From contig NZ_JALM01000015.1 of NCBI RefSeq assembly GCF_000737195.2, positions 1 to 64,000 on the forward strand: a DNA stretch of 64,000 nucleotides, given 5' to 3'. Below the pieces are notes generated by a model that did no database searches, was not told where the DNA came from, and saw only the letters and a program-made list of their open reading frames with translations. Of the stretch, positions 1 to 64,000 are shown piece by piece. The DNA is from Sciscionella sediminilitoris (GTDB lineage: Bacteria; Actinomycetota; Actinomycetes; Mycobacteriales; Pseudonocardiaceae). Positions within the stretch are counted from its first letter, which is position 1, and each line of letters starts with the position of its first letter. The position numbers and the translations under genes are program-made.

Positions 1-32
1 AGAAGGTACCGGACTTTCTTACGTCGGACCGA

Positions 33-752
33 TCAGGCCGAGGCCTCGTCGGTGAGCAGGTTGCGGGTGCGGTTCGGGTCGACCGGGATACCCGGGCCCA
101 TCGTGGTGGTGAAGGTGACCTTCTTCAGGTAACGGCCCTTCGCCGCCGAGGGCTTGTTCCGCAGCACCTCGTCGAGCGCGGCCGCGTAGTTCTCCACGAG
201 CTTCTCCGGCTCGAAGGAGGCCTTCCCGATGATCAGGTGCAGGTTCGCCTGCTTGTCCACCCGGAAGTTGATCTTGCCGCCCTTGATGTCCTGCACCGCC
301 TTGGTGACCGCAGGGGTCACGGTGCCGGTCTTCGGGTTCGGCATCAGGCCACGCGGACCGAGCACCCGCGCGATCCGGCCGACCTTGGCCATCTGGTCCG
401 GGGTGGCGATCGCGGCGTCGAACTCGAGCCAGCCGCCCTGGATCCGCTCGATCAGCTCGTCCGAGCCGACCACGTCGGCGCCGGCGGCCTCGGCCTCGGC
501 GGCCTTGTCGCCGGTCGCGAAGACGATCACCCGGGCGGTCTTACCCGTGCCGTTCGGCAGGTTGACCGTGCCGCGCACCATCTGGTCCGCCTTGCGCGGG
601 TCCACGCCGAGCCGCATGGCGACCTCGACGGTGGCGTCCTGCTTGATCTTCGAGGTTTCCTTGGCGAGACCCACCGCCTCGAGCGGGGTGTAGAGCCGAT
701 CGCGGTCGATGAGCTCATCCGCGGCGCGGTACGCCTTGCTGCGCTTTGCCAT
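33..752 (-). CDS. rplA: 50S ribosomal protein L1
   Basis: Ribosomal protein L1 of the large-subunit L1 stalk, 239 aa, full length for the family. It opens [11 protein letters not shown] and carries the conserved [13 protein letters not shown] segment in its second half. The ATG follows a strong AAGGAGGA site. In most bacteria L1 also represses its own operon by binding the rplK-rplA mRNA. Here the gene upstream is nusG, only 90 bp away, and rplK is not between them. That is unusual and could change how L1 autoregulation works. The next gene of the usual cluster (rplJ) would lie outside the window. Confidence 0.98.
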
Positions 753-842
753 GACTGTTCCTCCTTCAGGAAGCAGCTGTGGTCCGGGCCAGCGCGTGGC
801 CCTCCCACGAATTTCCGGTTTCCTCTTTAGCGGGATGTTCCG

Positions 843-1700
<858 letters not shown>

Positions 1701-1721
1701 TCATCGATATGTCCAAGCGCC

Positions 1722-2180
1722 TCAACCGAAGATGTAGAAGATGCCCTTCGTCAGGCCGTAGTCGAGGCCGAAGATGAACGCGGTCATCACGACGACGAAC
1801 ACCAGCACGACCGTGAAGTAGGTGATCATCTGCTTACGCGTCGGCCAGATGACCTTGCGCAGTTCGGCGACGACCTCCCGGAGGAACCGGCCGAGCCGCT
1901 TGAACACCGACGGCTTGTCCGCCTTGACCTCGCCGTCCCTGGTCGGGGTAGGGCGCCCCTTCTTTTCGGTTGTGGCACCACTGGCCGCCGGGCGCGTGGT
2001 GTCCCGTTCGGAGCGCTTCGCACCCGGCCTCGCCGGTTTCCCGGTCTCACCAGCTGCCCGAGCGGCGGCGCGGCGGCGTTCCCTGCGATCCGCCGCGGTC
2101 GTCGGACGGGACGGCTGGGACGCTTCGGAGTCGTCGCGCTTCTCGCGCTCGCGACCCGCGTCGCCTTCGTCCTCGGTCAC
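1722..2180 (-). CDS. secE: Preprotein translocase subunit SecE
   Basis: SecE clamps SecY in the Sec translocon. The 152-aa product has a charged, disordered N-terminal stretch of about 95 residues. The conserved amphipathic segment ([19 protein letters not shown]) and one C-terminal membrane helix follow. I place the start at the GTG at 2180, behind GGAGGGACGCC. A longer frame runs upstream into the tRNA-Trp gene and cannot be right. Long N-terminal extensions are usual for actinobacterial SecE. Confidence 0.95.
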
Positions 2181-2234
2181 GGCGTCCCTCCGCTCGACAG
2201 TGGGGTTTCTCGGTTCGTCCGGCAACGTTGTGCG

Positions 2235-2307
<73 letters not shown>

Positions 2308-2456
2308 TCGTGCGCCCTGATACGCGGGTATCAGGTCACCCGAGAATTGCAGTGTACGGCACGACCACGGCCGGGTACTCGACCGGGTTTGCCATCCCGG
2401 CCCCACCCCCGCGACCTGGTGTGAATCCGGCCACCCGGTTCTGCGAGAATCGGGAT

Positions 2457-3683
2457 ATGACCGCAAGCGCATCAGCCCCCGCATCAGCCCGTCTCTCCGC
2501 GCGCATCGGCGGGATCGCCGAGTCCGCGACCCTCGCCGTCGACGCGAAGGCGAAGGCACTCAAGGCGCAGGGGCGCCCGGTCATCGGATTCGGCGCGGGC
2601 CAGCCGGACTTCCCGACACCCGACTACATCGTCGAGGCCGCGCGCGAGGCCTGCGGGCAGCGCGCCAACCACGGCTACACCGGCGCGGCGGGGCTTCCCG
2701 AACTGCGCGAGGCGATCGCGGAGAAGACCCGGCGCGACTCCGGGTACGCCGTCGAGGCCTCCCAGGTCCTGGTCACCAACGGCGGGAAGCAGGCCGTGTA
2801 CAACGCCTTCGCCGCGCTCTGCGACCCGGGCGACGAGGTGCTGCTCCCGGCGCCGTACTGGACCACCTACCCGGAGGCGATCACCCTCGCGGGCGGGGTT
2901 CCGGTGCAGGTCACCGCGGACGAGTCGACCGGGTACCTGGTCAGCGTCGAGCAGCTGGAGGCCGCCCGCACCCCGCGTACCAAGGTGCTGCTGTTCAACT
3001 CCCCGTCGAACCCCTCCGGTGCCGTGTACCCGCGCGAGCAGGTCGAGGCCATCGGGCGCTGGGCCGCCGAGCACGACATCTGGGTGGTCACCGACGAGAT
3101 CTACGAGCACCTGCTCTACGACGGTGCCGAGGCACCCTCGCTGCCCGTGGTCGTTCCGGAGATCGCCGACCGGACCCTGGTGCTCAACGGGGTGGCCAAG
3201 ACCTACGCCATGACCGGCTGGCGAGTCGGCTGGGTGATCGGCCCGGACGACATCATCAAGGCGCTGTCCAACTTCCAGTCGCACCTGTGCGGGAACGTGT
3301 CCAACGTGGCCCAGCGCGCCGCCCTGGCCGCGGTGGCCGGCCCGCTCGACGCGGTGCACGAGATGCACGCCGCCTTCGACGCGCGCCGCCGCGAGATCGT
3401 GCCGCTGCTCAATGACATCCCCGGCGTGGAGTGCCCTACCCCGCAGGGCGCCTTCTACGCGTACCCGAGCGTCAAGGGCCTGATCGGCAAGGAGCTGCGC
3501 GGCCAGCGCCCGCAGAACTCGGTCGAGCTCGCCGCCCTGGTGCTCGAGCACGCCGAGGTCGCCGTGGTGCCGGGCGAGGCCTTCGGTACGCCCGGCTACT
3601 TCCGGCTCTCCTACGCGCTCGACGCCGAGGACATGGTCACCGGCGTGCGGCGCATGGGTGAATTCCTCCGGGAAGCCGAGTAG
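2457..3683 (+). CDS. aspC: Pyridoxal phosphate aminotransferase, aspartate aminotransferase type
   Basis: Class I/II fold-type I aminotransferase, 408 aa, likely aspartate:2-oxoglutarate transamination. The PLP lysine is about K248 in [16 protein letters not shown]. Other family marks are [11 protein letters not shown], the [12 protein letters not shown] segment and the C-terminal FRLSYA with the substrate-carboxylate arginine. The ATG at 2457 begins [20 protein letters not shown], the usual N-terminus of actinobacterial AspC. The same frame stays open upstream through secE and nusG, but that part is antisense and not real. The gene diverges from tRNA-Trp/secE. Confidence 0.93.
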
Positions 3684-3693
3684 CTTCGCGCGG

Positions 3694-4098
3694 TCAGTGG
3701 GCGAGCCGTGCGCGGGCCTCGTCACTGACCGGGGTGAAGTAGTTGACCAGGTTGCCGTCGGGGTCGCGGAACAGCAGGGAGCGGTTCCCCCACGGCATCG
3801 TGGTCGGCTGCTGCACGATCTCGGGGGCGAGGTCCAGGCTGGTCAGCCGCTCGAATTCGCGGTCGACGTCCTCGACGAGGAATTCGAGGATCGCGGTCCG
3901 GTTCGATTCGGGCACGGCCGCCCCGGCGCTGAACAGCGTCATTGTCTCGGCGCTGCCGATGGCCAAGGTGCACGACTGGCCGACGAACTCGGCGAACTGC
4001 TCGGCGGGCCGCCGCGCCTGGATACCGGTCACCTGCTCGTAGAACTGCACGAGCCGGTCGACGTCGTTGGTGATGACGCGGACAGAAGCAAGCTGCAC
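3694..4098 (-). CDS. VOC (glyoxalase/bleomycin resistance) family protein
   Basis: Small 134-aa vicinal oxygen chelate protein with paired beta-alpha-beta-beta-beta units. It begins VQLASVRVITNDVDRLVQFYEQ and ends with the usual RDPDGNLVNYF. The start is a GTG behind GAAGGGA; an upstream in-frame ATG lacks support. Its substrate is unknown; relatives include glyoxalases, antibiotic-binding proteins and dioxygenases. It is transcribed away from the WYL regulator at 4211 across a 112-bp gap, so it is the likely target of that regulator. Confidence 0.85.
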   Translation of the reverse strand: MQLASVRVITNDVDRLVQFYEQVTGIQARRPAEQFAEFVGQSCTLAIGSAETMTLFSAGAAVPESNRTAILEFLVEDVDREFERLTSLDLAPEIVQQPTTMPWGNRSLLFRDPDGNLVNYFTPVSDEARARLAH

Positions 4099-4210
4099 GG
4101 TGGATCCCTTCGGTACTGGAGGGCGGTTCTGCATCCGTCCCTCCGTGGACATCCGCCACGCTAGAAGCAATACTGGACAGGATCCGCCCGGTATTGAGAA
4201 ACTTCCGCCC

Positions 4211-5176
4211 GTGACTCGGCCGATCGCCCGCGTACTGGCCGTGCTGGAGATCCTGCAGCGCGGGGGCACCTGGACCATCGCCGAGCTCGCCCGGCGGCTG
4301 GACGTGGACGAGCGCACCGTGCGCCGCTACATCGCGCACCTCCTCGATCTGGACATCCCGGTCCGCTCGGTACGCGGGCGGTACGGCGGGTATCGCCTTT
4401 CCCCCGGTTACCGGATGCCTCCGCTGATGCTCACCGACGAGGAGGCGCTCGCCGTGCTGCTCGGCCTGGTCGCGGGGCGGCGCGCCGGGCTGCTCAGCAC
4501 CTCGGCCGCGGCGGCCGAGAGCGCGGTCGCGAAGGTCCGCCGGGTGCTGCCCGAAGCGCTCGGCCGCAGGCTCGACGCGCTGCTGGAGATCGCCGACTTC
4601 ACCGCACCCGCCAGCGCGGCGCGCACCGCGGAGGCCGAGGTCCTGCTCACCGTGGCGGAGGCAGCCCGGGATCGCCGCCCGGTCGACCTCGGCTATCTCG
4701 CCGGGCACGGCGGCGCCAGCGAACGCGTCGTCCATCCCTACGGGATCGTGACCCACTCCGGCCGGTGGTATCTGACCGGTTTCGACTCCGCGAGCGAGCA
4801 GGTGCGCACCTTCCGCGTCGACCGGATCAGCAGCGTCGGGCTGCGCGCGGGAACGTTCGCGGTGCCTGAGGGATTCGATCCGGCCCAGCGGGTGCTCACG
4901 TCGATCGCCGAGGCACCGCACCGGTACGAGGTATCCGTGCGGATCCAGGCGACACCGGAACAGATCCGTGCCGTTTTCCCGCCGTCCATCGCCACCCTGG
5001 AAGAACTGGATCCGGGCCCGTCCTGGGTGCGGGCCCGGATCCGGGCACAACGGCTGGAGTGGCTACCGCCCCTGCTCGCCGCGCTCGACCGGCCGTTCGT
5101 GATCGAAGGCCCCGATGCCCTCCGCGAACTGGTGCGGGCACTGGCCGGTCGGCTCGCCGAGCACGCCGGGGCCTGA
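4211..5176 (+). CDS. HTH/WYL-domain transcriptional regulator (YafY/DeoR-like)
   Basis: 321-aa regulator with an N-terminal winged helix (about residues 8-55, with TIAELARRLDVDERTVRRYI as reading helix) and a WYL ligand-binding domain (HPYGIVTHSGRWYLTGFDSASEQVRTFRVDRI). A WCX-type C-terminal region follows. WYL regulators often sense nucleic-acid or small-molecule ligands; the ligand here is unknown. The start is a GTG with no clear Shine-Dalgarno. It diverges from the VOC gene and converges with the EamA gene, leaving 9 bp between stops. Confidence 0.9.
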   Translation: MTRPIARVLAVLEILQRGGTWTIAELARRLDVDERTVRRYIAHLLDLDIPVRSVRGRYGGYRLSPGYRMPPLMLTDEEALAVLLGLVAGRRAGLLSTSAAAAESAVAKVRRVLPEALGRRLDALLEIADFTAPASAARTAEAEVLLTVAEAARDRRPVDLGYLAGHGGASERVVHPYGIVTHSGRWYLTGFDSASEQVRTFRVDRISSVGLRAGTFAVPEGFDPAQRVLTSIAEAPHRYEVSVRIQATPEQIRAVFPPSIATLEELDPGPSWVRARIRAQRLEWLPPLLAALDRPFVIEGPDALRELVRALAGRLAEHAGA

Positions 5177-5185
5177 TCCCGGGTT

Positions 5186-6085
5186 TCAGCGGCCGCGCAG
5201 GGTGGTGAGCGCGAGCCCGATCCCGATCAGCGCGGCGCCGACCCAGGCGAGCGCGCCGAGCCGCTCACCCACCACGAACACGCTGAGCACGGCGGCCACC
5301 ACGGGCTCGAACAGAGTGAGCGTGGCGACCGCGGTCACCCGCAGCTGCCGCAAACCGGCCCCGTAGAGCACGTAGGCCACCGACATCGGCACCAGGGCCA
5401 GATAGGCGGTCACCACGAGCCCACTGCCACGCAGCAGGGGCGCGCCGGTCGCCACGAACACCGGGATGAGCACGACCGTGCCGAGCCCGAACAACAGCCC
5501 GACCACGGCCCGCGAGGAGTGCCCGGCGCCGATCAATCGCCCGGCCGCGAATGTGTACCCCGCGTAGCTCGCCCCGCTCACCAGCCCGAGCAGCACCCCG
5601 AGCACCGGTTGGGTGCCCGCGCCGGGCCCTTCCCCGCCGAGCACGAGCGCGGCCACCCCGATCGCGCTGATCGCGGTGGCCAGCAGCCAGGTCCGGTCCA
5701 GGCGGGCGCCGTCCAGGAACCGTTCGAGCAGGGCCGCGAACACCGGGGAGGATCCGATGGTCACCACGGTGCCCACCGCGACCCCGGCGAGGCTCATCGA
5801 GCTGTAGAAGGCGAGCGGATAGATCGCCGCGTTCGCCGCCCCGAGCAGCGCGGTGACCACCGAGGTCCGCCCGGCCCGCAGCGGTCGCAACGCCGTGCGC
5901 CCGGCGAGGGCGAGCAGCACGAGGCCACCGATCCCCATGGTCGCCGCGCCGATCGACACCCCCGATGCGGCCCGTGGCGCGAAACTGGCCGCCGTTCCCG
6001 TTGTCCCCCAGAGACCGGCCGCGCCGAGCACGAACACCGCGCCCCTGGTCGTGGCCGGCCCGGATCGATACTCCTGTACTGACAT
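5186..6085 (-). CDS. EamA/DMT-superfamily transporter
   Basis: 299-aa inner-membrane protein with ten predicted helices in two EamA repeats (first GAVFVLGAAGLWGTTG, second LGVLLGLVSGASYAGYTFAAGR). It belongs to the drug/metabolite transporter superfamily and probably exports a small metabolite or drug. AAGGGATGG sits 4-8 nt before the second ATG (6085), which I prefer to the ATG at 6091. The 160 bp upstream hold a proline-rich leader peptide and an intrinsic terminator, so expression is probably controlled by attenuation. Confidence 0.9.
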   Translation of the reverse strand: MSVQEYRSGPATTRGAVFVLGAAGLWGTTGTAASFAPRAASGVSIGAATMGIGGLVLLALAGRTALRPLRAGRTSVVTALLGAANAAIYPLAFYSSMSLAGVAVGTVVTIGSSPVFAALLERFLDGARLDRTWLLATAISAIGVAALVLGGEGPGAGTQPVLGVLLGLVSGASYAGYTFAAGRLIGAGHSSRAVVGLLFGLGTVVLIPVFVATGAPLLRGSGLVVTAYLALVPMSVAYVLYGAGLRQLRVTAVATLTLFEPVVAAVLSVFVVGERLGALAWVGAALIGIGLALTTLRGR

Positions 6086-6165
6086 GTCCATCCCTTGAAT
6101 CGCCGCTGCAATGACCCGGGAGTCGGCAGCACACGATGGCCGTACCCGGACTCACCGGGTCGGCG

Positions 6166-6192
6166 AAAAACGGCTGCCGGATCAGGCAGCCG
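6166..6192 (-). terminator. Intrinsic terminator/attenuator upstream of the EamA gene
   Basis: On the minus strand CGGCTGCC, a 6-nt loop and GGCAGCCG form a perfect 8-bp GC-rich stem followed at once by five T residues. It lies after the SDR gene and before the EamA gene. The first stem arm is also the last codons of the leader peptide, and the stop codon lies in the loop. A ribosome at the end of the leader would therefore block the hairpin. Confidence 0.85.
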
Positions 6193-6235
6193 GTGGTGGA
6201 AGGACGACGCGCCAGTAGGAGTTCACGGGCCGCAT
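6182..6235 (-). CDS. Putative leader peptide (attenuator uORF) for the EamA transporter
   Basis: A short frame reads MRPVNSYWRVVLPPPAA and stops inside the terminator loop. If read from the GTG at 6226 it would be NSYWRVVLPPPAA behind the initiator. A TAGGAT -10 box (6239-6234) ends exactly 7 nt before that GTG, the spacing of leaderless actinobacterial mRNAs, so the GTG start is likely. Three consecutive proline codons are a known cause of ribosome slowing. Stalling there would cover the first terminator arm and allow read-through into the transporter. This is inference from layout; translation is not shown. Confidence 0.6.
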   Translation of the reverse strand: MRPVNSYWRVVLPPPAA

Positions 6236-6250
6236 CCTATCGAGAACGGC

Positions 6251-6967
6251 CTAGAAGCCGCCGCTCACCGGGAGGACGGCGCCGGTGACGAAGGAGGCGG
6301 CCGGGGAGAGCAGCCAGGCGATGGATTCGGCGATCTCCTCGGGGGTTCCCGCGCGGCCCATGGGAATCCTGGGGGCGACCCGCTCGATCCGGCCCGGTTC
6401 CCCGGCCGCGGCGTGCAGCCCGGTTTCCACGAGCCCGGCCGCGACGGCGTTCACCCGGATGCCGCGGTCGGCGACCTCGGCGGCCAGTCCGGTGGTCATG
6501 GTGTTGACCGCGGCCTTGCTCGCCGCGTAGGGCACCCATTCGCCGGGGGATCCGCGGAACGCCGCGGTCGAGGAGACGTTCACGATGGCCCCGCCGTTCA
6601 TCCTGGGCAGTGCGGCGCGGCAGCACAGGAACACCCCGGTCACGTTGACCTCGAGCATCCGGCGCACGACCTCGGGTTCGTGGGTGTGCAGCGGGCCGAT
6701 GTGATTTCCGGTGATGCCCGCGTTGTTGACCAGTGCGGTCAGCGGGCCGAGGTCGGCGGCCTCGGCGAACAGGGCGTCGACTTGTCCGGGGTCCGCGACG
6801 TCGGCGCGCAGCGCCGTGCCGCCGATCTCCCCGGCGACCGAGCGCGCGCCCGCTTCGTCGGCCGTGTAGTTGACCACCACGTGGTAGCCGGTCCCGGCGA
6901 GGATGCGTGCGGTGGCCGCGCCGATTCCCCGGGAGGCACCGGTGACGACGGCGACCGGTTCAGTCAA
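6251..6967 (-). CDS. Short-chain dehydrogenase/reductase (FabG-like)
   Basis: 238-aa Rossmann-fold NAD(P)H oxidoreductase. It has the nucleotide motif TGASRGIG near residue 9, NNAG, the catalytic serine in NVSST and YAASK, and ends VSGGF like 3-oxoacyl-ACP reductases. Translation appears to start at a TTG overlapping the hadB stop by 8 bp, so it is coupled to hadAB. This suggests a ketoacyl reductase working with the HadAB dehydratase. Mycobacteria have hadC at this place instead. Confidence 0.88.
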   Translation of the reverse strand: MTEPVAVVTGASRGIGAATARILAGTGYHVVVNYTADEAGARSVAGEIGGTALRADVADPGQVDALFAEAADLGPLTALVNNAGITGNHIGPLHTHEPEVVRRMLEVNVTGVFLCCRAALPRMNGGAIVNVSSTAAFRGSPGEWVPYAASKAAVNTMTTGLAAEVADRGIRVNAVAAGLVETGLHAAAGEPGRIERVAPRIPMGRAGTPEEIAESIAWLLSPAASFVTGAVLPVSGGF

Positions 6968-7367
6968 CGGCGACCTTGGCCACGGCCTTGCCGAGCACGG
7001 TCTGGCCCTGGCATTTGGCGGTGATCAGCACCTTGGCCACGCCTTCGCTCACCTCGCTGACCTTGCCGGTGAAGGTCACGGTGGCGCCGCTGCCGTCGTC
7101 GGGAACCGGGACCGGCCTGGTGAACCGAACCCCGTACTCGAGGACCTTGCCCGGATCTCCTGCCCAGTCGGTGACCAGGCGGCCGGCGAGGGCCATGGTG
7201 AGCATGCCGTGCGCGATCACGTCGGGGAGCCCGACCTCTTTCGCGAACCGCTCGTTCCAGTGGATGGGGTTGAAGTCGAGCGAGGCACCCGCGTAGCGCA
7301 CCAGGTTCTCGCGGGTGACGGTGACCTCGAGCGGGCCGAGCTCATCGCCCTTCGTCACGGTAGTCAT
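6960..7367 (-). CDS. hadB: MaoC-like (3R)-hydroxyacyl-ACP dehydratase subunit HadB
   Basis: 135-aa hot-dog protein bearing the hydratase motif (YAGASLDFNPIHWNERFAKE), with the Asp and His that form the active site in HadB and R-hydratases. It should dehydrate beta-hydroxyacyl-ACP as a heterodimer with HadA in type II fatty acid synthesis. Its ATG overlaps the hadA stop by 4 bp (ATGA). Order and pairing match the mycobacterial had locus. Confidence 0.9.
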   Translation of the reverse strand: MTTVTKGDELGPLEVTVTRENLVRYAGASLDFNPIHWNERFAKEVGLPDVIAHGMLTMALAGRLVTDWAGDPGKVLEYGVRFTRPVPVPDDGSGATVTFTGKVSEVSEGVAKVLITAKCQGQTVLGKAVAKVAVD

Positions 7368-7813
7368 GCCTCGTCACCCCGCACCACGAGTTGCGCGCGG
7401 CACACGCACACGAGTTCGGAGTCCTCGGCGTGCACCTCGGCGCGCATGGTGATGAAGTCGTTGCCCGCGCGGGCCATGATGTCCTCGATCGTCACGCTGA
7501 CCGCGATCCGGTCGCCTGCGTGTACCGGGCGCCGGTGATCGAAGCTCTGATCGCCGTGCACCATGCGCCCGTAGTCGAGCCCGAGTTCCGGGTCGCCGAC
7601 GATCACGTTGATCGCGCGCAGGTTTACGATCGTGAGGAAGGTCGGCGGGGCGATCACATCCGGGTGCCCGGCAGCCACCGCCGCGGCGGGGTCCAGGTAG
7701 ATCGGGTTGGTGTCCCCGATCGCCGCAGCGAACTCGGCGATCTTCTCCCGGCCGACCTCGTAGGTCTCGGTCGCCGGGTAATGCCTGCCGATGAAGTTCG
7801 GGTCGAGCGCCAC
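7364..7813 (-). CDS. hadA: (3R)-hydroxyacyl-ACP dehydratase subunit HadA
   Basis: 149-aa N-terminal MaoC-type hot-dog protein (MALDPNFIGRHYPATETYEV...). It has the substrate-tunnel subunit features (FAAAIGDTNPIYLD) but not the full catalytic D-x4-H motif, as expected of HadA. It starts at GTG, 25 bp after the rpmG stop, and overlaps hadB. The rpmG-hadA-hadB order is conserved across Actinomycetia, linking lipid synthesis to ribosome genes. Confidence 0.9.
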   Translation of the reverse strand: MALDPNFIGRHYPATETYEVGREKIAEFAAAIGDTNPIYLDPAAAVAAGHPDVIAPPTFLTIVNLRAINVIVGDPELGLDYGRMVHGDQSFDHRRPVHAGDRIAVSVTIEDIMARAGNDFITMRAEVHAEDSELVCVCRAQLVVRGDEA

Positions 7814-7838
7814 CGCGCGTCTTCCTCGTCAGTGAGTC

Positions 7839-8006
7839 TCAGCGAGTCTCTTTGTGCGTACGGTGCGCGCCGCAGTTCGGGCAGAACTTCTTCATCTCAA
7901 GACGGTCCGGGTCGTTGCGCCGGTTCTTCTTGGTGATGTAGTTGCGGTGCTTGCACTCCTCGCACGCCATCGTGATCTTCGGTCGCACGTCGGTAGAGGC
8001 AGCCAC
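7839..8006 (-). CDS. rpmG: 50S ribosomal protein L33 (zinc-binding type)
   Basis: 55-aa protein with two CxxC pairs (CEEC near residue 15 and CPNC near 42). This is the zinc-containing C+ form of L33, not the zinc-free form induced by zinc starvation. The GTG start follows AAAGG and the sequence ends HRTHKETR. It heads the rpmG-hadA-hadB unit and lies just downstream of tRNA-Met. Confidence 0.95.
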
Positions 8007-8048
8007 GGGTCAAGCCTTTCGTCTTCTGTGCCTATCGGGTCGGTTCAG

Positions 8049-8121
8049 TAGCGGTGGCCGGACTTGAACCGGCGACACAACGATTATGAGCCGTTTGCTC
8101 TGCCAACTGAGCTACACCGCC
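8049..8121 (-). tRNA. tRNA-Met (anticodon CAT, elongator type)
   Basis: 73-nt cloverleaf beginning GGCGGTGTAGCTCAGTTGG with anticodon loop CTCATAA and T-arm GGTTCAAGTCC. The acceptor begins GGCGGTG and pairs at position 1 by a G-T wobble; it lacks the C1-A72 mismatch of initiator tRNA, hence elongator. CCA is not encoded. It stands 42 bp upstream of rpmG. Confidence 0.95.
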
Positions 8122-8187
8122 AAGCGAGCCTGAACCCTGCCCAGCTTACCCGCTGAACCCGACTCGACCACCCACCCAGGGGGTCCG

Positions 8188-8233
8188 GGGGACGAAGTCC
8201 CCTCGGGCCGGGGCGTGGGGGCTGCGCCCCCAC
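8188..8233. terminator. Two adjacent GC hairpins between tRNA-Thr and tRNA-Met
   Basis: GGGGAC/GTCCCC (8188-8202, loop GAA) and GTGGGGG/CCCCCAC (8215-8233) form two small stems in the 170-bp spacer. They probably terminate or process the tRNA-Thr transcript. There is no T-run. Such palindromes are common intergenic sequences in high-GC actinomycetes, so they may instead be short dispersed repeats. Confidence 0.45.
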
Positions 8234-8291
8234 AGTTGTCAGCGAGACGGCAAGGCCCACGCAATCCGTGGGCATACATCGCCCACTATCG

Positions 8292-8364
8292 AGCCCCTTT
8301 ACGGAATCGAACCGTAGACCTTCTCCTTACCATGGAGACGCTCTGCCGACTGAGCTAAAGGGGC
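8292..8364 (-). tRNA. tRNA-Thr (anticodon GGT)
   Basis: 73-nt cloverleaf starting GCCCCTTTAGCTCAGTCGG, anticodon loop ATGGTAA (GGT), T-arm TACGG/CCGTA, discriminator T, no encoded CCA. It is followed on the minus strand by the hairpins at 8188-8233 and then tRNA-Met. Confidence 0.95.
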
Positions 8365-8431
8365 GTGCTCGCCGCTTGCCCGCGAGCCTCCAAAAGACTA
8401 CATGGGCGTTCCGGGGCTCGTGCAGCGGGGG

Positions 8432-11008
8432 TCAGGAAAGCAGGGTGAGCCGGGCAGCGCCGCATTCGCCGGGCTCGCGCAGGGTGCGTGCGCGGATCCA
8501 CGGCTCGAGCTTGTCCTCCGGAAGCGGGCGGGAGATCAGGTAGCCCTGGGCCACGTCGCAGTCCATGCCGAGCAGGGCTTCCCTGGACAGGTCGTCCTCC
8601 ACGCCCTCGGCGACCACGTGCAGGCCGAGGGAGTGCCCGAGTTCCACGATGGAGCGCACCACGGCGAGGTCCCCGAGGTCGGTCCCCATGCCCTGCACGA
8701 AGCTCTTGTCGATCTTCACCTCGTCCACCGGGAGCTGGCGCAGATAGGCGAGCGAGGAGTACCCGGTGCCGAAGTCGTCGAGCGCGAGCACCACACCGAG
8801 CGCGTGCAGCCGCCGCAGCACCGGAAGCGCGCGCTCCGGGTTGGCCATCACGCCGGACTCGGTGATCTCGAAGGTGAGCAGTTCGGCGGGCACCCCGTGC
8901 CGTTCCAGTGCCTCGGCCACCTGGTCGGGGAGGGTGTCGTCACCGAGGCTGCGCACCGCGAGGTTGACCGAGACACCCATCCGCAGCCCGTTGTCCAGCC
9001 AGGTGCGGATGCGCTTGATCGCTTCCTCGCTGACGAAGGCGGTGAGCACGTCGATGAGCCCGGTTGCCTCCACCGCGGGCACGAACTCGTCCGGGGAGAG
9101 CTGGCCGAACTCCGGGTGCCGCCAGCGCACCAGCGCCTCGAAGCCGAGCAGCTGCTTACTGCCGAGCGCCACCTTCGGCTGGTAGTAGGCGAGCACTTCA
9201 CCGCGGTCCACGGCCTGGCGGAACTGGGTGACCAGCTGGAAGCGGCGCAGGAAGACGCTGCCCATGCTCGGCGAGTGTTCCCGGACCGATTCGGCGCTGC
9301 TGCGCGCGGTACGCAGGGCGACATCCGCGCGCTGCAGCAGCGTGGTGACATCGGTCTCCTCGCCGGAGGATTCGAGGACCCTGGCGAATCCGAGGTAGGC
9401 CTCGGCTTCCACGGAGAGCTTGCCGAAGGTGTAGGTCGCGGTGAGCGCGGAACGCAGCCGTTCGGCGATCTCCTCGGGTGGCCGCGAACCGTCCAGCAGC
9501 ACCGCGAACTGGCCGCCCTCGATCCGGGCAAGCGGTACCTCCTGGCCGAGCTGATCGCGCAGCCGCTGGCCGGCGGTGACCACCATCCGGTCCCCCCACA
9601 CCTGGCCGAGCGCGTCCGAGACCCCGGAGAGCACGTCCAGATCGGCACGCAGCACGATCGCGCCCTCGCCGACCTGTTCCCCGGCGGCCGCGAGGAATCC
9701 GGGCCGGTTGAGCAGCCCGGTCTGCGGATCGTGGTACGCGTCGTGCCGCAGCCGCGCGACCAGCCGCTGGTTGTCGGTCGCCGTGGACAGGTGGTTGGCG
9801 ATGGTGCGCAGCAACCGGATGTCGGCCCTGCCGAACCCGCGCCACCTGCTGGCCTTGTCGTGCGCCTCGACCGCGCCGAGCAGCCGGGCCGAGTTGCGCA
9901 GCGGCACCACCAGCGCCTCGTGTGCGCCCCTGCCGCGCAGCGCGGCCGCGACTTCCTCGGCGGCGTCGCGGCGGCGGTGGTAGCGCACCTCGGTACCGGG
10001 CAGCTGCAGCAGTGGGTCCTCCCGCCAGAACTCCTCCGGTTGGCAGCCTTCGGGAAGGGCGCGCCCGGCGATCACGGTGCGCACCGCCTCGTTGTCGTCC
10101 TCGACCAGGTGCAGCACGATGCGGTCGGCGCCGATCTGGTCGCGGATCTGCTCGCCGACCCGGGCCCACTGCGCGTCGATCTCCTGGCGGCCGTCCTCCT
10201 CGAACGGCCCGGGTCCTGCCCCGCGTCTGCGCGCCACCTCGAGGCTGATGTTGGCCAGCGCGCCGAGATCGCGTTGCTCGCGGAACAGCTGCCCGTAGGC
10301 GAAGAACATGGCGAGCATGGCCCCCGCGAGCAGCGCCACGAACAGCCAGCCCCAGGCCACCTCGCGGACCACTCCGTAGAAGGCGACGGTCAGCATGGTG
10401 GCGACGATCTCCACGACCACCGTGCGCGCGCCGAGACTGGCCACCTGGCGCATCCGGAGGCCCGCGCCGACCGCCTGCAGCGCACCGAGCCCGAGCCCGG
10501 TGCTGGCCAGGGAGGACGCGAGCACCGCGAGCACCACGACCACCCAGCTGGGAAGGAACTGCACCGGGGACAGCAGCCGGTACACCAGGAACGGCAGCGC
10601 GATCTCCACGCACAGCACCCCGGCGTTGTAGAGGACGTGGGTGAACGCCCTGCGGCCCAGCTGAATGGCCAGCCCGGAGACCAGGTGCGCGGCGAGCACG
10701 ATCGGGAACGGCAGCGTGAACAGGCCGATCGCGATCGGGACCGCGGTCAGCGAGATCGTGTAGTCGATCCGCCCCACGTTGATGTCGGTCGTGCACGCCT
10801 CGGCGAGCACGAAACCGGCGGTGATCAGCAGCGCGGGCAGGATCTGGCCGGTGTTCCAGTGCACCTCGGTGGTGAGCCACAGGGCCAGCGCGCCGAGAAC
10901 TCCGAGAGCGAGCACGAACAGCGAGTAACGACGGTAACCCTGTCCGTATACGCGCTCGGCATGAGTTCTCCATCCCGCCCGCTCGGAAAACTCGCGCTGC
11001 TGAACCAT
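8432..11008 (-). CDS. Membrane-anchored GAF-GGDEF-EAL protein, probable c-di-GMP phosphodiesterase
   Basis: 858 aa. Residues about 25-245 form a block of membrane helices, followed by a GAF-like region (about 255-410), a GGDEF domain (about 430-570) and an EAL domain (about 595-845). The GGDEF signature is replaced by EGGQF near residue 496, so cyclase activity is unlikely. The EAL domain keeps its catalytic marks: EALVRW, the SVN asparagine, EITES, ALDDFGTGYSSL, KIDKSF and AEGVED. The protein most likely hydrolyses c-di-GMP, with the degenerate domain perhaps binding GTP as a regulator. The ATG follows GGGAGAGGG. Confidence 0.92.
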   Translation of the reverse strand: MVQQREFSERAGWRTHAERVYGQGYRRYSLFVLALGVLGALALWLTTEVHWNTGQILPALLITAGFVLAEACTTDINVGRIDYTISLTAVPIAIGLFTLPFPIVLAAHLVSGLAIQLGRRAFTHVLYNAGVLCVEIALPFLVYRLLSPVQFLPSWVVVVLAVLASSLASTGLGLGALQAVGAGLRMRQVASLGARTVVVEIVATMLTVAFYGVVREVAWGWLFVALLAGAMLAMFFAYGQLFREQRDLGALANISLEVARRRGAGPGPFEEDGRQEIDAQWARVGEQIRDQIGADRIVLHLVEDDNEAVRTVIAGRALPEGCQPEEFWREDPLLQLPGTEVRYHRRRDAAEEVAAALRGRGAHEALVVPLRNSARLLGAVEAHDKASRWRGFGRADIRLLRTIANHLSTATDNQRLVARLRHDAYHDPQTGLLNRPGFLAAAGEQVGEGAIVLRADLDVLSGVSDALGQVWGDRMVVTAGQRLRDQLGQEVPLARIEGGQFAVLLDGSRPPEEIAERLRSALTATYTFGKLSVEAEAYLGFARVLESSGEETDVTTLLQRADVALRTARSSAESVREHSPSMGSVFLRRFQLVTQFRQAVDRGEVLAYYQPKVALGSKQLLGFEALVRWRHPEFGQLSPDEFVPAVEATGLIDVLTAFVSEEAIKRIRTWLDNGLRMGVSVNLAVRSLGDDTLPDQVAEALERHGVPAELLTFEITESGVMANPERALPVLRRLHALGVVLALDDFGTGYSSLAYLRQLPVDEVKIDKSFVQGMGTDLGDLAVVRSIVELGHSLGLHVVAEGVEDDLSREALLGMDCDVAQGYLISRPLPEDKLEPWIRARTLREPGECGAARLTLLS

Positions 11009-11136
11009 CGCCCTCTCCCGACGCGGCCTCTCCCCGAGCCTCGTCCGGTATCCCTCATTCCTCCAAGGTTCCCAACTCCGCGGGCATCATCCCATGTCGG
11101 CGCCCCTATAGCCATGCACGGGAGGAAGTGAATAGA

Positions 11137-12531
11137 TCACTGACCGAATACCTTGCCGGGATTGAGGATGCCGAACGGATCGAGGGCCGTCCTGACCTGG
11201 TGATGCATCTCCAGCGCGGGCTCGCTCAGCTCGGCGCGCAGGCCGGGCGCCTTGAGCAGACCGACCCCGTGCTCCCCGGTGACCGTGCCGCCGAGTTCGA
11301 GCGCGGCCTCGAGGATGTCGGCGAACGCGGCCTGCGCCCGGACCCTGGCCGCCTCGTCCCCAGGCCGGGTGATCAACAGCGGGTGCAGGTTCCCGTCCCC
11401 GGCATGCGCGATGTTCGCGATGTGCGTTTCGTGCTCGACGCCCGCCCGTTCGATGCGCGCGAGCATCTCGGGCACCTTCCCCTTGGGCACGCACACGTCC
11501 TCGGTGAGCACCGGTCCGAGCCGTTCGAGCGCGGGATAGGCCAGTCGCCGCGCCTGGAACAGCGCCTCGGCCTCGTACTCGTCGGTGGACACCGCGGCCC
11601 AGTTCGCGCCAGCCGCCTCGAAGCAGTCCCGGATCGCCTCGGCCTGCCGCGGGCTCTCCTCATCGGAACGGCCGAGCAGCAGCACATCCGCGTCCACCGA
11701 GAGGCCCATGTTCTTCCACTCGTCCACCGCGCGCAGGCAGTGCCGGTCCACGAGCTCCAGCGCCGAGGGCACGATCCCGGCCTCGGCGACCCTGGCCACG
11801 GCCGCGCCCGCGGTCACGACCGAGTCGAAGGAGCCCGCGATGGTGCGTTCGGGTGCCCGCGCGGGCAGCAGCTTCACGGTGAGCTCGGTCAGCACGCCGA
11901 GGGTGCCCTCCGAACCGACCAGCAGCCCGCACAGGTCGTATCCGGCGACGCCTTTCGCGGTGCGCCTGCCGAGCCGGACCAGTTCGCCGCGCCCGTCCAC
12001 GATCTGCATGCCGAGCACATAGTCCCGGGTGACTCCGTACTTCACGCAGCACACCCCGCCCGCGTTGGTGGCCACGTTGCCGCCGATGGTCGACCAGGGC
12101 GCGCTGGCCGGATCCGGCGGGTACCACAGCCCGTGTTCCGCGCAGGCGGTGCGCAGGTCCTCGTTGACCACGCCGGGTTCCACGACCGCGAGCCGTTCGG
12201 CCGGGTCGATCTCCCGGATCGCGGTCATCGCGTCGAAGGCGAGCACCAGCCCGCCCTCGATCGCGTTCGCGCCACCGGAGAGACCGGTCCCGGCGCCGCG
12301 CGGCACCACGGGCACCCGGTGCTCGATGGCGAACCGCACCACGGTCTGGGCCTGTTCGGCCGTGCGCGGGCGCACCACCGCGAGCGGTTGCCCGTGCGGG
12401 GCCCACTCGGCCTCATCGTGGCAATAGCGCCGGATCGTGTCGGGGTCGGTGAGGATGCGGTCCGCGGGGAGCACCTGGCGCAGCGCGGCGCGGAGCCGGT
12501 CGCTTCCGGGTTCGGTCGATGGTTCGGTCAC
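11137..12531 (-). CDS. FAD-linked oxidase, glycolate/D-lactate dehydrogenase type (GlcD-like)
   Basis: 464 aa, full length for the family. The N-terminal PCMH-type FAD-binding domain contains PRGAGTGLSGGANAI and the STIGGNVATNAGG loop. The C-terminal half matches the glycolate oxidase/D-2-hydroxyacid dehydrogenase cap (HAGDGNLHPLL, GEHGVGLLK, LDPFGILNPGKVF). The likely reaction is oxidation of a 2-hydroxyacid such as glycolate or D-lactate. No GlcE/GlcF partner is present, so it may act alone. It starts at GTG without a clear Shine-Dalgarno. Confidence 0.9.
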   Translation of the reverse strand: MTEPSTEPGSDRLRAALRQVLPADRILTDPDTIRRYCHDEAEWAPHGQPLAVVRPRTAEQAQTVVRFAIEHRVPVVPRGAGTGLSGGANAIEGGLVLAFDAMTAIREIDPAERLAVVEPGVVNEDLRTACAEHGLWYPPDPASAPWSTIGGNVATNAGGVCCVKYGVTRDYVLGMQIVDGRGELVRLGRRTAKGVAGYDLCGLLVGSEGTLGVLTELTVKLLPARAPERTIAGSFDSVVTAGAAVARVAEAGIVPSALELVDRHCLRAVDEWKNMGLSVDADVLLLGRSDEESPRQAEAIRDCFEAAGANWAAVSTDEYEAEALFQARRLAYPALERLGPVLTEDVCVPKGKVPEMLARIERAGVEHETHIANIAHAGDGNLHPLLITRPGDEAARVRAQAAFADILEAALELGGTVTGEHGVGLLKAPGLRAELSEPALEMHHQVRTALDPFGILNPGKVFGQ

Positions 12532-12640
12532 GGCTCGAGTCTGCGCCGAACCCTTGACAGCGCCACACCCGGCAGGGTTTGTTTGTTTCTGACCGATTCA
12601 CTGCCGAACCGATCATCTTTATGCAGAACCGGAGGTCGTG

Positions 12641-14602
12641 ATGCGACGCTGGTCCCTGGTCTGTTGCGCGCTCGCCGCGCTACTGGCCGCCACCGCACTG
12701 CCCGCCTCGGCGAGCCCGGGCGGATTCGTCTACGGATTCGCCGGTTACCAGCTGCGGATCACCCCGGAACGACTCGGGCTCACCGTCTCCCGGCACGGCG
12801 AACCGGTACTGCGCACCGCGCGGGACGCGTTCACCTTCGACAACGGCGCGGTGGCCACCCGGGTGCGTTCGGCGCACCGGGAGAACGGGCACATCCTCGC
12901 CGAGGCGGACTCCACCGCGGGCAAGACGGTCCGGCTGGACATCACGCCGAAGTCCGACCGGGTGGAGCTCACCTGGTCGGTGCCCGGCGCGGGAGTCGGC
13001 GAGCGGGGAACCCACTTCGAGCTCGCCCCCTCCGGGCACTGGTACGGGGGCGGGGAGACCAGCGAGGGGACCGCGCAGCCGTATCCGTACTCCGCGGGGA
13101 AGGTCGACGAGCAGGACTTCTCCCCGTCGAGCTATGTCATGCAGGAACCGTACTGGTACACCTCGAAATCGGTCGGGGTCTACGTGCGCACCCCGCAGCC
13201 GATGCGGGTGAAGTTCGCGAACGGCCGCGGTGATCTCACGGTCACCAACACCAAGGATTTCACCAGCACGGTTTTCCTGGAGAAGAATCGGCGCGCGGTC
13301 TACGACGCCTATCTGCGCGAGGTCGGCAAGCCGGAGAAATCCGATGCGAAACCGTTCGAGTACGCGAAACCGCTGTGGAATTCCTGGGCGCAGTACTACC
13401 GGGACATCGATCAGCGCAAGGTGCTCGACTGGACCAAGCAGCTGCGCGCGGCCAAGGTCGACGGGCACACCATTCAGCTGGACGACAAATGGGAGTCCAA
13501 CTACGGCAACATGACCTTCGATTCGCGTACCTTCCCGGATCCGAAAAAGATGGTCGACCAGATCCACGGCATGGGGTACAAGTTCGGGCTGTGGACCACC
13601 TTCTGGGTCAACCTGGATTCGAAGAACTACGCCTACGCCCGCGATCACGGTTATCTGGTGCGCGCCAAGGATGATCCGGGCAAGGCGTGCACGGTGAAAT
13701 GGTGGAACGGCAAGGCCGGGATCATCGACCTCGCCAACAAGAAGGCGCGCGACTGGTACACCGGCAATCTGCGCAAACTCATGCACGACTACGGCGTGGA
13801 CGGTTTCAAGTTCGATACGCGGTTCTTCGATGACTCCTGCGCCACCTCGAACAATCTGACCCCGCGCGACTATCAGCGCATCGGCGCGGACATGACCGAT
13901 GAGTTCGACCAGCAGGGCGCGGGAATCCGCACCCACTGGGGAAACCAGCGCTACGGTTTCGTCACCCGTGCGGTGGATGCGGATGCGAGCTGGGACGGGC
14001 TGCGCACCACGCTGCGCCGTTCGATGGCGATCTCCACCAACGGTTACCCCTTCGTGGAGACCGACATGATCGGCGGTTCGAACAGCCTGCCGCCGCCATC
14101 CGGGGATCTGCTCGTGCGCTGGGCCCAGGCGGCCGCGCTGATGCCGCTCATGTACTCCTCGACCTCGCCGGTGTCCACTGTGGACACTACGACCGGGAAG
14201 CCGGTGCAATACCCGCCGGAGACCGCGAAGGAGTACGCGAAAGCGGTGCGCCTGCACGAGAAGATCGCCCCCTACATCCAGGCGCAGGTCGATCGCGCGG
14301 TACGGGACGGGAGCCCGATCATGCGGCCGGTGTTCTTCGACTTCGCCAAGGATCACCGCTTCGACACGATCGACGATGAGTGGATGCTCGGTCCCGCGCT
14401 GCTCGCCGCGCCGATGATCACCAAGGGCGACCACCGGGACGTCGTGCTGCCGCGCGGACTCTGGTACGACCCGAACCGGCACCGCTTCGTGCCCGGTGGA
14501 CGGACACTGCACGACTACCCGGTCCCGTCCGGAGTCACCCCGATGTTCGTCCGGGTCGGCGCCGAAGGGGCTGCCGGACTGATGCGTACGCTCGGCGGGT
14601 GA
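12641..14602 (+). CDS. Secreted glycoside hydrolase family 31 protein
   Basis: 653-aa exported glycosidase. The Sec signal peptide is about residues 1-25 (MRRWSLVCCALAALLAATALPASA), followed by a beta-sandwich and a TIM barrel. Candidate catalytic residues are D392 in DGFKFDTRFFDD (nucleophile) and D452 in DADASWDG (acid/base). These resemble the myogenesis-regulating-glycosidase branch of GH31 more than classical alpha-glucosidases. Substrate is unknown, probably alpha-glycosides. The ATG at 12641 has GGAGG five nt upstream; the adjacent GTG at 12638 is too close to it. The gene diverges from the GlcD-like gene. Confidence 0.88.
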   Translation: MRRWSLVCCALAALLAATALPASASPGGFVYGFAGYQLRITPERLGLTVSRHGEPVLRTARDAFTFDNGAVATRVRSAHRENGHILAEADSTAGKTVRLDITPKSDRVELTWSVPGAGVGERGTHFELAPSGHWYGGGETSEGTAQPYPYSAGKVDEQDFSPSSYVMQEPYWYTSKSVGVYVRTPQPMRVKFANGRGDLTVTNTKDFTSTVFLEKNRRAVYDAYLREVGKPEKSDAKPFEYAKPLWNSWAQYYRDIDQRKVLDWTKQLRAAKVDGHTIQLDDKWESNYGNMTFDSRTFPDPKKMVDQIHGMGYKFGLWTTFWVNLDSKNYAYARDHGYLVRAKDDPGKACTVKWWNGKAGIIDLANKKARDWYTGNLRKLMHDYGVDGFKFDTRFFDDSCATSNNLTPRDYQRIGADMTDEFDQQGAGIRTHWGNQRYGFVTRAVDADASWDGLRTTLRRSMAISTNGYPFVETDMIGGSNSLPPPSGDLLVRWAQAAALMPLMYSSTSPVSTVDTTTGKPVQYPPETAKEYAKAVRLHEKIAPYIQAQVDRAVRDGSPIMRPVFFDFAKDHRFDTIDDEWMLGPALLAAPMITKGDHRDVVLPRGLWYDPNRHRFVPGGRTLHDYPVPSGVTPMFVRVGAEGAAGLMRTLGG

Positions 14603-14675
14603 GCGAGGAGTTGACGGCTCGCATACCGACGGTATGAGATGGGAGAGGTACGGAACCGACCCCGCGAGGTGACCA

Positions 14676-15134
14676 ATGGCCGACCTGTTCTCCTTCGAAT
14701 TCACCGCGCACACCAAGGCCTCGCAGCAGGCGGCCTTCGACGCGGTGGCGAACGCGGAGGATTGGACCAAGTGGGGCAAACCGGTCGTGCGAGCCACCAA
14801 ACTCACCCGCACGGGCAGCCCGGACGAGCGCGGGGTCGGCGCCGTGCGCGCCATGGGTGCCTTCCCCGGCGGTCCGCTCCCGATCAAGGAGCGGATCACC
14901 GCCTTCGAACCGCACCGGCGGATCGGGTACACGCTCGCGACTCCTGCGCCGATGCGCAATTACGCGGGCGAGCTCACCTTCACCGAATCCGATGGCGGCA
15001 CGGATGTGCGCTGGCAGATCCAGTTCGAGGAACTGATTCCCGCCTCGGGTCCGCTCATCCGCGCGGCGTTCCGCCAGCTGATCGGCACCTTCCACGGCAA
15101 GCTGATCCGCTACCTGGACGAACAGGCCCGGTGA
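14676..15134 (+). CDS. SRPBCC (START-like) family protein
   Basis: 152-aa helix-grip protein beginning MADLFSFEFTAHTKASQQAAFDAVANAEDWTKWGKPV. This fold binds hydrophobic ligands, as in polyketide cyclases and Bet v 1-like proteins. No catalytic residues can be assigned. A GAGGTG site precedes the ATG. It is 73 bp after the GH31 gene and may share its transcript. Its transcript ends at the long hairpin at 15137. Confidence 0.85.
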   Translation: MADLFSFEFTAHTKASQQAAFDAVANAEDWTKWGKPVVRATKLTRTGSPDERGVGAVRAMGAFPGGPLPIKERITAFEPHRRIGYTLATPAPMRNYAGELTFTESDGGTDVRWQIQFEELIPASGPLIRAAFRQLIGTFHGKLIRYLDEQAR

Positions 15135-15136
15135 GC

Positions 15137-15166
15137 ACCGTGCAGGGCGCGGGCCCTGCACGGTGA
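15137..15166. terminator. Bidirectional hairpin terminator
   Basis: CACCGTGCAGGGC and GCCCTGCACGGTG form a perfect 13-bp stem with a 4-nt loop between the convergent SRPBCC and GNAT genes. There is no T-run on either side, as is common for actinobacterial terminators. Confidence 0.75.
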
Positions 15167-15172
15167 TCCGGC

Positions 15173-15688
15173 TCAGATACCGAACGGTGCCGCGTACCGG
15201 ATGGTCCCGCTCGGCAGCGGGAACCGCTCGTCCAGGGAGAGCGCCATCAGCGACTCTTCCGGAACCTCGATCGGGATACCGATCCCGTGTGTCGCCGCGC
15301 GGGTGAATCCGAACCGCGGGTAGTAGTTCGGGTGCCCGAGCACGGTGACGAAGCGTTCACCGGACTCGGCGGCCGCGGACAGCGCGGCCCGGATCGCCGC
15401 GCTTCCGGCACCGGTGTTCTGCTGCGCGGGCCACACGGCCACCGGTCCGAGACACAACGCCGGGACATCCCCGATGTGACAGCGGGTCAGCAGGGCGTGC
15501 CCGGCCGGATTGCCGTCCTGATCGTCCGCGATCAGCGACAGCCCGTCGATCCACGCCGGGTCCGCCCGCAGCGCATCGACCAGCTCGGCCTCCTCCGCGG
15601 TGTCGAAGGCCGCCAGATCGATCTCCCGGATCACCGGGATGTCGGCGCTCGTCTCGGCGCGCGTGGTCCAGGTATGACGAATTGCCAT
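15173..15688 (-). CDS. GNAT family N-acetyltransferase (YhbS-like)
   Basis: 171-aa acetyl-CoA-dependent transferase. The sequence shows the GNAT pattern: N-terminal MAIRHTWTTRAETSADIPVIREI, an acyl-CoA-binding QNTGAGSAAIRAAL stretch (near residue 90) and FVTVLGHPNYYPRFGF, the signature of the YhbS group. The acceptor is unknown. It converges with the SRPBCC gene. Confidence 0.87.
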   Translation of the reverse strand: MAIRHTWTTRAETSADIPVIREIDLAAFDTAEEAELVDALRADPAWIDGLSLIADDQDGNPAGHALLTRCHIGDVPALCLGPVAVWPAQQNTGAGSAAIRAALSAAAESGERFVTVLGHPNYYPRFGFTRAATHGIGIPIEVPEESLMALSLDERFPLPSGTIRYAAPFGI

Positions 15689-15879
15689 GAGGGAAAGAAT
15701 TCCTTACGTGTTCGTGTGAGCGCCGCCTACACGGCGCAGATGGACCTGTGAGTCAGGCCGCCGGCCGGGCCGTGGAGCCGAAGCCTCGCCCCGCGACGGC
15801 AGTGCGCGCGGTCATCAACCCCACCTCCGATACGTTTCGACACGAACAGTACGAATATACCGCAGTCGGCAAGGGAATT

Positions 15880-17205
15880 TCAGACCGGAAGTATCCGGCC
15901 GACGAGCTCGGTCAGCGCGGCGATCGTGCTGCACTCGTGCATCGGGGCGAGCGCGCGATAGGCGCCGGCGGCCGAATCGCCGGTGTCCCAACGGGATTCG
16001 GCTTCCGGATTGAGCCAGTGCACCGCGCGCGCGGTCGCCACGATCGCGCCGTAGTCGGCCACGTTCGGCGAACCGTAGTTGGTGCGGGCATCACCGAGCA
16101 CGAGCACCGAGGTCTTCGGCGAGATCGCGTCCCCGTACCAGTCCAGGAAGGTACCGAGCGCCCGCCCGTAATCGCTGTGCGCGAGCGAGGCGACCGGGGC
16201 GACCCTGGCCCGCACCCGCTCGGCGATCCGCGCCGGATCCGGATCCGTTGCCTCGAACAGTTCGGTGACCTCCCAGGTCTTGTCCACGAACGCGAAGATC
16301 CGCACCCGGGAGAACTGGTCGCGCATCGCCTGCACGAGCAGCAGGGTGAACGTGGCGAAATTGGCGACCGAGCCGGACATATCGCAGAGCAGCACGATTT
16401 CCGGCCTGCTCGGGCGCGGTTTCCGGTAGGCGGGCCGCATCGGGACCCCGCCGGTGGACAGCGAGCGGCGCAGGGTGCGGCGCAGATCGATCTCCCCGCG
16501 CCGGGCGTGGGTGCGCCGGGCCGCGAGCCGGGTGGCGAGCTTGCGCCCGAGCGGCCCGATGGTGCGGCGCAGCGCGGCGAGCCGTTCCGCGTTGAGCGCG
16601 AGCAGTTCGGCCGATTCGGCCGAGGGCGTCACCGCGTGCCGGTGAATGCGTTCCCGCCCACGGGATTCCGCGATGCGCCTGCGTGCCTCGGTACGCACCC
16701 GTTCGCGGAATTCGGCCACCCGCCTGCGCGCGGTGTCCCTGGCAAGCCGTTCGGCGAATCCCCCGGAGGCCACGGCCTCGGCGACCTGCGCGACCAGGGT
16801 CTGCGGCTGGATCGCCTCGAGTGTCCGGTGCGCGGAGAACCCGCCGTCCGAGTCCACCGCGCCGAACAGTTCCACCCCGGAGCGGGCGGCCTCGGTGAGC
16901 TCGCCCGCATCGCCGGAGGCCAATGCTTCGGCGAGCTGTTCCCGGTACTCCGCAAGGGATTCCGCCTGCGCGTCCGGGGCCCCGATCCCCAGCGGGAAGT
17001 ACAGATCGAAGACCTGATCGAACACCGTGCGCTGGCCACCACGGCGCAGCAGCGCGGCCGCGAGACCGGCCCGCATCCGTTCCCGGTCGGCCAGCCCGAG
17101 CACTTCGAGTACCCGGCCCGCATCGATCGTCTCACTCGGCCCCGCGGTGATGCCGTGTTCGCGCAGGGCCCGGACGAACTCCACGAGCCGGGTATCGGTA
17201 CTCAT
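15880..17205 (-). CDS. VWA-domain protein (CoxE-like)
   Basis: 441 aa. The N-terminal two thirds are helical and arginine-rich. The C-terminal von Willebrand A domain carries the metal-binding DMSGSV motif near residue 270 (IVLLCDMSGSVANFATF). This is the partner class of MoxR ATPases; such pairs act as chaperones that insert cofactors or assemble metalloenzyme complexes. The ATG overlaps the moxR stop by 4 bp, so the two are coupled. The client is not evident nearby. Of the 191 bp between this gene and the GNAT gene I see nothing but promoter space. Confidence 0.9.
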   Translation of the reverse strand: MSTDTRLVEFVRALREHGITAGPSETIDAGRVLEVLGLADRERMRAGLAAALLRRGGQRTVFDQVFDLYFPLGIGAPDAQAESLAEYREQLAEALASGDAGELTEAARSGVELFGAVDSDGGFSAHRTLEAIQPQTLVAQVAEAVASGGFAERLARDTARRRVAEFRERVRTEARRRIAESRGRERIHRHAVTPSAESAELLALNAERLAALRRTIGPLGRKLATRLAARRTHARRGEIDLRRTLRRSLSTGGVPMRPAYRKPRPSRPEIVLLCDMSGSVANFATFTLLLVQAMRDQFSRVRIFAFVDKTWEVTELFEATDPDPARIAERVRARVAPVASLAHSDYGRALGTFLDWYGDAISPKTSVLVLGDARTNYGSPNVADYGAIVATARAVHWLNPEAESRWDTGDSAAGAYRALAPMHECSTIAALTELVGRILPV

Positions 17206-18062
17206 CCGGGCAGCTGCAGTTTCTCGTGCGCGATCTCGATATCGGTGCGGTGCTTGAGCAATACCCCCATGCTGTCCGCGACCACGGACTCGTCGAGGGT
17301 GCGCGCGCCGAGTTCGAGCAGGGTGCGCGCCCAGTCCACGGTCTCCGAAACCGAAGGCGGTTTGCGCAATCCCATACCGCGCAAGGCATTGATCACCTCG
17401 ACAACCGCGGCGGCGAGGCTTTCCTCCAGTGCGGGCACCCGGGAGCGCAGGATCCGCCGTTCCAGTTCCTCGTCCGGGAAATCCAGGTGCAGGAAGAGAC
17501 AACGGCGGCGCAACGCCTCGGACAGTTCCCGCGTGCCGTTCGAGGTGAGCACCACGAAGGGCACGTGCCGGGCGCTGATCGTGCCCAGCTCCGGCACGGT
17601 GACCTGGAAATCGCTGAGTACCTCGAGCAGCAGCCCCTCCACCTCGAGATCGGCCTTGTCCGTCTCGTCGATCAGCAGCACCGTCTGGTGTTCGCTGCGG
17701 ATCGCGGACAGCAGCGGGCGGGGAAGCAGGAATTCCTCGCCGAACACATCGGCGCGGGCCTGTTCCCAGCTCTCCCCGCGCCCCGCGGTGATCCGCAGCA
17801 GCTGTTTCGCGTGGTTCCACTCGTACAGCGCCCGCGCCTCGTCGATGCCCTCATAACACTGCAGCCGGATGAGCTCGGCCGCGCTCGCCGCGCTGACCGC
17901 CTTCGCCAGCTCGGTCTTGCCCACCCCGGCGGGCCCCTCGATCAGCAGTGGTTTCCCGAGCCGGTCGGCGAGGAACACCGCCGTGGCCACCTCGGCGGAG
18001 GCCAGGTATCCGGTCTCGGCGAGCCGCGCCGAGACCTCGTCGACCGAAGCGAACAAAGCCAC
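17202..18062 (-). CDS. MoxR-family AAA+ ATPase
   Basis: About 286 aa. Walker A GPAGVGKT lies near residue 43, Walker B is LLIDETDKAD, sensor 1 is VLTSNGTREL, with an arginine-finger region further on. Three GTG codons compete as start. The third (18062) has GGAGG five nt upstream, within the first two codons of the longer reading, so I choose it. It forms a two-gene unit with the VWA protein. Its upstream region holds repeat copy 1, about 30 bp before the start. Confidence 0.9.
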   Translation of the reverse strand: MALFASVDEVSARLAETGYLASAEVATAVFLADRLGKPLLIEGPAGVGKTELAKAVSAASAAELIRLQCYEGIDEARALYEWNHAKQLLRITAGRGESWEQARADVFGEEFLLPRPLLSAIRSEHQTVLLIDETDKADLEVEGLLLEVLSDFQVTVPELGTISARHVPFVVLTSNGTRELSEALRRRCLFLHLDFPDEELERRILRSRVPALEESLAAAVVEVINALRGMGLRKPPSVSETVDWARTLLELGARTLDESVVADSMGVLLKHRTDIEIAHEKLQLPG

Positions 18063-18092
18063 TGCCACCTCCACGGATGCTGTTCCCTGTAA

Positions 18093-18259
18093 CTAGAGCA
18101 CGTCCGAGAACCCCATGTCCTGCTGCGCGGGGCCATATCGGCGCCTCGCGGCGTTGTCGTCAATCACCATAGCTGCCGCTATGGCTCAATCCTCCGCCTT
18201 GCGATGCATCCGATCTGACTCCCGCTCGCGACGGACGAGGGTCCTCGGACGCACTCTAG
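18093..18259. repeat. Structured intergenic repeat, copy 1
   Basis: A 117-bp core (18119-18235) is 113/117 identical to 22198-22314 with no gaps. It contains the small hairpin CCATAG..CTATGG. The core is flanked by an outer dyad: 18093-18114 pairs with 18238-18259 in 18 of 22 positions. All four mismatches are A-C on this strand and would be G-U on minus-strand RNA. It lies 30 bp upstream of moxR and would be in its 5' leader. It may be a mobile structured element or a conserved RNA; no reading frame is evident. Confidence 0.85.
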
Positions 18260-18304
18260 GCGCATCCGGGCGGTAAACACAGTGATCCGGACCGCAGTAC
18301 GCTG

Positions 18305-18351
18305 GACGGGCCGGGTGGGGGCAGCCGCTTTCTGCCCCCACCCGGCCCGTC
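18305..18351 (-). terminator. Long perfect hairpin terminator after the S1 gene
   Basis: GACGGGCCGGGTGGGGGCAG pairs perfectly over 20 bp with 18332-18351, loop CCGCTTT. It begins 2 bp beyond the S1-gene stop on the minus strand. No U-tract follows. Confidence 0.8.
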
Positions 18352-18353
18352 AC

Positions 18354-18602
18354 TCACGCCGGGGCGAGGCTACAGCGCTGCTGCTCGGCATCGATCGCCA
18401 GAATCCGTACCCGGCGCCGCTGGCCGGGGACCGATTCGGTATCGGACTCGACCGCGTGCAGCAAACCGTGCACTCCCGGTGCGATCTCGAGGAAAGCGCC
18501 GAACGGGACGACCGAGGCCACGGTCGCGTCCAGCACCGAACCGACCTCGTTCGCGGCCAGGAATTCCCGCCACGCTTGCTCGGCATCATTCGAGTGGGAC
18601 AT
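18354..18602 (-). CDS. Small S1-domain RNA-binding protein
   Basis: 82 aa, almost entirely one S1/OB fold (residues about 15-80: VGSVLDATVASVVPFGAFLEI, then GVHGLLHAV). Single S1 domains bind RNA non-specifically and occur in ribosome-associated and cold-adaptation factors. The start is the ATG at 18602 with AAAGGAGGTG seven nt upstream. That ribosome binding site is paired in a long hairpin (18608-18652), so translation is probably switched by RNA structure. A 20-bp terminator hairpin follows. Confidence 0.85.
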   Translation of the reverse strand: MSHSNDAEQAWREFLAANEVGSVLDATVASVVPFGAFLEIAPGVHGLLHAVESDTESVPGQRRRVRILAIDAEQQRCSLAPA

Positions 18603-18756
18603 GTATTCACCTCCTTTCGCATGTCGTGCATCGAATGCGCGAAAAGGAGGTGCGGCGGGCCTCTCGCCCGCGCCGCGGTCACGTAGTGACCGGGAATCCA
18701 ATCCGTGTGTGGCTCATGGCCGACCCGGTAATCACGAAAAGCGAGGCTAGCACAAC
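18603..18756 (-). promoter_or_regulatory. Structured 5' leader with Shine-Dalgarno-sequestering hairpin
   Basis: On the minus strand CACCTCCTTTTCGC pairs with GCGAAAGGAGGTG across 13 bp with one bulged T, burying the whole ribosome binding site of the S1 gene. The loop holds a second small stem, GCAT-TCG-ATGC. Upstream are two more stems: GGTCAC-TAC-GTGACC (18677-18691), and a GC-rich stem with a GAGAG loop. A 12-codon frame (18717-18679, MSHTRIGFPVTT) ends inside the GGTCAC stem but lacks a Shine-Dalgarno. The design resembles an RNA thermometer, riboswitch or autoregulated leader. Confidence 0.7.
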
Positions 18757-20379
18757 TCAGATGGCCGCGCGGGCGAGAATCGCTTCGGTGTCCGCCGCGG
18801 TCGGCAGCGTGCCGAAGGCGCCGCCCCAGTCGCCGCCGAGCCGGGTCGCGCAGAACGCGTCCGCGACCGCGGCATCTCCGGTGCGGTGCAGTTCGGCGCC
18901 CTGCAGCACGAGCGCCATCAGTTCCACGACCCGGCGCGCCCGGTACTCCACGTCCTCGAAATCGGAGAGTTCCTTGCGCAGCAGGGCGATCGCGTCGTCC
19001 AGCCGCGCATCCACTCCGGAGGCCTTTTCCACCTCGGCGAAATACGCCTCCACGGTCGCGGGCTGGCGGGCCATGGCACGCAGGGCATCGAGCGCGGCCA
19101 CGTTCCCGGAGCCTTCCCAGATCGAGGTCAGCGGGGCCTCCCGGTACAGCCGCGGCATTCCGGATTCCTCGACATAACCGTTGCCGCCCAGGCATTCCAG
19201 GGCCTCGCCCGCGTGCACCGGAGCGCGCTTGCACACCCAGTACTTGCTGATCGCGATCCCGATCCGGCGCAGCTCGGCCTCGTGTTCATCGGCACCGGCC
19301 CGGTCCACCGCTCCCGCGAGCCGCATCGTCACCAGGGTCGCGGCCTCCGCCTCGACCGCCAGGTCCGCGAGCACATTGCGCATCAGCGGAGCGTCGATGA
19401 GCAGGCCGCCGAAGGCGCTGCGGTGCTGCGCGTGATGCAGCGCCTGGGAGAGCCCGAGCCGCATCGCCGAGGCCGAACAGGTCAGGCAGTCCAGCCGGGT
19501 CATGTTCACCATCTTGATGATGGTGGCCACCCCGCGGCCCTGTTCCCCGATCGGCCAGCCGAGCGCGTTGTCGTACTCGATCTCCGAGGAGGCGTTGGAC
19601 TTGTTGCCCAGCTTGTCCTTGAGCCGCTGCAGATGCACGGTGTTACGGCTGCCGTCCGGCAGGATTTTCGGTACCAGGAAACAGCTCAGCCCGCCCGGTG
19701 CCACGGCGAGGGTGAGGAACACATCCGAGTTCGGCGCGGAGGTGAACCACTTGTGCCCGGTGAGCGCGAAACTCCCGTCCGCATTGGGCACCGCCTTCGT
19801 GGTGTTCGCCCGTACATCCGAGCCGCCCTGTTTCTCGGTCATCGACATCCCGGCGATCAGCGCGGATTTCTCCAGCGGCGCCCGCAGTTCCGGTTCGTAG
19901 ACCGGATTGCCGAGCAGCGGCTCGTACAGCGCCGCCAGCTCCGGTTCGGTGCGCAGCGCGGGAATGGCGGCGTAGGTCATGGAGATCGGGCACAGGTGCC
20001 CGGCATCGGCCTGGCACCACACGAACATCTTCGCCGAGCGGGCCACGTGCGCGCCGGGTTTCTCCTCTCGCCATGGCGCGGCGTGCAGGCCATGGCGCAC
20101 CGAGACGTCCATCAACTCGTGGTAGTACGGGTGGTACTCGACCTCGTCGATACGGTGCCCGTAGCGGTCGTGCGTGTGCAGCACCGGCGGTACCTTTTCC
20201 GCGACCCGGCCCCATTCCTGGGCCCGCGCGCTCCCGGCGAGGGTGCCCAGTTCGTGCAGCGCGTCCTGCGCCCATCCGGCCCCGTTCGCCCGCAGCCCGT
20301 CGAGCAGCGGCCGGTACGCGGCCACGTCGTGGCCCTGCAGCGGCGGGGCCTGGTTGGTCACCTCGTGTGTCGCGGGCAT
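18757..20379 (-). CDS. Acyl-CoA dehydrogenase, AidB-like
   Basis: 540-aa flavoprotein of the AidB branch of acyl-CoA dehydrogenases. Visible marks include ALIAGMSMTEKQGGSDVRANTT, the FAD-binding GHKWFTSAPNSDVF, and ECLGGNGYVEESGMPRLYREAPLTSIWEGSGN near residue 400. AidB binds FAD and DNA in E. coli and is part of the response to alkylation; actinobacterial relatives may be metabolic. A strong AGGAGGT precedes the ATG. It follows the methyltransferase gene by 19 bp, suggesting an operon. Confidence 0.9.
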   Translation of the reverse strand: MPATHEVTNQAPPLQGHDVAAYRPLLDGLRANGAGWAQDALHELGTLAGSARAQEWGRVAEKVPPVLHTHDRYGHRIDEVEYHPYYHELMDVSVRHGLHAAPWREEKPGAHVARSAKMFVWCQADAGHLCPISMTYAAIPALRTEPELAALYEPLLGNPVYEPELRAPLEKSALIAGMSMTEKQGGSDVRANTTKAVPNADGSFALTGHKWFTSAPNSDVFLTLAVAPGGLSCFLVPKILPDGSRNTVHLQRLKDKLGNKSNASSEIEYDNALGWPIGEQGRGVATIIKMVNMTRLDCLTCSASAMRLGLSQALHHAQHRSAFGGLLIDAPLMRNVLADLAVEAEAATLVTMRLAGAVDRAGADEHEAELRRIGIAISKYWVCKRAPVHAGEALECLGGNGYVEESGMPRLYREAPLTSIWEGSGNVAALDALRAMARQPATVEAYFAEVEKASGVDARLDDAIALLRKELSDFEDVEYRARRVVELMALVLQGAELHRTGDAAVADAFCATRLGGDWGGAFGTLPTAADTEAILARAAI

Positions 20380-20398
20380 GGTTACCTCCTGGGCGAAG

Positions 20399-21043
20399 TC
20401 AGTCCCGGCACGCCGTGCCGAGAATGATGGGGCGCACGGTCGGCATACCGAGCGGCATCCTGCCGTGTTCGAGAAGTTCCACCGTCAGCGGGGAATCGAA
20501 GAGCAACCGCTCGGTGCGCCGGTTCGGATGACAGCCCGCGCCGAAGAACCGGTGCGGGCGCTCGACGGCGTCCTGCAGGTGACCGAGCAGCGTGCCCGGT
20601 CCCGCGTGCACGTGTTCCAGGAACAGGTACCTGCCACCCGGCGCGAGCACCCTGGCGAACTCGGCGAGCGCCGCACGCGGATCCGGGACCGTGCAGAGCA
20701 CATAGCTGGCGACGATCGTGTCGAACGCACCGTCCGCGAAGGGCAGCTCCTCGGCGCTGGAGTCCAGGATCCGCCATGCGGCCGCCGCCGGCGGGTCGGC
20801 CGCGAGCCTGCGCTGCAATCGCTTGCGCATCGGCGCGCTCGGCTCCGAGACGGTCAGTTCGCTGACCGCGGCCGGATAGTAGGGCAGGTTGAACCCGTTC
20901 CCGGCGCCGATCTCCAGCGTCCGCCCGCTCGCCTGGCCGATGAGCTGCTCGCGGATCCGGCCCTGACCGGCGCGTTCCGCGGCGCCGAGCACGATGGGGT
21001 AAACGGCGCTGAATATCCGCTCGTTCAGCCCTGCATCGCGCAT
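20399..21043 (-). CDS. Class I SAM-dependent methyltransferase
   Basis: 214 aa. The SAM-binding motif I is LEIGAGNGFNLPYYP near residue 43, followed by the acidic loop VSEPS and FDTIVASYVLCTVPDP. The pattern resembles METTL7/phospholipid-type methyltransferases, in which the substrate is often a lipid or thiol. The substrate here is unknown. It is the first gene of a probable pair with the AidB-like dehydrogenase. Confidence 0.88.
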   Translation of the reverse strand: MRDAGLNERIFSAVYPIVLGAAERAGQGRIREQLIGQASGRTLEIGAGNGFNLPYYPAAVSELTVSEPSAPMRKRLQRRLAADPPAAAAWRILDSSAEELPFADGAFDTIVASYVLCTVPDPRAALAEFARVLAPGGRYLFLEHVHAGPGTLLGHLQDAVERPHRFFGAGCHPNRRTERLLFDSPLTVELLEHGRMPLGMPTVRPIILGTACRD

Positions 21044-21067
21044 AGGCCGACCCTACCAGACAGTAAC

Positions 21068-21589
21068 CTAGCTGAACTCCCTCAATTCGCGGCCATCACG
21101 CAGCGTGAACGCCCACCAGGCGAGCCGGTCGAGCATCACCTCGGCGGCTTCCTCGAGCGGTTTCGGCTCCACCGGTGAACCGTCCGCGTCGAACTGCGCG
21201 TAGACGTCCGCGATGCTCACCGAATCGCGGACGGTCATCGCGTGCAACTCGGCGAACACCAGCCGCAGCCCCTCGACCGCGCGCAGCCCGCCCGAGATAC
21301 CGCCATAGCTGACGAAGCCGACCGGTTTCGCATGCCAGGGCGCGAAAACCGCGTCGATCGCGTCCTTGAGCGGACCCGGATAGGCGTGGTTGTACTCCGG
21401 GGTGACCACCACGACAGCATCGGCGGCATCGATGCGCTCCGCGAGCACGGGCCCCGAGGCCAGATCGATCAGGTCCAGCTCCACCTCCGGGCGCGCGTCC
21501 GCCCGCTGCGCGAACCACCGCGCCACGACCGGGCCGAACCTGCCCTCGCGCACACTGCCGATCAGTACGGCGAGCCGATACGTTTCCAT
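21068..21589 (-). CDS. NADPH-dependent FMN reductase
   Basis: 173-aa flavodoxin-fold protein. The FMN phosphate loop is GSVREGRFGP near residue 11, and VVTPEYNHAYPGPLKDAIDAV and FVSYGGISGGLRAVE complete the family pattern. It probably reduces FMN or quinones with NADPH. Its promoter has a 19-bp spacer with a central dyad, the architecture activated by MerR/SoxR regulators, and the soxR-like gene diverges from it. It is therefore the likely SoxR target, with a role in redox-cycling stress. Confidence 0.92.
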   Translation of the reverse strand: METYRLAVLIGSVREGRFGPVVARWFAQRADARPEVELDLIDLASGPVLAERIDAADAVVVVTPEYNHAYPGPLKDAIDAVFAPWHAKPVGFVSYGGISGGLRAVEGLRLVFAELHAMTVRDSVSIADVYAQFDADGSPVEPKPLEEAAEVMLDRLAWWAFTLRDGRELREFS

Positions 21590-21624
21590 GACTGCACTCC
21601 TTGATCTCGACCTTGTCGCAGCGA

Positions 21625-21655
21625 ACGATAAAACCTTAATAAAGGTTCAGGTCAA
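21625..21655 (-). promoter_or_regulatory. MerR/SoxR-type promoter of the FMN reductase
   Basis: On the minus strand TTGACC (21655-21650) and TATCGT (21630-21625) are separated by exactly 19 bp. Between them lies the perfect dyad AACCTT-AATA-AAGGTT (21632-21647). Over-long 19-bp spacers with a central operator are the hallmark of promoters untwisted by MerR-family activators. Confidence 0.8.
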
Positions 21656-21718
21656 TGTTTTGGCGTCATCGGGTTCGATCGGCTAACCTCAAGTATTATT
21701 CAGGAAGGAGGGAGCCGG

Positions 21719-22174
21719 ATGAACCAGGTTCCGTGGGACGCCAAGGAACTCAGTGTCGGCCAGGTCTCCGAACGCAGTGGGGTGGCGATCTCCGCGCTGC
21801 ATTTCTACGAGCGGCAGAATCTGATCCACAGCAGGCGGACCTCCGGAAACCAGCGCCGCTATCCCCGGGAAACCCTGCGCCGCATCGCGTTCATCCGCAT
21901 CGCCCAGCGCGTCGGGGTGCCGCTGGCCAGCATCGCCGAGTACCTTTCCCAGCTGCCCAACGACCACGCTCCCTCGCGCGCCGACTGGAAACGCGTCACC
22001 CGCCTGTACCAGAACGAGATCGACGAGCGCATTCACCGGCTGCAGCAGCTGCGCGACGAGTTCACCGAATGTATCGGCTGCGGCTGCCTTTCCATCGGCA
22101 GCTGCAAGCTCGCCAATCCCTACGACACCCTCGCCGAACACGGACCGGGTCCGCGCCGGCTGCTGGAGAACTAA
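21719..22174 (+). CDS. soxR: Redox-sensitive MerR-family activator SoxR
   Basis: 151 aa. The N-terminal winged helix (SVGQVSERSGVAISALHFYE, residues about 11-30) is followed by a dimerisation helix and the four-cysteine cluster CIGCGCLSIGSC near residue 118 that binds [2Fe-2S] in SoxR. In actinomycetes SoxR senses redox-active compounds and controls small reductases and monooxygenases rather than soxS. AGGAAGGAGGG precedes the ATG. It diverges from the FMN reductase. Its stop codon TAA is also the start of repeat copy 2. Confidence 0.95.
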   Translation: MNQVPWDAKELSVGQVSERSGVAISALHFYERQNLIHSRRTSGNQRRYPRETLRRIAFIRIAQRVGVPLASIAEYLSQLPNDHAPSRADWKRVTRLYQNEIDERIHRLQQLRDEFTECIGCGCLSIGSCKLANPYDTLAEHGPGPRRLLEN

Positions 22175-22335
22175 GAGCTCATTGCACAATGACGCCACCT
22201 GCTGCGCGGGGCCAGATCGGCGCCTCGCTGCGTTGTCGTCAATCACCATAGCTGCCGCTATGGCTCAATCCTCCGCCTTGCGATGCATCCGATCTGATCC
22301 CCGCTCGCGACGGAGGTCATTATGCAACGAACTCT
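22174..22335. repeat. Structured intergenic repeat, copy 2
   Basis: The 117-bp core (22198-22314) matches copy 1 at 113 positions. The outer dyad is 22174-22193 against 22316-22335: 17 Watson-Crick pairs of 20. The other three are A-C here and G-U on minus-strand RNA. The outer sequence differs from copy 1 but keeps pairing, and both outer ends read AGAG/CTCT. The inner core can form GCGGGG/CCCCGC, CAGATCGG/CCGATCTG and a 7-bp hairpin with GGCA loop on the minus strand. It fills exactly the space between the convergent soxR and hxlR stop codons. Confidence 0.85.
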
Positions 22336-22663
22336 AATCCAGGGACCGCGCCCAGCGGTCCGCCCAGTCCACGAGCGGGGACAGCGCCTGATAGGCCCCA
22401 TCGCCGAGCTCGGTGAGCCGGTAGCGGCTGTCCGGCAGCTGATGGATCAGCCCGGCCTCGAGCAGTTCGGTGAGCCGCTGACGCAGCACGCTCGAGGACA
22501 TCCCGTCACAGCGCGCCTGCAAGGGCCGGAAGCCGAGCTCACCCTCGCGCAGTTCCCAGATGATGCGCAGCGCCCAGCGGCGGCCGAACAGATCCAGTGC
22601 GGCCATGAGCGGGCGGCCGGTCGTCGATCCGCGTACCGGCTTGCCTGGCTGCGGCGTCGCCAT
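22334..22663 (-). CDS. HxlR-family winged-helix regulator
   Basis: 109 aa. The MarR/HxlR fold is clear: ALDLFGRRWALRIIWELREG, FRPLQARCDGMSSSVLRQRLTELLEAGLI, then YRLTELGDGAYQALSPLVDWADRWA. The ATG at 22663 lacks a good Shine-Dalgarno; an in-frame GTG at 22708 would give 124 aa and also reads plausibly. It diverges from the nitronate monooxygenase gene and likely controls it. Confidence 0.88.
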   Translation of the reverse strand: MATPQPGKPVRGSTTGRPLMAALDLFGRRWALRIIWELREGELGFRPLQARCDGMSSSVLRQRLTELLEAGLIHQLPDSRYRLTELGDGAYQALSPLVDWADRWARSLD

Positions 22664-22756
22664 CGAAGGGATCACACCCCGCTCGGTTGCTGCTTCGGAT
22701 TCAGACACGCTAGCATCGCGTCCTACTGCTTCGATTTCCGAAACACGGTGATACGC

Positions 22757-23752
22757 ATGAGTGAGCTGGAGACACCGGTCTGCGCACTGCTCGGGATCCG
22801 GGAACCGGTCGTACAGGCCCCGATCGGTTCGGCGGCCTCCCCGGAACTGGCCGCGGCGGTCAGCGCGGCTGGCGGGCTCGGCATGCTGGCCCTGACCTGG
22901 GTGAACGGCAGCGAGGCCGGGGAACGGATCCGGCGGGTGCGGCAGCTGACCACGGGGGTCTTCGGGGTGAACCTGGTGCTGGATTTCCCGGTCGAGGAGG
23001 TGCTGGAGGTCTGCCTCGGCGAAGGGGTTCCGGTCATCTCCACGTTCTGGGGCGATCCGGCGCCGCTGACCGAACGCGTGCACGCCGCGGGGGCGCTGCA
23101 CCTGCACACGGTCGGCGATGTGACCGAGGCGCGGCAGGCCGTGGACGCGGGTGTCGACGTGCTCGTGGCGCAGGGCTGGGAAGCGGGCGGGCATGTGCGC
23201 GGCGAGGTGAGCACCATGGCCCTGGTCCCCGCGGTGGTGGACGTGGCCGGTGCGGTTCCGGTGCTCGCCGCGGGCGGGATCGGGGACGGTCGCGGGCTCG
23301 CGGCGGCGCTCATGCTCGGCGCCCAGGGCGGCTGGCTCGGCACCCGGTTCCTCACCGCGCACGAGGCGGACACCCATGCGCTGTACCGGGACCGGATCCG
23401 CACCGCCGCGGTGACCGACACCGTGCACACCCACTGTTTCGACGGCGGCTGGCCCGCGGCGGCGCATCGGACCCTGCGCAATTCCACCGTCACCGAATGG
23501 CGGCGCGCCGGATGCCCCGCAGGGGAGCAGCGGCCGGGCGCGGGGACCGTGGTCGCGGTGGATCGCGCGGGCCGCGAACATCTGCGCTACGCGGACATGA
23601 TCCCGACCGCGGGCGCACAGGGCGAACTCGAGGCGCTCGCCATGTACGCGGGCCAGTCCGCCGGACTCGTGCACACCGAGGAACCCGCGGCCCGGATCCT
23701 CAGCGCACTCGTCCGGCAGGCACGCGAAACCCTCGCCGGGGCACCGCGATGA
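22757..23752 (+). CDS. Nitronate monooxygenase / 2-nitropropane dioxygenase-like FMN protein
   Basis: 331-aa TIM-barrel flavoprotein. Family marks include VVQAPIGSAASPELAAAVSAAGGLGML, QGWEAGGHVRGEVSTMALVPAVVD near residue 140 and the phosphate-binding AAGGIGDGRGLAAALMLGAQGGWLGTRFL. Such enzymes oxidise nitronates, or act as enoyl reductase-like FMN proteins. The frame is open upstream but the ATG at 22757 is the natural start. It overlaps the next gene by 4 bp. Confidence 0.88.
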   Translation: MSELETPVCALLGIREPVVQAPIGSAASPELAAAVSAAGGLGMLALTWVNGSEAGERIRRVRQLTTGVFGVNLVLDFPVEEVLEVCLGEGVPVISTFWGDPAPLTERVHAAGALHLHTVGDVTEARQAVDAGVDVLVAQGWEAGGHVRGEVSTMALVPAVVDVAGAVPVLAAGGIGDGRGLAAALMLGAQGGWLGTRFLTAHEADTHALYRDRIRTAAVTDTVHTHCFDGGWPAAAHRTLRNSTVTEWRRAGCPAGEQRPGAGTVVAVDRAGREHLRYADMIPTAGAQGELEALAMYAGQSAGLVHTEEPAARILSALVRQARETLAGAPR

Positions 23753-24108
23753 GCGCGCGCGAATACGCCATGGCTCTGGCGGCCCACGACACCGAGCGGA
23801 TACTTCCCATGCTCGGCATGGACATCGTGTTCCGCAGCCCGTTCAGCACCTGGGGAGCCGAGGCGATCACCCACGTCTACCGCGCGCGGGCGGCGGTGTT
23901 CGACCGGCTCACCGTGGACGCGGTGCTCGGCGAGGCGCCACGGTCCGCTCTGCTCTGGCACGCGCGGCTCGGCGGAACCACGGTCGAGGCAAGCGAAATC
24001 CTCACCTTCGGTGCGACCGCGATCGAACGGGTCGACGTCTTCCTGCGCCCCGCCGAGGTGCTCGATCCGGTGTTCCGCGCCATGCGCCGCGCCTGGCCGG
24101 CGCGCTAA
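23749..24108 (+). CDS. Nuclear transport factor 2/SnoaL-like small protein
   Basis: 119-aa protein with the cone-shaped NTF2-like pattern: N-terminal helices (REYAMALAAHDTERILPMLG), DIVFRSPFSTWGAEAITHVY, and alternating strands to the end. Relatives bind or isomerise small hydrophobic ligands. Its ATG overlaps the nitronate monooxygenase stop (ATGA), so it is coupled to it. Its TAA overlaps the stop of the convergent LLM gene in the string CTAA. Confidence 0.75.
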   Translation: MSAREYAMALAAHDTERILPMLGMDIVFRSPFSTWGAEAITHVYRARAAVFDRLTVDAVLGEAPRSALLWHARLGGTTVEASEILTFGATAIERVDVFLRPAEVLDPVFRAMRRAWPAR

Positions 24109-25025
24109 CCGCGCAGTGCGCCGAGCGCGGCCAGCGTCCGGGAACGCGTCTGCTCGCCGAGCAGTTCGGTCGAGGAGAACACCACCTCGGTGGCCCCGGC
24201 ATCGAAGTACCGGCGCACCTGCTCGCGCAGCACCGCCTCGTCCCCGAGCACCGCGAGCTCGCCGGCCCGTTCGGCGCCGGAGAGCCCGATCGCCCTGCGA
24301 TACGAGGGAATCCGTTCGTACCAGGAAAGGTGCTCGGCGAACACCTCCCGCGCACTGTCCACATCGGAGGTGAGCGCGCCGGGAACCACGGCAACCACCC
24401 GCGGATCCGGGCGACCGGCCCGCTGCGCGGCGCGCGCGAGCTGCGGGACGATGTGGTCCCCGAGCGCGCGCGGACCGGCGAGCAGCGGAACGGTTCCGTC
24501 CGCGAGTTCCCCGGTGACCTCGAGCGCCTGCGGACCCATCGCGGCGACCAGCACCGGCACGGATTCGCCGCCGGGCATCGTGCTGGCCCACGGCGCGGCC
24601 GCGGTCACCAGTTCGCCGTGGTGCTCCTGTCCGGCGAAGGCCGCGCGCAGTGCGGTGAGGTATTCCCGGAGCACGGCGACCGGGCGGGCGTACTCGATTC
24701 CGTAGGCGCCCTCGACGATTTCCTTGGCCCCGAGCGCGAGGGCGAGGTGATAGCGGCCGTGCGTGGCGGCCTGCGCGGTCTGCGCCGAAGCGGCCACGGT
24801 CAGCGGATGCCTGCCGAAAATCGGGATCGCCGAGGTCCCCAGTTCCAGTTCCGGGACCGCGCGCCCGACCAGTCCGGCGAGCGCGGGCGAATCCCAGTCG
24901 AATCGCTGACCGAGCCAGGCGGTGCGCAGCCCGGCGTCCGCGGCCTCCCTTGCCGTCTCGATGGTGGCGTCCACGGCGTTCGCGGCCGTGTCCCCGGCAT
25001 TGGTGAGCGTCACTCCGATCCGCAT
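24105..25025 (-). CDS. LLM-class F420-dependent oxidoreductase
   Basis: About 305-aa TIM-barrel protein of the luciferase-like superfamily. It begins MRIGVTLTNAGD, with ELGTSAIPIFGRHPLTVAASAQTAQAATHGRYHLALALGA as the characteristic mid-region and PVLVAAMGPQALEVTGELADG in the cofactor half. In actinomycetes most such proteins use F420. The substrate is unknown. I prefer the ATG at 25025; an upstream in-frame GTG at 25070 adds residues not typical of the family. Confidence 0.88.
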   Translation of the reverse strand: MRIGVTLTNAGDTAANAVDATIETAREAADAGLRTAWLGQRFDWDSPALAGLVGRAVPELELGTSAIPIFGRHPLTVAASAQTAQAATHGRYHLALALGAKEIVEGAYGIEYARPVAVLREYLTALRAAFAGQEHHGELVTAAAPWASTMPGGESVPVLVAAMGPQALEVTGELADGTVPLLAGPRALGDHIVPQLARAAQRAGRPDPRVVAVVPGALTSDVDSAREVFAEHLSWYERIPSYRRAIGLSGAERAGELAVLGDEAVLREQVRRYFDAGATEVVFSSTELLGEQTRSRTLAALGALRG

Positions 25026-25080
25026 ACCGGCCACAAGTTCCGGCACAGCTTGGGATATTCCCCTTCCCACGCAATGGAAT

Positions 25081-25118
25081 CAGCTCACGGCAGGGGGATC
25101 AGCTCACGGCAGGGGGAT
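25081..25118. repeat. 19-bp perfect tandem duplication
   Basis: CAGCTCACGGCAGGGGGAT occurs twice head to tail (25081-25099, 25100-25118) at the 3' end of the LysR gene. It looks like a recent slippage duplication covering the stop codon region. Confidence 0.9.
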
Positions 25119-26032
25119 CAGCGCTCCCGTTCGGCGATCGCGAGCAGATCGCGCGCCGGGCCGCGCGGAGTCTGCCCGGCGGGCCAGATCGCGCGCAGCG
25201 GGCGGGTCAGGTCCACCCCGGGGACGGGGACCCGCACCAGGGTGCCCGCCTGCAGTTCACCGGCGACGGTGCGCGCGGAGAGCACCGCGGGACCCGCCCC
25301 CGCGGCCACCGAGGATTTGATCGCGGTCGTCGAGGACAGTTCGAGCAGCGGTTCGGCGAGCGCGCCCGCCCCGCCCGCGCGCAGTGCCCCGGCAAGCACC
25401 TCCCGGGTTCCCGATCCGCGCTCCCTGGTGACCAGCGGGGTCGCGGCGAGCCGGGCACCCTCCACCCCGCGCCGCCGCGCCCACGGGTGACCGGGCGCCA
25501 CGACCAGCACCAGTTCATCGCGGGCCACGGTGCGCGAACGCAGCCCGGAGGGCACCGAGCGCCCTTCCACGAAACCGAGCTCGACCGAACCGGACTGCAC
25601 CGCCTCGATCACCCCGGAGGAGTTCGCCGAGACCAGTGCGACCGCGGTGTCCGGATGCCGTGCGCGCAACCGGAGCAGCCAGCCGGGCAACAGGTACTCG
25701 GCAACCGTCAGGCTCGCCGCGACCCGCAGATGGGTGTCGTGTTCATCGCGCAGCGCGGCGATTCCCGCCTCCAGATCGGCGGCCGCGGCGATCACCGGCC
25801 GGGCCCAGTCCACGACCAGCCCGCCGCGCTCGGTCAGGTTCGAACCCCGCGCGGTGCGTTCCACCAGCGGCACCCCGAGCTGCGCCTCCAGCTGACGGAT
25901 CCGCGCACTCGCCGCGGGCTGAGAGATCCCGTGGGCGCGCGCCGCCGCTCCGATGCTGCCGAGCCTGGCCAGGGACAACAGGATGTCGTATCCGGTCAGG
26001 TCCGCCACCCGTGGCGGAAGTGGCTCAGTCAT
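25118..26032 (-). CDS. LysR-family transcriptional regulator (CysB/YwfM-like)
   Basis: 304 aa. The N-terminal helix-turn-helix is residues about 15-70 (LLSLARLGSIGAAARAHGISQPAASARIRQLE), followed by a periplasmic-binding-like effector domain (LRVAASLTVAEYLLPGWLLRLRARHP). It diverges from the TDT transporter gene across 70 bp and is the probable regulator of that gene; related pairs respond to sulfur compounds or organic anions. Confidence 0.92.
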   Translation of the reverse strand: MTEPLPPRVADLTGYDILLSLARLGSIGAAARAHGISQPAASARIRQLEAQLGVPLVERTARGSNLTERGGLVVDWARPVIAAAADLEAGIAALRDEHDTHLRVAASLTVAEYLLPGWLLRLRARHPDTAVALVSANSSGVIEAVQSGSVELGFVEGRSVPSGLRSRTVARDELVLVVAPGHPWARRRGVEGARLAATPLVTRERGSGTREVLAGALRAGGAGALAEPLLELSSTTAIKSSVAAGAGPAVLSARTVAGELQAGTLVRVPVPGVDLTRPLRAIWPAGQTPRGPARDLLAIAERER

Positions 26033-26102
26033 AAGCAGAGATTATGGACACCGTGTGCGGAACCGTCTACCGGAGTGCCCGCCGCGCGGCGACCCTTGAA
26101 TC

Positions 26103-27227
26103 ATGACCTCTCTCGCCGAACACGCGCAGCCGGAACCGGTCCTGTTCCGCGAACTCGGCCGCCCGCGCGAACTGTTCGCCAATATCGGGCCCAATTGGTA
26201 CGCCTCGATCATGGGCACCGGGATCGTGGCGAACGCGGCGGCCACGCTTCCGCACTGGAGCGCGGCGCTGCGCGTTCCGGCGACCGTGGTGTGGGTATTC
26301 GCCACGGTCATGCTGCTCGCGCTGCTGTTCGCGACCGTCGTGCACTGGGTTCGGCACACCGAGCGGGCGCGCGGGCACGCGGCGAATCCGGTCGCCGCGC
26401 AGTTCTGGGGCGCCCCGCCGATGGCGCTGATGACCGTGGGCGCGGGCGCGCTCTCGATCGGCAGCGGCATCCTCGGCACGTCCGCGGGACTGACCATCGA
26501 CTACGTGCTGTGGACAGCGGGCACCGTGTTCGGCCTGTTCACCGCGGCCTGGATCCCGTACAAGATGATGACCTCGCACCGGATCGCGCCGGATTCCGCG
26601 TTCGGCGGCTGGCTGATGCCGGTGGTCCCGCCGATGGTCTCCGCGGCGAACGGGGCGGCGCTCATCCCGCACATCGCGGATCCGGGGCTGCGCACCACGA
26701 TGACGCTCGGCTGCTACGCGATGTTCGGCATCAGCCTGTTCGCCACCCTGTGCCTGATCCCGCAGATCTGGCAGAAACTGGTGCACCACAAGACGACCGC
26801 GGCAGCGGCGGTGCCGACCATGTGGATCGTGCTCGGCCCGCTCGGCCAGTCGGTCACCGCGGCGAACCTGCTCGGTAAGGCGGCCCCGGCGGCCTTGCCC
26901 GCGCCCTATGGCAAGGCCGCCGAGGTGTTCGGCTGGTTCTACGGCATCCCGGTCTGGGGCTTCGCCATGCTGTGGCTGGTGATCGCCGCCGCGGTCACGA
27001 TCCGCACCCTCCGTTCCGGTATGCCGTTCGCGCTGACCTGGTGGGCCTTCACGTTCCCGGTCGGCACCTGCGTGACCGGATCGAGTGCGCTGGCCGCCCG
27101 CACCGGAGCCGGGCTGTTCGCCGACGCTTCCCTTGTGCTGTACGTGTTCCTGGTGTTCGCCTGGGCCGTTGTCGCGGTCCGCACGATGCGCGGGAGCCTG
27201 CGCGGCGAGCTACTCCGCCCTGCCTGA
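26103..27227 (+). CDS. TDT family transporter (TehA/SLAC1-like)
   Basis: 374-aa membrane protein with ten predicted helices, beginning NIGPNWYASIMGTGIVANAAATLP. This is the tellurite-resistance/dicarboxylate transporter fold, a five-helix-hairpin pore. Members carry C4-dicarboxylates, sulfite or anions such as chloride. The adjacent LysR regulator could sense the transported anion. It ends 1 bp before the stop of the convergent lipase gene. Confidence 0.88.
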   Translation: MTSLAEHAQPEPVLFRELGRPRELFANIGPNWYASIMGTGIVANAAATLPHWSAALRVPATVVWVFATVMLLALLFATVVHWVRHTERARGHAANPVAAQFWGAPPMALMTVGAGALSIGSGILGTSAGLTIDYVLWTAGTVFGLFTAAWIPYKMMTSHRIAPDSAFGGWLMPVVPPMVSAANGAALIPHIADPGLRTTMTLGCYAMFGISLFATLCLIPQIWQKLVHHKTTAAAAVPTMWIVLGPLGQSVTAANLLGKAAPAALPAPYGKAAEVFGWFYGIPVWGFAMLWLVIAAAVTIRTLRSGMPFALTWWAFTFPVGTCVTGSSALAARTGAGLFADASLVLYVFLVFAWAVVAVRTMRGSLRGELLRPA

Positions 27228-27228
27228 T

Positions 27229-28470
27229 CTACTGCGCCGAGCCTGATCCGGTGAGCTGCTTGCCGAGCCAGTCGAGCGCGACCGGGGACCCGATCACCCA
27301 CGGGGCGATGTGCCCGAGCGCGGTGCCCGGGAACAGCGGCGGCAGTGGTTCGGACTCCAGTTTCACCGAGGCGCCCTTGGCCTTCCAGTCCTTGGCGAGC
27401 TGCGCGACCTGCGGGTAGGGCACCAGATCGTCGTTGACATTGGAGGCCAGCATGACCGGGGCGCTCGGTTTGCGGTTGCCGATCTTCTGCTCGTCCAGGA
27501 TCTTGGTGGCGATCGGGTACCGGTCCAGCACCGCGCTCAGCGGTTCCCCGGTTCGCGTGAAGTCCTTGGTCTTCTGGAAACCGGTGCTCAGCCCGGTGGC
27601 CACCACGCATTCCTGGGAGACTCGCTTGAGCATGTCCTTGCCCTTGGCGTTGGTTTCCTTATCCACCAAAGGCTTGATCTCCGGGTACTGCGCCTCGAAC
27701 CCGTTCAGCGCATAGCCGATGGCACCGCTGAGGATGGTGCCGTCGATGGTCTTCAGCGTCGCGCGCAGATCCGCGGGCGGGGCACCGGCATAGGTTCCCT
27801 TGATGGCCAGCTCCGGCGCGTACTCCCGCGCCGATTCCGCGGCGGCGGCCACCGCGCCACCGCCCTGCGAGTAGCCCCACATGCCGATCGGGTTGTCCTT
27901 GCCGATCCCGCTTTCCGGCAGCCGCTGCACCGCACGGGCCGCGTCGAGCACGGCGTGCGCCTCATCGGCCCGGTTCACGTAGGTGTGCGTGCCCGGGGTA
28001 CCGAGCCCTTCGTAGTCGGTGACCACCACGGCATAGCCCTTGGCGAGCATCGCGCCGACCATCAGCCACTCGTACTCCACGATCGGCCCGCCCGGCCCGT
28101 CCAGGCTGATGCCCTTTTCGAACAGCTTCGAGGGGGCGCACTGATCGCCCTGGCCGATGGTGCCGACGGCGAGGTCCACGAGCGGCCGTTCGCCCTTGCC
28201 CTTCCACGGCGCCTTGGGTGCGAAATACGTTCCGGTGACCGCGATCGGCTTCCCCGCGGCATCGGTGCTGTGATACATCAGCCGCGTGGTCTTCGCCCCG
28301 CTCGGTGGCAGGGTGTTCATCGGCTCGCTGCGGAGGAGATCACCATTGTGGCCCGCGGGCACCGGATCCGGCGGGGTGTAGAAATCGCCTTGTTGTGCCG
28401 CGGCGGGCAGTGCACACACACCGAGCGCGGCGATCGCGGCCGTACAGGCCGCGAGCAGCTTCTTCCGCAA
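27229..28470 (-). CDS. Secreted lipase (LIP family)
   Basis: About 413-aa exported alpha/beta hydrolase. The signal peptide is about residues 1-25 (RKKLLAACTAAIAALGVCALPAAA). The nucleophile elbow is GMWGYSQGGGAVAAAAES near residue 180, the family GYSQGG motif. Late Asp and His candidates are in SNVNDDLVPY and ALGHIAPWV. It should hydrolyse lipid esters outside the cell. I choose the TTG at 28470 because GAGGTG lies six nt upstream; the GTG at 28479 has none. Confidence 0.85.
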   Translation of the reverse strand: MRKKLLAACTAAIAALGVCALPAAAQQGDFYTPPDPVPAGHNGDLLRSEPMNTLPPSGAKTTRLMYHSTDAAGKPIAVTGTYFAPKAPWKGKGERPLVDLAVGTIGQGDQCAPSKLFEKGISLDGPGGPIVEYEWLMVGAMLAKGYAVVVTDYEGLGTPGTHTYVNRADEAHAVLDAARAVQRLPESGIGKDNPIGMWGYSQGGGAVAAAAESAREYAPELAIKGTYAGAPPADLRATLKTIDGTILSGAIGYALNGFEAQYPEIKPLVDKETNAKGKDMLKRVSQECVVATGLSTGFQKTKDFTRTGEPLSAVLDRYPIATKILDEQKIGNRKPSAPVMLASNVNDDLVPYPQVAQLAKDWKAKGASVKLESEPLPPLFPGTALGHIAPWVIGSPVALDWLGKQLTGSGSAQ

Positions 28471-28547
28471 GCCGATCACCTCATCACTGAGCTGGTTACC
28501 GGCGAGTAGGTTAGAGTGCTGGAGCGCATTCGTCAATGCACACTGGG

Positions 28548-29807
28548 TTAACCCGCCCGTTCCTCGGCGATCCGCTCGAGTGATTTCCCCGCTGTGTCCG
28601 GCATGAACGCGAACCCCGCCACCCCGGAGATCACCAGGAAAACCAGCAACAGGGCGGCCACCGGGGTGAATCCGCCGGAGCCGAGTACCGGGACGAACAG
28701 GCTCCACACCCCGAGCAGCAGCCGGGCGATGCCGAAGGTGAACCCCTGCGCGGTGCCGCGGAGTTCGGTGCGGAACAGTTCCTGGCTGAACACCTTGTAG
28801 AAGGCTTCCCCGGCGAGCGCGCTGCCCACATAGAACAGCAGGATATTCGCGATGATCACCGGGATCGTGAACGGCAGCACGAGCACCAGCACGAACGCGG
28901 CCACCTGCAGCACGCTGCCGATCAGCCACAACCGGCGGCGGATCGCGTGGCCCCGGTCGGCGAACGGCATGAACAGCGCGCCGATCGCGATCAGCCCGAT
29001 CAGGAATCCGGCCCCGGACAGGGCCACCCCGGTCGCCTGACTGCCCGCGCCGAGCGAGGACACCATGTACGGGGTGAAGATCCCATAGGTGCCCGCGGCC
29101 AGCCCCCAGAACAGGTAGATCACGCTCGTCCAGGACAGCGCGCGCAGGGTCTTGCCGTGAAACAGTGCCCACATCCGGGCGATCCCGCCGCGCGAGGCTT
29201 CCTGCCAGCGCGCGGATTCCGACATACCGCGCCGCAGCGCCCAGGTGATCAGCGCGGCCACGAACAGCTGGCCGAACACGATCCGCACCCCGAGCAGCCC
29301 GAGCCCGGAGAGCGCATAGGACAGCGCGAGCACCACGATCGGCCCGCTGTACCAGGCGATCTGGGTCAGCCCGATGAGCCGTGCCCGCGCCCGCGCTGGG
29401 GAGAACTCTCCGACAAGGGCCAGCGAGGTCGGCACATCGGCCCCGACCGCGAGCCCCACCACGAAGGTGCCCGCGAACAGCATCGCCGGGTTCACCGCGA
29501 GCGCGATGCAGGCGATCCCCGCCGCGTAGACGAGCAGGTCGTATTTGTAGATCCGCTTGCGCCCCAGGCGATCCCCGAGCCGGCCGCCGATCACGGAGCC
29601 GATGGCCGCGCCGATCGCGTTCGGCCCGATCGCGGCCAGCGCGCCGACCGCGGTCGAGGAAAGCCCCAGCTCCGCCTGATACAGCGTCAGTCCCGCGCTG
29701 AGTGCCACGATGGAACCCGCGTCCAGATAGGAGGCCATCCCGGCGAGTACCGACCACTTCCACTGTTGCCGTGTCACGCCCGCGTCCTGCGCGATCCTGG
29801 TCGTCAT
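28548..29807 (-). CDS. Major facilitator superfamily transporter (sugar-porter-like)
   Basis: 419 aa with twelve predicted helices. The loop-2 motif is GGRLGDRLGRKRIYKYDLLVY near residue 80. The gene starts at the ATG at 29807 behind GGAGTTGGGG; the open frame upstream is unsupported. The substrate is unknown. It diverges from the UvrA-like gene with 125 bp between. Confidence 0.88.
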   Translation of the reverse strand: MTTRIAQDAGVTRQQWKWSVLAGMASYLDAGSIVALSAGLTLYQAELGLSSTAVGALAAIGPNAIGAAIGSVIGGRLGDRLGRKRIYKYDLLVYAAGIACIALAVNPAMLFAGTFVVGLAVGADVPTSLALVGEFSPARARARLIGLTQIAWYSGPIVVLALSYALSGLGLLGVRIVFGQLFVAALITWALRRGMSESARWQEASRGGIARMWALFHGKTLRALSWTSVIYLFWGLAAGTYGIFTPYMVSSLGAGSQATGVALSGAGFLIGLIAIGALFMPFADRGHAIRRRLWLIGSVLQVAAFVLVLVLPFTIPVIIANILLFYVGSALAGEAFYKVFSQELFRTELRGTAQGFTFGIARLLLGVWSLFVPVLGSGGFTPVAALLLVFLVISGVAGFAFMPDTAGKSLERIAEERAG

Positions 29808-29932
29808 CCCCAACTCCGTTCGACGGTGAACGAGCACCGAGCAGATTAACCGAAGGGGATCACGGTGTGGCGTACGATTTTCCGCGCCATTGCGGCCGGA
29901 AACTGACCGGTTGACCGCATAGCGTGCCCGGC

Positions 29933-32185
29933 ATGACAGCGGTCGCAACGACAGAGTACCTGCGGGTGCGCGGGGCCCGGGTGCACAACCTGCGCGATAT
30001 CTCGGTCGACATCCCGAAACGGCAACTCACCGTGGTCACCGGGGTTTCCGGTTCGGGCAAGTCCTCGCTCGTCTTCGACACGATCGCCGCCGAATCGCAG
30101 CGCCAGCTGGGCGAGACCTTCAGCACCTTCGTGCGCAACCGGCTGCCGAAATACGGCCGCCCGGACGTGGACCGGCTGACGAATCTGTCCACGGCGATCG
30201 TGGTCGACCAGAAGCGGATCACCGGGAACGCGCGCTCCACGGTCGGCACGATCACCGATATCGCCGCGCTGCTGCGGCTGTTGTGGTCCCGTGCGGGGGA
30301 GCCGTACCTCGGCGCCTCGAACCTGTTCTCCTTCAACGATCCGGAAGGCATGTGCCCGCGCTGTTCCGGGCTCGGCGAGGTGCGCACCGTGGACCTGGAC
30401 CGGCTCGTGGACCGGACACGTTCACTGAACGAGGGCGCGATCGTGTTCCCGACCTTCGGGGTTGGCGGGTGGATGTGGCGCACCTTCGCCGATTCCGGGC
30501 TGTTCGACAACGACAAGCCGCTGGAGCGCTACACCGAGCAGGAGTGGGCGGCTTTCGTGTACGGCGCGGACGCCACCGTGCGCTTGCCCAGCCAGGGCGG
30601 TCCGGTGCCGACCAAGTACGAGGGCCTGCTGCAGCGCTTCGAACGCATCTGGTTGCCCAAGGATCCCGAATCGCTTTCCGGGAAGACCAGGGCCGCCTTC
30701 GAATCCGTCGTGCGCCTCGGGGTGTGCGAACAGTGCCGGGGCGCCCGGCTTTCCCCGGCCGCGTTGTCCAGCACGATCGCCGGGATGAACCTCGCCGAGT
30801 GCTACCGGCTCGAGGCGGTCGAACTCGCCCGGTTCCTGCGCGGGATCGAATCCCCGGTCGCCGCCCCGATCCTCGCGGAGGCCATCGAGCAGGTGGACCG
30901 GCTCGTCGGCATCGGGCTGGGCTATCTGAGCATGGACCGGGCGACCGGGACACTGTCCGGCGGCGAATCGCAGCGGGTGAAGATGGTGCGCCAGCTCGGC
31001 AGCAGCCTCACCGATATGACTTGTATCTTCGACGAACCCAGCATCGGGCTGCATCCGCACGATATCCAAGCGGCCGGCGAGCTGCTGTGTTCACTGCGGG
31101 ACAAGGGGAACACCGTGATCGTCGTGGAGCACGACCCGGCCATCATCCGGATCGCCGATCATGTGGTGGACATCGGGCCGGGGCACGGATCCGCGGGCGG
31201 CCAGGTGGTGTACCAGGGACCGGTTTCCGGGCTCGCCGCTTCCCCAGGACCGACCGGGAAACATCTGGAGCGCGTCCCGGAGATCAACGATTCACCACGG
31301 AAACCGGACGGCTGGGTGGCCATTCGCGGGGCGGACAAACACAATCTGCGCGGGATCGATGTGGACATCCCGCTCGGCGTGCTCACCGCGGTCACCGGGG
31401 TGGCCGGTTCCGGGAAATCGACGCTGCTGCGCGAGTACCTGCCCGGGGCGAACTTCGCCGGCCAGTTGGGCGTGCACCGTTCCCGGCGCTCGAACATGGC
31501 CAGCTACACGGGAATGCTGGATCGGATCCGCACGATCTTCGCCGCCGAACACGGGGTTCCCGCCGCCCTGTTCTCGGCGAACTCCAAGGGCGCCTGCGCG
31601 AACTGTTCCGGTCTCGGTGTGGTCTACACCGATCTGGCTTTCCTCGACCCGGTCACGAACACCTGCGAACAGTGCGGTGGCCGCCGATTCGCCGCGGAGG
31701 TGCTCGGCTATCGGGTGCACGGCAAGAACATCGGCGAGTTGCACGAGCTGACGGCCGCCGAGATCATCGAACAGTTCCCGGATCCCAAGGTGTGCGCGAT
31801 CGCCGGGCGGCTGCTCGACGTCGGGCTGGACTATCTGCCGATCGGCCAGCCGTTGAGCACCTTTTCCGGGGGCGAAGGGCAGCGGCTGGCGATCGCCGAC
31901 GAACTCGACGGGGAACCGCGGCGGTACGTGTTCGACGAGCCGACGACCGGTTTGCACCGCGCCGATATCGCGCGCCTGCTCGCGCTGTTCACCCGGCTGC
32001 TCGATGCGGGTTCCAGTGTCATCGTCATCGAGCACAACCTGGATGTGATCGCGCGCGCCGACTGGATCATCGATCTCGGTCCGGGCGCGGGTTCGCGGGG
32101 CGGAACGGTCGTGGCGACGGGCACCCCGCGCGCGGTCGCCGACTGCCCGGACTCGCTGACCGGCCGCTATCTGCTCAGTAGGTGA
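29933..32185 (+). CDS. UvrA-like ABC ATPase (drug-resistance/DrrC-type UvrA paralogue)
   Basis: 750 aa, shorter than UvrA (about 940) and without its UvrB-binding and insertion regions. Two ABC halves are visible: Walker [10 protein letters not shown] near residue 37 with signature LSGGESQRV, and GVAGSGKST with FSGGEGQRL. Zinc-type CxxC pairs remain ([22 protein letters not shown]). Such proteins, like DrrC of daunorubicin producers, protect DNA or displace intercalators. A TAGCGT box ends 7 nt before the ATG at 29933, suggesting a leaderless mRNA. Its end overlaps the next gene by 11 bp, tail to tail. Confidence 0.88.
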
Positions 32186-33704
32186 GCGTGGCCGGGTGCT
32201 GCGGGCTCGAACCGAACGTGACCGTACTGCCCTTGGTGGCCGCGCTCGCGTACCGGCCGTCCATGGTGTCCACGACCAGGCTGAGGTGATGCCCGGCGGG
32301 AACGGTCCAGGAAGTCGGCTCGAGTGCGAGCTCGATCCGTTGCGGCACACCGGGTTCGGCACCGCGAATGGTGACGGGTTCGTGCGTGATCAGCTGCCCG
32401 TTGCCGTGCGCGTCGGTGTCGTAGAGGTAGGCGAACAGCGTCGTGTCCCTGGCACTCGGGGTCGCGGTGACCGCGAGGCGCGGTGTTCCGGTGACCGGGG
32501 TGTCGGTGGCGACCGGTGCAGCCGACCACACTCCCGCGTTTTTCCGGGACACCGCGGGGATCGGCGTGGTGACCGGTGTCCCGAGGTAGCCGGACGGGGG
32601 GCCGCTGTCCGCCGGGGTCGGCACCCCCGCCTCGATGCGCTCGCTCCAGGATCGCGGCCGCGCGCCGATCCCTTGGGCGCTCAGATATTGCCGGTGCTGG
32701 GCACCCTGCGCCGCCGCCCAGGAGGCATAACCGCGGTAGGTGTCCTGCTTGGCCGGTTTGAGTTGCACGGGACTCTCGGTGTCGATCCCGTTGCCTGCCC
32801 CGCGCAGGTAGTGGCCGAACCAGCGGGTCAGGTTCGACCAGACCTCGTTCGGCAGGCCGAGCGCGCCGGTGGCTTCACCGGTTCCGTGCTCGCCCGGTTG
32901 CAACATCAGCCGCTTCGGGGTGTGCAGCCGGTCGAAGAAGTCCACGTACTGCCCGGGCGGGAAAATCCCGTCCTGGAAGGAGTTCGCGAGCAGGATAGCC
33001 GGTCCGGCCTTGTCCAGCTGGTCCACCTTGGTCGAGGCCGAACGTTCCGGAGCGAGTTCGAGCGCCGTGTTCAGATCGCCCTTGCGGTAGTTGTCCTCGA
33101 TGAACTTCAGCGCGGTTCCGGGCCGCCCGGTCAGCCGGCCGAGCGCCAGCAGCGACTCCGCGGCATGCACGTGCACGGTTTTGTTGGCATACAAGGATTT
33201 CCCGAGATCCGCCCAGCCACTCAGCGCACCGACCGCGCGCACCCGCCTGTCCGCGGCCGCGGTGAGCAGGCTGATTCCCGCACCATAGGAGATCCCGGCC
33301 ATCCCGATGCTGCCGATCCGGCGATGCTCCTGCGCCCAGTCGATGACCGAGCTCGCATCCACCACGTCCTCGGGCCCGGCGACCTCGATCCGCCCTCCGG
33401 AGTCACCGAATCCGCGTGCCGCATAACTGATCACCGTGTATCCGCCGGACCGTGCGAGCCGCTGCGCACCGAGCAGATACTCCGCACTCGGCGCGCTCCA
33501 GCTGCCCGGCATGACGATCAGCGGATGCGGGCCGGGGCTTTCCGGGGTGACCACGAACGCGCCGAGCCGCACCCCGTCCGCCCCGGTGATGTGGGTGTAG
33601 CTGGTGTCCACTCCAGGGGTGCTCGGCACTCTCGGCGCGGCGGCCGCCGTGGAACCGAGTAAGGCGAACGAGATTCCGAGCGCGACTGCCCGCCACCGGC
33701 GCAT
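32175..33704 (-). CDS. Secreted CocE/NonD-family alpha/beta hydrolase
   Basis: 509 aa. The signal peptide is about residues 1-23 (MRRWRAVALGISFALLGSTAAAA). The catalytic domain has the elbow GMAGISYGAG near residue 135 and a C-terminal jelly-roll (HHLSLVVDTMDGRY), the X-Pro dipeptidyl-peptidase/cocaine esterase architecture. It probably hydrolyses esters or peptides outside the cell. GAGGAGG lies before the ATG. Confidence 0.87.
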   Translation of the reverse strand: MRRWRAVALGISFALLGSTAAAAPRVPSTPGVDTSYTHITGADGVRLGAFVVTPESPGPHPLIVMPGSWSAPSAEYLLGAQRLARSGGYTVISYAARGFGDSGGRIEVAGPEDVVDASSVIDWAQEHRRIGSIGMAGISYGAGISLLTAAADRRVRAVGALSGWADLGKSLYANKTVHVHAAESLLALGRLTGRPGTALKFIEDNYRKGDLNTALELAPERSASTKVDQLDKAGPAILLANSFQDGIFPPGQYVDFFDRLHTPKRLMLQPGEHGTGEATGALGLPNEVWSNLTRWFGHYLRGAGNGIDTESPVQLKPAKQDTYRGYASWAAAQGAQHRQYLSAQGIGARPRSWSERIEAGVPTPADSGPPSGYLGTPVTTPIPAVSRKNAGVWSAAPVATDTPVTGTPRLAVTATPSARDTTLFAYLYDTDAHGNGQLITHEPVTIRGAEPGVPQRIELALEPTSWTVPAGHHLSLVVDTMDGRYASAATKGSTVTFGSSPQHPATLTY

Positions 33705-33728
33705 AGTGGCCTCCTCATCGCGGGGGCA

Positions 33729-35189
33729 TCATTGCGCAGTAGTGAAACAAACACCGTCGGCGACCGCAAGTTCGGTGAGCTGCCGCGGATCGGTACCTCG
33801 CCAGGCGATGACCTGGTCCGGGCGCAGCAGCACCGCCGTACCGGGTTCGAGGAAATCGACGTCCACCTGATGCACCGGAAAACCGCAGTCCTGCCAGGGA
33901 ATCGGTGACCCCGCGACCACGAGTGCCCAGTCCGGCCCGGCGAGGTCCAGGGTGGAGCGCCCCTCGGCGAGCCAGCGATGCGGAATCCGGGTCCCGACCC
34001 GCCCGGCAGGCGCGAATTCGGTGATCGGTTCGGTTTCGGTGATCCCGGGGAGCGGGTACTGGAATCCGCCGCAGGCGAGTACATAGGGATGCGCGAGCCC
34101 GTCGCCGCCCGGCACCCCGTCGCGCAGGTTCACGGTGCGGATACTGGACTGCTCGGCGGTGAACCAGCCCGCCGCGTGCCGTTCGGCGTGGTAACCGTCG
34201 AGCGGGCCGGTGTCGCCGCGCAGGGCAGCGGCGAGTTTCCAGCCGAGATCGTGCACATCGGCGATCCCGGTGTTCGCCCCGCTCGCCGCGAACGGTGGCA
34301 TCACGTGTGCCGCGTCCCCGGCGAGCAGGATCCGCCCCGCGCGGTACCGGTCGGCCACGCGCATTTCCGCCTGCCAGGTAAGGACACTGTGCACCTCGAG
34401 ATCGGGAAGCGGTGCGCCGACGGCGGTTTCCAGCACCCTCGGCCAGTCGCGTCCGGTGTCCCCGCCCTCGGCCATGAACACCCAGCGATGCCGCCCGTCA
34501 ACCGAGCAGAGCCCGCCCCGGGCTTGCGGGTGCTCGATCTGGCACAGGTTGAATGGCTTGTCCCGCACCAGTTCCCGCAGATCCGCGGTGAAGTACACGT
34601 TCACGTTCGGCTCGCCGAGCGCGCCCCGCCCGGAGCGTGTGATGCCGAGCGCCTCGCGTATCGGACTGCGCGCACCATCGGCGGCGATCAGATAGCGCGC
34701 CCGCACCTGTTCGCCGGAATGAGTCGTGGCTGTCACCGTTTCGGCATCCTGCGCGACCTCGGTGACCTCGGTGCCGAACCGCACCCGCGCCCCGCCCCGG
34801 ACCGCCGCCTCGCGCAGCACCGGTTCGAGCAGGTCCTGCGCGATCAGGCAGGGCAGCTCGGGACTCGGCTCGATCACGGTTCCCGATTCGTCCACCGGGC
34901 GCCACAACGGAAGCAGCCCGGCCTCGGCAAGGGTGCGGCCCGCGGCCATCCGGTCGTGCCCCGCCAGCTCCCGCGCCGCCGCGCGCACCAGTTCCGCGAG
35001 CCCGAGTTCGCGGAAGATCTCCATGGTGCGCATGTTCACCCGGCGCGCCTTCGGCTGCGGGGAGGAACCGGTGCGCCGTTCGAGCAGGGTGACGGCGAGC
35101 CCGTGATGGCGCAGTACCAGCGCCGCGGTGAGTCCGACCAGTCCGCCGCCGACCACCAGCACATCGGGTTGTGTACGTTGTACATTCAC
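33729..35189 (-). CDS. FAD-dependent aromatic-type monooxygenase
   Basis: 486-aa group A flavoprotein hydroxylase. It has the dinucleotide motif VLVVGGGLVGLTAALVL near residue 10, the DG motif AADGARSPIREALG near residue 175, and GRILLAGDAAHVMPPFAASGANTGIADVHDLGWKL. The C-terminal thioredoxin-like domain typical of phenol- and polyketide-type hydroxylases follows. The GTG at 35189 lies between two TetR operators; an in-frame GTG at 35162 (start of the VLVVGGG strand) is an alternative. It is controlled by the adjacent TetR protein. Confidence 0.9.
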   Translation of the reverse strand: MNVQRTQPDVLVVGGGLVGLTAALVLRHHGLAVTLLERRTGSSPQPKARRVNMRTMEIFRELGLAELVRAAARELAGHDRMAAGRTLAEAGLLPLWRPVDESGTVIEPSPELPCLIAQDLLEPVLREAAVRGGARVRFGTEVTEVAQDAETVTATTHSGEQVRARYLIAADGARSPIREALGITRSGRGALGEPNVNVYFTADLRELVRDKPFNLCQIEHPQARGGLCSVDGRHRWVFMAEGGDTGRDWPRVLETAVGAPLPDLEVHSVLTWQAEMRVADRYRAGRILLAGDAAHVMPPFAASGANTGIADVHDLGWKLAAALRGDTGPLDGYHAERHAAGWFTAEQSSIRTVNLRDGVPGGDGLAHPYVLACGGFQYPLPGITETEPITEFAPAGRVGTRIPHRWLAEGRSTLDLAGPDWALVVAGSPIPWQDCGFPVHQVDVDFLEPGTAVLLRPDQVIAWRGTDPRQLTELAVADGVCFTTAQ

Positions 35190-35204
35190 AATGTACGTTG
35201 TACA
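35172..35204. promoter_or_regulatory. Tandem TetR operators
   Basis: TGTACGTTGTACA occurs twice, at 35172-35184 and 35192-35204. Each is an inverted repeat (TGTAC/GTACA), and they are spaced 20 bp apart, on the same face of the helix. They lie between the divergent FAD monooxygenase and TetR genes and overlap the monooxygenase start. Confidence 0.8.
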
Positions 35205-35224
35205 CGCCAGCTACGATGCCGTCA

Positions 35225-35944
35225 ATGACGACACCACGAGGGGACGGCGAGCTGATCTGGCTCACCGAGCCCGCCGACCGTGCGGGCGAGCAGCTCTCCC
35301 GCGAGCGGATCGTGGCGGCCGCGATGGCGATCGCCGACGAGGATCCGCGTGGCGAGGTCACCATGCGTGCCATCGCCACCCGGATCGGCACCCGCAGCCC
35401 GATGGCCCTCTACCGCTATGTGCGTAGCAAGGACGGGCTCGCCGACCTGATGAACGACGAGGTGTTCGGGCAGCTCGAGATACCGCGCGGCCAGGGCTGG
35501 CGGGCCTGCCTGCGCGGGCTCGGGCATTCCGCGAGCGCGGCGCTGGAGCGGCATCCGTGGTGGGCCCGGCTCGCGTTCAGCCGCCCGCCGCTTGGCCCCA
35601 ACGCGCTCGCGGTCTACGACGGCTGCCTCGCCGAGCTGGACGAGCTCGGGCTCGACGCGGCGACCAGGATGGGCTGCATCAGCATCGTGTTCGGGCAGGT
35701 GTACAGCACCGGGCTCGCCGCGCTCGAAGAGCGGGCGATGCGTGCCCGGATCGGGGTGCAGAGCGAGGAACAGCTCGCCGATCTCGCCCGCCCCTACCTC
35801 GACCGGATCACCGAAGAAGGCGCGCATCCGCATTTCATCGCGTGGGCGAACGACCCGGGCAGGCTCGCGCCTCCGCCACAGGACTTCGCGCGCACCCTGG
35901 AGTGGCTGCTCGACGGCCTCGAACGGGATTACGCGGGCGGTTGA
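35225..35944 (+). CDS. TetR/AcrR-family regulator with TetR_C domain
   Basis: About 239 aa. The DNA-binding domain is residues about 20-70 (SRERIVAAAMAIADEDPRGEVTMRAIATRIGTRSPMALYRYVRSKDGL). The rest is the helical ligand domain of the tetracycline-repressor type. It should repress itself and the divergent FAD monooxygenase through the tandem operators 20 bp upstream. Two upstream in-frame ATGs (35171 and 35216) lie in or beside the operators; I prefer 35225. It overlaps the next convergent gene by 16 bp. Confidence 0.9.
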   Translation: MTTPRGDGELIWLTEPADRAGEQLSRERIVAAAMAIADEDPRGEVTMRAIATRIGTRSPMALYRYVRSKDGLADLMNDEVFGQLEIPRGQGWRACLRGLGHSASAALERHPWWARLAFSRPPLGPNALAVYDGCLAELDELGLDAATRMGCISIVFGQVYSTGLAALEERAMRARIGVQSEEQLADLARPYLDRITEEGAHPHFIAWANDPGRLAPPPQDFARTLEWLLDGLERDYAGG

Positions 35945-36774
35945 CCGATTTCCGGGGTTCCGCCGGTTTCCGCGGTTCCACCGCCGAGCAGGTCTTCGAT
36001 CGGGAGCGCCTCGGATGCCAGTTCGCCCGCATCCAGGATTCCGCGGGCCAGACGAAGTGCGCTCGTCATGGCCGCGCGGGAAAGGGCCGAGCCGAGACTG
36101 ATCCGGCTCGCCCCGAGCGCGCCGAGCTCGGCGACCGTGCAGCGCGCCGCGGCTCCCGCGGCGAGCACGTTCACCGGGACCCGGACCGCCGCGCACACCC
36201 GCGCGATCGACTCGGTGTCCGGCAGGCCGGGCGCATAGACGACGTGCGCACCCGCTTCCTGGTAGGCGAGCAGGCGTTCGATGGTCTCCTCGATGCCGAA
36301 TTTTCTCTGCAGAAAATTCTCTGCACGCGCGGTGAGCACGAATCCGTGCGCCCGGGCGGTTTCCGCGGCTGCCGCGACCCGCTCGACGGCGAGACCGAAG
36401 GGATACAGCGGATCCTCGGCGCGCCCGGTGGCGTCCTCGATCGAGCCACCGGCCGCCCCGGCCCGCGCGGCGAGCGCCACGGTCTCGGCCACCTCTTCGG
36501 GCCGGTCACCGAAACCGTTCTCCAGATCCGCGGAGACCGGGATGGGCACCGCGGCCACGATCTCGCGCAGGTTGTCCAGGGTGGCCGCGCGCCCGATGAG
36601 GTTCGCTGCATCCCGGTGCCCGCGATGCAGCGCGAGCCCACCGCTCGTGGTGCCGAGCGCGGTGAACCCCGCCGCGTGCAACATGATCGCGCTACCCGCG
36701 TCCCACGCGTTGGCGAGCACGAACGCCGCGCGCTCCTCGTGCATCCTGGCGAACCGCTCCGCTTTCCCATCCAC
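35929..36774 (-). CDS. Isocitrate lyase/PEP mutase superfamily protein
   Basis: 281-aa TIM barrel. Visible features: VLANAWDAGSAIMLHAAGFTALGTTSGGLA near residue 20, then IPVSADLENGFGD with the metal-binding Asp region, and GGSIEDATG. Members cleave or rearrange C-C or C-P bonds of 2-oxo- and 2-methyl-isocitrate-like acids. The family cysteine of true isocitrate lyases (KKCGH) is absent, so it is nearer to PEP mutase/oxaloacetate hydrolase-like proteins. It starts at GTG (36774) and diverges from the Tm-1-like gene. Confidence 0.87.
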   Translation of the reverse strand: MDGKAERFARMHEERAAFVLANAWDAGSAIMLHAAGFTALGTTSGGLALHRGHRDAANLIGRAATLDNLREIVAAVPIPVSADLENGFGDRPEEVAETVALAARAGAAGGSIEDATGRAEDPLYPFGLAVERVAAAAETARAHGFVLTARAENFLQRKFGIEETIERLLAYQEAGAHVVYAPGLPDTESIARVCAAVRVPVNVLAAGAAARCTVAELGALGASRISLGSALSRAAMTSALRLARGILDAGELASEALPIEDLLGGGTAETGGTPEIGQPPA

Positions 36775-36798
36775 CGGCGCAGTATGACAACGAGTAGA

Positions 36799-36814
36799 TT
36801 CGGCCGCGGCCGAA
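36799..36814. promoter_or_regulatory. Perfect 16-bp palindrome in divergent promoter
   Basis: TTCGGCCGCGGCCGAA is a perfect palindrome in the 59-bp gap between the PEP-mutase-like and Tm-1-like genes. A single operator here could control both genes; the protein that binds it is unknown. Confidence 0.55.
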
Positions 36815-36833
36815 ACGTTCCCAGGGAGGCGAT

Positions 36834-38042
36834 ATGACAACGGCGTACATCATCGGGACGTTCGACACGAAGGGAACCGAGCTCGACTACGTCGCCGGCC
36901 TGGTCCGTGCGGCCGGGGTACCGGTCTGCACCGTGGACATCTCCACCACCACGGCATCCACGGTATACAACGCATCCACGGAATCCAGTGCACACATCGA
37001 GCCCGGCACGGTGGCCGCGGCGCACCCCGGCGGCCCGGATGCCGTGTTCACCGGGGATCGCGGCAGCGCGGTCGCCGAGATGGCGGTGGCGCTCGCCGCC
37101 TGGCTGCCCGCCCAGCCGGTCGGCGGGGTGCTCGGGCTCGGCGGATCGGGCGGCACCGCGCTGATCACCCCTGCCATGCGCGCGCTCGCCGTCGGCGTCC
37201 CCAAGATCATGGTCTCCACGGTCGCCTCCGGGGATGTCTCCGCCTATGTGGCGGGAAGCGATATCGCGATGCTGCACTCGGTCACCGATGTGGCCGGGCT
37301 GAACCGGATCTCCCGCCAGGTGCTCGGCAACGCGGCACACGCCCTCGCCGGGGCCTGCCTGCACCCGGTCCCGGTGCACGATGACCGCACCGCGATCGGG
37401 CTGACCATGTTCGGCGTGACCACTCCCTGTGTCCAGGCGGTGAGCGCGGCGCTGGCCGACCGCTTCGATCCGCTGGTGTTCCACGCGACCGGGACCGGCG
37501 GCATGGCCATGGAGAAACTCGTCGACGACCGGCTCATCGGCGGGGTGCTGGACATCAGCACCACCGAGGTGTGCGACCACATCGCGGGCGGCGTGCTCAG
37601 CGCGGGCGGCACCCGGATGGACGCGATCGCGCGGACCGGGGTGCCCTATGTCGGCTCCTGCGGCGCGCTCGACATGGTCAACTTCGGCGCTATGGATACC
37701 GTGCCCACAATGTATACAGAGCGCACACTGTATCCACACAATCCGCAGATCACCCTGATGCGCACCGATGTCGAGGAGTGCACCCGGATCGCCGAGTTCA
37801 TCGCGGGCAAGCTCAACGCCTGCTCCGGCCCGGTCCGTTTCCTGCTCCCGACCGGCGGGGTCTCCGCGCTGGACGCGCCAGGCCAGCCCTTCCACGATCC
37901 CGAGGCCGATGCGGCACTGTTCGACACCCTCGAGCGCGCCGTACGGCAGACCGCCGATCGCCGGGTGGTCCGCTCCCCGCACCACATCAACGACCCCGAA
38001 TTCGCCACGGAACTGCTCGCACTATTCGATGAGGTGATCTGA
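36834..38042 (+). CDS. Tm-1-like ATP-binding protein (UPF0261)
   Basis: 402 aa. It begins [21 protein letters not shown] and contains [38 protein letters not shown], the Rossmann-like ATP site of the tomato Tm-1 N-terminal domain. A second domain includes [13 protein letters not shown]. Plant Tm-1 inhibits tobamovirus replication; bacterial members have no firmly known role. It is followed 2 bp later by a PEP-hydrolase-like TIM barrel, which forms the C-terminal half of plant Tm-1, so the two probably act as one complex. Confidence 0.9.
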
Positions 38043-38044
38043 TC

Positions 38045-38887
38045 ATGCCGCGCACCGATCGCGCCGAACTGCTCGCGAAATTCCGCGCCATGGCCGCGGC
38101 CGGGGAACCGATCCTCGGCGGCGGAGCGGGAACCGGGCTCTCCGCGAAATGCGAGGAGGCGGGCGGGATCGACCTGATCGTCATCTACAACTCCGGCCGC
38201 TACCGCATGGCCGGGCGCGGATCGCTCGCCGGCCTGCTCGCGTACGGCAACGCCAACGAGATCGTCGTCGAGATGGCAGCCGAGGTGCTCCCCGTCGTGC
38301 GGCAGACCCCGGTGCTCGCGGGCGTCAACGGCACCGATCCGTTCCTGAACACCGCGAATTTCCTCACCGAACTCGGCAGGCTCGGATTCTCCGGGGTACA
38401 GAACTTCCCGACGGTCGGGCTCATCGACGGCACCTTCCGGGCGAACCTGGAGGAGACTGGTATGGGCTACGCGCACGAGGTCGCGATGATCGCCGAGGCC
38501 AACCGGCAGGATCTGCTCACCACGCCGTACGTGTTCTCCGCCGAGGATGCCCGCGCGATGACCGAGGCCGGGGCCGACATCCTCGTCTGCCACATGGGCC
38601 TGACCACGGGTGGTTCGATCGGCGCCGAGACCGCGAAGACCCTCGATGACTGCGTCGCCCTGATCGACGAGTGGGCCGCGGCCGCCCGTTCGATTCGCGA
38701 GGACGTGCTGGTGCTGTGCCACGGCGGGCCGATCGCCGAACCGGCCGATGCCGAGTACGTGTTGGCGCGGACGGAGTATTGCCACGGCTTCTACGGAGCG
38801 AGCAGCATGGAGCGGCTGCCTGTCGAACGGGCGCTCACCGAACAGACACGGGCGTTCAAGAAGAGCGCGCGAGGGAAGGACAACTGA
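38045..38887 (+). CDS. Phosphoenolpyruvate hydrolase-like TIM-barrel protein
   Basis: 280 aa. Marks: [45 protein letters not shown] near residue 22, and [15 protein letters not shown] and [16 protein letters not shown] later. This is the TIM-barrel family fused to UPF0261 in plants. The reaction is not established. It lies 2 bp after the Tm-1-like gene and shares its TGATG junction with the next gene, so the three are one operon. Confidence 0.88.
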
Positions 38888-39308
38888 TGCCTCGGCCGTA
38901 TGCGAGCGGAATCGTCCCGGCGAACGCGGACACCGTGTGGGAGATCGTGCGGGACTTCAACGGAATGCCCGCCTGGCACCCGGGAATCGCGAGCAGTGAA
39001 CTCGAATCGGGGGCGAGCGCGGCGACCGTGGGTGCGGTCCGCCTGCTCACCCTCCCGGACGGCGGAACCGTGCGCGAACGGCTGGTCAGCCTCGACGACG
39101 CTGATCGGCGGATGATCTACGACATCCTGGACAGCCCGTTCGCGGTGCGCAGTTACCGGTCCACGGTGCGGGTAGCCCCGGTCACCGCGACGGGTGAGGC
39201 GTTCGTCGAGTGGTGGTGCCATTACGACGCCGAGGCCGCGGACGAGGCGCAGCTGGACAAGACGTTCACCCGCGCCATCTACGCGACCGGGATCACCGGT
39301 CTCACCGA

Positions 39309-39324
<16 letters not shown>
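38887..39324 (+). CDS. SRPBCC family protein
   Basis: 145-aa helix-grip protein (PYASGIVPANADTVWEIVRDFNGMPAWHPGI...). The fold binds hydrophobic ligands, as in Bet v 1-like and cyclase proteins. Its ATG overlaps the preceding stop by one base. It closes the Tm-1-like operon and might supply the ligand-binding part of that pathway. It overlaps the convergent pabAB gene by 16 bp. Confidence 0.87.
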
Positions 39325-41363
<2,039 letters not shown>

Positions 41364-41680
41364 AATGAAGGTACCGGTTTCCGGCGGCCACCTCTACCGG
41401 CCGCGATGAGCTCTACCCCACTACCCGAAGCTCGAACCACCCCCGCGCATCCCCCACCCTCACCGGGGGGCGACCCCGCATCCAGTATATCGGCATCCAG
41501 GGCTCGCTGGACCGTTCACGAAAATCTGTGGACAACCACGAGGGCTGTGGACAACCGCGCATACAACCAGCCCGCCACAACCGGCCCCGTCGAACCGGCC
41601 CGGGGGTAGGGCTGGCCATACCGGGCTTTCACCAGCGCACCGCATGGTTGACGGCGCACCGGAAAAATACGGTCGACGAC
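41364..41680. other. 317-bp intergenic region with two perfect DnaA boxes
   Basis: TGTGGACAA, the complement of the DnaA consensus TTGTCCACA, occurs at 41527-41535 and 41546-41554, 19 bp apart in the same direction. A TTGACG hexamer lies 33 bp before the start of the DUF2306 gene. The rest shows no frame or RNA gene. The region could be a DnaA-sensitive promoter or a titration site; it is too sparse to be an origin. Confidence 0.55.
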
Positions 41681-42409
41681 ATGACTGTTACCGCGGAGCG
41701 TACGACCCCGACCCAACCGAGTCCGGCCGGGCAGCAGCGCTGGTGGCGCAGGCCCTGGGTGGGCCCGCTCGGGCTGGCCGTCACGGCGTTCGTGCTGCTG
41801 TTCGTGCCGCGCTATCTGAGCTTCGACCCGGCGCAGTCCCGGGTGCCCTCGACTTTCCCGCTGCATTACCCGTTCCTGGTCGGTCACGTGCTGTTCGGCA
41901 CGGTCGCGATGGTGACCTGCTGTCTGCAGGTGTGGCCGCGGCTGCGCGTCGCCTACCCGAAGGTGCACCGCTGGTCGGGCCGCACCTATGTGGCCGCGGC
42001 GCTCCCGGCCGGGGTGCTGGCCCTGATCGTCGGCGCGATGACCCCGTTCGGCCCGATCACCGCGATCGGCGATGTGACCCAGGCGGTGCTGTGGCTCGGC
42101 ACGACGACGGCCGGGTTCGTCTACGCCCGGCGCCGGAACTTCGTGCAGCACCGGCGGTGGATGATCCGCAGCTTCGCGATGACGATGTCGATCATCGTCA
42201 ACCGGGTCATCGGCATCGTGGTCGGGATGGTGCTCACCCCGCAGCTGAACACCACCTTCCACGGTGACGAGTTCGCGCTCGGTCAGGCGATCCCGGCGGC
42301 CACGATGGTGCTGACCGTACTGTTCTCGATCATCTCCGCGGAACTGTGGCTGGAACGCGACCAGCGCAAGCTCACAAGGTCGCGTCGAGGTGCCCGAGCC
42401 GCTCGATGA
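41681..42409 (+). CDS. DUF2306-type membrane protein
   Basis: 242 aa with about six predicted helices and conserved histidines, including HYPFLVGHVLFG, YPKVHRWSGRTYV and NFVQHRRWMIRSF. This is the DUF2306 pattern, probably haem-binding or redox membrane proteins by analogy, but the function is unknown. The start is the ATG at 41681. It overlaps the convergent TPP-enzyme gene by 38 bp. Confidence 0.8.
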   Translation: MTVTAERTTPTQPSPAGQQRWWRRPWVGPLGLAVTAFVLLFVPRYLSFDPAQSRVPSTFPLHYPFLVGHVLFGTVAMVTCCLQVWPRLRVAYPKVHRWSGRTYVAAALPAGVLALIVGAMTPFGPITAIGDVTQAVLWLGTTTAGFVYARRRNFVQHRRWMIRSFAMTMSIIVNRVIGIVVGMVLTPQLNTTFHGDEFALGQAIPAATMVLTVLFSIISAELWLERDQRKLTRSRRGARAAR

Positions 42410-44027
42410 GCCGCAGGTTCTCCCGGTAGTCCACCGGGCAGGCGATGATCGAGACCCCCGGCTCGTCGAGCGCGGACCGCAGGGTCGGCAGGAGTTCTTC
42501 GGCGCTACCGATGCGATGTCCGGTGGCGCCGAAACTCGCCGCATAGGTGACGATATCCGGATTGGTGAACGCGACATTGCTGTGCTCACCGGTCTCCATG
42601 TCCATCTTCCACTCGATGAGCCCGTACCCGTTGTCCTCCCAGACGAGCACGGTGAGCGGAATGTCCTCCCGGACCGCGGTCTCGATCTCCTGGGAATGCA
42701 TGAGAAACGATCCGTCGCCGACCGCGGCGAGGACCTTGCGCTCCGGCTGGGCCAGGTGCACGGCGAGCGCACCGGGCAGCGCGAATCCCATGGTGGAGAG
42801 CCCATTGGAGATCAGGCAGGTGTTCGGCGCGTAGGTCGGATAGAGCCGCGCCATCCACATCTTCAGCGCCCCGGTGTCCACGAGCACGACATCCTCGCGC
42901 CCGAGCGCGGCACGGGTGTCCGCCACAACCCGTTGCGGTGCAAGGGGAAACCGGTCGTCCTGCTCGCCGCGCGCCAGCTCCTCACGCAGCATGGTCGCCG
43001 TGGTGCTCGGCGCGGGCGGGCGTGCCCCATCGGCGAGCGCGGAGCCCAGGGCATCGAGAGAGGCACCGATGTCCGCGATGATCCCCACGTCGACGGAGTA
43101 GTGCGCGTCCACCTCGGCCGGGAACCGGTGCACGTGAATGATGGACTTGTCCCCGTCCGGGTTGATGCGCTTGGGGTCGAACTCCTGCAGTTCGTACCCG
43201 ACCGCGATGATCACGTCCGCGGATTCGAAACCGAAGTTGGCGTAGTCCCGGCGCATGAACCCGATGGTGCCGATGGCGTTCGGATGGTCGTCGGCGATGA
43301 CCCCTTTGCCGTGAAAGGTCGTCGCGACGGGAAGGCCGAGCGTTTCGGCGAACTTCGTCAGCTCGGCGCTCGCCCCGTTACGGGCGGCACCGTGCCCGGC
43401 GAGCACGATCGGGTTCTTGGCCTCGCGCAGCACCGCGACGGCCCGCTCGATCTGGTTCGGTGCGGGCGCCTCGGCGTGCACCACGTTGCGCGGCAAGGGT
43501 TTCAGCTCTTCCCCTGCGGGCCCTGCATCCACATCCTCGGGAACCGCAACGTATACCGCACCGGGGCGTTCGGTCTCCGCGGTCTTGAACGCGCGGCGGA
43601 ACACCTCCGGGATCGCGTCCGCGCCCGGCACGCTTCCCGACCACTTGGTGATCGGCGCAAACATGCTGACCAGATCCACGAACTGGTGCGATTCCTTGTA
43701 GTTGCGGTCCTTGCCGACCTGCGCGGAAATCGCCACGAGCGGAGTGCTGTTCGTCATCGCGTCGGCGACCCCGAGCTGCAGATTGATCGCGCCCGGCCCC
43801 AAAGTGGCCGAGACCACACCTGCACGCCCGGTGACCCTGCCGTACATCTCCGCCATGAACGAGGCCGCCTGCTCGTGCCTGGTGAGCACATAACGGATGG
43901 CCGAGCGATCGAGCGCGTTCGTCAACCGGATGTTCTCCTCACCGGGAATACCGAAGACGACCTCGACCCCCTCCCGTTCGAGGCAGCGGACGATCAGCTC
44001 GGCGGCACTCGAGGATTCGTTGCGCAT
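42372..44027 (-). CDS. Thiamine pyrophosphate enzyme, catabolic acetolactate synthase (AlsS)-like
   Basis: 551 aa with the three TPP-enzyme domains. The N-terminal VVFGIPGEENIRLTNAL and catalytic Glu in RHEQAASFMAEMYGR resemble AlsS and related carboligases. The TPP-binding GDGSFLMHSQEIETA...NGYGLIEWKM lies near residue 440. It condenses two pyruvates or acts as an oxo-acid decarboxylase. No alsD or ilvN partner is next to it. It follows the decayed MarR gene by 22 bp on the same strand. Confidence 0.9.
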   Translation of the reverse strand: MRNESSSAAELIVRCLEREGVEVVFGIPGEENIRLTNALDRSAIRYVLTRHEQAASFMAEMYGRVTGRAGVVSATLGPGAINLQLGVADAMTNSTPLVAISAQVGKDRNYKESHQFVDLVSMFAPITKWSGSVPGADAIPEVFRRAFKTAETERPGAVYVAVPEDVDAGPAGEELKPLPRNVVHAEAPAPNQIERAVAVLREAKNPIVLAGHGAARNGASAELTKFAETLGLPVATTFHGKGVIADDHPNAIGTIGFMRRDYANFGFESADVIIAVGYELQEFDPKRINPDGDKSIIHVHRFPAEVDAHYSVDVGIIADIGASLDALGSALADGARPPAPSTTATMLREELARGEQDDRFPLAPQRVVADTRAALGREDVVLVDTGALKMWMARLYPTYAPNTCLISNGLSTMGFALPGALAVHLAQPERKVLAAVGDGSFLMHSQEIETAVREDIPLTVLVWEDNGYGLIEWKMDMETGEHSNVAFTNPDIVTYAASFGATGHRIGSAEELLPTLRSALDEPGVSIIACPVDYRENLRLIERLGHLDATL

Positions 44028-44049
44028 ACCTCCACAGTAGACCCGATGA

Positions 44050-44434
44050 TCAATTGCGGCCGCGCACGTCGAACTGGCCCCGGTTGGTGATCAGCTTGTT
44101 CAGCAACATCACCAGGATGCGCTGCTCCACCTCGGTGATCGAGAACAGCACCGTGCTCCCCCTGGGCACGGTCCAGCAGCCCCTCGGCAACCCGTGGCTT
44201 GGCCAGGTTCGAGACGGCCGCCGCGGCCTGCTTGGCCTCCAGGTCATAGGTCACGATGTTGGACGCCCGGTTCAGGGGCAACAGCACCCCGGTCACGAGC
44301 TGCCGGTGCTCGGGACCGAACTCCGCACCGAGCCGCCGATTCGCCAGCTCCACGAATGACCAGAAGCCGAGCCGCCCACCGGCAGGATCGGGCTGTACTT
44401 CGCCGGAGGTCGTGTGGTGCAGGGTAATGCGCAC
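44050..44434 (-). pseudogene. Decayed MarR-family regulator gene
   Basis: The first frame reads a plausible MarR N-terminus (FWSFVELANRRLGAEFGPEHRQLV), then jumps to AAAAVSNLAKPRVAEGLLDR, lacking about 35 residues of the helix-turn-helix. A frameshift near 44162-44175 follows, after which another frame gives STVLFSITEVEQRI and LVMLLNKLITNRGQFDVRGRN. These are the expected wing and C-terminus, with the region between shortened. Two deletions and a frameshift make it non-functional. Confidence 0.75.
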
Positions 44435-44461
44435 CGGCCGGTCCGTCGCGGAACCCGCACC

Positions 44462-44710
44462 CTAAGCGAGGCTGACCACCAGCCCCAGCGCGGAGAACCC
44501 GAGACCGGCGATCCACAACCCGCGCGCCCGCCCCGCGAACGAGAGGGCGAGTCCGAGCGCGGAAAGCACCGGAGCGGCAAGCATCAGCGGCAGCACGCCG
44601 ACACCGAGGAACGGCAGGCACGCGCACCCGGCCCCGAGCACGCCGAGTACGAGGCCCGCCACGGCGAGCCCGTGCCGCGCTCCGCCCGGTCCGGAGTCCT
44701 CCCGGCTCAC
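44462..44710 (-). CDS. Small membrane protein (DUF4190-like)
   Basis: 82 aa with two to three hydrophobic segments from residue 14 to the end, beginning VSREDSGPGGARHGLAVAGLVLG. The GTG overlaps the HD gene stop by 4 bp (GTGA), indicating translational coupling. No function can be assigned. Its hydrophobic pattern is that of small actinobacterial DUF4190-type proteins. Confidence 0.65.
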   Translation of the reverse strand: MSREDSGPGGARHGLAVAGLVLGVLGAGCACLPFLGVGVLPLMLAAPVLSALGLALSFAGRARGLWIAGLGFSALGLVVSLA

Positions 44711-45354
44711 GAGTCCGCGGGCTCGGGAGCCAGCCAGCCGTGACGCACGCTCTCCGCGCAGATCTGTTCCCGCGCCTGCCCGAGCACGGCGGCACCGTCC
44801 TCGATCGCGGCGGTGCGCCGCAGCACCTTGTCCACACTCGCCCCGTGCGCTTCCCAGGTGCCGCCCTTGGCCATCCAGTTGAGCAGGATCGGCTGGAACC
44901 GGTCCATCGCCTTGGCGAATCGCGCTTCCGGGGTCTCCCGCGCCTCGAACTCGTCCCACAGCGCGCGGATCGCGGCGCCCTGATCCGCGGGCAGGATCGC
45001 GAACAGCTCGTCCGCGGCGGCGCGCTCCCGCTCCTCCTGCCCATCGTCGGCCATGTGCAACGGGGTGTCCCCGGCGTAGATCTCGATGAGGTCGTGCACG
45101 ATCACCAATTGCACGGTGTGCCCGATATCGATCGGCTCGTTCGCGTACTCGGCGAGCAGCACCACCATCAGGCCGAGATGCCAGGAATGCTCGGCGTCGT
45201 TCTCCCGCCGCCGCGCCGCCGCGAGCGGGGACTGCCGCAGCACCGTCTTGAGTTTGTCGATCTCGATGATGAAGGTGAGCTGATCGCGAAGCCGTCCGCT
45301 GATCGCCTCGGGAAGCGGGTTCTGATCCATCAACCGTGTCTGCACGGGATCCAT
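44707..45354 (-). CDS. HD-domain phosphohydrolase (HDDC2/YfbR-like)
   Basis: 215 aa. Metal ligands are visible as AEHSWHLGLM near residue 54, then VIVHDLIEIYAGDTP near residue 84. This is the HDDC2-type 5'-deoxynucleotidase fold. It likely dephosphorylates nucleoside monophosphates. An IdeR-like box lies 34 bp upstream, on the divergent side toward ferritin. Confidence 0.88.
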   Translation of the reverse strand: MDPVQTRLMDQNPLPEAISGRLRDQLTFIIEIDKLKTVLRQSPLAAARRRENDAEHSWHLGLMVVLLAEYANEPIDIGHTVQLVIVHDLIEIYAGDTPLHMADDGQEERERAAADELFAILPADQGAAIRALWDEFEARETPEARFAKAMDRFQPILLNWMAKGGTWEAHGASVDKVLRRTAAIEDGAAVLGQAREQICAESVRHGWLAPEPADS

Positions 45355-45387
45355 AGTATTGCGCGAATAACCGGTTCGGAGATACGG

Positions 45388-45439
45388 TCAGGATAAGCTA
45401 ACCAAGGGCGGGCCAATAAAGTTAGGCTATCCTTAATTC
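45388..45439. promoter_or_regulatory. IdeR/DtxR-like iron boxes
   Basis: TCAGGATAAGCTAACCAAG (45388-45406) matches 14 of 19 positions of the iron-box consensus TTAGGTTAGGCTAACCTAA. A weaker site, TTAGGCTATCCTTAA, lies at 45422-45436. They sit about 130-180 bp upstream of the ferritin gene in AT-rich sequence, the arrangement of iron-activated bfrB in mycobacteria, and close to the HD gene start. Confidence 0.65.
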
Positions 45440-45567
45440 GGTAAGCCTTGGCAAAATAAGGTCAGCCAAAACGAATTAATTCAAGCCTTTCCTTTCGTGA
45501 CACAATCGAGTGATTAATGGGCGATTTCGGCACGACAAATTCAATGCCCTGGCGTACCGTTTGAACT

Positions 45568-46125
45568 ATGACAGCACCGGCCCAATCAGTGACGCATGTT
45601 TCGAAGTTCCACCAGCTGCTCGACGCTCAGGTGCGCAATGAGATGACCGCCTCGCAGCAGTACATCGCCGTCGCGGTGTGGTTCGACGACAAGGACCTCC
45701 CGCAGCTGGCGAAGCACTTCTACCGGCAGGCTCTCGAAGAGCGCAACCACGCGATGATGATCGTCCAGTACCTGCTCGACAAGGGCGACAAGCCGACCAT
45801 CCAGGGCATCGACGAGGTGCGCAACGAATTCTCCACCGCGGACGAACTCGTCGCCCTCGCACTCGAGCAGGAAAAGGAAGTCACCGCGGAAATCAACGCC
45901 CTCGTGCGCGCAGCCCGCGCGGAGGACGACTACCAGGGCGAGCAGTTCCTGCAGTGGTTCCTCGCCGAGCAGGTCGAGGAAGTCGCCTCGATGGACACCC
46001 TGCTGAACGTGATCAAGCGCGCGAACGGAAACCTGTTCGACGTGGAGAACTTCCTCGCCCGCGAAGCCGTCGGCGACGAAGGCTCCGACCCCTCGGCTCC
46101 CCGCGCCGCGGGTGGGGCCGTCTAG
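45568..46125 (+). CDS. bfrB: Ferritin (BfrB-like)
   Basis: 185-aa four-helix iron-storage protein. It begins with QLLDAQVRNEMTASQQYIAVAVWFDD, with ferroxidase Glu in NEMTA, then EERNHAMMIVQYLLDKG, and the third and fourth helices with EQFLQWFLAEQVEEVA. It lacks the haem-binding methionine of bacterioferritin A. The gene is probably iron-activated through the boxes upstream. There is no Shine-Dalgarno; a TACCGT box ends 7 nt before the ATG, indicating a leaderless mRNA. Three hairpins follow the stop. Confidence 0.95.
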   Translation: MTAPAQSVTHVSKFHQLLDAQVRNEMTASQQYIAVAVWFDDKDLPQLAKHFYRQALEERNHAMMIVQYLLDKGDKPTIQGIDEVRNEFSTADELVALALEQEKEVTAEINALVRAARAEDDYQGEQFLQWFLAEQVEEVASMDTLLNVIKRANGNLFDVENFLAREAVGDEGSDPSAPRAAGGAV

Positions 46126-46135
46126 GTCCCGAAGC

Positions 46136-46233
46136 AACCAGCCCCGAATAAGCTGGTTCCGACGAGCGAGTCCCGAACGACTGCTCGCGAACACCGATCG
46201 GCGGCGGGTCCCCGCGAGGGGCCCGCCGCCGAT
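46136..46233 (+). terminator. Three tandem hairpins after ferritin
   Basis: AACCAGC/GCTGGTT (46136-46158), an imperfect CGAGC/GCTCG stem, and the large ATCGGCGGCGGG/CCCGCCGCCGAT stem (46197-46233, arms 12 bp with inner continuation) lie in series in the gap to the convergent anti-sigma gene. They likely stop the ferritin transcript. The remaining 110 bp to 46346 hold nothing recognisable. Confidence 0.7.
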
Positions 46234-46345
46234 GCATGTCCGGGACGCGCCTCATGGTGCCCCTGACCAGCCGGCCCGGCGTAGTCCGTATTCGACCGCA
46301 CCGTGTTCGAAGCCGCGGAGGACTGTCGTCCGGTCTGCCGGTCGC

Positions 46346-46804
46346 CTAACCGCCTTCCGGAAGCGTGCCGAGGGGCAACGGCGTGGGAATCGGATTGGCG
46401 GTCCACGTCGTCTCCTCGGGCGAGGTCGGCGGAGTGGAGGGCTGCGTGGTGCGCGGCGGCGGCTGCACCGTCCTGGTCAGCTCGGGCCGGGTGTTCTTGG
46501 GCAGCCGGTGCGGCGCGGCGGGCCGGTGGGTGGTGCTCGGCGCCGGGGAACTCGAGCTGCTGCTGGGCGTGACGCTCATCGGAGCGGCGGGCGGAATCTG
46601 GTGCGGTGCGCCGGAGCCGGCGAGCGCGATCCCCGCGAACACGACGCCGACCAGCGCGGCTCCGCCCGCGGCCGCCCCGGCGACCCCGCGCCGTTTCCGC
46701 CTGCGCGCGGCACCGGCGACGATCGCCTGCTCGGCGCCCTCGCTGACCGGAAGGGTGAGCCGCTCGTCGGTGAAGAGCCTGCGCAGCTCGTCGTCGATCT
46801 CCAC
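46346..46804 (-). CDS. Probable anti-sigma-like membrane protein
   Basis: 152 aa. A short acidic N-terminal region (MEIDDELRRLFTDERLTLPVSEGAEQAIV) is followed by an RRRKRR motif, one membrane helix (about residues 41-62) and a Ser/Pro/Thr-rich outer tail. Gene order and topology fit a partner of the sigma factor just upstream, whose stop overlaps this GTG start by one base. The N-terminus lacks the zinc anti-sigma HxxxCxxC motif, so anti-sigma activity is inference. Confidence 0.65.
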   Translation of the reverse strand: MEIDDELRRLFTDERLTLPVSEGAEQAIVAGAARRRKRRGVAGAAAGGAALVGVVFAGIALAGSGAPHQIPPAAPMSVTPSSSSSSPAPSTTHRPAAPHRLPKNTRPELTRTVQPPPRTTQPSTPPTSPEETTWTANPIPTPLPLGTLPEGG

Positions 46805-47319
46805 TACCGGTCACCTCCCGCCGCCTGGTCAAGCCGGGTGCGCAGGGTGTCCATCGCCTTGCTCGCCTGGCTCTTCACGGTTCCCCGGCTCACACCGAGT
46901 GATTCCGCGATCTCCGCTTCGGACAATTCCTCGTAATAACGCAAAACGATGACCGCGCGTTGCCTCGGCGGCAGGGCGCGTAATGCCTGCCACAACGGTT
47001 CGTTGTCGAAGGAATCGACCGGTTCCACCCGGGTCTGGTCCGGGATCTCGGCGACCAGGTTCTCTTTGCGGGTCCGCCGCCAGTGGCTGATGTGCGCATT
47101 CGCCATGGAACGGCGCACATAGGCCAGCGGATCCCCGGTCTTGTGCATCACGTGCGCCCACCGCGAGCCGACCTTCTCCAGCACGGTCTGTACCAGGTCG
47201 GCCGCATCGTGCGGGTTCCCCGCGAGGGCGTGCCCATAGCGCAACAGCCCGGGCAGGTTGACCCGGACGAACTCGCCGAAGTCCTCGGTGTGTTCGCCGA
47301 GCGCGAGCCGGTCGCTCAC
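46804..47319 (-). CDS. SigE-family ECF RNA polymerase sigma factor
   Basis: 171 aa, the usual size of SigE-type ECF factors. Region 2 is FGEFVRVNLPGLLRYGHALAGNPHDAADLVQTVLEKVG and region 4 is LPPRQRAVIVLRYYEELSEAEIAESLGVSRGTVKSQASKAMDTLR. The GTG at 47319 has GGGGTGG upstream; a longer frame start is less likely. It is coupled to the membrane protein that follows. Confidence 0.92.
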   Translation of the reverse strand: MSDRLALGEHTEDFGEFVRVNLPGLLRYGHALAGNPHDAADLVQTVLEKVGSRWAHVMHKTGDPLAYVRRSMANAHISHWRRTRKENLVAEIPDQTRVEPVDSFDNEPLWQALRALPPRQRAVIVLRYYEELSEAEIAESLGVSRGTVKSQASKAMDTLRTRLDQAAGGDR

Positions 47320-47451
47320 CGTGCACCACCCCAGCCTCGCGTCCGCGACGCGCACGACGGGGATTGCTGCGACCACCGTCCGACTCCTGCCTCAGTGGCC
47401 GGTCGACCACCGTATGACACAGACACGCACTCCGGCCACACGAGGTTGCCC

Positions 47452-47805
47452 TTACCGGCGGGCCAAGGTCGGCGGCGGGCTGAACTCCCCATCGGAGCCG
47501 GGCGGGAACTCGTGCACCGCCACCACGGCCGCGGCCTCGATCGGCCCGTAGACGTGCGGAAACCACGGCCCGCCGGGAATCGGCGGATCGGCGGGTTCCC
47601 AGCGCACCGGTGCGCCGAGCGCGGCCGGATCGATCTCCAGCAACACCAGGTCGGTGCGTCCCCGGTAGAGCAGGTTGGCCGGCAGATGCACGGTCCCCGG
47701 ATCGGAACAGTGCGTGAACCCGACCTCCTCGAGCGAGGCCGCGCGCACCGCCCCGGCACGCTTGGCCTCCGCCCATTCCCCGGCGCCGCAGATATGCACG
47801 ATCAT
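47452..47805 (-). CDS. DUF952 family protein
   Basis: 117 aa. It begins MIVHICGAGEWAEAKRAG, with SLEEVGFTHCSDPGTVHLPANLLYRG and FPHVYGPIEAAAVV, the DUF952 pattern. The family is uncharacterised; some members are fused to or beside GNAT domains. No active site can be assigned. The gap to the sigma gene (47320-47451) shows nothing further. Confidence 0.88.
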   Translation of the reverse strand: MIVHICGAGEWAEAKRAGAVRAASLEEVGFTHCSDPGTVHLPANLLYRGRTDLVLLEIDPAALGAPVRWEPADPPIPGGPWFPHVYGPIEAAAVVAVHEFPPGSDGEFSPPPTLARR

Positions 47806-47809
47806 TGGT

Positions 47810-48748
47810 TCACCGTAAGGTGATCTGCCTGCCGCGCAAGCCCTGCAGCGCCCGCCGCTCGGCGGGGGTGAGCGGGTTGGACTCGATGTCCGCGAGCGCC
47901 TCGGTCAGCCGGGCGCCCAGTTCCGTGGCCGGTTGCTCCCATTCCCGGGAGTGCGGCTCGGGATCCAGGTCCCAGACCGGCACCAGCAGGCCGTGCGCAC
48001 GGAACGATCCCGCGAACCGGGAATCCTCGCCAAGGGTGAGTTCTCCGCGCGCGTGCAGCCGGGCCATCGCGGCGAGCAGTTCGTCCTCGCCCTCGTTGCG
48101 CACCCAGCGCAGGTGCGCCTTCTCGCCGGCGGCGACCCAGTACGCGCCGGTGAGCTCGCCGATCCGTTCGGTCGGCATGATCGCCTCGTTCGCGCGCTCG
48201 ATGGAGGCCGCGAGCTCGCCCTGCGGGTCCGTGTCCTCGGGCAGCCACCACGCGAAGTCCTCGTGCACCTGCGGGCGCACCGGGAAATCGGCCGGGATCA
48301 GGTCCTGCAGCCGCGTGGTGTCCGCCTCGGTCGCCTGCCCGACCGTGGCCAGCGAGTCACCCGGCTTGGCCTTGCTCACCCAGTCGATCGCCTTGGCCAG
48401 ATCGCGCGAGAGGTCTCCGGAACGGGTCTGGGTCTGCATGCCGACGAGCGCGACATCGTCGTTGCGCACGAACGCGGCCGCCGCGGCGGGGAGCACCGTG
48501 CCGAGCACCACCTTGCGCCCGCCGATCTCGGGGAGTTCCAGGGTCGCCGAGGGCACGAATTCGCGCAGTGCCACCAGTTCCGGCTCACCGGTGAGCCCTT
48601 CGAACGGGCGCGGCACGTGCACATCGACCGGCGCGCCGCCCTGGGCGCCGTGGCAGGCCTTGTAGCGCTTGCCCGAACCACACGGGCAGGGCTGGCGCTT
48701 GGCTGGGCCGTCGGTGGTCTTGGTCGGCGCGGCGGTTCGTTTGGCCAC
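47810..48748 (-). CDS. SEC-C motif protein (DUF5926-like)
   Basis: 312 aa. A zinc-binding SEC-C motif, CPCGSGKRYKACHG, lies near residue 20, followed by a large alpha/beta region with no known activity. Such proteins are conserved in actinomycetes near stress or translation genes; SEC-C binds SecB in SecA but also occurs widely elsewhere. GGAG seven nt before the GTG at 48748 decides the start, in preference to upstream ATGs. Confidence 0.82.
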   Translation of the reverse strand: MAKRTAAPTKTTDGPAKRQPCPCGSGKRYKACHGAQGGAPVDVHVPRPFEGLTGEPELVALREFVPSATLELPEIGGRKVVLGTVLPAAAAAFVRNDDVALVGMQTQTRSGDLSRDLAKAIDWVSKAKPGDSLATVGQATEADTTRLQDLIPADFPVRPQVHEDFAWWLPEDTDPQGELAASIERANEAIMPTERIGELTGAYWVAAGEKAHLRWVRNEGEDELLAAMARLHARGELTLGEDSRFAGSFRAHGLLVPVWDLDPEPHSREWEQPATELGARLTEALADIESNPLTPAERRALQGLRGRQITLR

Positions 48749-48841
48749 GGCAGGCTCCATCTCACAGGCTCGACGAGGATTGGCTCTCGAGGGTAGTCGC
48801 CGCTGCCCAGACACGGTGCCGGTGGGGTCGGCGCGGGCACG

Positions 48842-49639
48842 CTAGGTACGCAGATACGAGGCGCCGTTCACGTCGAGCACCGCGCCGGAGGACCACCGCG
48901 CCTCCGGGGAGGCGAGGTAGGTGACCGCAGCCGCGATCTCCGCGGGTTCGGCGATCCTGCCGAACGGGCTCTGCGCCTTGATCCGTTCGGTGCCCGCGCT
49001 GTCCGCGCCGCCGTAGCGGTCGGCGAGCATTTCGGTCGCCACGAATCCCGGCGCCACCGAGGTGACCGAGATCCGGTGCGGCGCAAGGGAAACCGCGAGC
49101 GACTGACCGAGCGCGTGCAGCGCGGCCTTGCTCGCGCCGTACGCGGGGCTGTCCGGTTCACCGCGGAACGCGCCCCGCGAGCCGATGTTGACGATCCAGC
49201 CGGGCGCATCCCGTTCGATGAGTCCGCGCGCGACCAGGTAGCTGAGATTGGCCGCCGCGAACAGGTTCACCCCGAGCGTCGATTCCCATGCCGTGCGCCA
49301 CTGCGCATAGGTGCTGTCCGCGACCGGGTGCGCGCGCATGATGCCCGCGTTGTTCACCAGCACATCGATGCCGCCGAGCGCGCTTTCCGCCTCACGCGCG
49401 ATCCGCTCGGCCGATTCCGGGTCACCGAGTTCCCCGCCGACAAGGGTGTGCCCGCTGCCTGCGAGCGCGTCCCTGGTCTGTTCGGCGTCCGCTCGCCTGC
49501 TGCCGTAGTGCACGGCGACCCGGTCACCGTTGCGGGCGAACGCCTCGGCGACGGCCCGGCCGATGCCCCGCGAGGCGCCGGTGACGAGCACCCCGCGGTC
49601 CGTGCCGCTCGCCTCGCTCATGCCGTTCGTGTCACTCAT
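48842..49639 (-). CDS. Short-chain dehydrogenase/reductase
   Basis: 265-aa Rossmann enzyme. Marks: LVTGASRGIGRAVAEAFARNG near residue 17, NNAGIMRAHP, SRGAFRG and YGASKAALHALGQSL with the catalytic Tyr and Lys, and a C-terminal VNGASYLRT. Cofactor is probably NADP(H). Its ATG overlaps the VOC gene stop (ATGA), so the two are coupled. Substrate unknown. Confidence 0.88.
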   Translation of the reverse strand: MSDTNGMSEASGTDRGVLVTGASRGIGRAVAEAFARNGDRVAVHYGSRRADAEQTRDALAGSGHTLVGGELGDPESAERIAREAESALGGIDVLVNNAGIMRAHPVADSTYAQWRTAWESTLGVNLFAAANLSYLVARGLIERDAPGWIVNIGSRGAFRGEPDSPAYGASKAALHALGQSLAVSLAPHRISVTSVAPGFVATEMLADRYGGADSAGTERIKAQSPFGRIAEPAEIAAAVTYLASPEARWSSGAVLDVNGASYLRT

Positions 49640-50058
49640 ACCGCGAAGACCTGCGATTCGTCCTTGAACGCCTTGAACTCCAGCGCGTTCCCCGCCGGAT
49701 CGCGCAGGAACATCGTCCACTGTTCGCCCGGTTCACCCGCGAAGCGCAGGTACGGCTCGATCACGAACTCGGTGCCCGCGGCGCGCAACCGGTCGGCGAG
49801 GGTGTGGAAGTCCGGAATGCTGAGCAGCAGCCCGAAATGCGGAACGGGCACTTCGTGGCCGTCGACCGGGTTGTGTCCCGCGGGGGCGGCACCGGTCCCA
49901 GCCACCCGATGGGTCACCAGCTGGTGCTCGTAGAAGTTCCAGTCCACCCAGGCGTCCGCGGATCGCCCCTGCTCGAGCCCGAGCACCGAACCGTAGAACT
50001 CGCGGGCTCGGTCCAGATCGTCGACCGGAATGGCGAGGTGGAAACCAGGGCGGGTCAT
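49636..50058 (-). CDS. VOC family protein
   Basis: 140 aa with the VOC fold: MTRPGFHLAIPVDDLDRAREFYGSVLGLEQGRS, the metal-side H in PHFGLLL, and FLRDPAGNALEFKAF at the end. Together with the SDR it forms a two-gene unit. It diverges from the GntR regulator, with shared half-sites between the starts. Confidence 0.85.
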   Translation of the reverse strand: MTRPGFHLAIPVDDLDRAREFYGSVLGLEQGRSADAWVDWNFYEHQLVTHRVAGTGAAPAGHNPVDGHEVPVPHFGLLLSIPDFHTLADRLRAAGTEFVIEPYLRFAGEPGEQWTMFLRDPAGNALEFKAFKDESQVFAV

Positions 50059-50097
50059 GGGCGGACTCCTTCGCGATCGGATACCCGGCCAGCTTGC

Positions 50098-50131
50098 ATG
50101 TCCGCATGTTCGAATGTCAACATTAGGACAT
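50098..50131. promoter_or_regulatory. Probable GntR operator half-sites
   Basis: ATGTCC (50098), ATGTCA (50114) and GGACAT (50126) are three related half-sites upstream of both the VOC and GntR starts; the last two form an inverted pair with a 6-bp spacer. The GntR ATG lies within the last. Confidence 0.45.
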
Positions 50132-50810
50132 GAGCCAGATAGCCAAGGCGCGACGCCGTGGTCTCGCCGATGAGGTGGCCGAGCAGGTGCGCGGCGCCAT
50201 CCTCGAAGGACGATTCGAGCCCGGTTCCGCGCTTCGCGAGGTGGAGCTGGCCGCGGCGCTCGAGGTGAGCAGGGGAGCCGTACGCGAAGGGCTGGGCCTG
50301 CTCATCCGCGAGGGCCTGGTGCGCAGCGGCTGGCATCGGGGCACCACGGTCATCGAGGTGACCGTCACCGATGTCGAGGAGGTCTACGCGGTCCGCGGCG
50401 CGCTCGAACGGCTCGCCGCACTCACCGTCGCCACCGAGGCGAGCCCGAAGGATCTCGACGAGCTCGACGACGTCGTTGACCGGATGGCGAACGCGGTCGC
50501 CGAGGAAGCGGACGCCGCCACGCTCTCCGCCCTGGACATCGAATTCCACGACACCCTCTACCGCATCGCGGGCAACAGCAGGCTCAGCACGGCGTGGCAC
50601 GGCATCCGCGCGCAGGTCCAGCTCTTCCAGCTCACCCGCGCGCGGCTCGGTTATGAGCACTACCGGGGCATCATCGCGGGCGAACACCGCGAACTCGTCG
50701 GCCTGCTGCGCGCCAGGAACACCAAGGATCTGAACCGCTTCGCCGAGGAACACGTCCAGTCCGCCTGCCGGCTGCTCACCGCCCAGCTCGCGGCCGGCCC
50801 ACCGGCCTGA
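50130..50810 (+). CDS. GntR-family regulator (FCD/FadR type)
   Basis: 226 aa. The N-terminal winged helix (DEVAEQVRGAILEGRFEPGSALREVELAAALEVSRGAVREGLGLL) is followed by an FCD all-helical domain with metal-type histidines (DIEFHDTLYRIAGNSRL and GEHRELVGLL). FCD regulators respond to organic acids. It probably controls the divergent VOC-SDR pair and perhaps the phosphotransferase operon that follows. Confidence 0.92.
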   Translation: MSQIAKARRRGLADEVAEQVRGAILEGRFEPGSALREVELAAALEVSRGAVREGLGLLIREGLVRSGWHRGTTVIEVTVTDVEEVYAVRGALERLAALTVATEASPKDLDELDDVVDRMANAVAEEADAATLSALDIEFHDTLYRIAGNSRLSTAWHGIRAQVQLFQLTRARLGYEHYRGIIAGEHRELVGLLRARNTKDLNRFAEEHVQSACRLLTAQLAAGPPA

Positions 50811-50847
50811 CCACCGTTCAGGGGTTCCACGCCAGCCACCTTGGTGA

Positions 50848-50871
50848 TAGAACTTGTTCTACAAAACAAGT
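50848..50871. promoter_or_regulatory. KstR-like operator overlapping a second dyad
   Basis: TAGAACTTGTTCTA (50848-50861) is a perfect palindrome that fits the published KstR consensus TnnAACnnGTTnnA exactly. Overlapping it, ACTTGTT-CTACAA-AACAAGT (50852-50871) is a second perfect 7-bp dyad. The pair lies about 80 bp upstream of the phosphotransferase gene. Confidence 0.6.
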
Positions 50872-50947
50872 CACATCGGCAGGCAGGTTCATTGGCCACG
50901 GTGCGAACCTGTTTCATAAACTTCGGTGACCGGGTGGTGGTGTCCTG

Positions 50948-52108
50948 ATGTCCGAACATACGGAGCTCGCCCGACCTTCCTCTTCCCGGCCGGACGTCGG
51001 CGAACTCACCGGTTCCCTGACCACCTGGCTCGCGGCGCAGCTTCCGCCGGACGCGCACCCGGTCATCGAAGATGTCGACATTCCGACATCAGCTGGTATG
51101 TCGAGCGAAACGGTGCTGTTCACCGCGCGCTGGGGAGTGGACCGGGAACCCGCCGAACTGGTCGCGCGGGTGGCCCCGGTCGAGGATGCCGTGCCCGTCT
51201 TCCCCCGGTACGCGATGGGCGAGCAGTTCCACACGATGCGGCTGGTGCGCGCCCATTCCGAGGTGCCGGTTCCCGAAGTGCTGTGGCTCGAGGAGGATCC
51301 GGGAGTACTCGGCGCGCCGTTCTTCGTGATGCGCCGCGCGTACGGTGCGGTGCCACCCGATGTGATGCCGTACAACTTCGAGTCCTGGGTGACCGCGGCG
51401 AGCGCGGAACAACAGGCGAACCTGGCTGCCAACACCGTGGACATTCTCGCCGCACTGCACGGTATCCGGGATCCGCTCGGCCGGTTCGGATTCCTGAATG
51501 AATCGAGCCTGAGCGGACCGGGGCAGAGCGGCGAAACCCTTGACGCGCCGGGAAATTCACTGCTCGCCGCGCACATCGACGGGCAGCGCGCCTATCACCG
51601 CTGGATCGCCGAACGCGGCCCGGACGCGCCGATCATCGGCCGCCTGTTCGACCACCTCGACCGGACCTGGCCCGGACAGCCGAGTGATCCGGTGCTGTGC
51701 TGGGGTGACGCCCGCATCGGGAACGTCATGTACCGCGATTTCCGTCCGGTGGCGGTACTCGACTGGGAAATGACCGCACTCGCGCCACCGGAACTGGATC
51801 TGGGCTGGCTGATTTTCTTCCACCGCTGGTTCGAGGACATCGCCACGGCAGCGGGGCTGCCCGGCCTTCCCGACCTGTTCACCATCGACCGGGTCTGCGC
51901 ACGGTACCGGGAAACGACCGGGCGCGAACCGCGGGATCTCGAGTTCTACCTGTGCTACGCGGCGCTGCGGAACGCACTCATCATGCTGCGGATCCAGCAC
52001 CGGGCCATCCACTTCGGCCAGGCCGAGGTTCCACGCGATCCCGATGATCTGCTGATGAACCGGCCCGCGCTCGAAAGGATGCTCGAGGGAAGTTATTGGC
52101 TCGGATAA
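50948..52108 (+). CDS. Phosphotransferase-family protein (aminoglycoside-kinase fold, ACAD10/11-like)
   Basis: 386 aa. The kinase-like fold has ATP-side PAELVARVAP, then the catalytic loop CWGDARIGNVMYRD, in which the usual His-Gly-Asp has become Trp-Gly-Asp but Asp and Asn remain. The metal Asp is in AVLDWEMTALAPPELDLGW. This is the branch near ACAD10/11, linked to hydroxyacyl-CoA phosphorylation rather than antibiotic resistance. It starts an operon with the next two genes. The KstR-like site is upstream. Confidence 0.85.
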   Translation: MSEHTELARPSSSRPDVGELTGSLTTWLAAQLPPDAHPVIEDVDIPTSAGMSSETVLFTARWGVDREPAELVARVAPVEDAVPVFPRYAMGEQFHTMRLVRAHSEVPVPEVLWLEEDPGVLGAPFFVMRRAYGAVPPDVMPYNFESWVTAASAEQQANLAANTVDILAALHGIRDPLGRFGFLNESSLSGPGQSGETLDAPGNSLLAAHIDGQRAYHRWIAERGPDAPIIGRLFDHLDRTWPGQPSDPVLCWGDARIGNVMYRDFRPVAVLDWEMTALAPPELDLGWLIFFHRWFEDIATAAGLPGLPDLFTIDRVCARYRETTGREPRDLEFYLCYAALRNALIMLRIQHRAIHFGQAEVPRDPDDLLMNRPALERMLEGSYWLG

Positions 52109-52126
52109 CGAGGAAAGGCTGGTGTG

Positions 52127-53245
52127 ATGCTCTCCCCGCTCGACGATTATCCACTGCACCAGATCGCCGAAGTGGCAAGACGTGTCGGTACATCCGATCG
52201 CAATTTCTATGACCGTTACTACTTCAACTGCCATCGCGGCGCCGAGGATCCCTTTCTGATCCTCGGGCACGGGCAGTACCCGAACCTCGGGGTCACCGAC
52301 GCCTTCGCGGTGGTGCGGCACGGGGACGAGCACATCGTGGTCCGGGCCTCGAAAGCGCTCGGCGCCGACCGCATGGACACCTCGGTCGGACCGTTCCGGA
52401 TCGAGGTCCGGGAAGGCCTGCGCACGCTGCGCGTCGTGCTCGAACCCGGCGAGCACGATCTCGCATTCGACCTCACCTTCGAGGCGGATCTCCCGGCACA
52501 CCTGGAATCCCGGCAGTTCCAGCGGCAACTCGAGCGCGTGGTCATCGACACCCAGCGGTTCGCGCAGACCGGGAACTGGCGCGGGGACCTCCAGGTCCAG
52601 GGCACCGAATACCGCGTCGAACCCGGACAGTGGTCCGGAAACCGGGACCGTTCCTGGGGAGTGCGCCCGGTCGGCGAGGCCGAACCGCCCGGGCGGCGCG
52701 CGGACACCCCGCACGGCGGGTTCTTCTGGATCTACACGGTGATGCGGTTCGCCGAGTTCGCGATCGTGACCATCATCCAGGAAGACAGCGAGGGACGGCG
52801 CACCGTCGAGGACGCGACGCGCATTCCCGCCGACGGCAGCGAACCGGTCTGGCTCGGCCGTCCCGAGCACCAGCTGACCTTCGCCCCGGGCAGCCGGGAC
52901 ATCACCGAGGCGAAGCTGGTGTTCCACCGCCCATCGGGTCCCGAGCTCACCGTGGTCTGCACTCCCTTGCTCGCCAATTACATCGGCGTCGGTACCGGCT
53001 ACGGACTGGAACCCGACTGGCGGCACGGAATGTGGCAGGGCGAGCTCGCGGTGCAGGGCTTGCGGCGCAGCGTCCGCGAGATCGACGTGGTGACCAGGGC
53101 GCTGTGCCCTGCCGACATGCTCGCCCGGTTCCAGCTGCGCGGACCGGGAACCGAGGAAACCGGAACCGGGATGTTCGAACTCGGCATCATCGGCCCAAAC
53201 GAACGCTATGGATTCAACGGATTCGACGATATGGCGGCGCAATGA
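52127..53245 (+). CDS. Uncharacterised beta-rich protein (AttH/CrtC-like)
   Basis: 372 aa, mostly predicted beta strands in two halves. Recognisable stretches: FLILGHGQYPNLGVTDAFAVV and QYPNLG in the first half, and WSGNRDRSWGVRPVG and GFFWIYTVMRF in the second. These resemble the lipocalin-like AttH/hydroxyneurosporene synthase fold, which often binds hydrophobic substrates. No catalytic residues are certain. The ATG overlaps the upstream GTG; either could start. It is 18 bp after the phosphotransferase and overlaps the aldehyde dehydrogenase by 4 bp. Confidence 0.7.
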   Translation: MLSPLDDYPLHQIAEVARRVGTSDRNFYDRYYFNCHRGAEDPFLILGHGQYPNLGVTDAFAVVRHGDEHIVVRASKALGADRMDTSVGPFRIEVREGLRTLRVVLEPGEHDLAFDLTFEADLPAHLESRQFQRQLERVVIDTQRFAQTGNWRGDLQVQGTEYRVEPGQWSGNRDRSWGVRPVGEAEPPGRRADTPHGGFFWIYTVMRFAEFAIVTIIQEDSEGRRTVEDATRIPADGSEPVWLGRPEHQLTFAPGSRDITEAKLVFHRPSGPELTVVCTPLLANYIGVGTGYGLEPDWRHGMWQGELAVQGLRRSVREIDVVTRALCPADMLARFQLRGPGTEETGTGMFELGIIGPNERYGFNGFDDMAAQ

Positions 53246-54678
53246 CTGAATACGAGAAACTGATCATCGGTGGCCGCTGGGAAACCCCGGCGAACGGCGA
53301 ACGGCTGCACGTCACCTCACCGGCGACCCTGGAACCGTCCGGCTCGTGCCCGGCGGCGAGCAAGGCCGATGTGGACCGGGCGGTCACGGTCGCCAGGGAA
53401 GCCCTGGAAACCGGGCCCTGGCCGAAAACCGCGCCCGAAAAGCGCGCCGCGGTGCTCGCCGAGCTGCGCAGGTTGCTCACCGAACGGGCCGCCGAATTCA
53501 CCGCGCTGATCTCCGCGGAAACCGGTGCACCGCACGGTGTGGTGAACACGATGCAGCACCTGCCCTCGGATTCGGTGCTCGAGTACTACAGCGGTGTGGC
53601 CGGGGAATTCGACTGGGAGACCGAACGCACCGGACGGTTCGGCCGCACCCTGGTGCGCCGCGAACCGGTCGGCGTGGTCGCGGCGATCACCGCATGGAAC
53701 GTGCCGCTGTTCCTCGCGATCAACAAACTCGCCCCGGCACTGCTCGCCGGCTGCCCGGTGATCCTGAAGCCCGCCCCGGAAACCCCGCTCGACGCGCTCG
53801 CCCTCGGCGCACTGTGCACCGAGGCGGGGCTGCCCGAAGGCGTGCTCTCCGTACTGCCCGCCGCCACCGAGGCCAGCGCGTACCTCGCCGCGCATCCCGG
53901 GGTGGACAAGGTCAGCTTCACCGGATCCACGGCTGTCGGCAAGGAAATCGCGCGTGGCTGCGCGGACCGGATGGCCAGGGTCAGCCTCGAACTCGGCGGG
54001 AAATCGGCCGCGATCGTGCTCGAGGACGCCGACATCCCGTCGATCGCCCCGATGATCGCGTTCTCCGGGCTGATGAACTCCGGGCAGGCCTGCGTCGCGC
54101 AGAGCCGGATCCTCGCACCCCGGTCCCGCCGCGCCGAACTCGTCGAGGCACTCGCCGCGGCCGCGAACGCCATGGCGATCGGGGACCCGGAGGATCCGGC
54201 GACCCAGCTCGGCCCGCTGATCTCCGAACGACAGCGCGAACGCGTCGAGTCCTACCTCGCCGCCGGTCGCGCCGATGGGGCACGGCTGGTCACCGGCGGG
54301 AACCGGCCCGAACGTCCCGGCTGGTACCTCGAACCCGCCGTGTTCGACGAGGCGGACAACGCCATGCGGATCGCCAGGGAGGAGATCTTCGGCCCGGTGC
54401 TCACCGTGCTCGACTACGAAACCGAAGCCGAGGCGGTCGCCATCGCCAACGATTCCGATTACGGCCTCGCCGGATCCGTGTGGACAAGCGATGTCGAGCA
54501 CGGGGTGGACATCGCCCGCGCCGTACGCACCGGAACCTACGGCATCAACTGGTACGCCTTCGATTCCTGCGCACCGTTCGGCGGCTACAAACAGTCCGGG
54601 ATCGGCAGGGAGGGCGGGCCGGAAGGGCTCGCCGCGTTCTGCGAATCCAAGTCCATCCTCATGCCGCCCGGCTCATGA
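53242..54678 (+). CDS. Aldehyde dehydrogenase
   Basis: 478-aa NAD(P)-dependent enzyme. The catalytic Glu is in RVSLELGGKSAAIV near residue 250 and the catalytic Cys in NSGQACVAQSR near residue 285; the cofactor loop FTGSTAVGKEI is present. It would oxidise an aldehyde formed upstream in the pathway. Third gene of the operon beginning at 50948, with an ATGA overlap to the preceding gene. It overlaps the convergent flavin reductase by 6 bp. Confidence 0.93.
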   Translation: MTEYEKLIIGGRWETPANGERLHVTSPATLEPSGSCPAASKADVDRAVTVAREALETGPWPKTAPEKRAAVLAELRRLLTERAAEFTALISAETGAPHGVVNTMQHLPSDSVLEYYSGVAGEFDWETERTGRFGRTLVRREPVGVVAAITAWNVPLFLAINKLAPALLAGCPVILKPAPETPLDALALGALCTEAGLPEGVLSVLPAATEASAYLAAHPGVDKVSFTGSTAVGKEIARGCADRMARVSLELGGKSAAIVLEDADIPSIAPMIAFSGLMNSGQACVAQSRILAPRSRRAELVEALAAAANAMAIGDPEDPATQLGPLISERQRERVESYLAAGRADGARLVTGGNRPERPGWYLEPAVFDEADNAMRIAREEIFGPVLTVLDYETEAEAVAIANDSDYGLAGSVWTSDVEHGVDIARAVRTGTYGINWYAFDSCAPFGGYKQSGIGREGGPEGLAAFCESKSILMPPGS

Positions 54679-55191
54679 GCCGAGCCCGGAACGGGCGGCC
54701 GGTTCGGGGATGGTGACGAAACGGCCGTCCACGAAACCGAGGCAGGCACCGGGCCGGTGGTCGAACCGCTCGACCCTGCCGAGGAAAAGGGTGTGGTCGC
54801 CGCCGTCGTAGTGCGTCCACGGCGTGCACTCGAACCAGGAGGCGGCCTCGGCGAGCCGGGGCGCGTGGCCGCCGTCCGCCCATTCCGGTTCGAGGTTCGG
54901 TTTTCCGGCGAAATGCATGGCGAGGTCGCGCTGCTCGGCGCCGAGCACGTTGACCGTGAACGCGCGCCCGGCAAGCAGTGCGTGTGCCCGGACCGTGCGC
55001 TGGATGGAGACCAGGATCAGCGGTGGTTCCATCGAGACCGAGGTGAACGAGTTCACCGTGAGCCCGTGCCGCGCGCCGTCCTCACCGTGCGCGAAGGTGA
55101 CCACGGCGACCCCGGTGGCGAACCGGCCGAGGCTGTCGCGAAACCGCGCCGGCGGGGTTGTGGGGGAGAGTCGTGCAGACGATGCGGTCAT
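54673..55191 (-). CDS. Flavin reductase (HpaC/StyB-like)
   Basis: 172 aa with the split-barrel FMN/FAD-binding pattern: FATGVAVVTFAHGEDGARHGLTVNSFTSVSMEPPLILVSI, then AFTVNVLGAEQRDLAMHFAG and a terminal FVDGRFVTI. It supplies reduced flavin to a monooxygenase, probably the StyA-type enzyme encoded divergently 264 bp away. GGAG lies eight nt before the ATG at 55191; a longer frame is not used. Confidence 0.9.
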   Translation of the reverse strand: MTASSARLSPTTPPARFRDSLGRFATGVAVVTFAHGEDGARHGLTVNSFTSVSMEPPLILVSIQRTVRAHALLAGRAFTVNVLGAEQRDLAMHFAGKPNLEPEWADGGHAPRLAEAASWFECTPWTHYDGGDHTLFLGRVERFDHRPGACLGFVDGRFVTIPEPAARSGLGS

Positions 55192-55263
55192 CGGATCGGC
55201 TCCTGCGGCAGGTCGTCGTGGCTGCGTCGGAATCGACGTTAGGGCGCGGTCCCGCCGCTCACA

Positions 55264-55281
55264 ACGGCGCCGCGGCGCCGT
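55264..55281. promoter_or_regulatory. Perfect 18-bp palindrome between reductase and oxygenase genes
   Basis: ACGGCGCCGCGGCGCCGT is a perfect palindrome in the divergent promoter region of the flavin reductase and StyA-like genes. It could be an operator co-regulating the two-component oxygenase. Confidence 0.5.
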
Positions 55282-55455
55282 GCAGCCGCTGCACAGAGCA
55301 ATGCGGTGGCGGAACAATCGCACCGCACGGCCCCCGCCGGAGTTGACAGTCAGCGCACCGGTTCTGCGTCAGAGAGCATGGCGGCCGTTACCGCTACCGG
55401 TGGCGCGCCGTCCGGGTCAGGATGTCGGTATCGCAGGCTCAACGAGGAGACGCAG

Positions 55456-56712
55456 ATGCCAGACATCGGGATCATCGGGGCGGGAACCGCGGGGCTGCAC
55501 CTCGCGCTGCTGCTCCAGCAGGCCGGGATACCGACCCGGATCTACACCAACCAGACCGCGGAGCAGCTGGCTTCGGGGCGGCCGCAGAACAGCGTTTCGC
55601 ACCACGCCCCGACCATCGCCCGGGAGCAGGCGATGGGGGTGGATTTCTGGCCCGCGACGGAATACGGCTACCAGACGCACTTCCACTACCTCAACATCCC
55701 GGACGGCCCGCCGCTGTATCGCGGGGATTTCCTGCGCCCCTCGCGGGTGCTCGACTACCGGATCTACCTGCCGCGGCTGATGGCCGAGTACGAGAACCGG
55801 GGCGGTGCCATCGAACAACGGGCCGTGGAACCCGCCGACTTCGAGCGGCTGGCCAAGCGGCACGATCTGATCGTGGTGGCCGCGGGGAAGCGTTCCTTCG
55901 GCGAGTACTTCGGCGAACGCCCGGACATGTCCCCGTACCCGAAACCGCAGCGGCATCTGGCCGTCGGTTTCTGGGACGGGGTCGAGCAGACCGATCCGCG
56001 TTCGGTGACGCTGAGCATCTCGCCGGGCCACGGTGAACTGCTGGACCTGCCGATCACCACCCTCGACGGCTGGGCCAGCGCGCTGCTGTGCGAGAACGTT
56101 CCCGGCGGCGATCTGGAAATCCTGATGACACAGAAGGAATCCGATGATCCGGAGGCCTACCGCAGGCTGTTGCTGGACAAACTCAAGGCGCACCATCCGA
56201 CCGTGTTCGAGCGGATCGACCAGTCCAGGTTCGCCCTGATGCGCCCCGGTGACATGCTGCAGGGAGCGGTGCGCCCGGTGGTACGCGAGGATTACCGGCT
56301 GCTCGAGGACGGCACCGTGGTGCTCGCGCTCGGCGATGCGCACGCCACCGTGGATCCGGTCACCGGGCAGGGCGCCAATTCCGCCTCCTTCGAGGCACAG
56401 GTCGCCGCGGACGCCATCATCGAGGACGGCGTGGTGGACGAGCGGTTCGCCATGAAGGTGGCGCTGCGCCGCAGGGAACGCGTCGACGGGCTGAGCACCT
56501 GGGTGAACACGATGATCGCCACCCCCACCCCGCCACAGGTTCAGCGGTTGCTCGGCGAAATGGCCGGGTTGCGCACGCTCTGTGATGAGTTCACCGAGAA
56601 CTTCAGCCATCCGCACCGCAACGGCGATATGGTCGCCACGCCGGAGCGGGTGGATGCGGCGATCGCCAGGCACCGCGCCATCGGCGGCGATCCCACCGGA
56701 ACGGCGGGCTGA
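55456..56712 (+). CDS. Styrene monooxygenase-type FAD oxygenase (StyA-like)
   Basis: 418 aa. The FAD motif is MPDIGIIGAGTAGLHLALLLQQAGIP at the start, with SHHAPTIAREQ near residue 45. DAHATVDPVTGQGANSASF near residue 300 and a long helical C-terminus complete the group E flavoprotein pattern. It uses reduced FAD from a partner reductase to epoxidise styrene, indole or similar substrates. GAGGAGA sits seven nt before the ATG. It shares a one-base overlap with the EthD gene. Confidence 0.88.
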   Translation: MPDIGIIGAGTAGLHLALLLQQAGIPTRIYTNQTAEQLASGRPQNSVSHHAPTIAREQAMGVDFWPATEYGYQTHFHYLNIPDGPPLYRGDFLRPSRVLDYRIYLPRLMAEYENRGGAIEQRAVEPADFERLAKRHDLIVVAAGKRSFGEYFGERPDMSPYPKPQRHLAVGFWDGVEQTDPRSVTLSISPGHGELLDLPITTLDGWASALLCENVPGGDLEILMTQKESDDPEAYRRLLLDKLKAHHPTVFERIDQSRFALMRPGDMLQGAVRPVVREDYRLLEDGTVVLALGDAHATVDPVTGQGANSASFEAQVAADAIIEDGVVDERFAMKVALRRRERVDGLSTWVNTMIATPTPPQVQRLLGEMAGLRTLCDEFTENFSHPHRNGDMVATPERVDAAIARHRAIGGDPTGTAG

Positions 56713-57014
56713 TGCACAAACTGGTCGTGCTCTATCCGCATCCGGTCGACCCGGAGGCGTTCACCGCCTACTACGAGCGGACCCATCTGCCGCTGGCCGC
56801 GCAGCTGCCCGGGATGCTCGACTGGCGCTACAGCACGCGGGTGCGCGGCGCCCCGGAAAGCCCGTACTTCGCCGTCTTCGAGGCGGACTTCCCGGACGCC
56901 GAGACCTTCGCCGCGGCAATGGATTCCCCGCAGGGCCGGGCCGTGCGCGCGGATGTCCCGCGCTACGCATCCGGCGGGGCGGTGGTGCTGGACTATCCGG
57001 TCGCCGAACGCTGA
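56712..57014 (+). CDS. EthD family protein
   Basis: 100-aa ferredoxin-like fold protein: MHKLVVLYPHPVDPEAFTAYYERTHLPLAAQLPG, with FAVFEADFPD and VVLDYPVAER. EthD proteins accompany degradation of ethers and aromatics but have no firm catalytic role. It starts in the StyA-like stop (TGATG) and overlaps the convergent AraC gene by 22 bp. Confidence 0.9.
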   Translation: MHKLVVLYPHPVDPEAFTAYYERTHLPLAAQLPGMLDWRYSTRVRGAPESPYFAVFEADFPDAETFAAAMDSPQGRAVRADVPRYASGGAVVLDYPVAER

Positions 57015-57979
57015 TCCCGCGTGGCCGCCCGGCGGAACGCGCTCGGGGACATCCCGACCTGCTGGCGGAACGTGCGAGAGAAGTGCGAGGCATCCGGATA
57101 GCCCCAGGAAGCGGCGATCTCGGCGATCGCCCGGTGGGTGTACATCGGATTGCCGAGCTCGCCGCGGATCGCCTCGATCCGCTGTTCCCTTATCCACGCG
57201 GAAACCGTGGTTCCCTGCTGGTGGAACAGATCGTGCAGGTGCCTCGTCGAGATGTACACCGCACCGGCGACGGCGTCCGGGTTGAGTTCGCTGTCCCCGA
57301 GATTGGCCAGGATGAACTCCCGGATCCGCAGCATCAGCGACAGGTGCTCGCGGTCACTTTCCGCTGTCCTGGCCAGCGCCGCGGTACTCAGCAGCGCGGA
57401 GATCAGCTCCACGGTGGTGCGCACGACGCGCGTGGCCGTGGGGCCCTCCAGCGAGGCGAAGTCGGTGGAGATCTCGGTCAGCAGCGGGGTGACAAGGCGG
57501 GTCAGGCTTTCTTCGGGACCGAGCGAAATCGCCGTGATCGCGCGGACGTGGTCCGGGCTCGGGTCGATCAGGTCCCTCGGGAACATGATCACCACCGCGT
57601 CCATCGGATCGGCGAACCGCAGAGCATAGGGCCGCGCGGTGTCGTACACGCTGATGCTGCCCGGCAACATCAGCGCGCTCCGATGATCCTGGACGAGCTC
57701 GCCTGTTCCCTCGACCATCAGCGTGATCTTGTAGAACAGCCGCTCGGACGCCTCGATCAGTGCCGGAGTGCGGTGCACCTCGTGCGGGGTCACACGCAAC
57801 CGGGAGAAGAACACCCCGTCGATCACCCTGCCTCGGATGGTGCCCGCGAAATGCCCGTCGCTGAGATCGTCGGCCACCAGCGGCACGAACGAGGAGGACA
57901 CCACCCGCTGCCAGGCGAGCACCGATTCGGTGGCGAACGCGACCGGGGGCAGTGCGGTCGCGGAATTCGGAGCGGCCAT
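56993..57979 (-). CDS. AraC-family regulator with AraC-binding-like domain
   Basis: 328 aa. The N-terminal cupin-like effector domain (PF14525-type, residues about 15-210) carries FKI..VEGTGELVQDHRSALMLPGSISVYDTARPYALRF. Two helix-turn-helices follow: NPDAVAGAVYISTRHLHDLFH and IAEIAASWGYPDASHFSRTFRQQVGMSPSAFRR. Activators of this type (XylS, CbdS) respond to aromatic acids. AAGGAGGA before the ATG at 57979 decides the start. It likely controls the StyA-like or P450 genes. Confidence 0.92.
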   Translation of the reverse strand: MAAPNSATALPPVAFATESVLAWQRVVSSSFVPLVADDLSDGHFAGTIRGRVIDGVFFSRLRVTPHEVHRTPALIEASERLFYKITLMVEGTGELVQDHRSALMLPGSISVYDTARPYALRFADPMDAVVIMFPRDLIDPSPDHVRAITAISLGPEESLTRLVTPLLTEISTDFASLEGPTATRVVRTTVELISALLSTAALARTAESDREHLSLMLRIREFILANLGDSELNPDAVAGAVYISTRHLHDLFHQQGTTVSAWIREQRIEAIRGELGNPMYTHRAIAEIAASWGYPDASHFSRTFRQQVGMSPSAFRRAATRDQRSATG

Positions 57980-58034
57980 CGGTCCTCCTTCGATCTCCCC
58001 GTCGAGTATCGCTTTCCAGTGGCTCCTACGCATG

Positions 58035-58928
58035 CTAAGCCCCGCGCAGTTCCTCCGGGGCCCAGTCCAGGAACGCGCGCAGGACTGCGGTCGGCGCGCG
58101 ATCCCTGCGGGTGGCCAGTACGACCGTCGTCGGTTCCGGTACCGGATCGATCTCCTTGACCACCACCCTGCGGCCCTCGTGGCTGATGTCGGTCGCCGGG
58201 CGGTTCACCAGCACGCTGTACCCGAGCCCCCGGCTGACCAGGGACCGGGCCAGTTCGTAGTTGGCGGTCACGTACCGCACCGCAGGGCGGACCCCGGCCT
58301 CAGCCATCAGGGCGAGCGTGTTCTGCCACGCGGGCTGCACGTCGAACTGGATGAACGGTTCCCCGGCGAGTTCGCGCAGCGAGATCCGTTCGGCCCCGGC
58401 GAGGCGATGGTCCGCGGCGAGCAGCACGTGCGCGCGCAAGTTCTGCAATGGCAGGGTTTCCAGTTCCTCGTGGATATCCCGGTCGTAGAGGATCCCGGCG
58501 TCGGCGCGGCCCTCCTCGATGGCGCGCAGCAGCTCCTCCCCGGAGCCCTCGATGAAGTCCAGCCCGACCAGCGGGTGTTCCCTGGTGAACCCCTCGATCA
58601 GCCGGGGAAGCAGCGAGGCGGCCAGCGTTCGGTAGCAGCCGAGGGTGAGCCGCCCGGTGAGCCTGCCGTCCGCGGACGGGGTGAGATCGCGGGCCGCGGA
58701 GAGTACGGCGCGGGCCCGGGGCAGCAGCGCCCGGCCCGCGGTGGTCAGCGTGATCCCGTGTGCCCTGCGCCGCACCAGCAGCTGCTCCCCGAGGTGCTTC
58801 TCCAGTTCCTCGAGCGCGGCGCTCACCGCGGACGCGGAGGCGTGCAGCGCCTCGGCGGCGTGCGCGATGGTGGCGTGCTCGGCAACGGCAACGAAGCATT
58901 CCAGCTGGCGCAGGGTGAAGTCCGGCAT
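58035..58928 (-). CDS. LysR-family transcriptional regulator
   Basis: 297 aa. The helix-turn-helix is MPDFTLRQLECFVAVAEHATIAHAAEALHASASAVSAALEELEKHLG, followed by the effector domain (LTLGCYRTLAASLLPRLIEGFTREHP). The true start is the ATG at 58928. It diverges from the P450 operon, with a perfect dyad between them, and is 55 bp upstream of araC on the same strand. Confidence 0.93.
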   Translation of the reverse strand: MPDFTLRQLECFVAVAEHATIAHAAEALHASASAVSAALEELEKHLGEQLLVRRRAHGITLTTAGRALLPRARAVLSAARDLTPSADGRLTGRLTLGCYRTLAASLLPRLIEGFTREHPLVGLDFIEGSGEELLRAIEEGRADAGILYDRDIHEELETLPLQNLRAHVLLAADHRLAGAERISLRELAGEPFIQFDVQPAWQNTLALMAEAGVRPAVRYVTANYELARSLVSRGLGYSVLVNRPATDISHEGRRVVVKEIDPVPEPTTVVLATRRDRAPTAVLRAFLDWAPEELRGA

Positions 58929-58939
58929 TCCTCGGCTCC

Positions 58940-58958
58940 ATCGTGGATTCAGCACGAT
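58940..58958. promoter_or_regulatory. LysR-type dyad
   Basis: ATCGTG-GATTCAG-CACGAT is a perfect 6-bp dyad 12 bp upstream of the LysR start and 66 bp before the P450 start. It is the best candidate for LysR binding at the divergent promoter. Confidence 0.5.
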
Positions 58959-59024
58959 ATTACCCGTTTTACACGTGGTTTCCGCGCTGCTGGACTGGTT
59001 CGCATCGACACCAGGGAGGCTGCG

Positions 59025-60194
59025 ATGACGACGACGTCGGCCGAGATCACTCTCGAAGAGCTCAGCAGGGATCCGTTTCCGGTCTGTGCCAGGCTGCGCA
59101 GGGAGCACCCGGTGAGTTATGTTCCCGCCGCGGGACGCTATTTCGTCACCCGCTACCGCGATGTGCGCACCGTCGACGACGATCCGGACACGTTCTCCGC
59201 GAACGAGACCGGATCGCTGATGAAACGGGCGATGGGCCACTCGATGCTCCGCATGGACGATCCGGAGCACGCCGTGCAGCGCCGCTCCTACGGGAACGTG
59301 CTGAAACCCAAGGCGGTCAAGCAGATCTGGAGCCACCGGTTCGCCGAGAACTTCGAGCGGTTCTTCGCCGAGTTCACCGCCAAGGGGCCGGGCGCCTGCC
59401 TGGTACGGGATTTCGCCGCGCCGTACGCGGCGGAGAATCTGCGGGCCGTGCTCGGTTTCCGGAACGCCGACCACACGGATCTGCTGCGCTGGAGCCAGAC
59501 CATGATCGACGGCACCGGGAACTACGCCGATGATGCGCGGATCTGGGCGCTGGCAAGGCGTTCCTACGAGGAGGTGGATGCCGCGCTCGATGAGCTGATC
59601 ACCGAATTCCGGCGTACCGGCGATGAATCGCTGATCTCGCACCTCGTCAACGCGGGATCGCCGGAGGTGCGCATCGAGGACACCCGGGCCAACCTGAAGA
59701 TGACCATCGGCGGCGGCATCAACGAACCGCGGGATGCGCTGAGCACGACCGTATGGGCGCTGCTGGAGCGGCCCGGACAGCTCGCCGCGGTGCGCGAACA
59801 GGGGCTGTGGCGGGAGGCCTTCGAGGAGAGCGTGCGCTGGGCCGCGCCGATCGGGATGTACCCGAGGCAGACCACCCGCGAGGTCGAACTCGGCGGCACC
59901 CGGTTGCCCTCGGGAGCGAAGCTCGGTGTGCTCGCGCTCAGCGCCAACCGGGACGAGGAGGTCTTCGAGCGCCCGGACGAGTACGACGTGTTCCGGCCGA
60001 AAACCCCGCACCTGGCCTTCGGCGGCGGGGCGCACTTCTGCGCCGGGGCGTGGCTGGCCCGCACCCAGGTCGCCGAGATCGCGCTGCCCCGGCTGTTCGA
60101 ACGGCTTCCCGGACTGCGGCTGGACCCGGACCGGCCGGCGCGGGCCGCCGGCTGGGTGTTCCGCGGGATGACCGCTCTCCCGGTGCGGTGGTGA
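59025..60194 (+). CDS. Cytochrome P450
   Basis: 389-aa bacterial class I P450. Heme ligand Cys is in FGGGAHFCAGAWLA near residue 340, and the EXXR motif is in FEESVRW near residue 270. The I-helix reads TIGGGINEPRDALSTT; the usual acidic-alcohol pair (A-G-x-D/E-T) is altered, with Asn-Glu-Pro instead. This occurs in some unusual P450 families and suggests a distinct oxygen-activation or substrate mode. AGGGAGG precedes the ATG. It begins a three-gene operon with a ferredoxin and its reductase. Confidence 0.93.
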   Translation: MTTTSAEITLEELSRDPFPVCARLRREHPVSYVPAAGRYFVTRYRDVRTVDDDPDTFSANETGSLMKRAMGHSMLRMDDPEHAVQRRSYGNVLKPKAVKQIWSHRFAENFERFFAEFTAKGPGACLVRDFAAPYAAENLRAVLGFRNADHTDLLRWSQTMIDGTGNYADDARIWALARRSYEEVDAALDELITEFRRTGDESLISHLVNAGSPEVRIEDTRANLKMTIGGGINEPRDALSTTVWALLERPGQLAAVREQGLWREAFEESVRWAAPIGMYPRQTTREVELGGTRLPSGAKLGVLALSANRDEEVFERPDEYDVFRPKTPHLAFGGGAHFCAGAWLARTQVAEIALPRLFERLPGLRLDPDRPARAAGWVFRGMTALPVRW

Positions 60195-60200
60195 GCAGTG

Positions 60201-60518
60201 ATGGCACGGATCGAGTACCGGAACCCGGACGGCTCGCGGCAGCAGATCGAAGTCACGGCGGGAACCTCGGTGATGCGGGCGGCGCTGGAGGGCGGGGTCG
60301 CCGGGATCATCGGCGAATGCGGCGGGCAGGCCATGTGCGCCACCTGCCATGTGTACGTCCCGGATCAGGCCGGTCTGCCACCGGTTTCCGAGGATGAGGA
60401 GGAGATGCTGGACTGCACCGCGGCCGAGCGGACCGGGCAGTCCCGACTCGGCTGCCAGCTGCGCGGCGGGGAGCACTTCACCGAGCTGACGGTGCACGTA
60501 CCGGAAACGCAGGTCTGA
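60201..60518 (+). CDS. [2Fe-2S] ferredoxin (putidaredoxin type)
   Basis: 105 aa. Cluster ligands are C-x5-C-x2-C (IIGECGGQAMCATCHVYV) near residue 40 and a fourth Cys in RLGCQL. This is the adrenodoxin/putidaredoxin class that feeds electrons to P450s. It begins 6 bp after the P450 stop. The adjacent GTG at 60198 is a weaker start. Confidence 0.93.
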   Translation: MARIEYRNPDGSRQQIEVTAGTSVMRAALEGGVAGIIGECGGQAMCATCHVYVPDQAGLPPVSEDEEEMLDCTAAERTGQSRLGCQLRGGEHFTELTVHVPETQV

Positions 60519-60521
60519 GCC

Positions 60522-61748
60522 GTGGTGCTGATCATCGGCGCGGGACATGCCGGGGTCGAGGCAGCGGACGCGCTGCGCCGGGCGGGCCATACCGGATCGG
60601 TGACCCTGGTGGACGGCGCGGCGTGCCCGCCGTACCAGCGACCGCCGCTGTCCAAGGATGTGGTGCGCCCGGGAACCGATCCCGCACCGCTTCCCTTGCG
60701 GGCGAACGGTTTCTACGCCGAGCAGGGGATCGAGACCCGGTTCGGCTCGCCGGTCGAGGCGATCGAAACCGAGCACCGCACGGTCCACCTCGCGGACGGG
60801 ACGGTGCTCGGTTACCGGACATTGATCCTGGCCACGGGGGCGCGGGCGCGGCGGATCGGGCTCCCCGGTGCGCGGCTGGCCGGGGTGCACCGCCTGCACA
60901 CCCTCGCGGATGCGGGGCGGTTGCGGGCCGCGCTGGAGCACGCATCCCGGGTGGTCGTGCTCGGCGCCGGGTTCATCGGCATGGAGTTCGCCTCGGCTGC
61001 CGCCGAACGGGGGCTGCCGGTCACCGTGCTCGATCGTGCCGAGCGCCCGATGCAGCGGGTGCTGAGCGTGCCGATGTCCGAGCGGTTCCGCCGGGAGCAC
61101 GAGGCGGCCGGTGCCCGGTTGTGTTTCGGAACCGAACCGGCGGCCTTCGAGGGCACCGGTGGCCGGGTCACCGCCGTGCTGGACACGAACGGGCAGCGGC
61201 ACCCTGCCGATCTGGTGGTGCTCGGCATCGGGGTCGACCCCGCGGTGGAGCTCGCGCAGGCCGCCGGGCTGCCGGTTGCCGACGGGGTCGTGGTGGACGA
61301 GCTGCTGCGCACCGCGGACGAACGGGTGTACGCGATCGGCGACTGCGCGGCGTTCCCGTGCCCGCGCACCGGCGGCCGGATCCGCTTGGAGGCGGTGCAG
61401 AACGCCACCGATCAGGCAAGGTGCGTGGCGCGGACGATCACCGGGAACGCGCAACCGTACACCGCGGTGCCGTGGTTCTGGACCGTGCAGTGCGGCTGGA
61501 AACTCCAGATCGCCGGGCTGCCGGTGCCCGGGGCGCGGACCGTGCCGCTCGGCGATCCGGGCACCGGAAAGGGCAGCCTGCTCGGGTTCGCGCGGGACCG
61601 GCTGGTCAGCGTGGAGAGCCTCGGCTCCCCGGCGGAACACCTGGCGGCGCGCAAACTGCTCGCCGCGGGGACACCGGTGTCCCCGGAGCAGGTGCACCGC
61701 CCCGGTTTCACCCTCAAAGCCTTGGCCGCCGGGGGAATCAGCCATTGA
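60522..61748 (+). CDS. Ferredoxin reductase (putidaredoxin reductase-like)
   Basis: 408-aa FAD/NADH flavoprotein. The FAD motif is VLIIGAGHAGVEAADALRRAG at the start; the second Rossmann motif is VVVLGAGFIGMEFASAAAERG near residue 145. The late VYAIGDCAAFPC and PWFWTVQCGWKLQIAG segments complete the family pattern. It starts at GTG, 3 bp after the ferredoxin stop. The three genes form a complete class I P450 electron chain. Confidence 0.93.
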   Translation: MVLIIGAGHAGVEAADALRRAGHTGSVTLVDGAACPPYQRPPLSKDVVRPGTDPAPLPLRANGFYAEQGIETRFGSPVEAIETEHRTVHLADGTVLGYRTLILATGARARRIGLPGARLAGVHRLHTLADAGRLRAALEHASRVVVLGAGFIGMEFASAAAERGLPVTVLDRAERPMQRVLSVPMSERFRREHEAAGARLCFGTEPAAFEGTGGRVTAVLDTNGQRHPADLVVLGIGVDPAVELAQAAGLPVADGVVVDELLRTADERVYAIGDCAAFPCPRTGGRIRLEAVQNATDQARCVARTITGNAQPYTAVPWFWTVQCGWKLQIAGLPVPGARTVPLGDPGTGKGSLLGFARDRLVSVESLGSPAEHLAARKLLAAGTPVSPEQVHRPGFTLKALAAGGISH

Positions 61749-63135
61749 TCACCCTCGGCACCGCGACCGCCTTGAGCCCCTCGACGCCGAACTCCAGCCC
61801 GTAGCCGGAGCCTTTCACCCCGCCGAACGGGATCATCGGGTCGACCGTGCCGTGCTGGTTCACCCACACCGTTCCGGCCTGGATGCGGGTGGCGATCTCC
61901 CTGGCCCGGCCGGGATCCGCGGACCACACCGAGGCGCCGAGCCCGGTGTCCAGCGCGTTCGCCATGCCGATCGCCTCGTCCAGATCGGTGTAGCGCACGA
62001 TCGGCAGGGCCGGGCCGAACTGTTCCTCGAGCACCAGCGGCTGCTCTGGGTCGATATCGGCGATCAGCGTGGCCGGGTAGAAGTTGCCGGGGGCGTCCCG
62101 GTCCGGCTCGGCACCGGTCACCACGCGGGCCCCGGAGGCCTTGGCCTGCTCGACCAGCCGATCCACGATGCGGAACTGTTCCCGGGTGGTCAGCGGGCCG
62201 AGGGTGTTGTGTTCCTCGATGCCCGGCCCCATCGACGCCTTATCCGCGACGTTCGCCAGCGCGCCGACAACGGCCTCGTACACATCCTCGTGCACGTACA
62301 GCCGTTTCAGGCAGGCGCAGGTCTGGCCGGTGTTGAGGAACGCGCCCCAGAACAGGTCCTCCGCGATCGCCTCCGGATCCACATCGGGCAACACGATGCC
62401 GGGATCATTGCCGCCCAGTTCCAGGGTGAGCCGGGGCAGATGGCCCGCGCTCGCCGCCACGATGGCTTTTCCGGTGCGGGTGGAGCCGGTGAACATGAGC
62501 TTGCCGAAGGCCGGGTTCCCGGTCAGCGCGGCACCGAGCTCACGGCCCCCGGACAGCACGGTGAACACCCCCTCGGGCAGCACCCGGTTCACGAGCTCGG
62601 CCACCGCGAGCACCGAGAGCGGGGTGTGCTCCGAGGGTTTCATGACCACCGCGTTGCCCATCCGCAGCGCGGGCGCGAACTGCCAGGTCGCGATCATCGC
62701 CGGCCAGTTCCACGGCCCGATCGCCCCGACGAGGCCGACCGGCTGGTAGTCGATGGTGGCCCCGCTCGCCTCGATCGGCTCGGTGCCGAGCGGGATGGCC
62801 GCGGTGGCGCGCAACCAGCCGGAGACCGCGCCCGCCTCGAACCGGCTGCCCGGTCCGCTGAGCGGTTTGCCCTGCTCCAGGGTGATGAGTTCGGCGAGCG
62901 CCTCGGCGGAGGCGTCCACCGCATCGGCCGCCGCTTCGAGCAGCCGAGCGCGTTCCCGGTGCCCGAGCGCGGCCCAGCCCGGCTGGGCGGCACGGGCGCT
63001 GCGCACGGCCCGGTCCAGGTCCTCGGGTGTGTGCTCGGGTGCGTGACCCACGATCTCCCCGGTGGCCGGATCGGTACTCGGACGGCCGCCCTGCTTCGCG
63101 ACGACCGCGGCCAGCAAGCCTTCGTAGCTCGACAT
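61738..63135 (-). CDS. Aldehyde dehydrogenase
   Basis: 465 aa. The catalytic Glu is in RLTLELGGNDPGIV near residue 245 and the Cys in NTGQTCACLKR near residue 280; the NAD loop is MFTGSTRTGKAI. It would oxidise the aldehyde product of the P450 or StyA-like enzyme. Ends 11 bp inside the convergent ferredoxin reductase gene. GAGGGAG lies before the ATG at 63135. Confidence 0.93.
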   Translation of the reverse strand: MSSYEGLLAAVVAKQGGRPSTDPATGEIVGHAPEHTPEDLDRAVRSARAAQPGWAALGHRERARLLEAAADAVDASAEALAELITLEQGKPLSGPGSRFEAGAVSGWLRATAAIPLGTEPIEASGATIDYQPVGLVGAIGPWNWPAMIATWQFAPALRMGNAVVMKPSEHTPLSVLAVAELVNRVLPEGVFTVLSGGRELGAALTGNPAFGKLMFTGSTRTGKAIVAASAGHLPRLTLELGGNDPGIVLPDVDPEAIAEDLFWGAFLNTGQTCACLKRLYVHEDVYEAVVGALANVADKASMGPGIEEHNTLGPLTTREQFRIVDRLVEQAKASGARVVTGAEPDRDAPGNFYPATLIADIDPEQPLVLEEQFGPALPIVRYTDLDEAIGMANALDTGLGASVWSADPGRAREIATRIQAGTVWVNQHGTVDPMIPFGGVKGSGYGLEFGVEGLKAVAVPRVING

Positions 63136-63180
63136 CTGTTCGCTCCCTCGGTGGACTGGTCCCGATTCTCGCCGCGAGGG

Positions 63181-63239
63181 CCCGGAAACGCCTTGTCCCT
63201 GAGCGCGTGTGAATGGGCTGTGCACGCACCGTTTCCGGG
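63181..63239. promoter_or_regulatory. Wide-spaced 10-bp dyad in divergent promoter
   Basis: CCCGGAAACG (63181-63190) and CGTTTCCGGG (63230-63239) are perfect inverted arms 39 bp apart in the 144-bp gap between the aldehyde dehydrogenase and NmrA-like genes. The separation is about five helical turns, which would suit a looping or tetrameric regulator. Confidence 0.55.
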
Positions 63240-63279
63240 TACCGGGCGCGGCGGCCCGCTCCCGGTTACTGTGGGGCGC

Positions 63280-64000
63280 ATGAGCAGTTCGGAGCAGACC
63301 ATCGCGGTGACCGGGGCGAGCGGAACGGTGGGGCGGTTGCTTTCCGCGCGGCTCTCCGATGCGGGCGCGCGGCAGCGGCTGATCGGCCGGTCGCCGGATC
63401 GGTTACCGGAGCTGGCGGGCGCGGTGCGGACGGAACCGGCGAGCTTCGCGGACAAGGCGGCGATGCGGGCGGCGTTCACGGGGGCGCGCACGGCGTTCCT
63501 GGTCTCGGCGCACGAGAGCGCGAACCGCGTCGAGGAGCACAAGGCCGCGGTGGACGCCGCCGCCGAGGCGGGCGTGGAACGGTTGGTGTACCTGTCCTTC
63601 CTCGCCGCGGCACCGGATGCCACGTTCACCTTCGCGCGCGATCACTGGCACACCGAGCAGTACATCCGCGCGAGCGGGCTGCGCTTCACCTTCCTGCGGG
63701 ACAGTTTCTACCTGGCCATGTTTGCGGGGATGACCGGGGAGGACGGGGTGATCCGGGGCCCCGGCGGGGACGGGAAGGTCGCCGCGATCGCGCACGAGGA
63801 CATCGCCGAGTCGGCGGCGCGGGTGCTGCTCGACGGGGAGGTGCACGATGGCCACACCTATGACCTGACCGGCCCGGCCGCGATCGATTTCCCCGAGGCC
63901 GCGGCGATCCTGAGCCGGTTCACCGGGCGCACCATCGAGTACGTGCCGGAAACCCGCGAGGAGGCCTATGCCTCGCGCGCTTCCTACGGTGCGGCCGACT
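63280..64000 (+). CDS. NmrA-like/atypical SDR NAD(P)-binding protein (partial)
   Basis: At least 240 aa, running off the end of the window. Nucleotide motif IAVTGASGTVGRLLSARLSDAG lies near residue 7, with LVYLSFLAAAP and FTFLRDSFYLAMF typical of the NmrA/NAD(P)H-quinone (QorB) branch. The active-site Tyr-x3-Lys of classical SDRs is absent. The ATG follows a weak GGGGCG. It diverges from the aldehyde dehydrogenase. Confidence 0.85.
   Translation, partial: MSSSEQTIAVTGASGTVGRLLSARLSDAGARQRLIGRSPDRLPELAGAVRTEPASFADKAAMRAAFTGARTAFLVSAHESANRVEEHKAAVDAAAEAGVERLVYLSFLAAAPDATFTFARDHWHTEQYIRASGLRFTFLRDSFYLAMFAGMTGEDGVIRGPGGDGKVAAIAHEDIAESAARVLLDGEVHDGHTYDLTGPAAIDFPEAAAILSRFTGRTIEYVPETREEAYASRASYGAAD

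Follow-up and report, generated by a model that had tools for sequence, protein, structure and literature searches.

Short leader ORFs that place a downstream gene under the control of the translating ribosome are known in several forms. In the Erm leaders (ermCL and ermBL, PMC11264731), a ribosome stalled on a short leader ORF flips mutually exclusive hairpins and thereby exposes a downstream translation start. The leaderless actinobacterial leaders leuL, trpL, ilvL, thrL and alaL (PMC8079986) combine a TAnnnT -10 element, a leaderless start and a short leader with hairpins afterwards; the genes that follow them are for amino-acid biosynthesis, tRNA synthetases or uptake, and that source interprets the leaders as attenuators of transcription. 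Upstream of leuA in Actinobacteria, the LEU element (PMC1262725) brings leader codons together with the Shine-Dalgarno region in one conserved RNA structure.

Here we describe a leader with features of each of these, found on the minus strand of a 64,000-nucleotide stretch of DNA (the window) ahead of a gene for an EamA/DMT-family transporter. Comparison with related loci supports the leader itself, its conservation at the peptide level, its link to EamA and three coevolving pairings, and these sequence patterns suggest that the locus is probably a translational attenuator with the layout of ermC, worked by the ribosome through polyproline stalling on a leaderless polyproline leader peptide.

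The leader and its EamA gene

The elements of the locus are collected in Table 1. Several had been pointed out in an earlier note on this DNA and are present in the sequence: a TAGGAT box, 7 nt and then a GTG opening a short proline-rich ORF, and an 8-bp stem with a U5 tail and the stop codon in its loop. The same note had named the downstream gene an EamA transporter, which is borne out by a match to Pfam PF00892 (E 1.6e-29; 103.3 bits against a gathering score of 28.2). A leader ORF with its own -10 box and a leaderless start is likewise supported; the window transcript is expected to be leaderless from the spacing of the box, and the same TAnnnT spacing is common to its relatives.

Table 1. 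Features of the leader and EamA locus in window coordinates
Feature	Position	Strand	Remarks
-10 box TAGGAT	6234..6239	minus	7 nt upstream of leader start codon
Leader ORF GTG..TGA	6182..6226	minus	GTG 6226-6224, TGA 6184-6182; peptide V/M-NSYWRVVLPPPAA
Pro-Pro-Pro codons CCA CCA CCG	6191..6199	minus	read from sequence
Segment 1 (5' arm of hairpin A)	6185..6192	minus	CGGCTGCC; within leader codons
Segment 2 (3' arm of hairpin A)	6171..6179	minus	GGCAGCCG at 6178-6171
Segment 2 stretch CGGCAGC	6179-6173	minus	alternative partner is segment 3
Hairpin A	6192-6185 / 6178-6171	minus	CGGCTGCC / GGCAGCCG; 8 bp, 7 G-C; loop TGATCC contains leader stop
T5 tract	6166..6170	minus	gives hairpin A a terminator-like form, in this genome only
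Hairpin B	6139..6164	minus	spacer between segments 2 and 3; no coevolution with segment 2
Segment 3 GCTGCCG	6124..6130	minus	complementary to segment 2
Hairpin C (3:4)	6099..6137	minus	just 5' of EamA Shine-Dalgarno; 5' arm includes segment 3
Likely EamA Shine-Dalgarno AAGG	6093..6096	minus	precedes ATG 6085; read from sequence
EamA/DMT-family transporter gene	5186..6091	minus	start 6091 or, more likely, 6085

The preference for the inner EamA start rests on the AAGG motif 7 nt upstream of it. Against the nearest NCBIfam model, TIGR00950, the window protein scores below the cut-off, and no solved structure close to it in sequence was found. Upstream of the leader lies a short-chain dehydrogenase gene, with 11 bases between its end and the -10 box. 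An in-frame ATG at 6233-6235 (minus) overlaps the box (TAGGATG) nine bases 5' of the GTG, as it also does in the sister species L002, so that on a read-through transcript of the upstream gene a start at this ATG (MRPVNSYW...) could be possible. At gathering score, no known Rfam element matched the leader; the only Rfam matches in the window were three tRNA genes (2235-2307, 8049-8121, 8292-8364 (minus)), two of them near each other.

A short upstream ORF with the window's layout precedes 19 of the best 30 EamA homologues in related genomes (family and order). The layout shared across Actinobacteria is a -10 box followed, after about 7 nt, by a leaderless ORF that has 11-14 codons and ends in [VI][TL]PPP-x-x-stop, the commonest form being V/M-H-R-x-F-x-[VI]-T-P-P-P-x-x-stop. 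When GTDB contigs were scanned with this last peptide pattern, no gene being demanded, at least 119 stretches were recovered, mostly from Amycolatopsis, Pseudonocardia, Nocardia, Jiangella, Actinophytocola, Kibdelosporangium, Catenulisporales or Streptosporangiales. A pattern consisting of the -10 box, 7 nt, a start and xPPPxx-stop was matched in 30 of 200 genomes of the same bacterial family at 13 codons and in 12 of 150 at 14 codons, while the corresponding controls with one base omitted before the stop matched in 0 of 150 and 0 of 150 genomes, which places the layout beyond chance. Two further frame-shifted patterns matched in 1 of 395 genomes (one base omitted between His-Arg and Thr, and one before the stop) and 2 of 297 (before the stop). 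One stretch matched by a shifted pattern (L032, G190:C1:5566439-5566479, minus) starts MHRLFPITPPP, with the matched stop out of frame; compared with the Jiangella leaders, it may be missing one C in the PPP region.

The link to EamA is close. In a pool of 137 distinct candidate leaders, 19 of them found starting from EamA and the remainder by patterns independent of it, an EamA ORF lies downstream in 128 among the matches listed; the other nine comprise seven with too little downstream DNA and two off-target matches without a -10 box, on a Planctomycetota contig and a delta-proteobacterium contig. A scan across the class (247 genomes) contributed 19 more leaders, every one of which precedes EamA; seven belong to a Streptomyces-like genus and are mostly of the form MHxxxLVLPPPAA (an example of this type is MHSTALVLPPPAA). 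When 30 orthologues from this genus were fetched by EamA alone, 29 had a leader and -10 box; PPP was present in 28, SPP in one (MAHLALVLSPPAA), and one had no leader. The sister species L002, whose EamA is 95% identical, has the same leader and hairpin as the window. A more distant homologue (L003, EamA 65% identical) has a leaderless ORF, MSFPWGFVLPSVVRA, with a -10 box and without PPP, and appears to be a variant or decayed form. In L224 (G624:C290:29145-30062), the leader is intact and the EamA orthologue contains one in-frame TGA.

Promoter and peptide are both conserved. In nearly all of 100 leaders, a TAnnnT precedes the start codon by 6-8 nt (by 7 nt in 73), with C at -1 in 94% and no -35 element. 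Among 86 leaders of the HR type, most of which came from patterns demanding His and Arg, codon 2 is His in 85 (CAC 60, CAT 25) and codon 3 is Arg in 84 (CGG, CGA, CGC); HR is also present in 28 of the 30 matches of the 13-codon pattern, which demanded neither residue. Of the same 86, 79 have Phe or Tyr at codon 5 and 80 have Ile or Val at codon 7. Leaders of the Streptomyces type use all four codons for the Val preceding Leu-Pro-Pro-Pro and three for the Leu. Third codon positions are free (entropy 1.1-1.4 bits) where the residues are conserved. The leader is under selection as a peptide. Since most searches demanded PPP, evidence for its conservation rests on the sets gathered from EamA first, such as the 30 orthologues of which 28 have PPP. 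The comparison of orthologous leaders called for by the earlier note supports a conserved peptide with PPP as its key motif.

These substitution patterns bear on two other explanations. In the first, the locus would be an RNA-only switch in which the PPP codons are retained for a C-rich segment 1, the peptide and any stalling being irrelevant. The PPP codons do lie in or adjoin segment 1; however, third positions vary freely while residues are held, and synonymous variation is also seen at H, R, F, V and T/L (as well as at the Val-Leu of the Streptomyces type), all of them 5' of segment 1, leaving this explanation very improbable. In the second, uncharged tRNA-Pro would stall the ribosome at PPP in a trp-like manner, making the leader a plain sensor of proline supply for a transporter of proline or a related metabolite. 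This would be a version of the translational attenuator with a named signal, compatible with the explanation we prefer, and it agrees with PPP being better conserved than the rest of the peptide in every leader type, a rest that can be as little as MHSTVL. Plain tRNA sensing, however, does not require HRxFxVT or HW to be conserved as amino acids within clades, and no gene link to proline metabolism was seen, so that we consider a plain proline sensor unlikely. The gene neighbors of EamA give no general functional hint, with no family recurring in more than 18 of 76 loci. At HR-type loci (L037, L057 and others), one upstream gene recurs in 18 of 76 and one opposite-strand downstream gene in 14 of 76.

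Each leader type (HR, HW, Streptomyces and a small third form) occupies one branch of the EamA tree, that of HW including one homologue of uncertain place, and EamA homologues without a leader also exist. On the strength of the sequence comparison, the leader is to be seen as a real, widespread and conserved regulatory unit.

Alternative pairings between leader and EamA

Folding predicts that segment 2, immediately after the stop, pairs either with the PPPxx codons (segment 1) or with segment 3, about 40 nt before the EamA start. Segment 3 can also form hairpin C with segment 4, which contains or abuts the EamA Shine-Dalgarno; the 3' arm of the hairpin ends at this motif, which is GGAG in aligned loci and has a mean predicted unpaired probability of 0.20. 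The 1:2, 2:3 and 3:4 pairings are mutually exclusive.

Coevolution was assessed by an alignment-free comparison of cognate partners with partners swapped between species (95 loci, 5000 swaps). With kinship only partly corrected, cognate partners paired better for 1:2 (z -7.7), 2:3 (z -12.5) and hairpin C (z -8.8), with 0 of 5000 swaps as good in each case. Control pairings of segment 2 with hairpin B, the leader start and the promoter were null in the same test, 1:3 gave z -2.1, and thinning to below 75% identity (85 loci) altered the results little. Plain column-wise G statistics were dominated by leader subtypes and a TAG/TGA register shift, and re-anchored column counts were used instead; by these, the conservation of eight adjacent 2:3 pairs ranges from 81 to 100% across 78 loci, and partners change in a compensatory manner, for instance G-C in 68 and A-T in 7. 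The 28 Streptomyces-type loci gave weaker values (1:2 z -3.6, 2:3 z -3.0), hairpin C being marginal (z -1.9). A direct pairing between the end of the leader and the Shine-Dalgarno region, attractive in some folds, was rejected, as segment 1 shows no coevolution with the arm adjacent to the Shine-Dalgarno (z +2.4). At two loci (L099 and L103), the post-stop segment 2 is unlike that of the others and has no match to segment 3, possibly through an insertion or a displaced segment.

That the specific pairings end at the Shine-Dalgarno also weighs on Rho-dependent attenuation, in which a stalled ribosome would block or permit Rho loading between leader and EamA in a tnaC-like manner. Structured RNA near the leader end and the loop of hairpin C, pyrimidine-rich in many loci, speak for such a mechanism, which nevertheless has no need of three coevolving pairings, and we judge it very improbable.

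The earlier note had read hairpin A and its U5 tail as an intrinsic terminator prevented by the stalled ribosome. The 8-bp G-C-rich hairpin followed by TTTTTCGC fits that description in the window, and PMC8079986 interprets leaderless leader peptides of S. lividans, whether or not a U tract is present, as transcription attenuators. As a general mechanism the proposal is not supported: of 125 loci, none but the window carries a terminator-like element over the stop, against 0.6 expected by shuffling, and in the sister species TTCGCC replaces TTTTT after the hairpin. Anywhere from the stop to the Shine-Dalgarno, terminator-like elements occur in 7 of 125 loci against 4.1 expected, and a conserved G-C hairpin with a U tract, as in a trp-type attenuator, was not found as a shared feature of the 125. 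Transcription attenuation also leaves the coevolution of segments 2 and 3 unexplained. It is therefore an improbable account of the switch, while hairpin A may in addition terminate transcription in the window genome.

Ribosome position and signal

In the translational attenuator that we favor, transcription would start at the leader start codon, as the -10 spacing indicates. A ribosome that does not stall would complete the leader and depart, allowing the PPPxx codons to pair with segment 2; segment 3 would then be held in hairpin C, abutting or including the Shine-Dalgarno, and EamA translation would be low. A ribosome stalled with the first or second proline codon in its P-site would cover segment 1 up to the stop, upon which 2:3 would pair, hairpin C would open and EamA would be translated. 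The stall, its direction (stall as on) and its signal we infer.

Folding with ribosome-masked RNA is consistent with this order of events. Over 85 loci, the mean probability of the 2:3 pairing, P(2:3), is 0.15 in free RNA and 0.70-0.81 with the 3' edge of the ribosome at -9 to 0 relative to the end of the stop, falling to 0.20 at +3 and 0.00 at +9. In toeprints, the distance from P-site to ribosome edge is usually 15-16 nt. Given this distance, the last part of the -9 to 0 range puts the first or second proline in the P-site, and a ribosome that waits at the stop codon (+9) is excluded by the model as the state that forms 2:3. For the window, P(2:3) reaches 0.68 at -3 and at 0, is 0.29 at -6, and stays near zero elsewhere or when free. 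The proposal that a ribosome stalled on the prolines would mask the first hairpin arm, also made in the earlier note, is supported.

Against the attenuator stand the L003 leader lacking PPP and a predicted release of the Shine-Dalgarno that is modest. On masking, its mean unpaired probability rises from 0.20 to 0.28; of 86 loci, 16 show a rise of more than 0.2 and 2 a fall. In the window, 2:3 and hairpin C exclude each other, and release of the AAGG is not clearly predicted. By these calculations, Shine-Dalgarno release is the weakest step of the model.

Control by inhibitors or by proline/EF-P status, the signals first suggested for this leader, is possible. The most likely signals would be a peptidyl-transferase inhibitor or another small molecule that strengthens the arrest, or else a shortage of EF-P function or Pro-tRNA. 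A more specific version, which we offer tentatively, is that an arrest peptide of 11-14 residues, spread across the actinobacteria, responds to one particular small molecule through stronger polyproline stalling and induces an uncharacterized EamA exporter by translational attenuation. The candidate ligand would be either an inhibitor of translation or the substrate of the exporter itself, and the N-terminal types (HRxF, HW and the short Streptomyces type) could be tuned to different ligands.

Relation to known systems

A search of openly licensed papers only, and so weak as evidence of absence, found no literature on EamA with a leader peptide and no description of a polyproline-leader EamA switch; nor is a polyproline leader or an EamA gene listed among the S. 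lividans leaderless leaders in the passages of PMC8079986 covered here. If the model is true, many genomes of Streptomyces, Amycolatopsis, Nocardia and their relatives have a conserved single-gene sensor in which a ribosome slowed at PPP turns an exporter on, and both leaderless mRNAs and a polyproline leader come within the range of ermC-type attenuation. In actinobacteria, such a unit would serve as a natural reporter for the status of EF-P, Pro-tRNA or inhibitors, and it would point to the inducer, and hence the likely substrate class, of an uncharacterized transporter family.

Several described leaders share one part of this design. Proline codons in MgtL, as cited in PMC11611912, control a transporter gene with possible EF-P dependence, although there the response is of mgtA transcription in Salmonella to Mg2+ and the motif is XPX rather than PPP. 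The RAPP arrest peptides (PMC10951233) likewise show proline-dependent nascent-chain arrest in a regulatory role; they control components of protein localization, whereas the EamA leaders lack the RAPP motif and have only 11-14 residues. Actinobacterial uORFs proposed to sense translation inhibitors precede ARE ABC-F genes in Streptomyces (are5sc and tiaA, PMC12421871), with a terminator/anti-terminator model, start-codon stalling and a gene family different from EamA. The LEU element involves a pseudoknot with leucine codons, while the EamA leader has three alternative pairings, proline codons and another gene. Unlike the Erm leaders, which it resembles in its exclusive hairpins, the EamA leader is leaderless, carries a polyproline motif, precedes a transporter gene, and is a chromosomal unit retained across whole clades.
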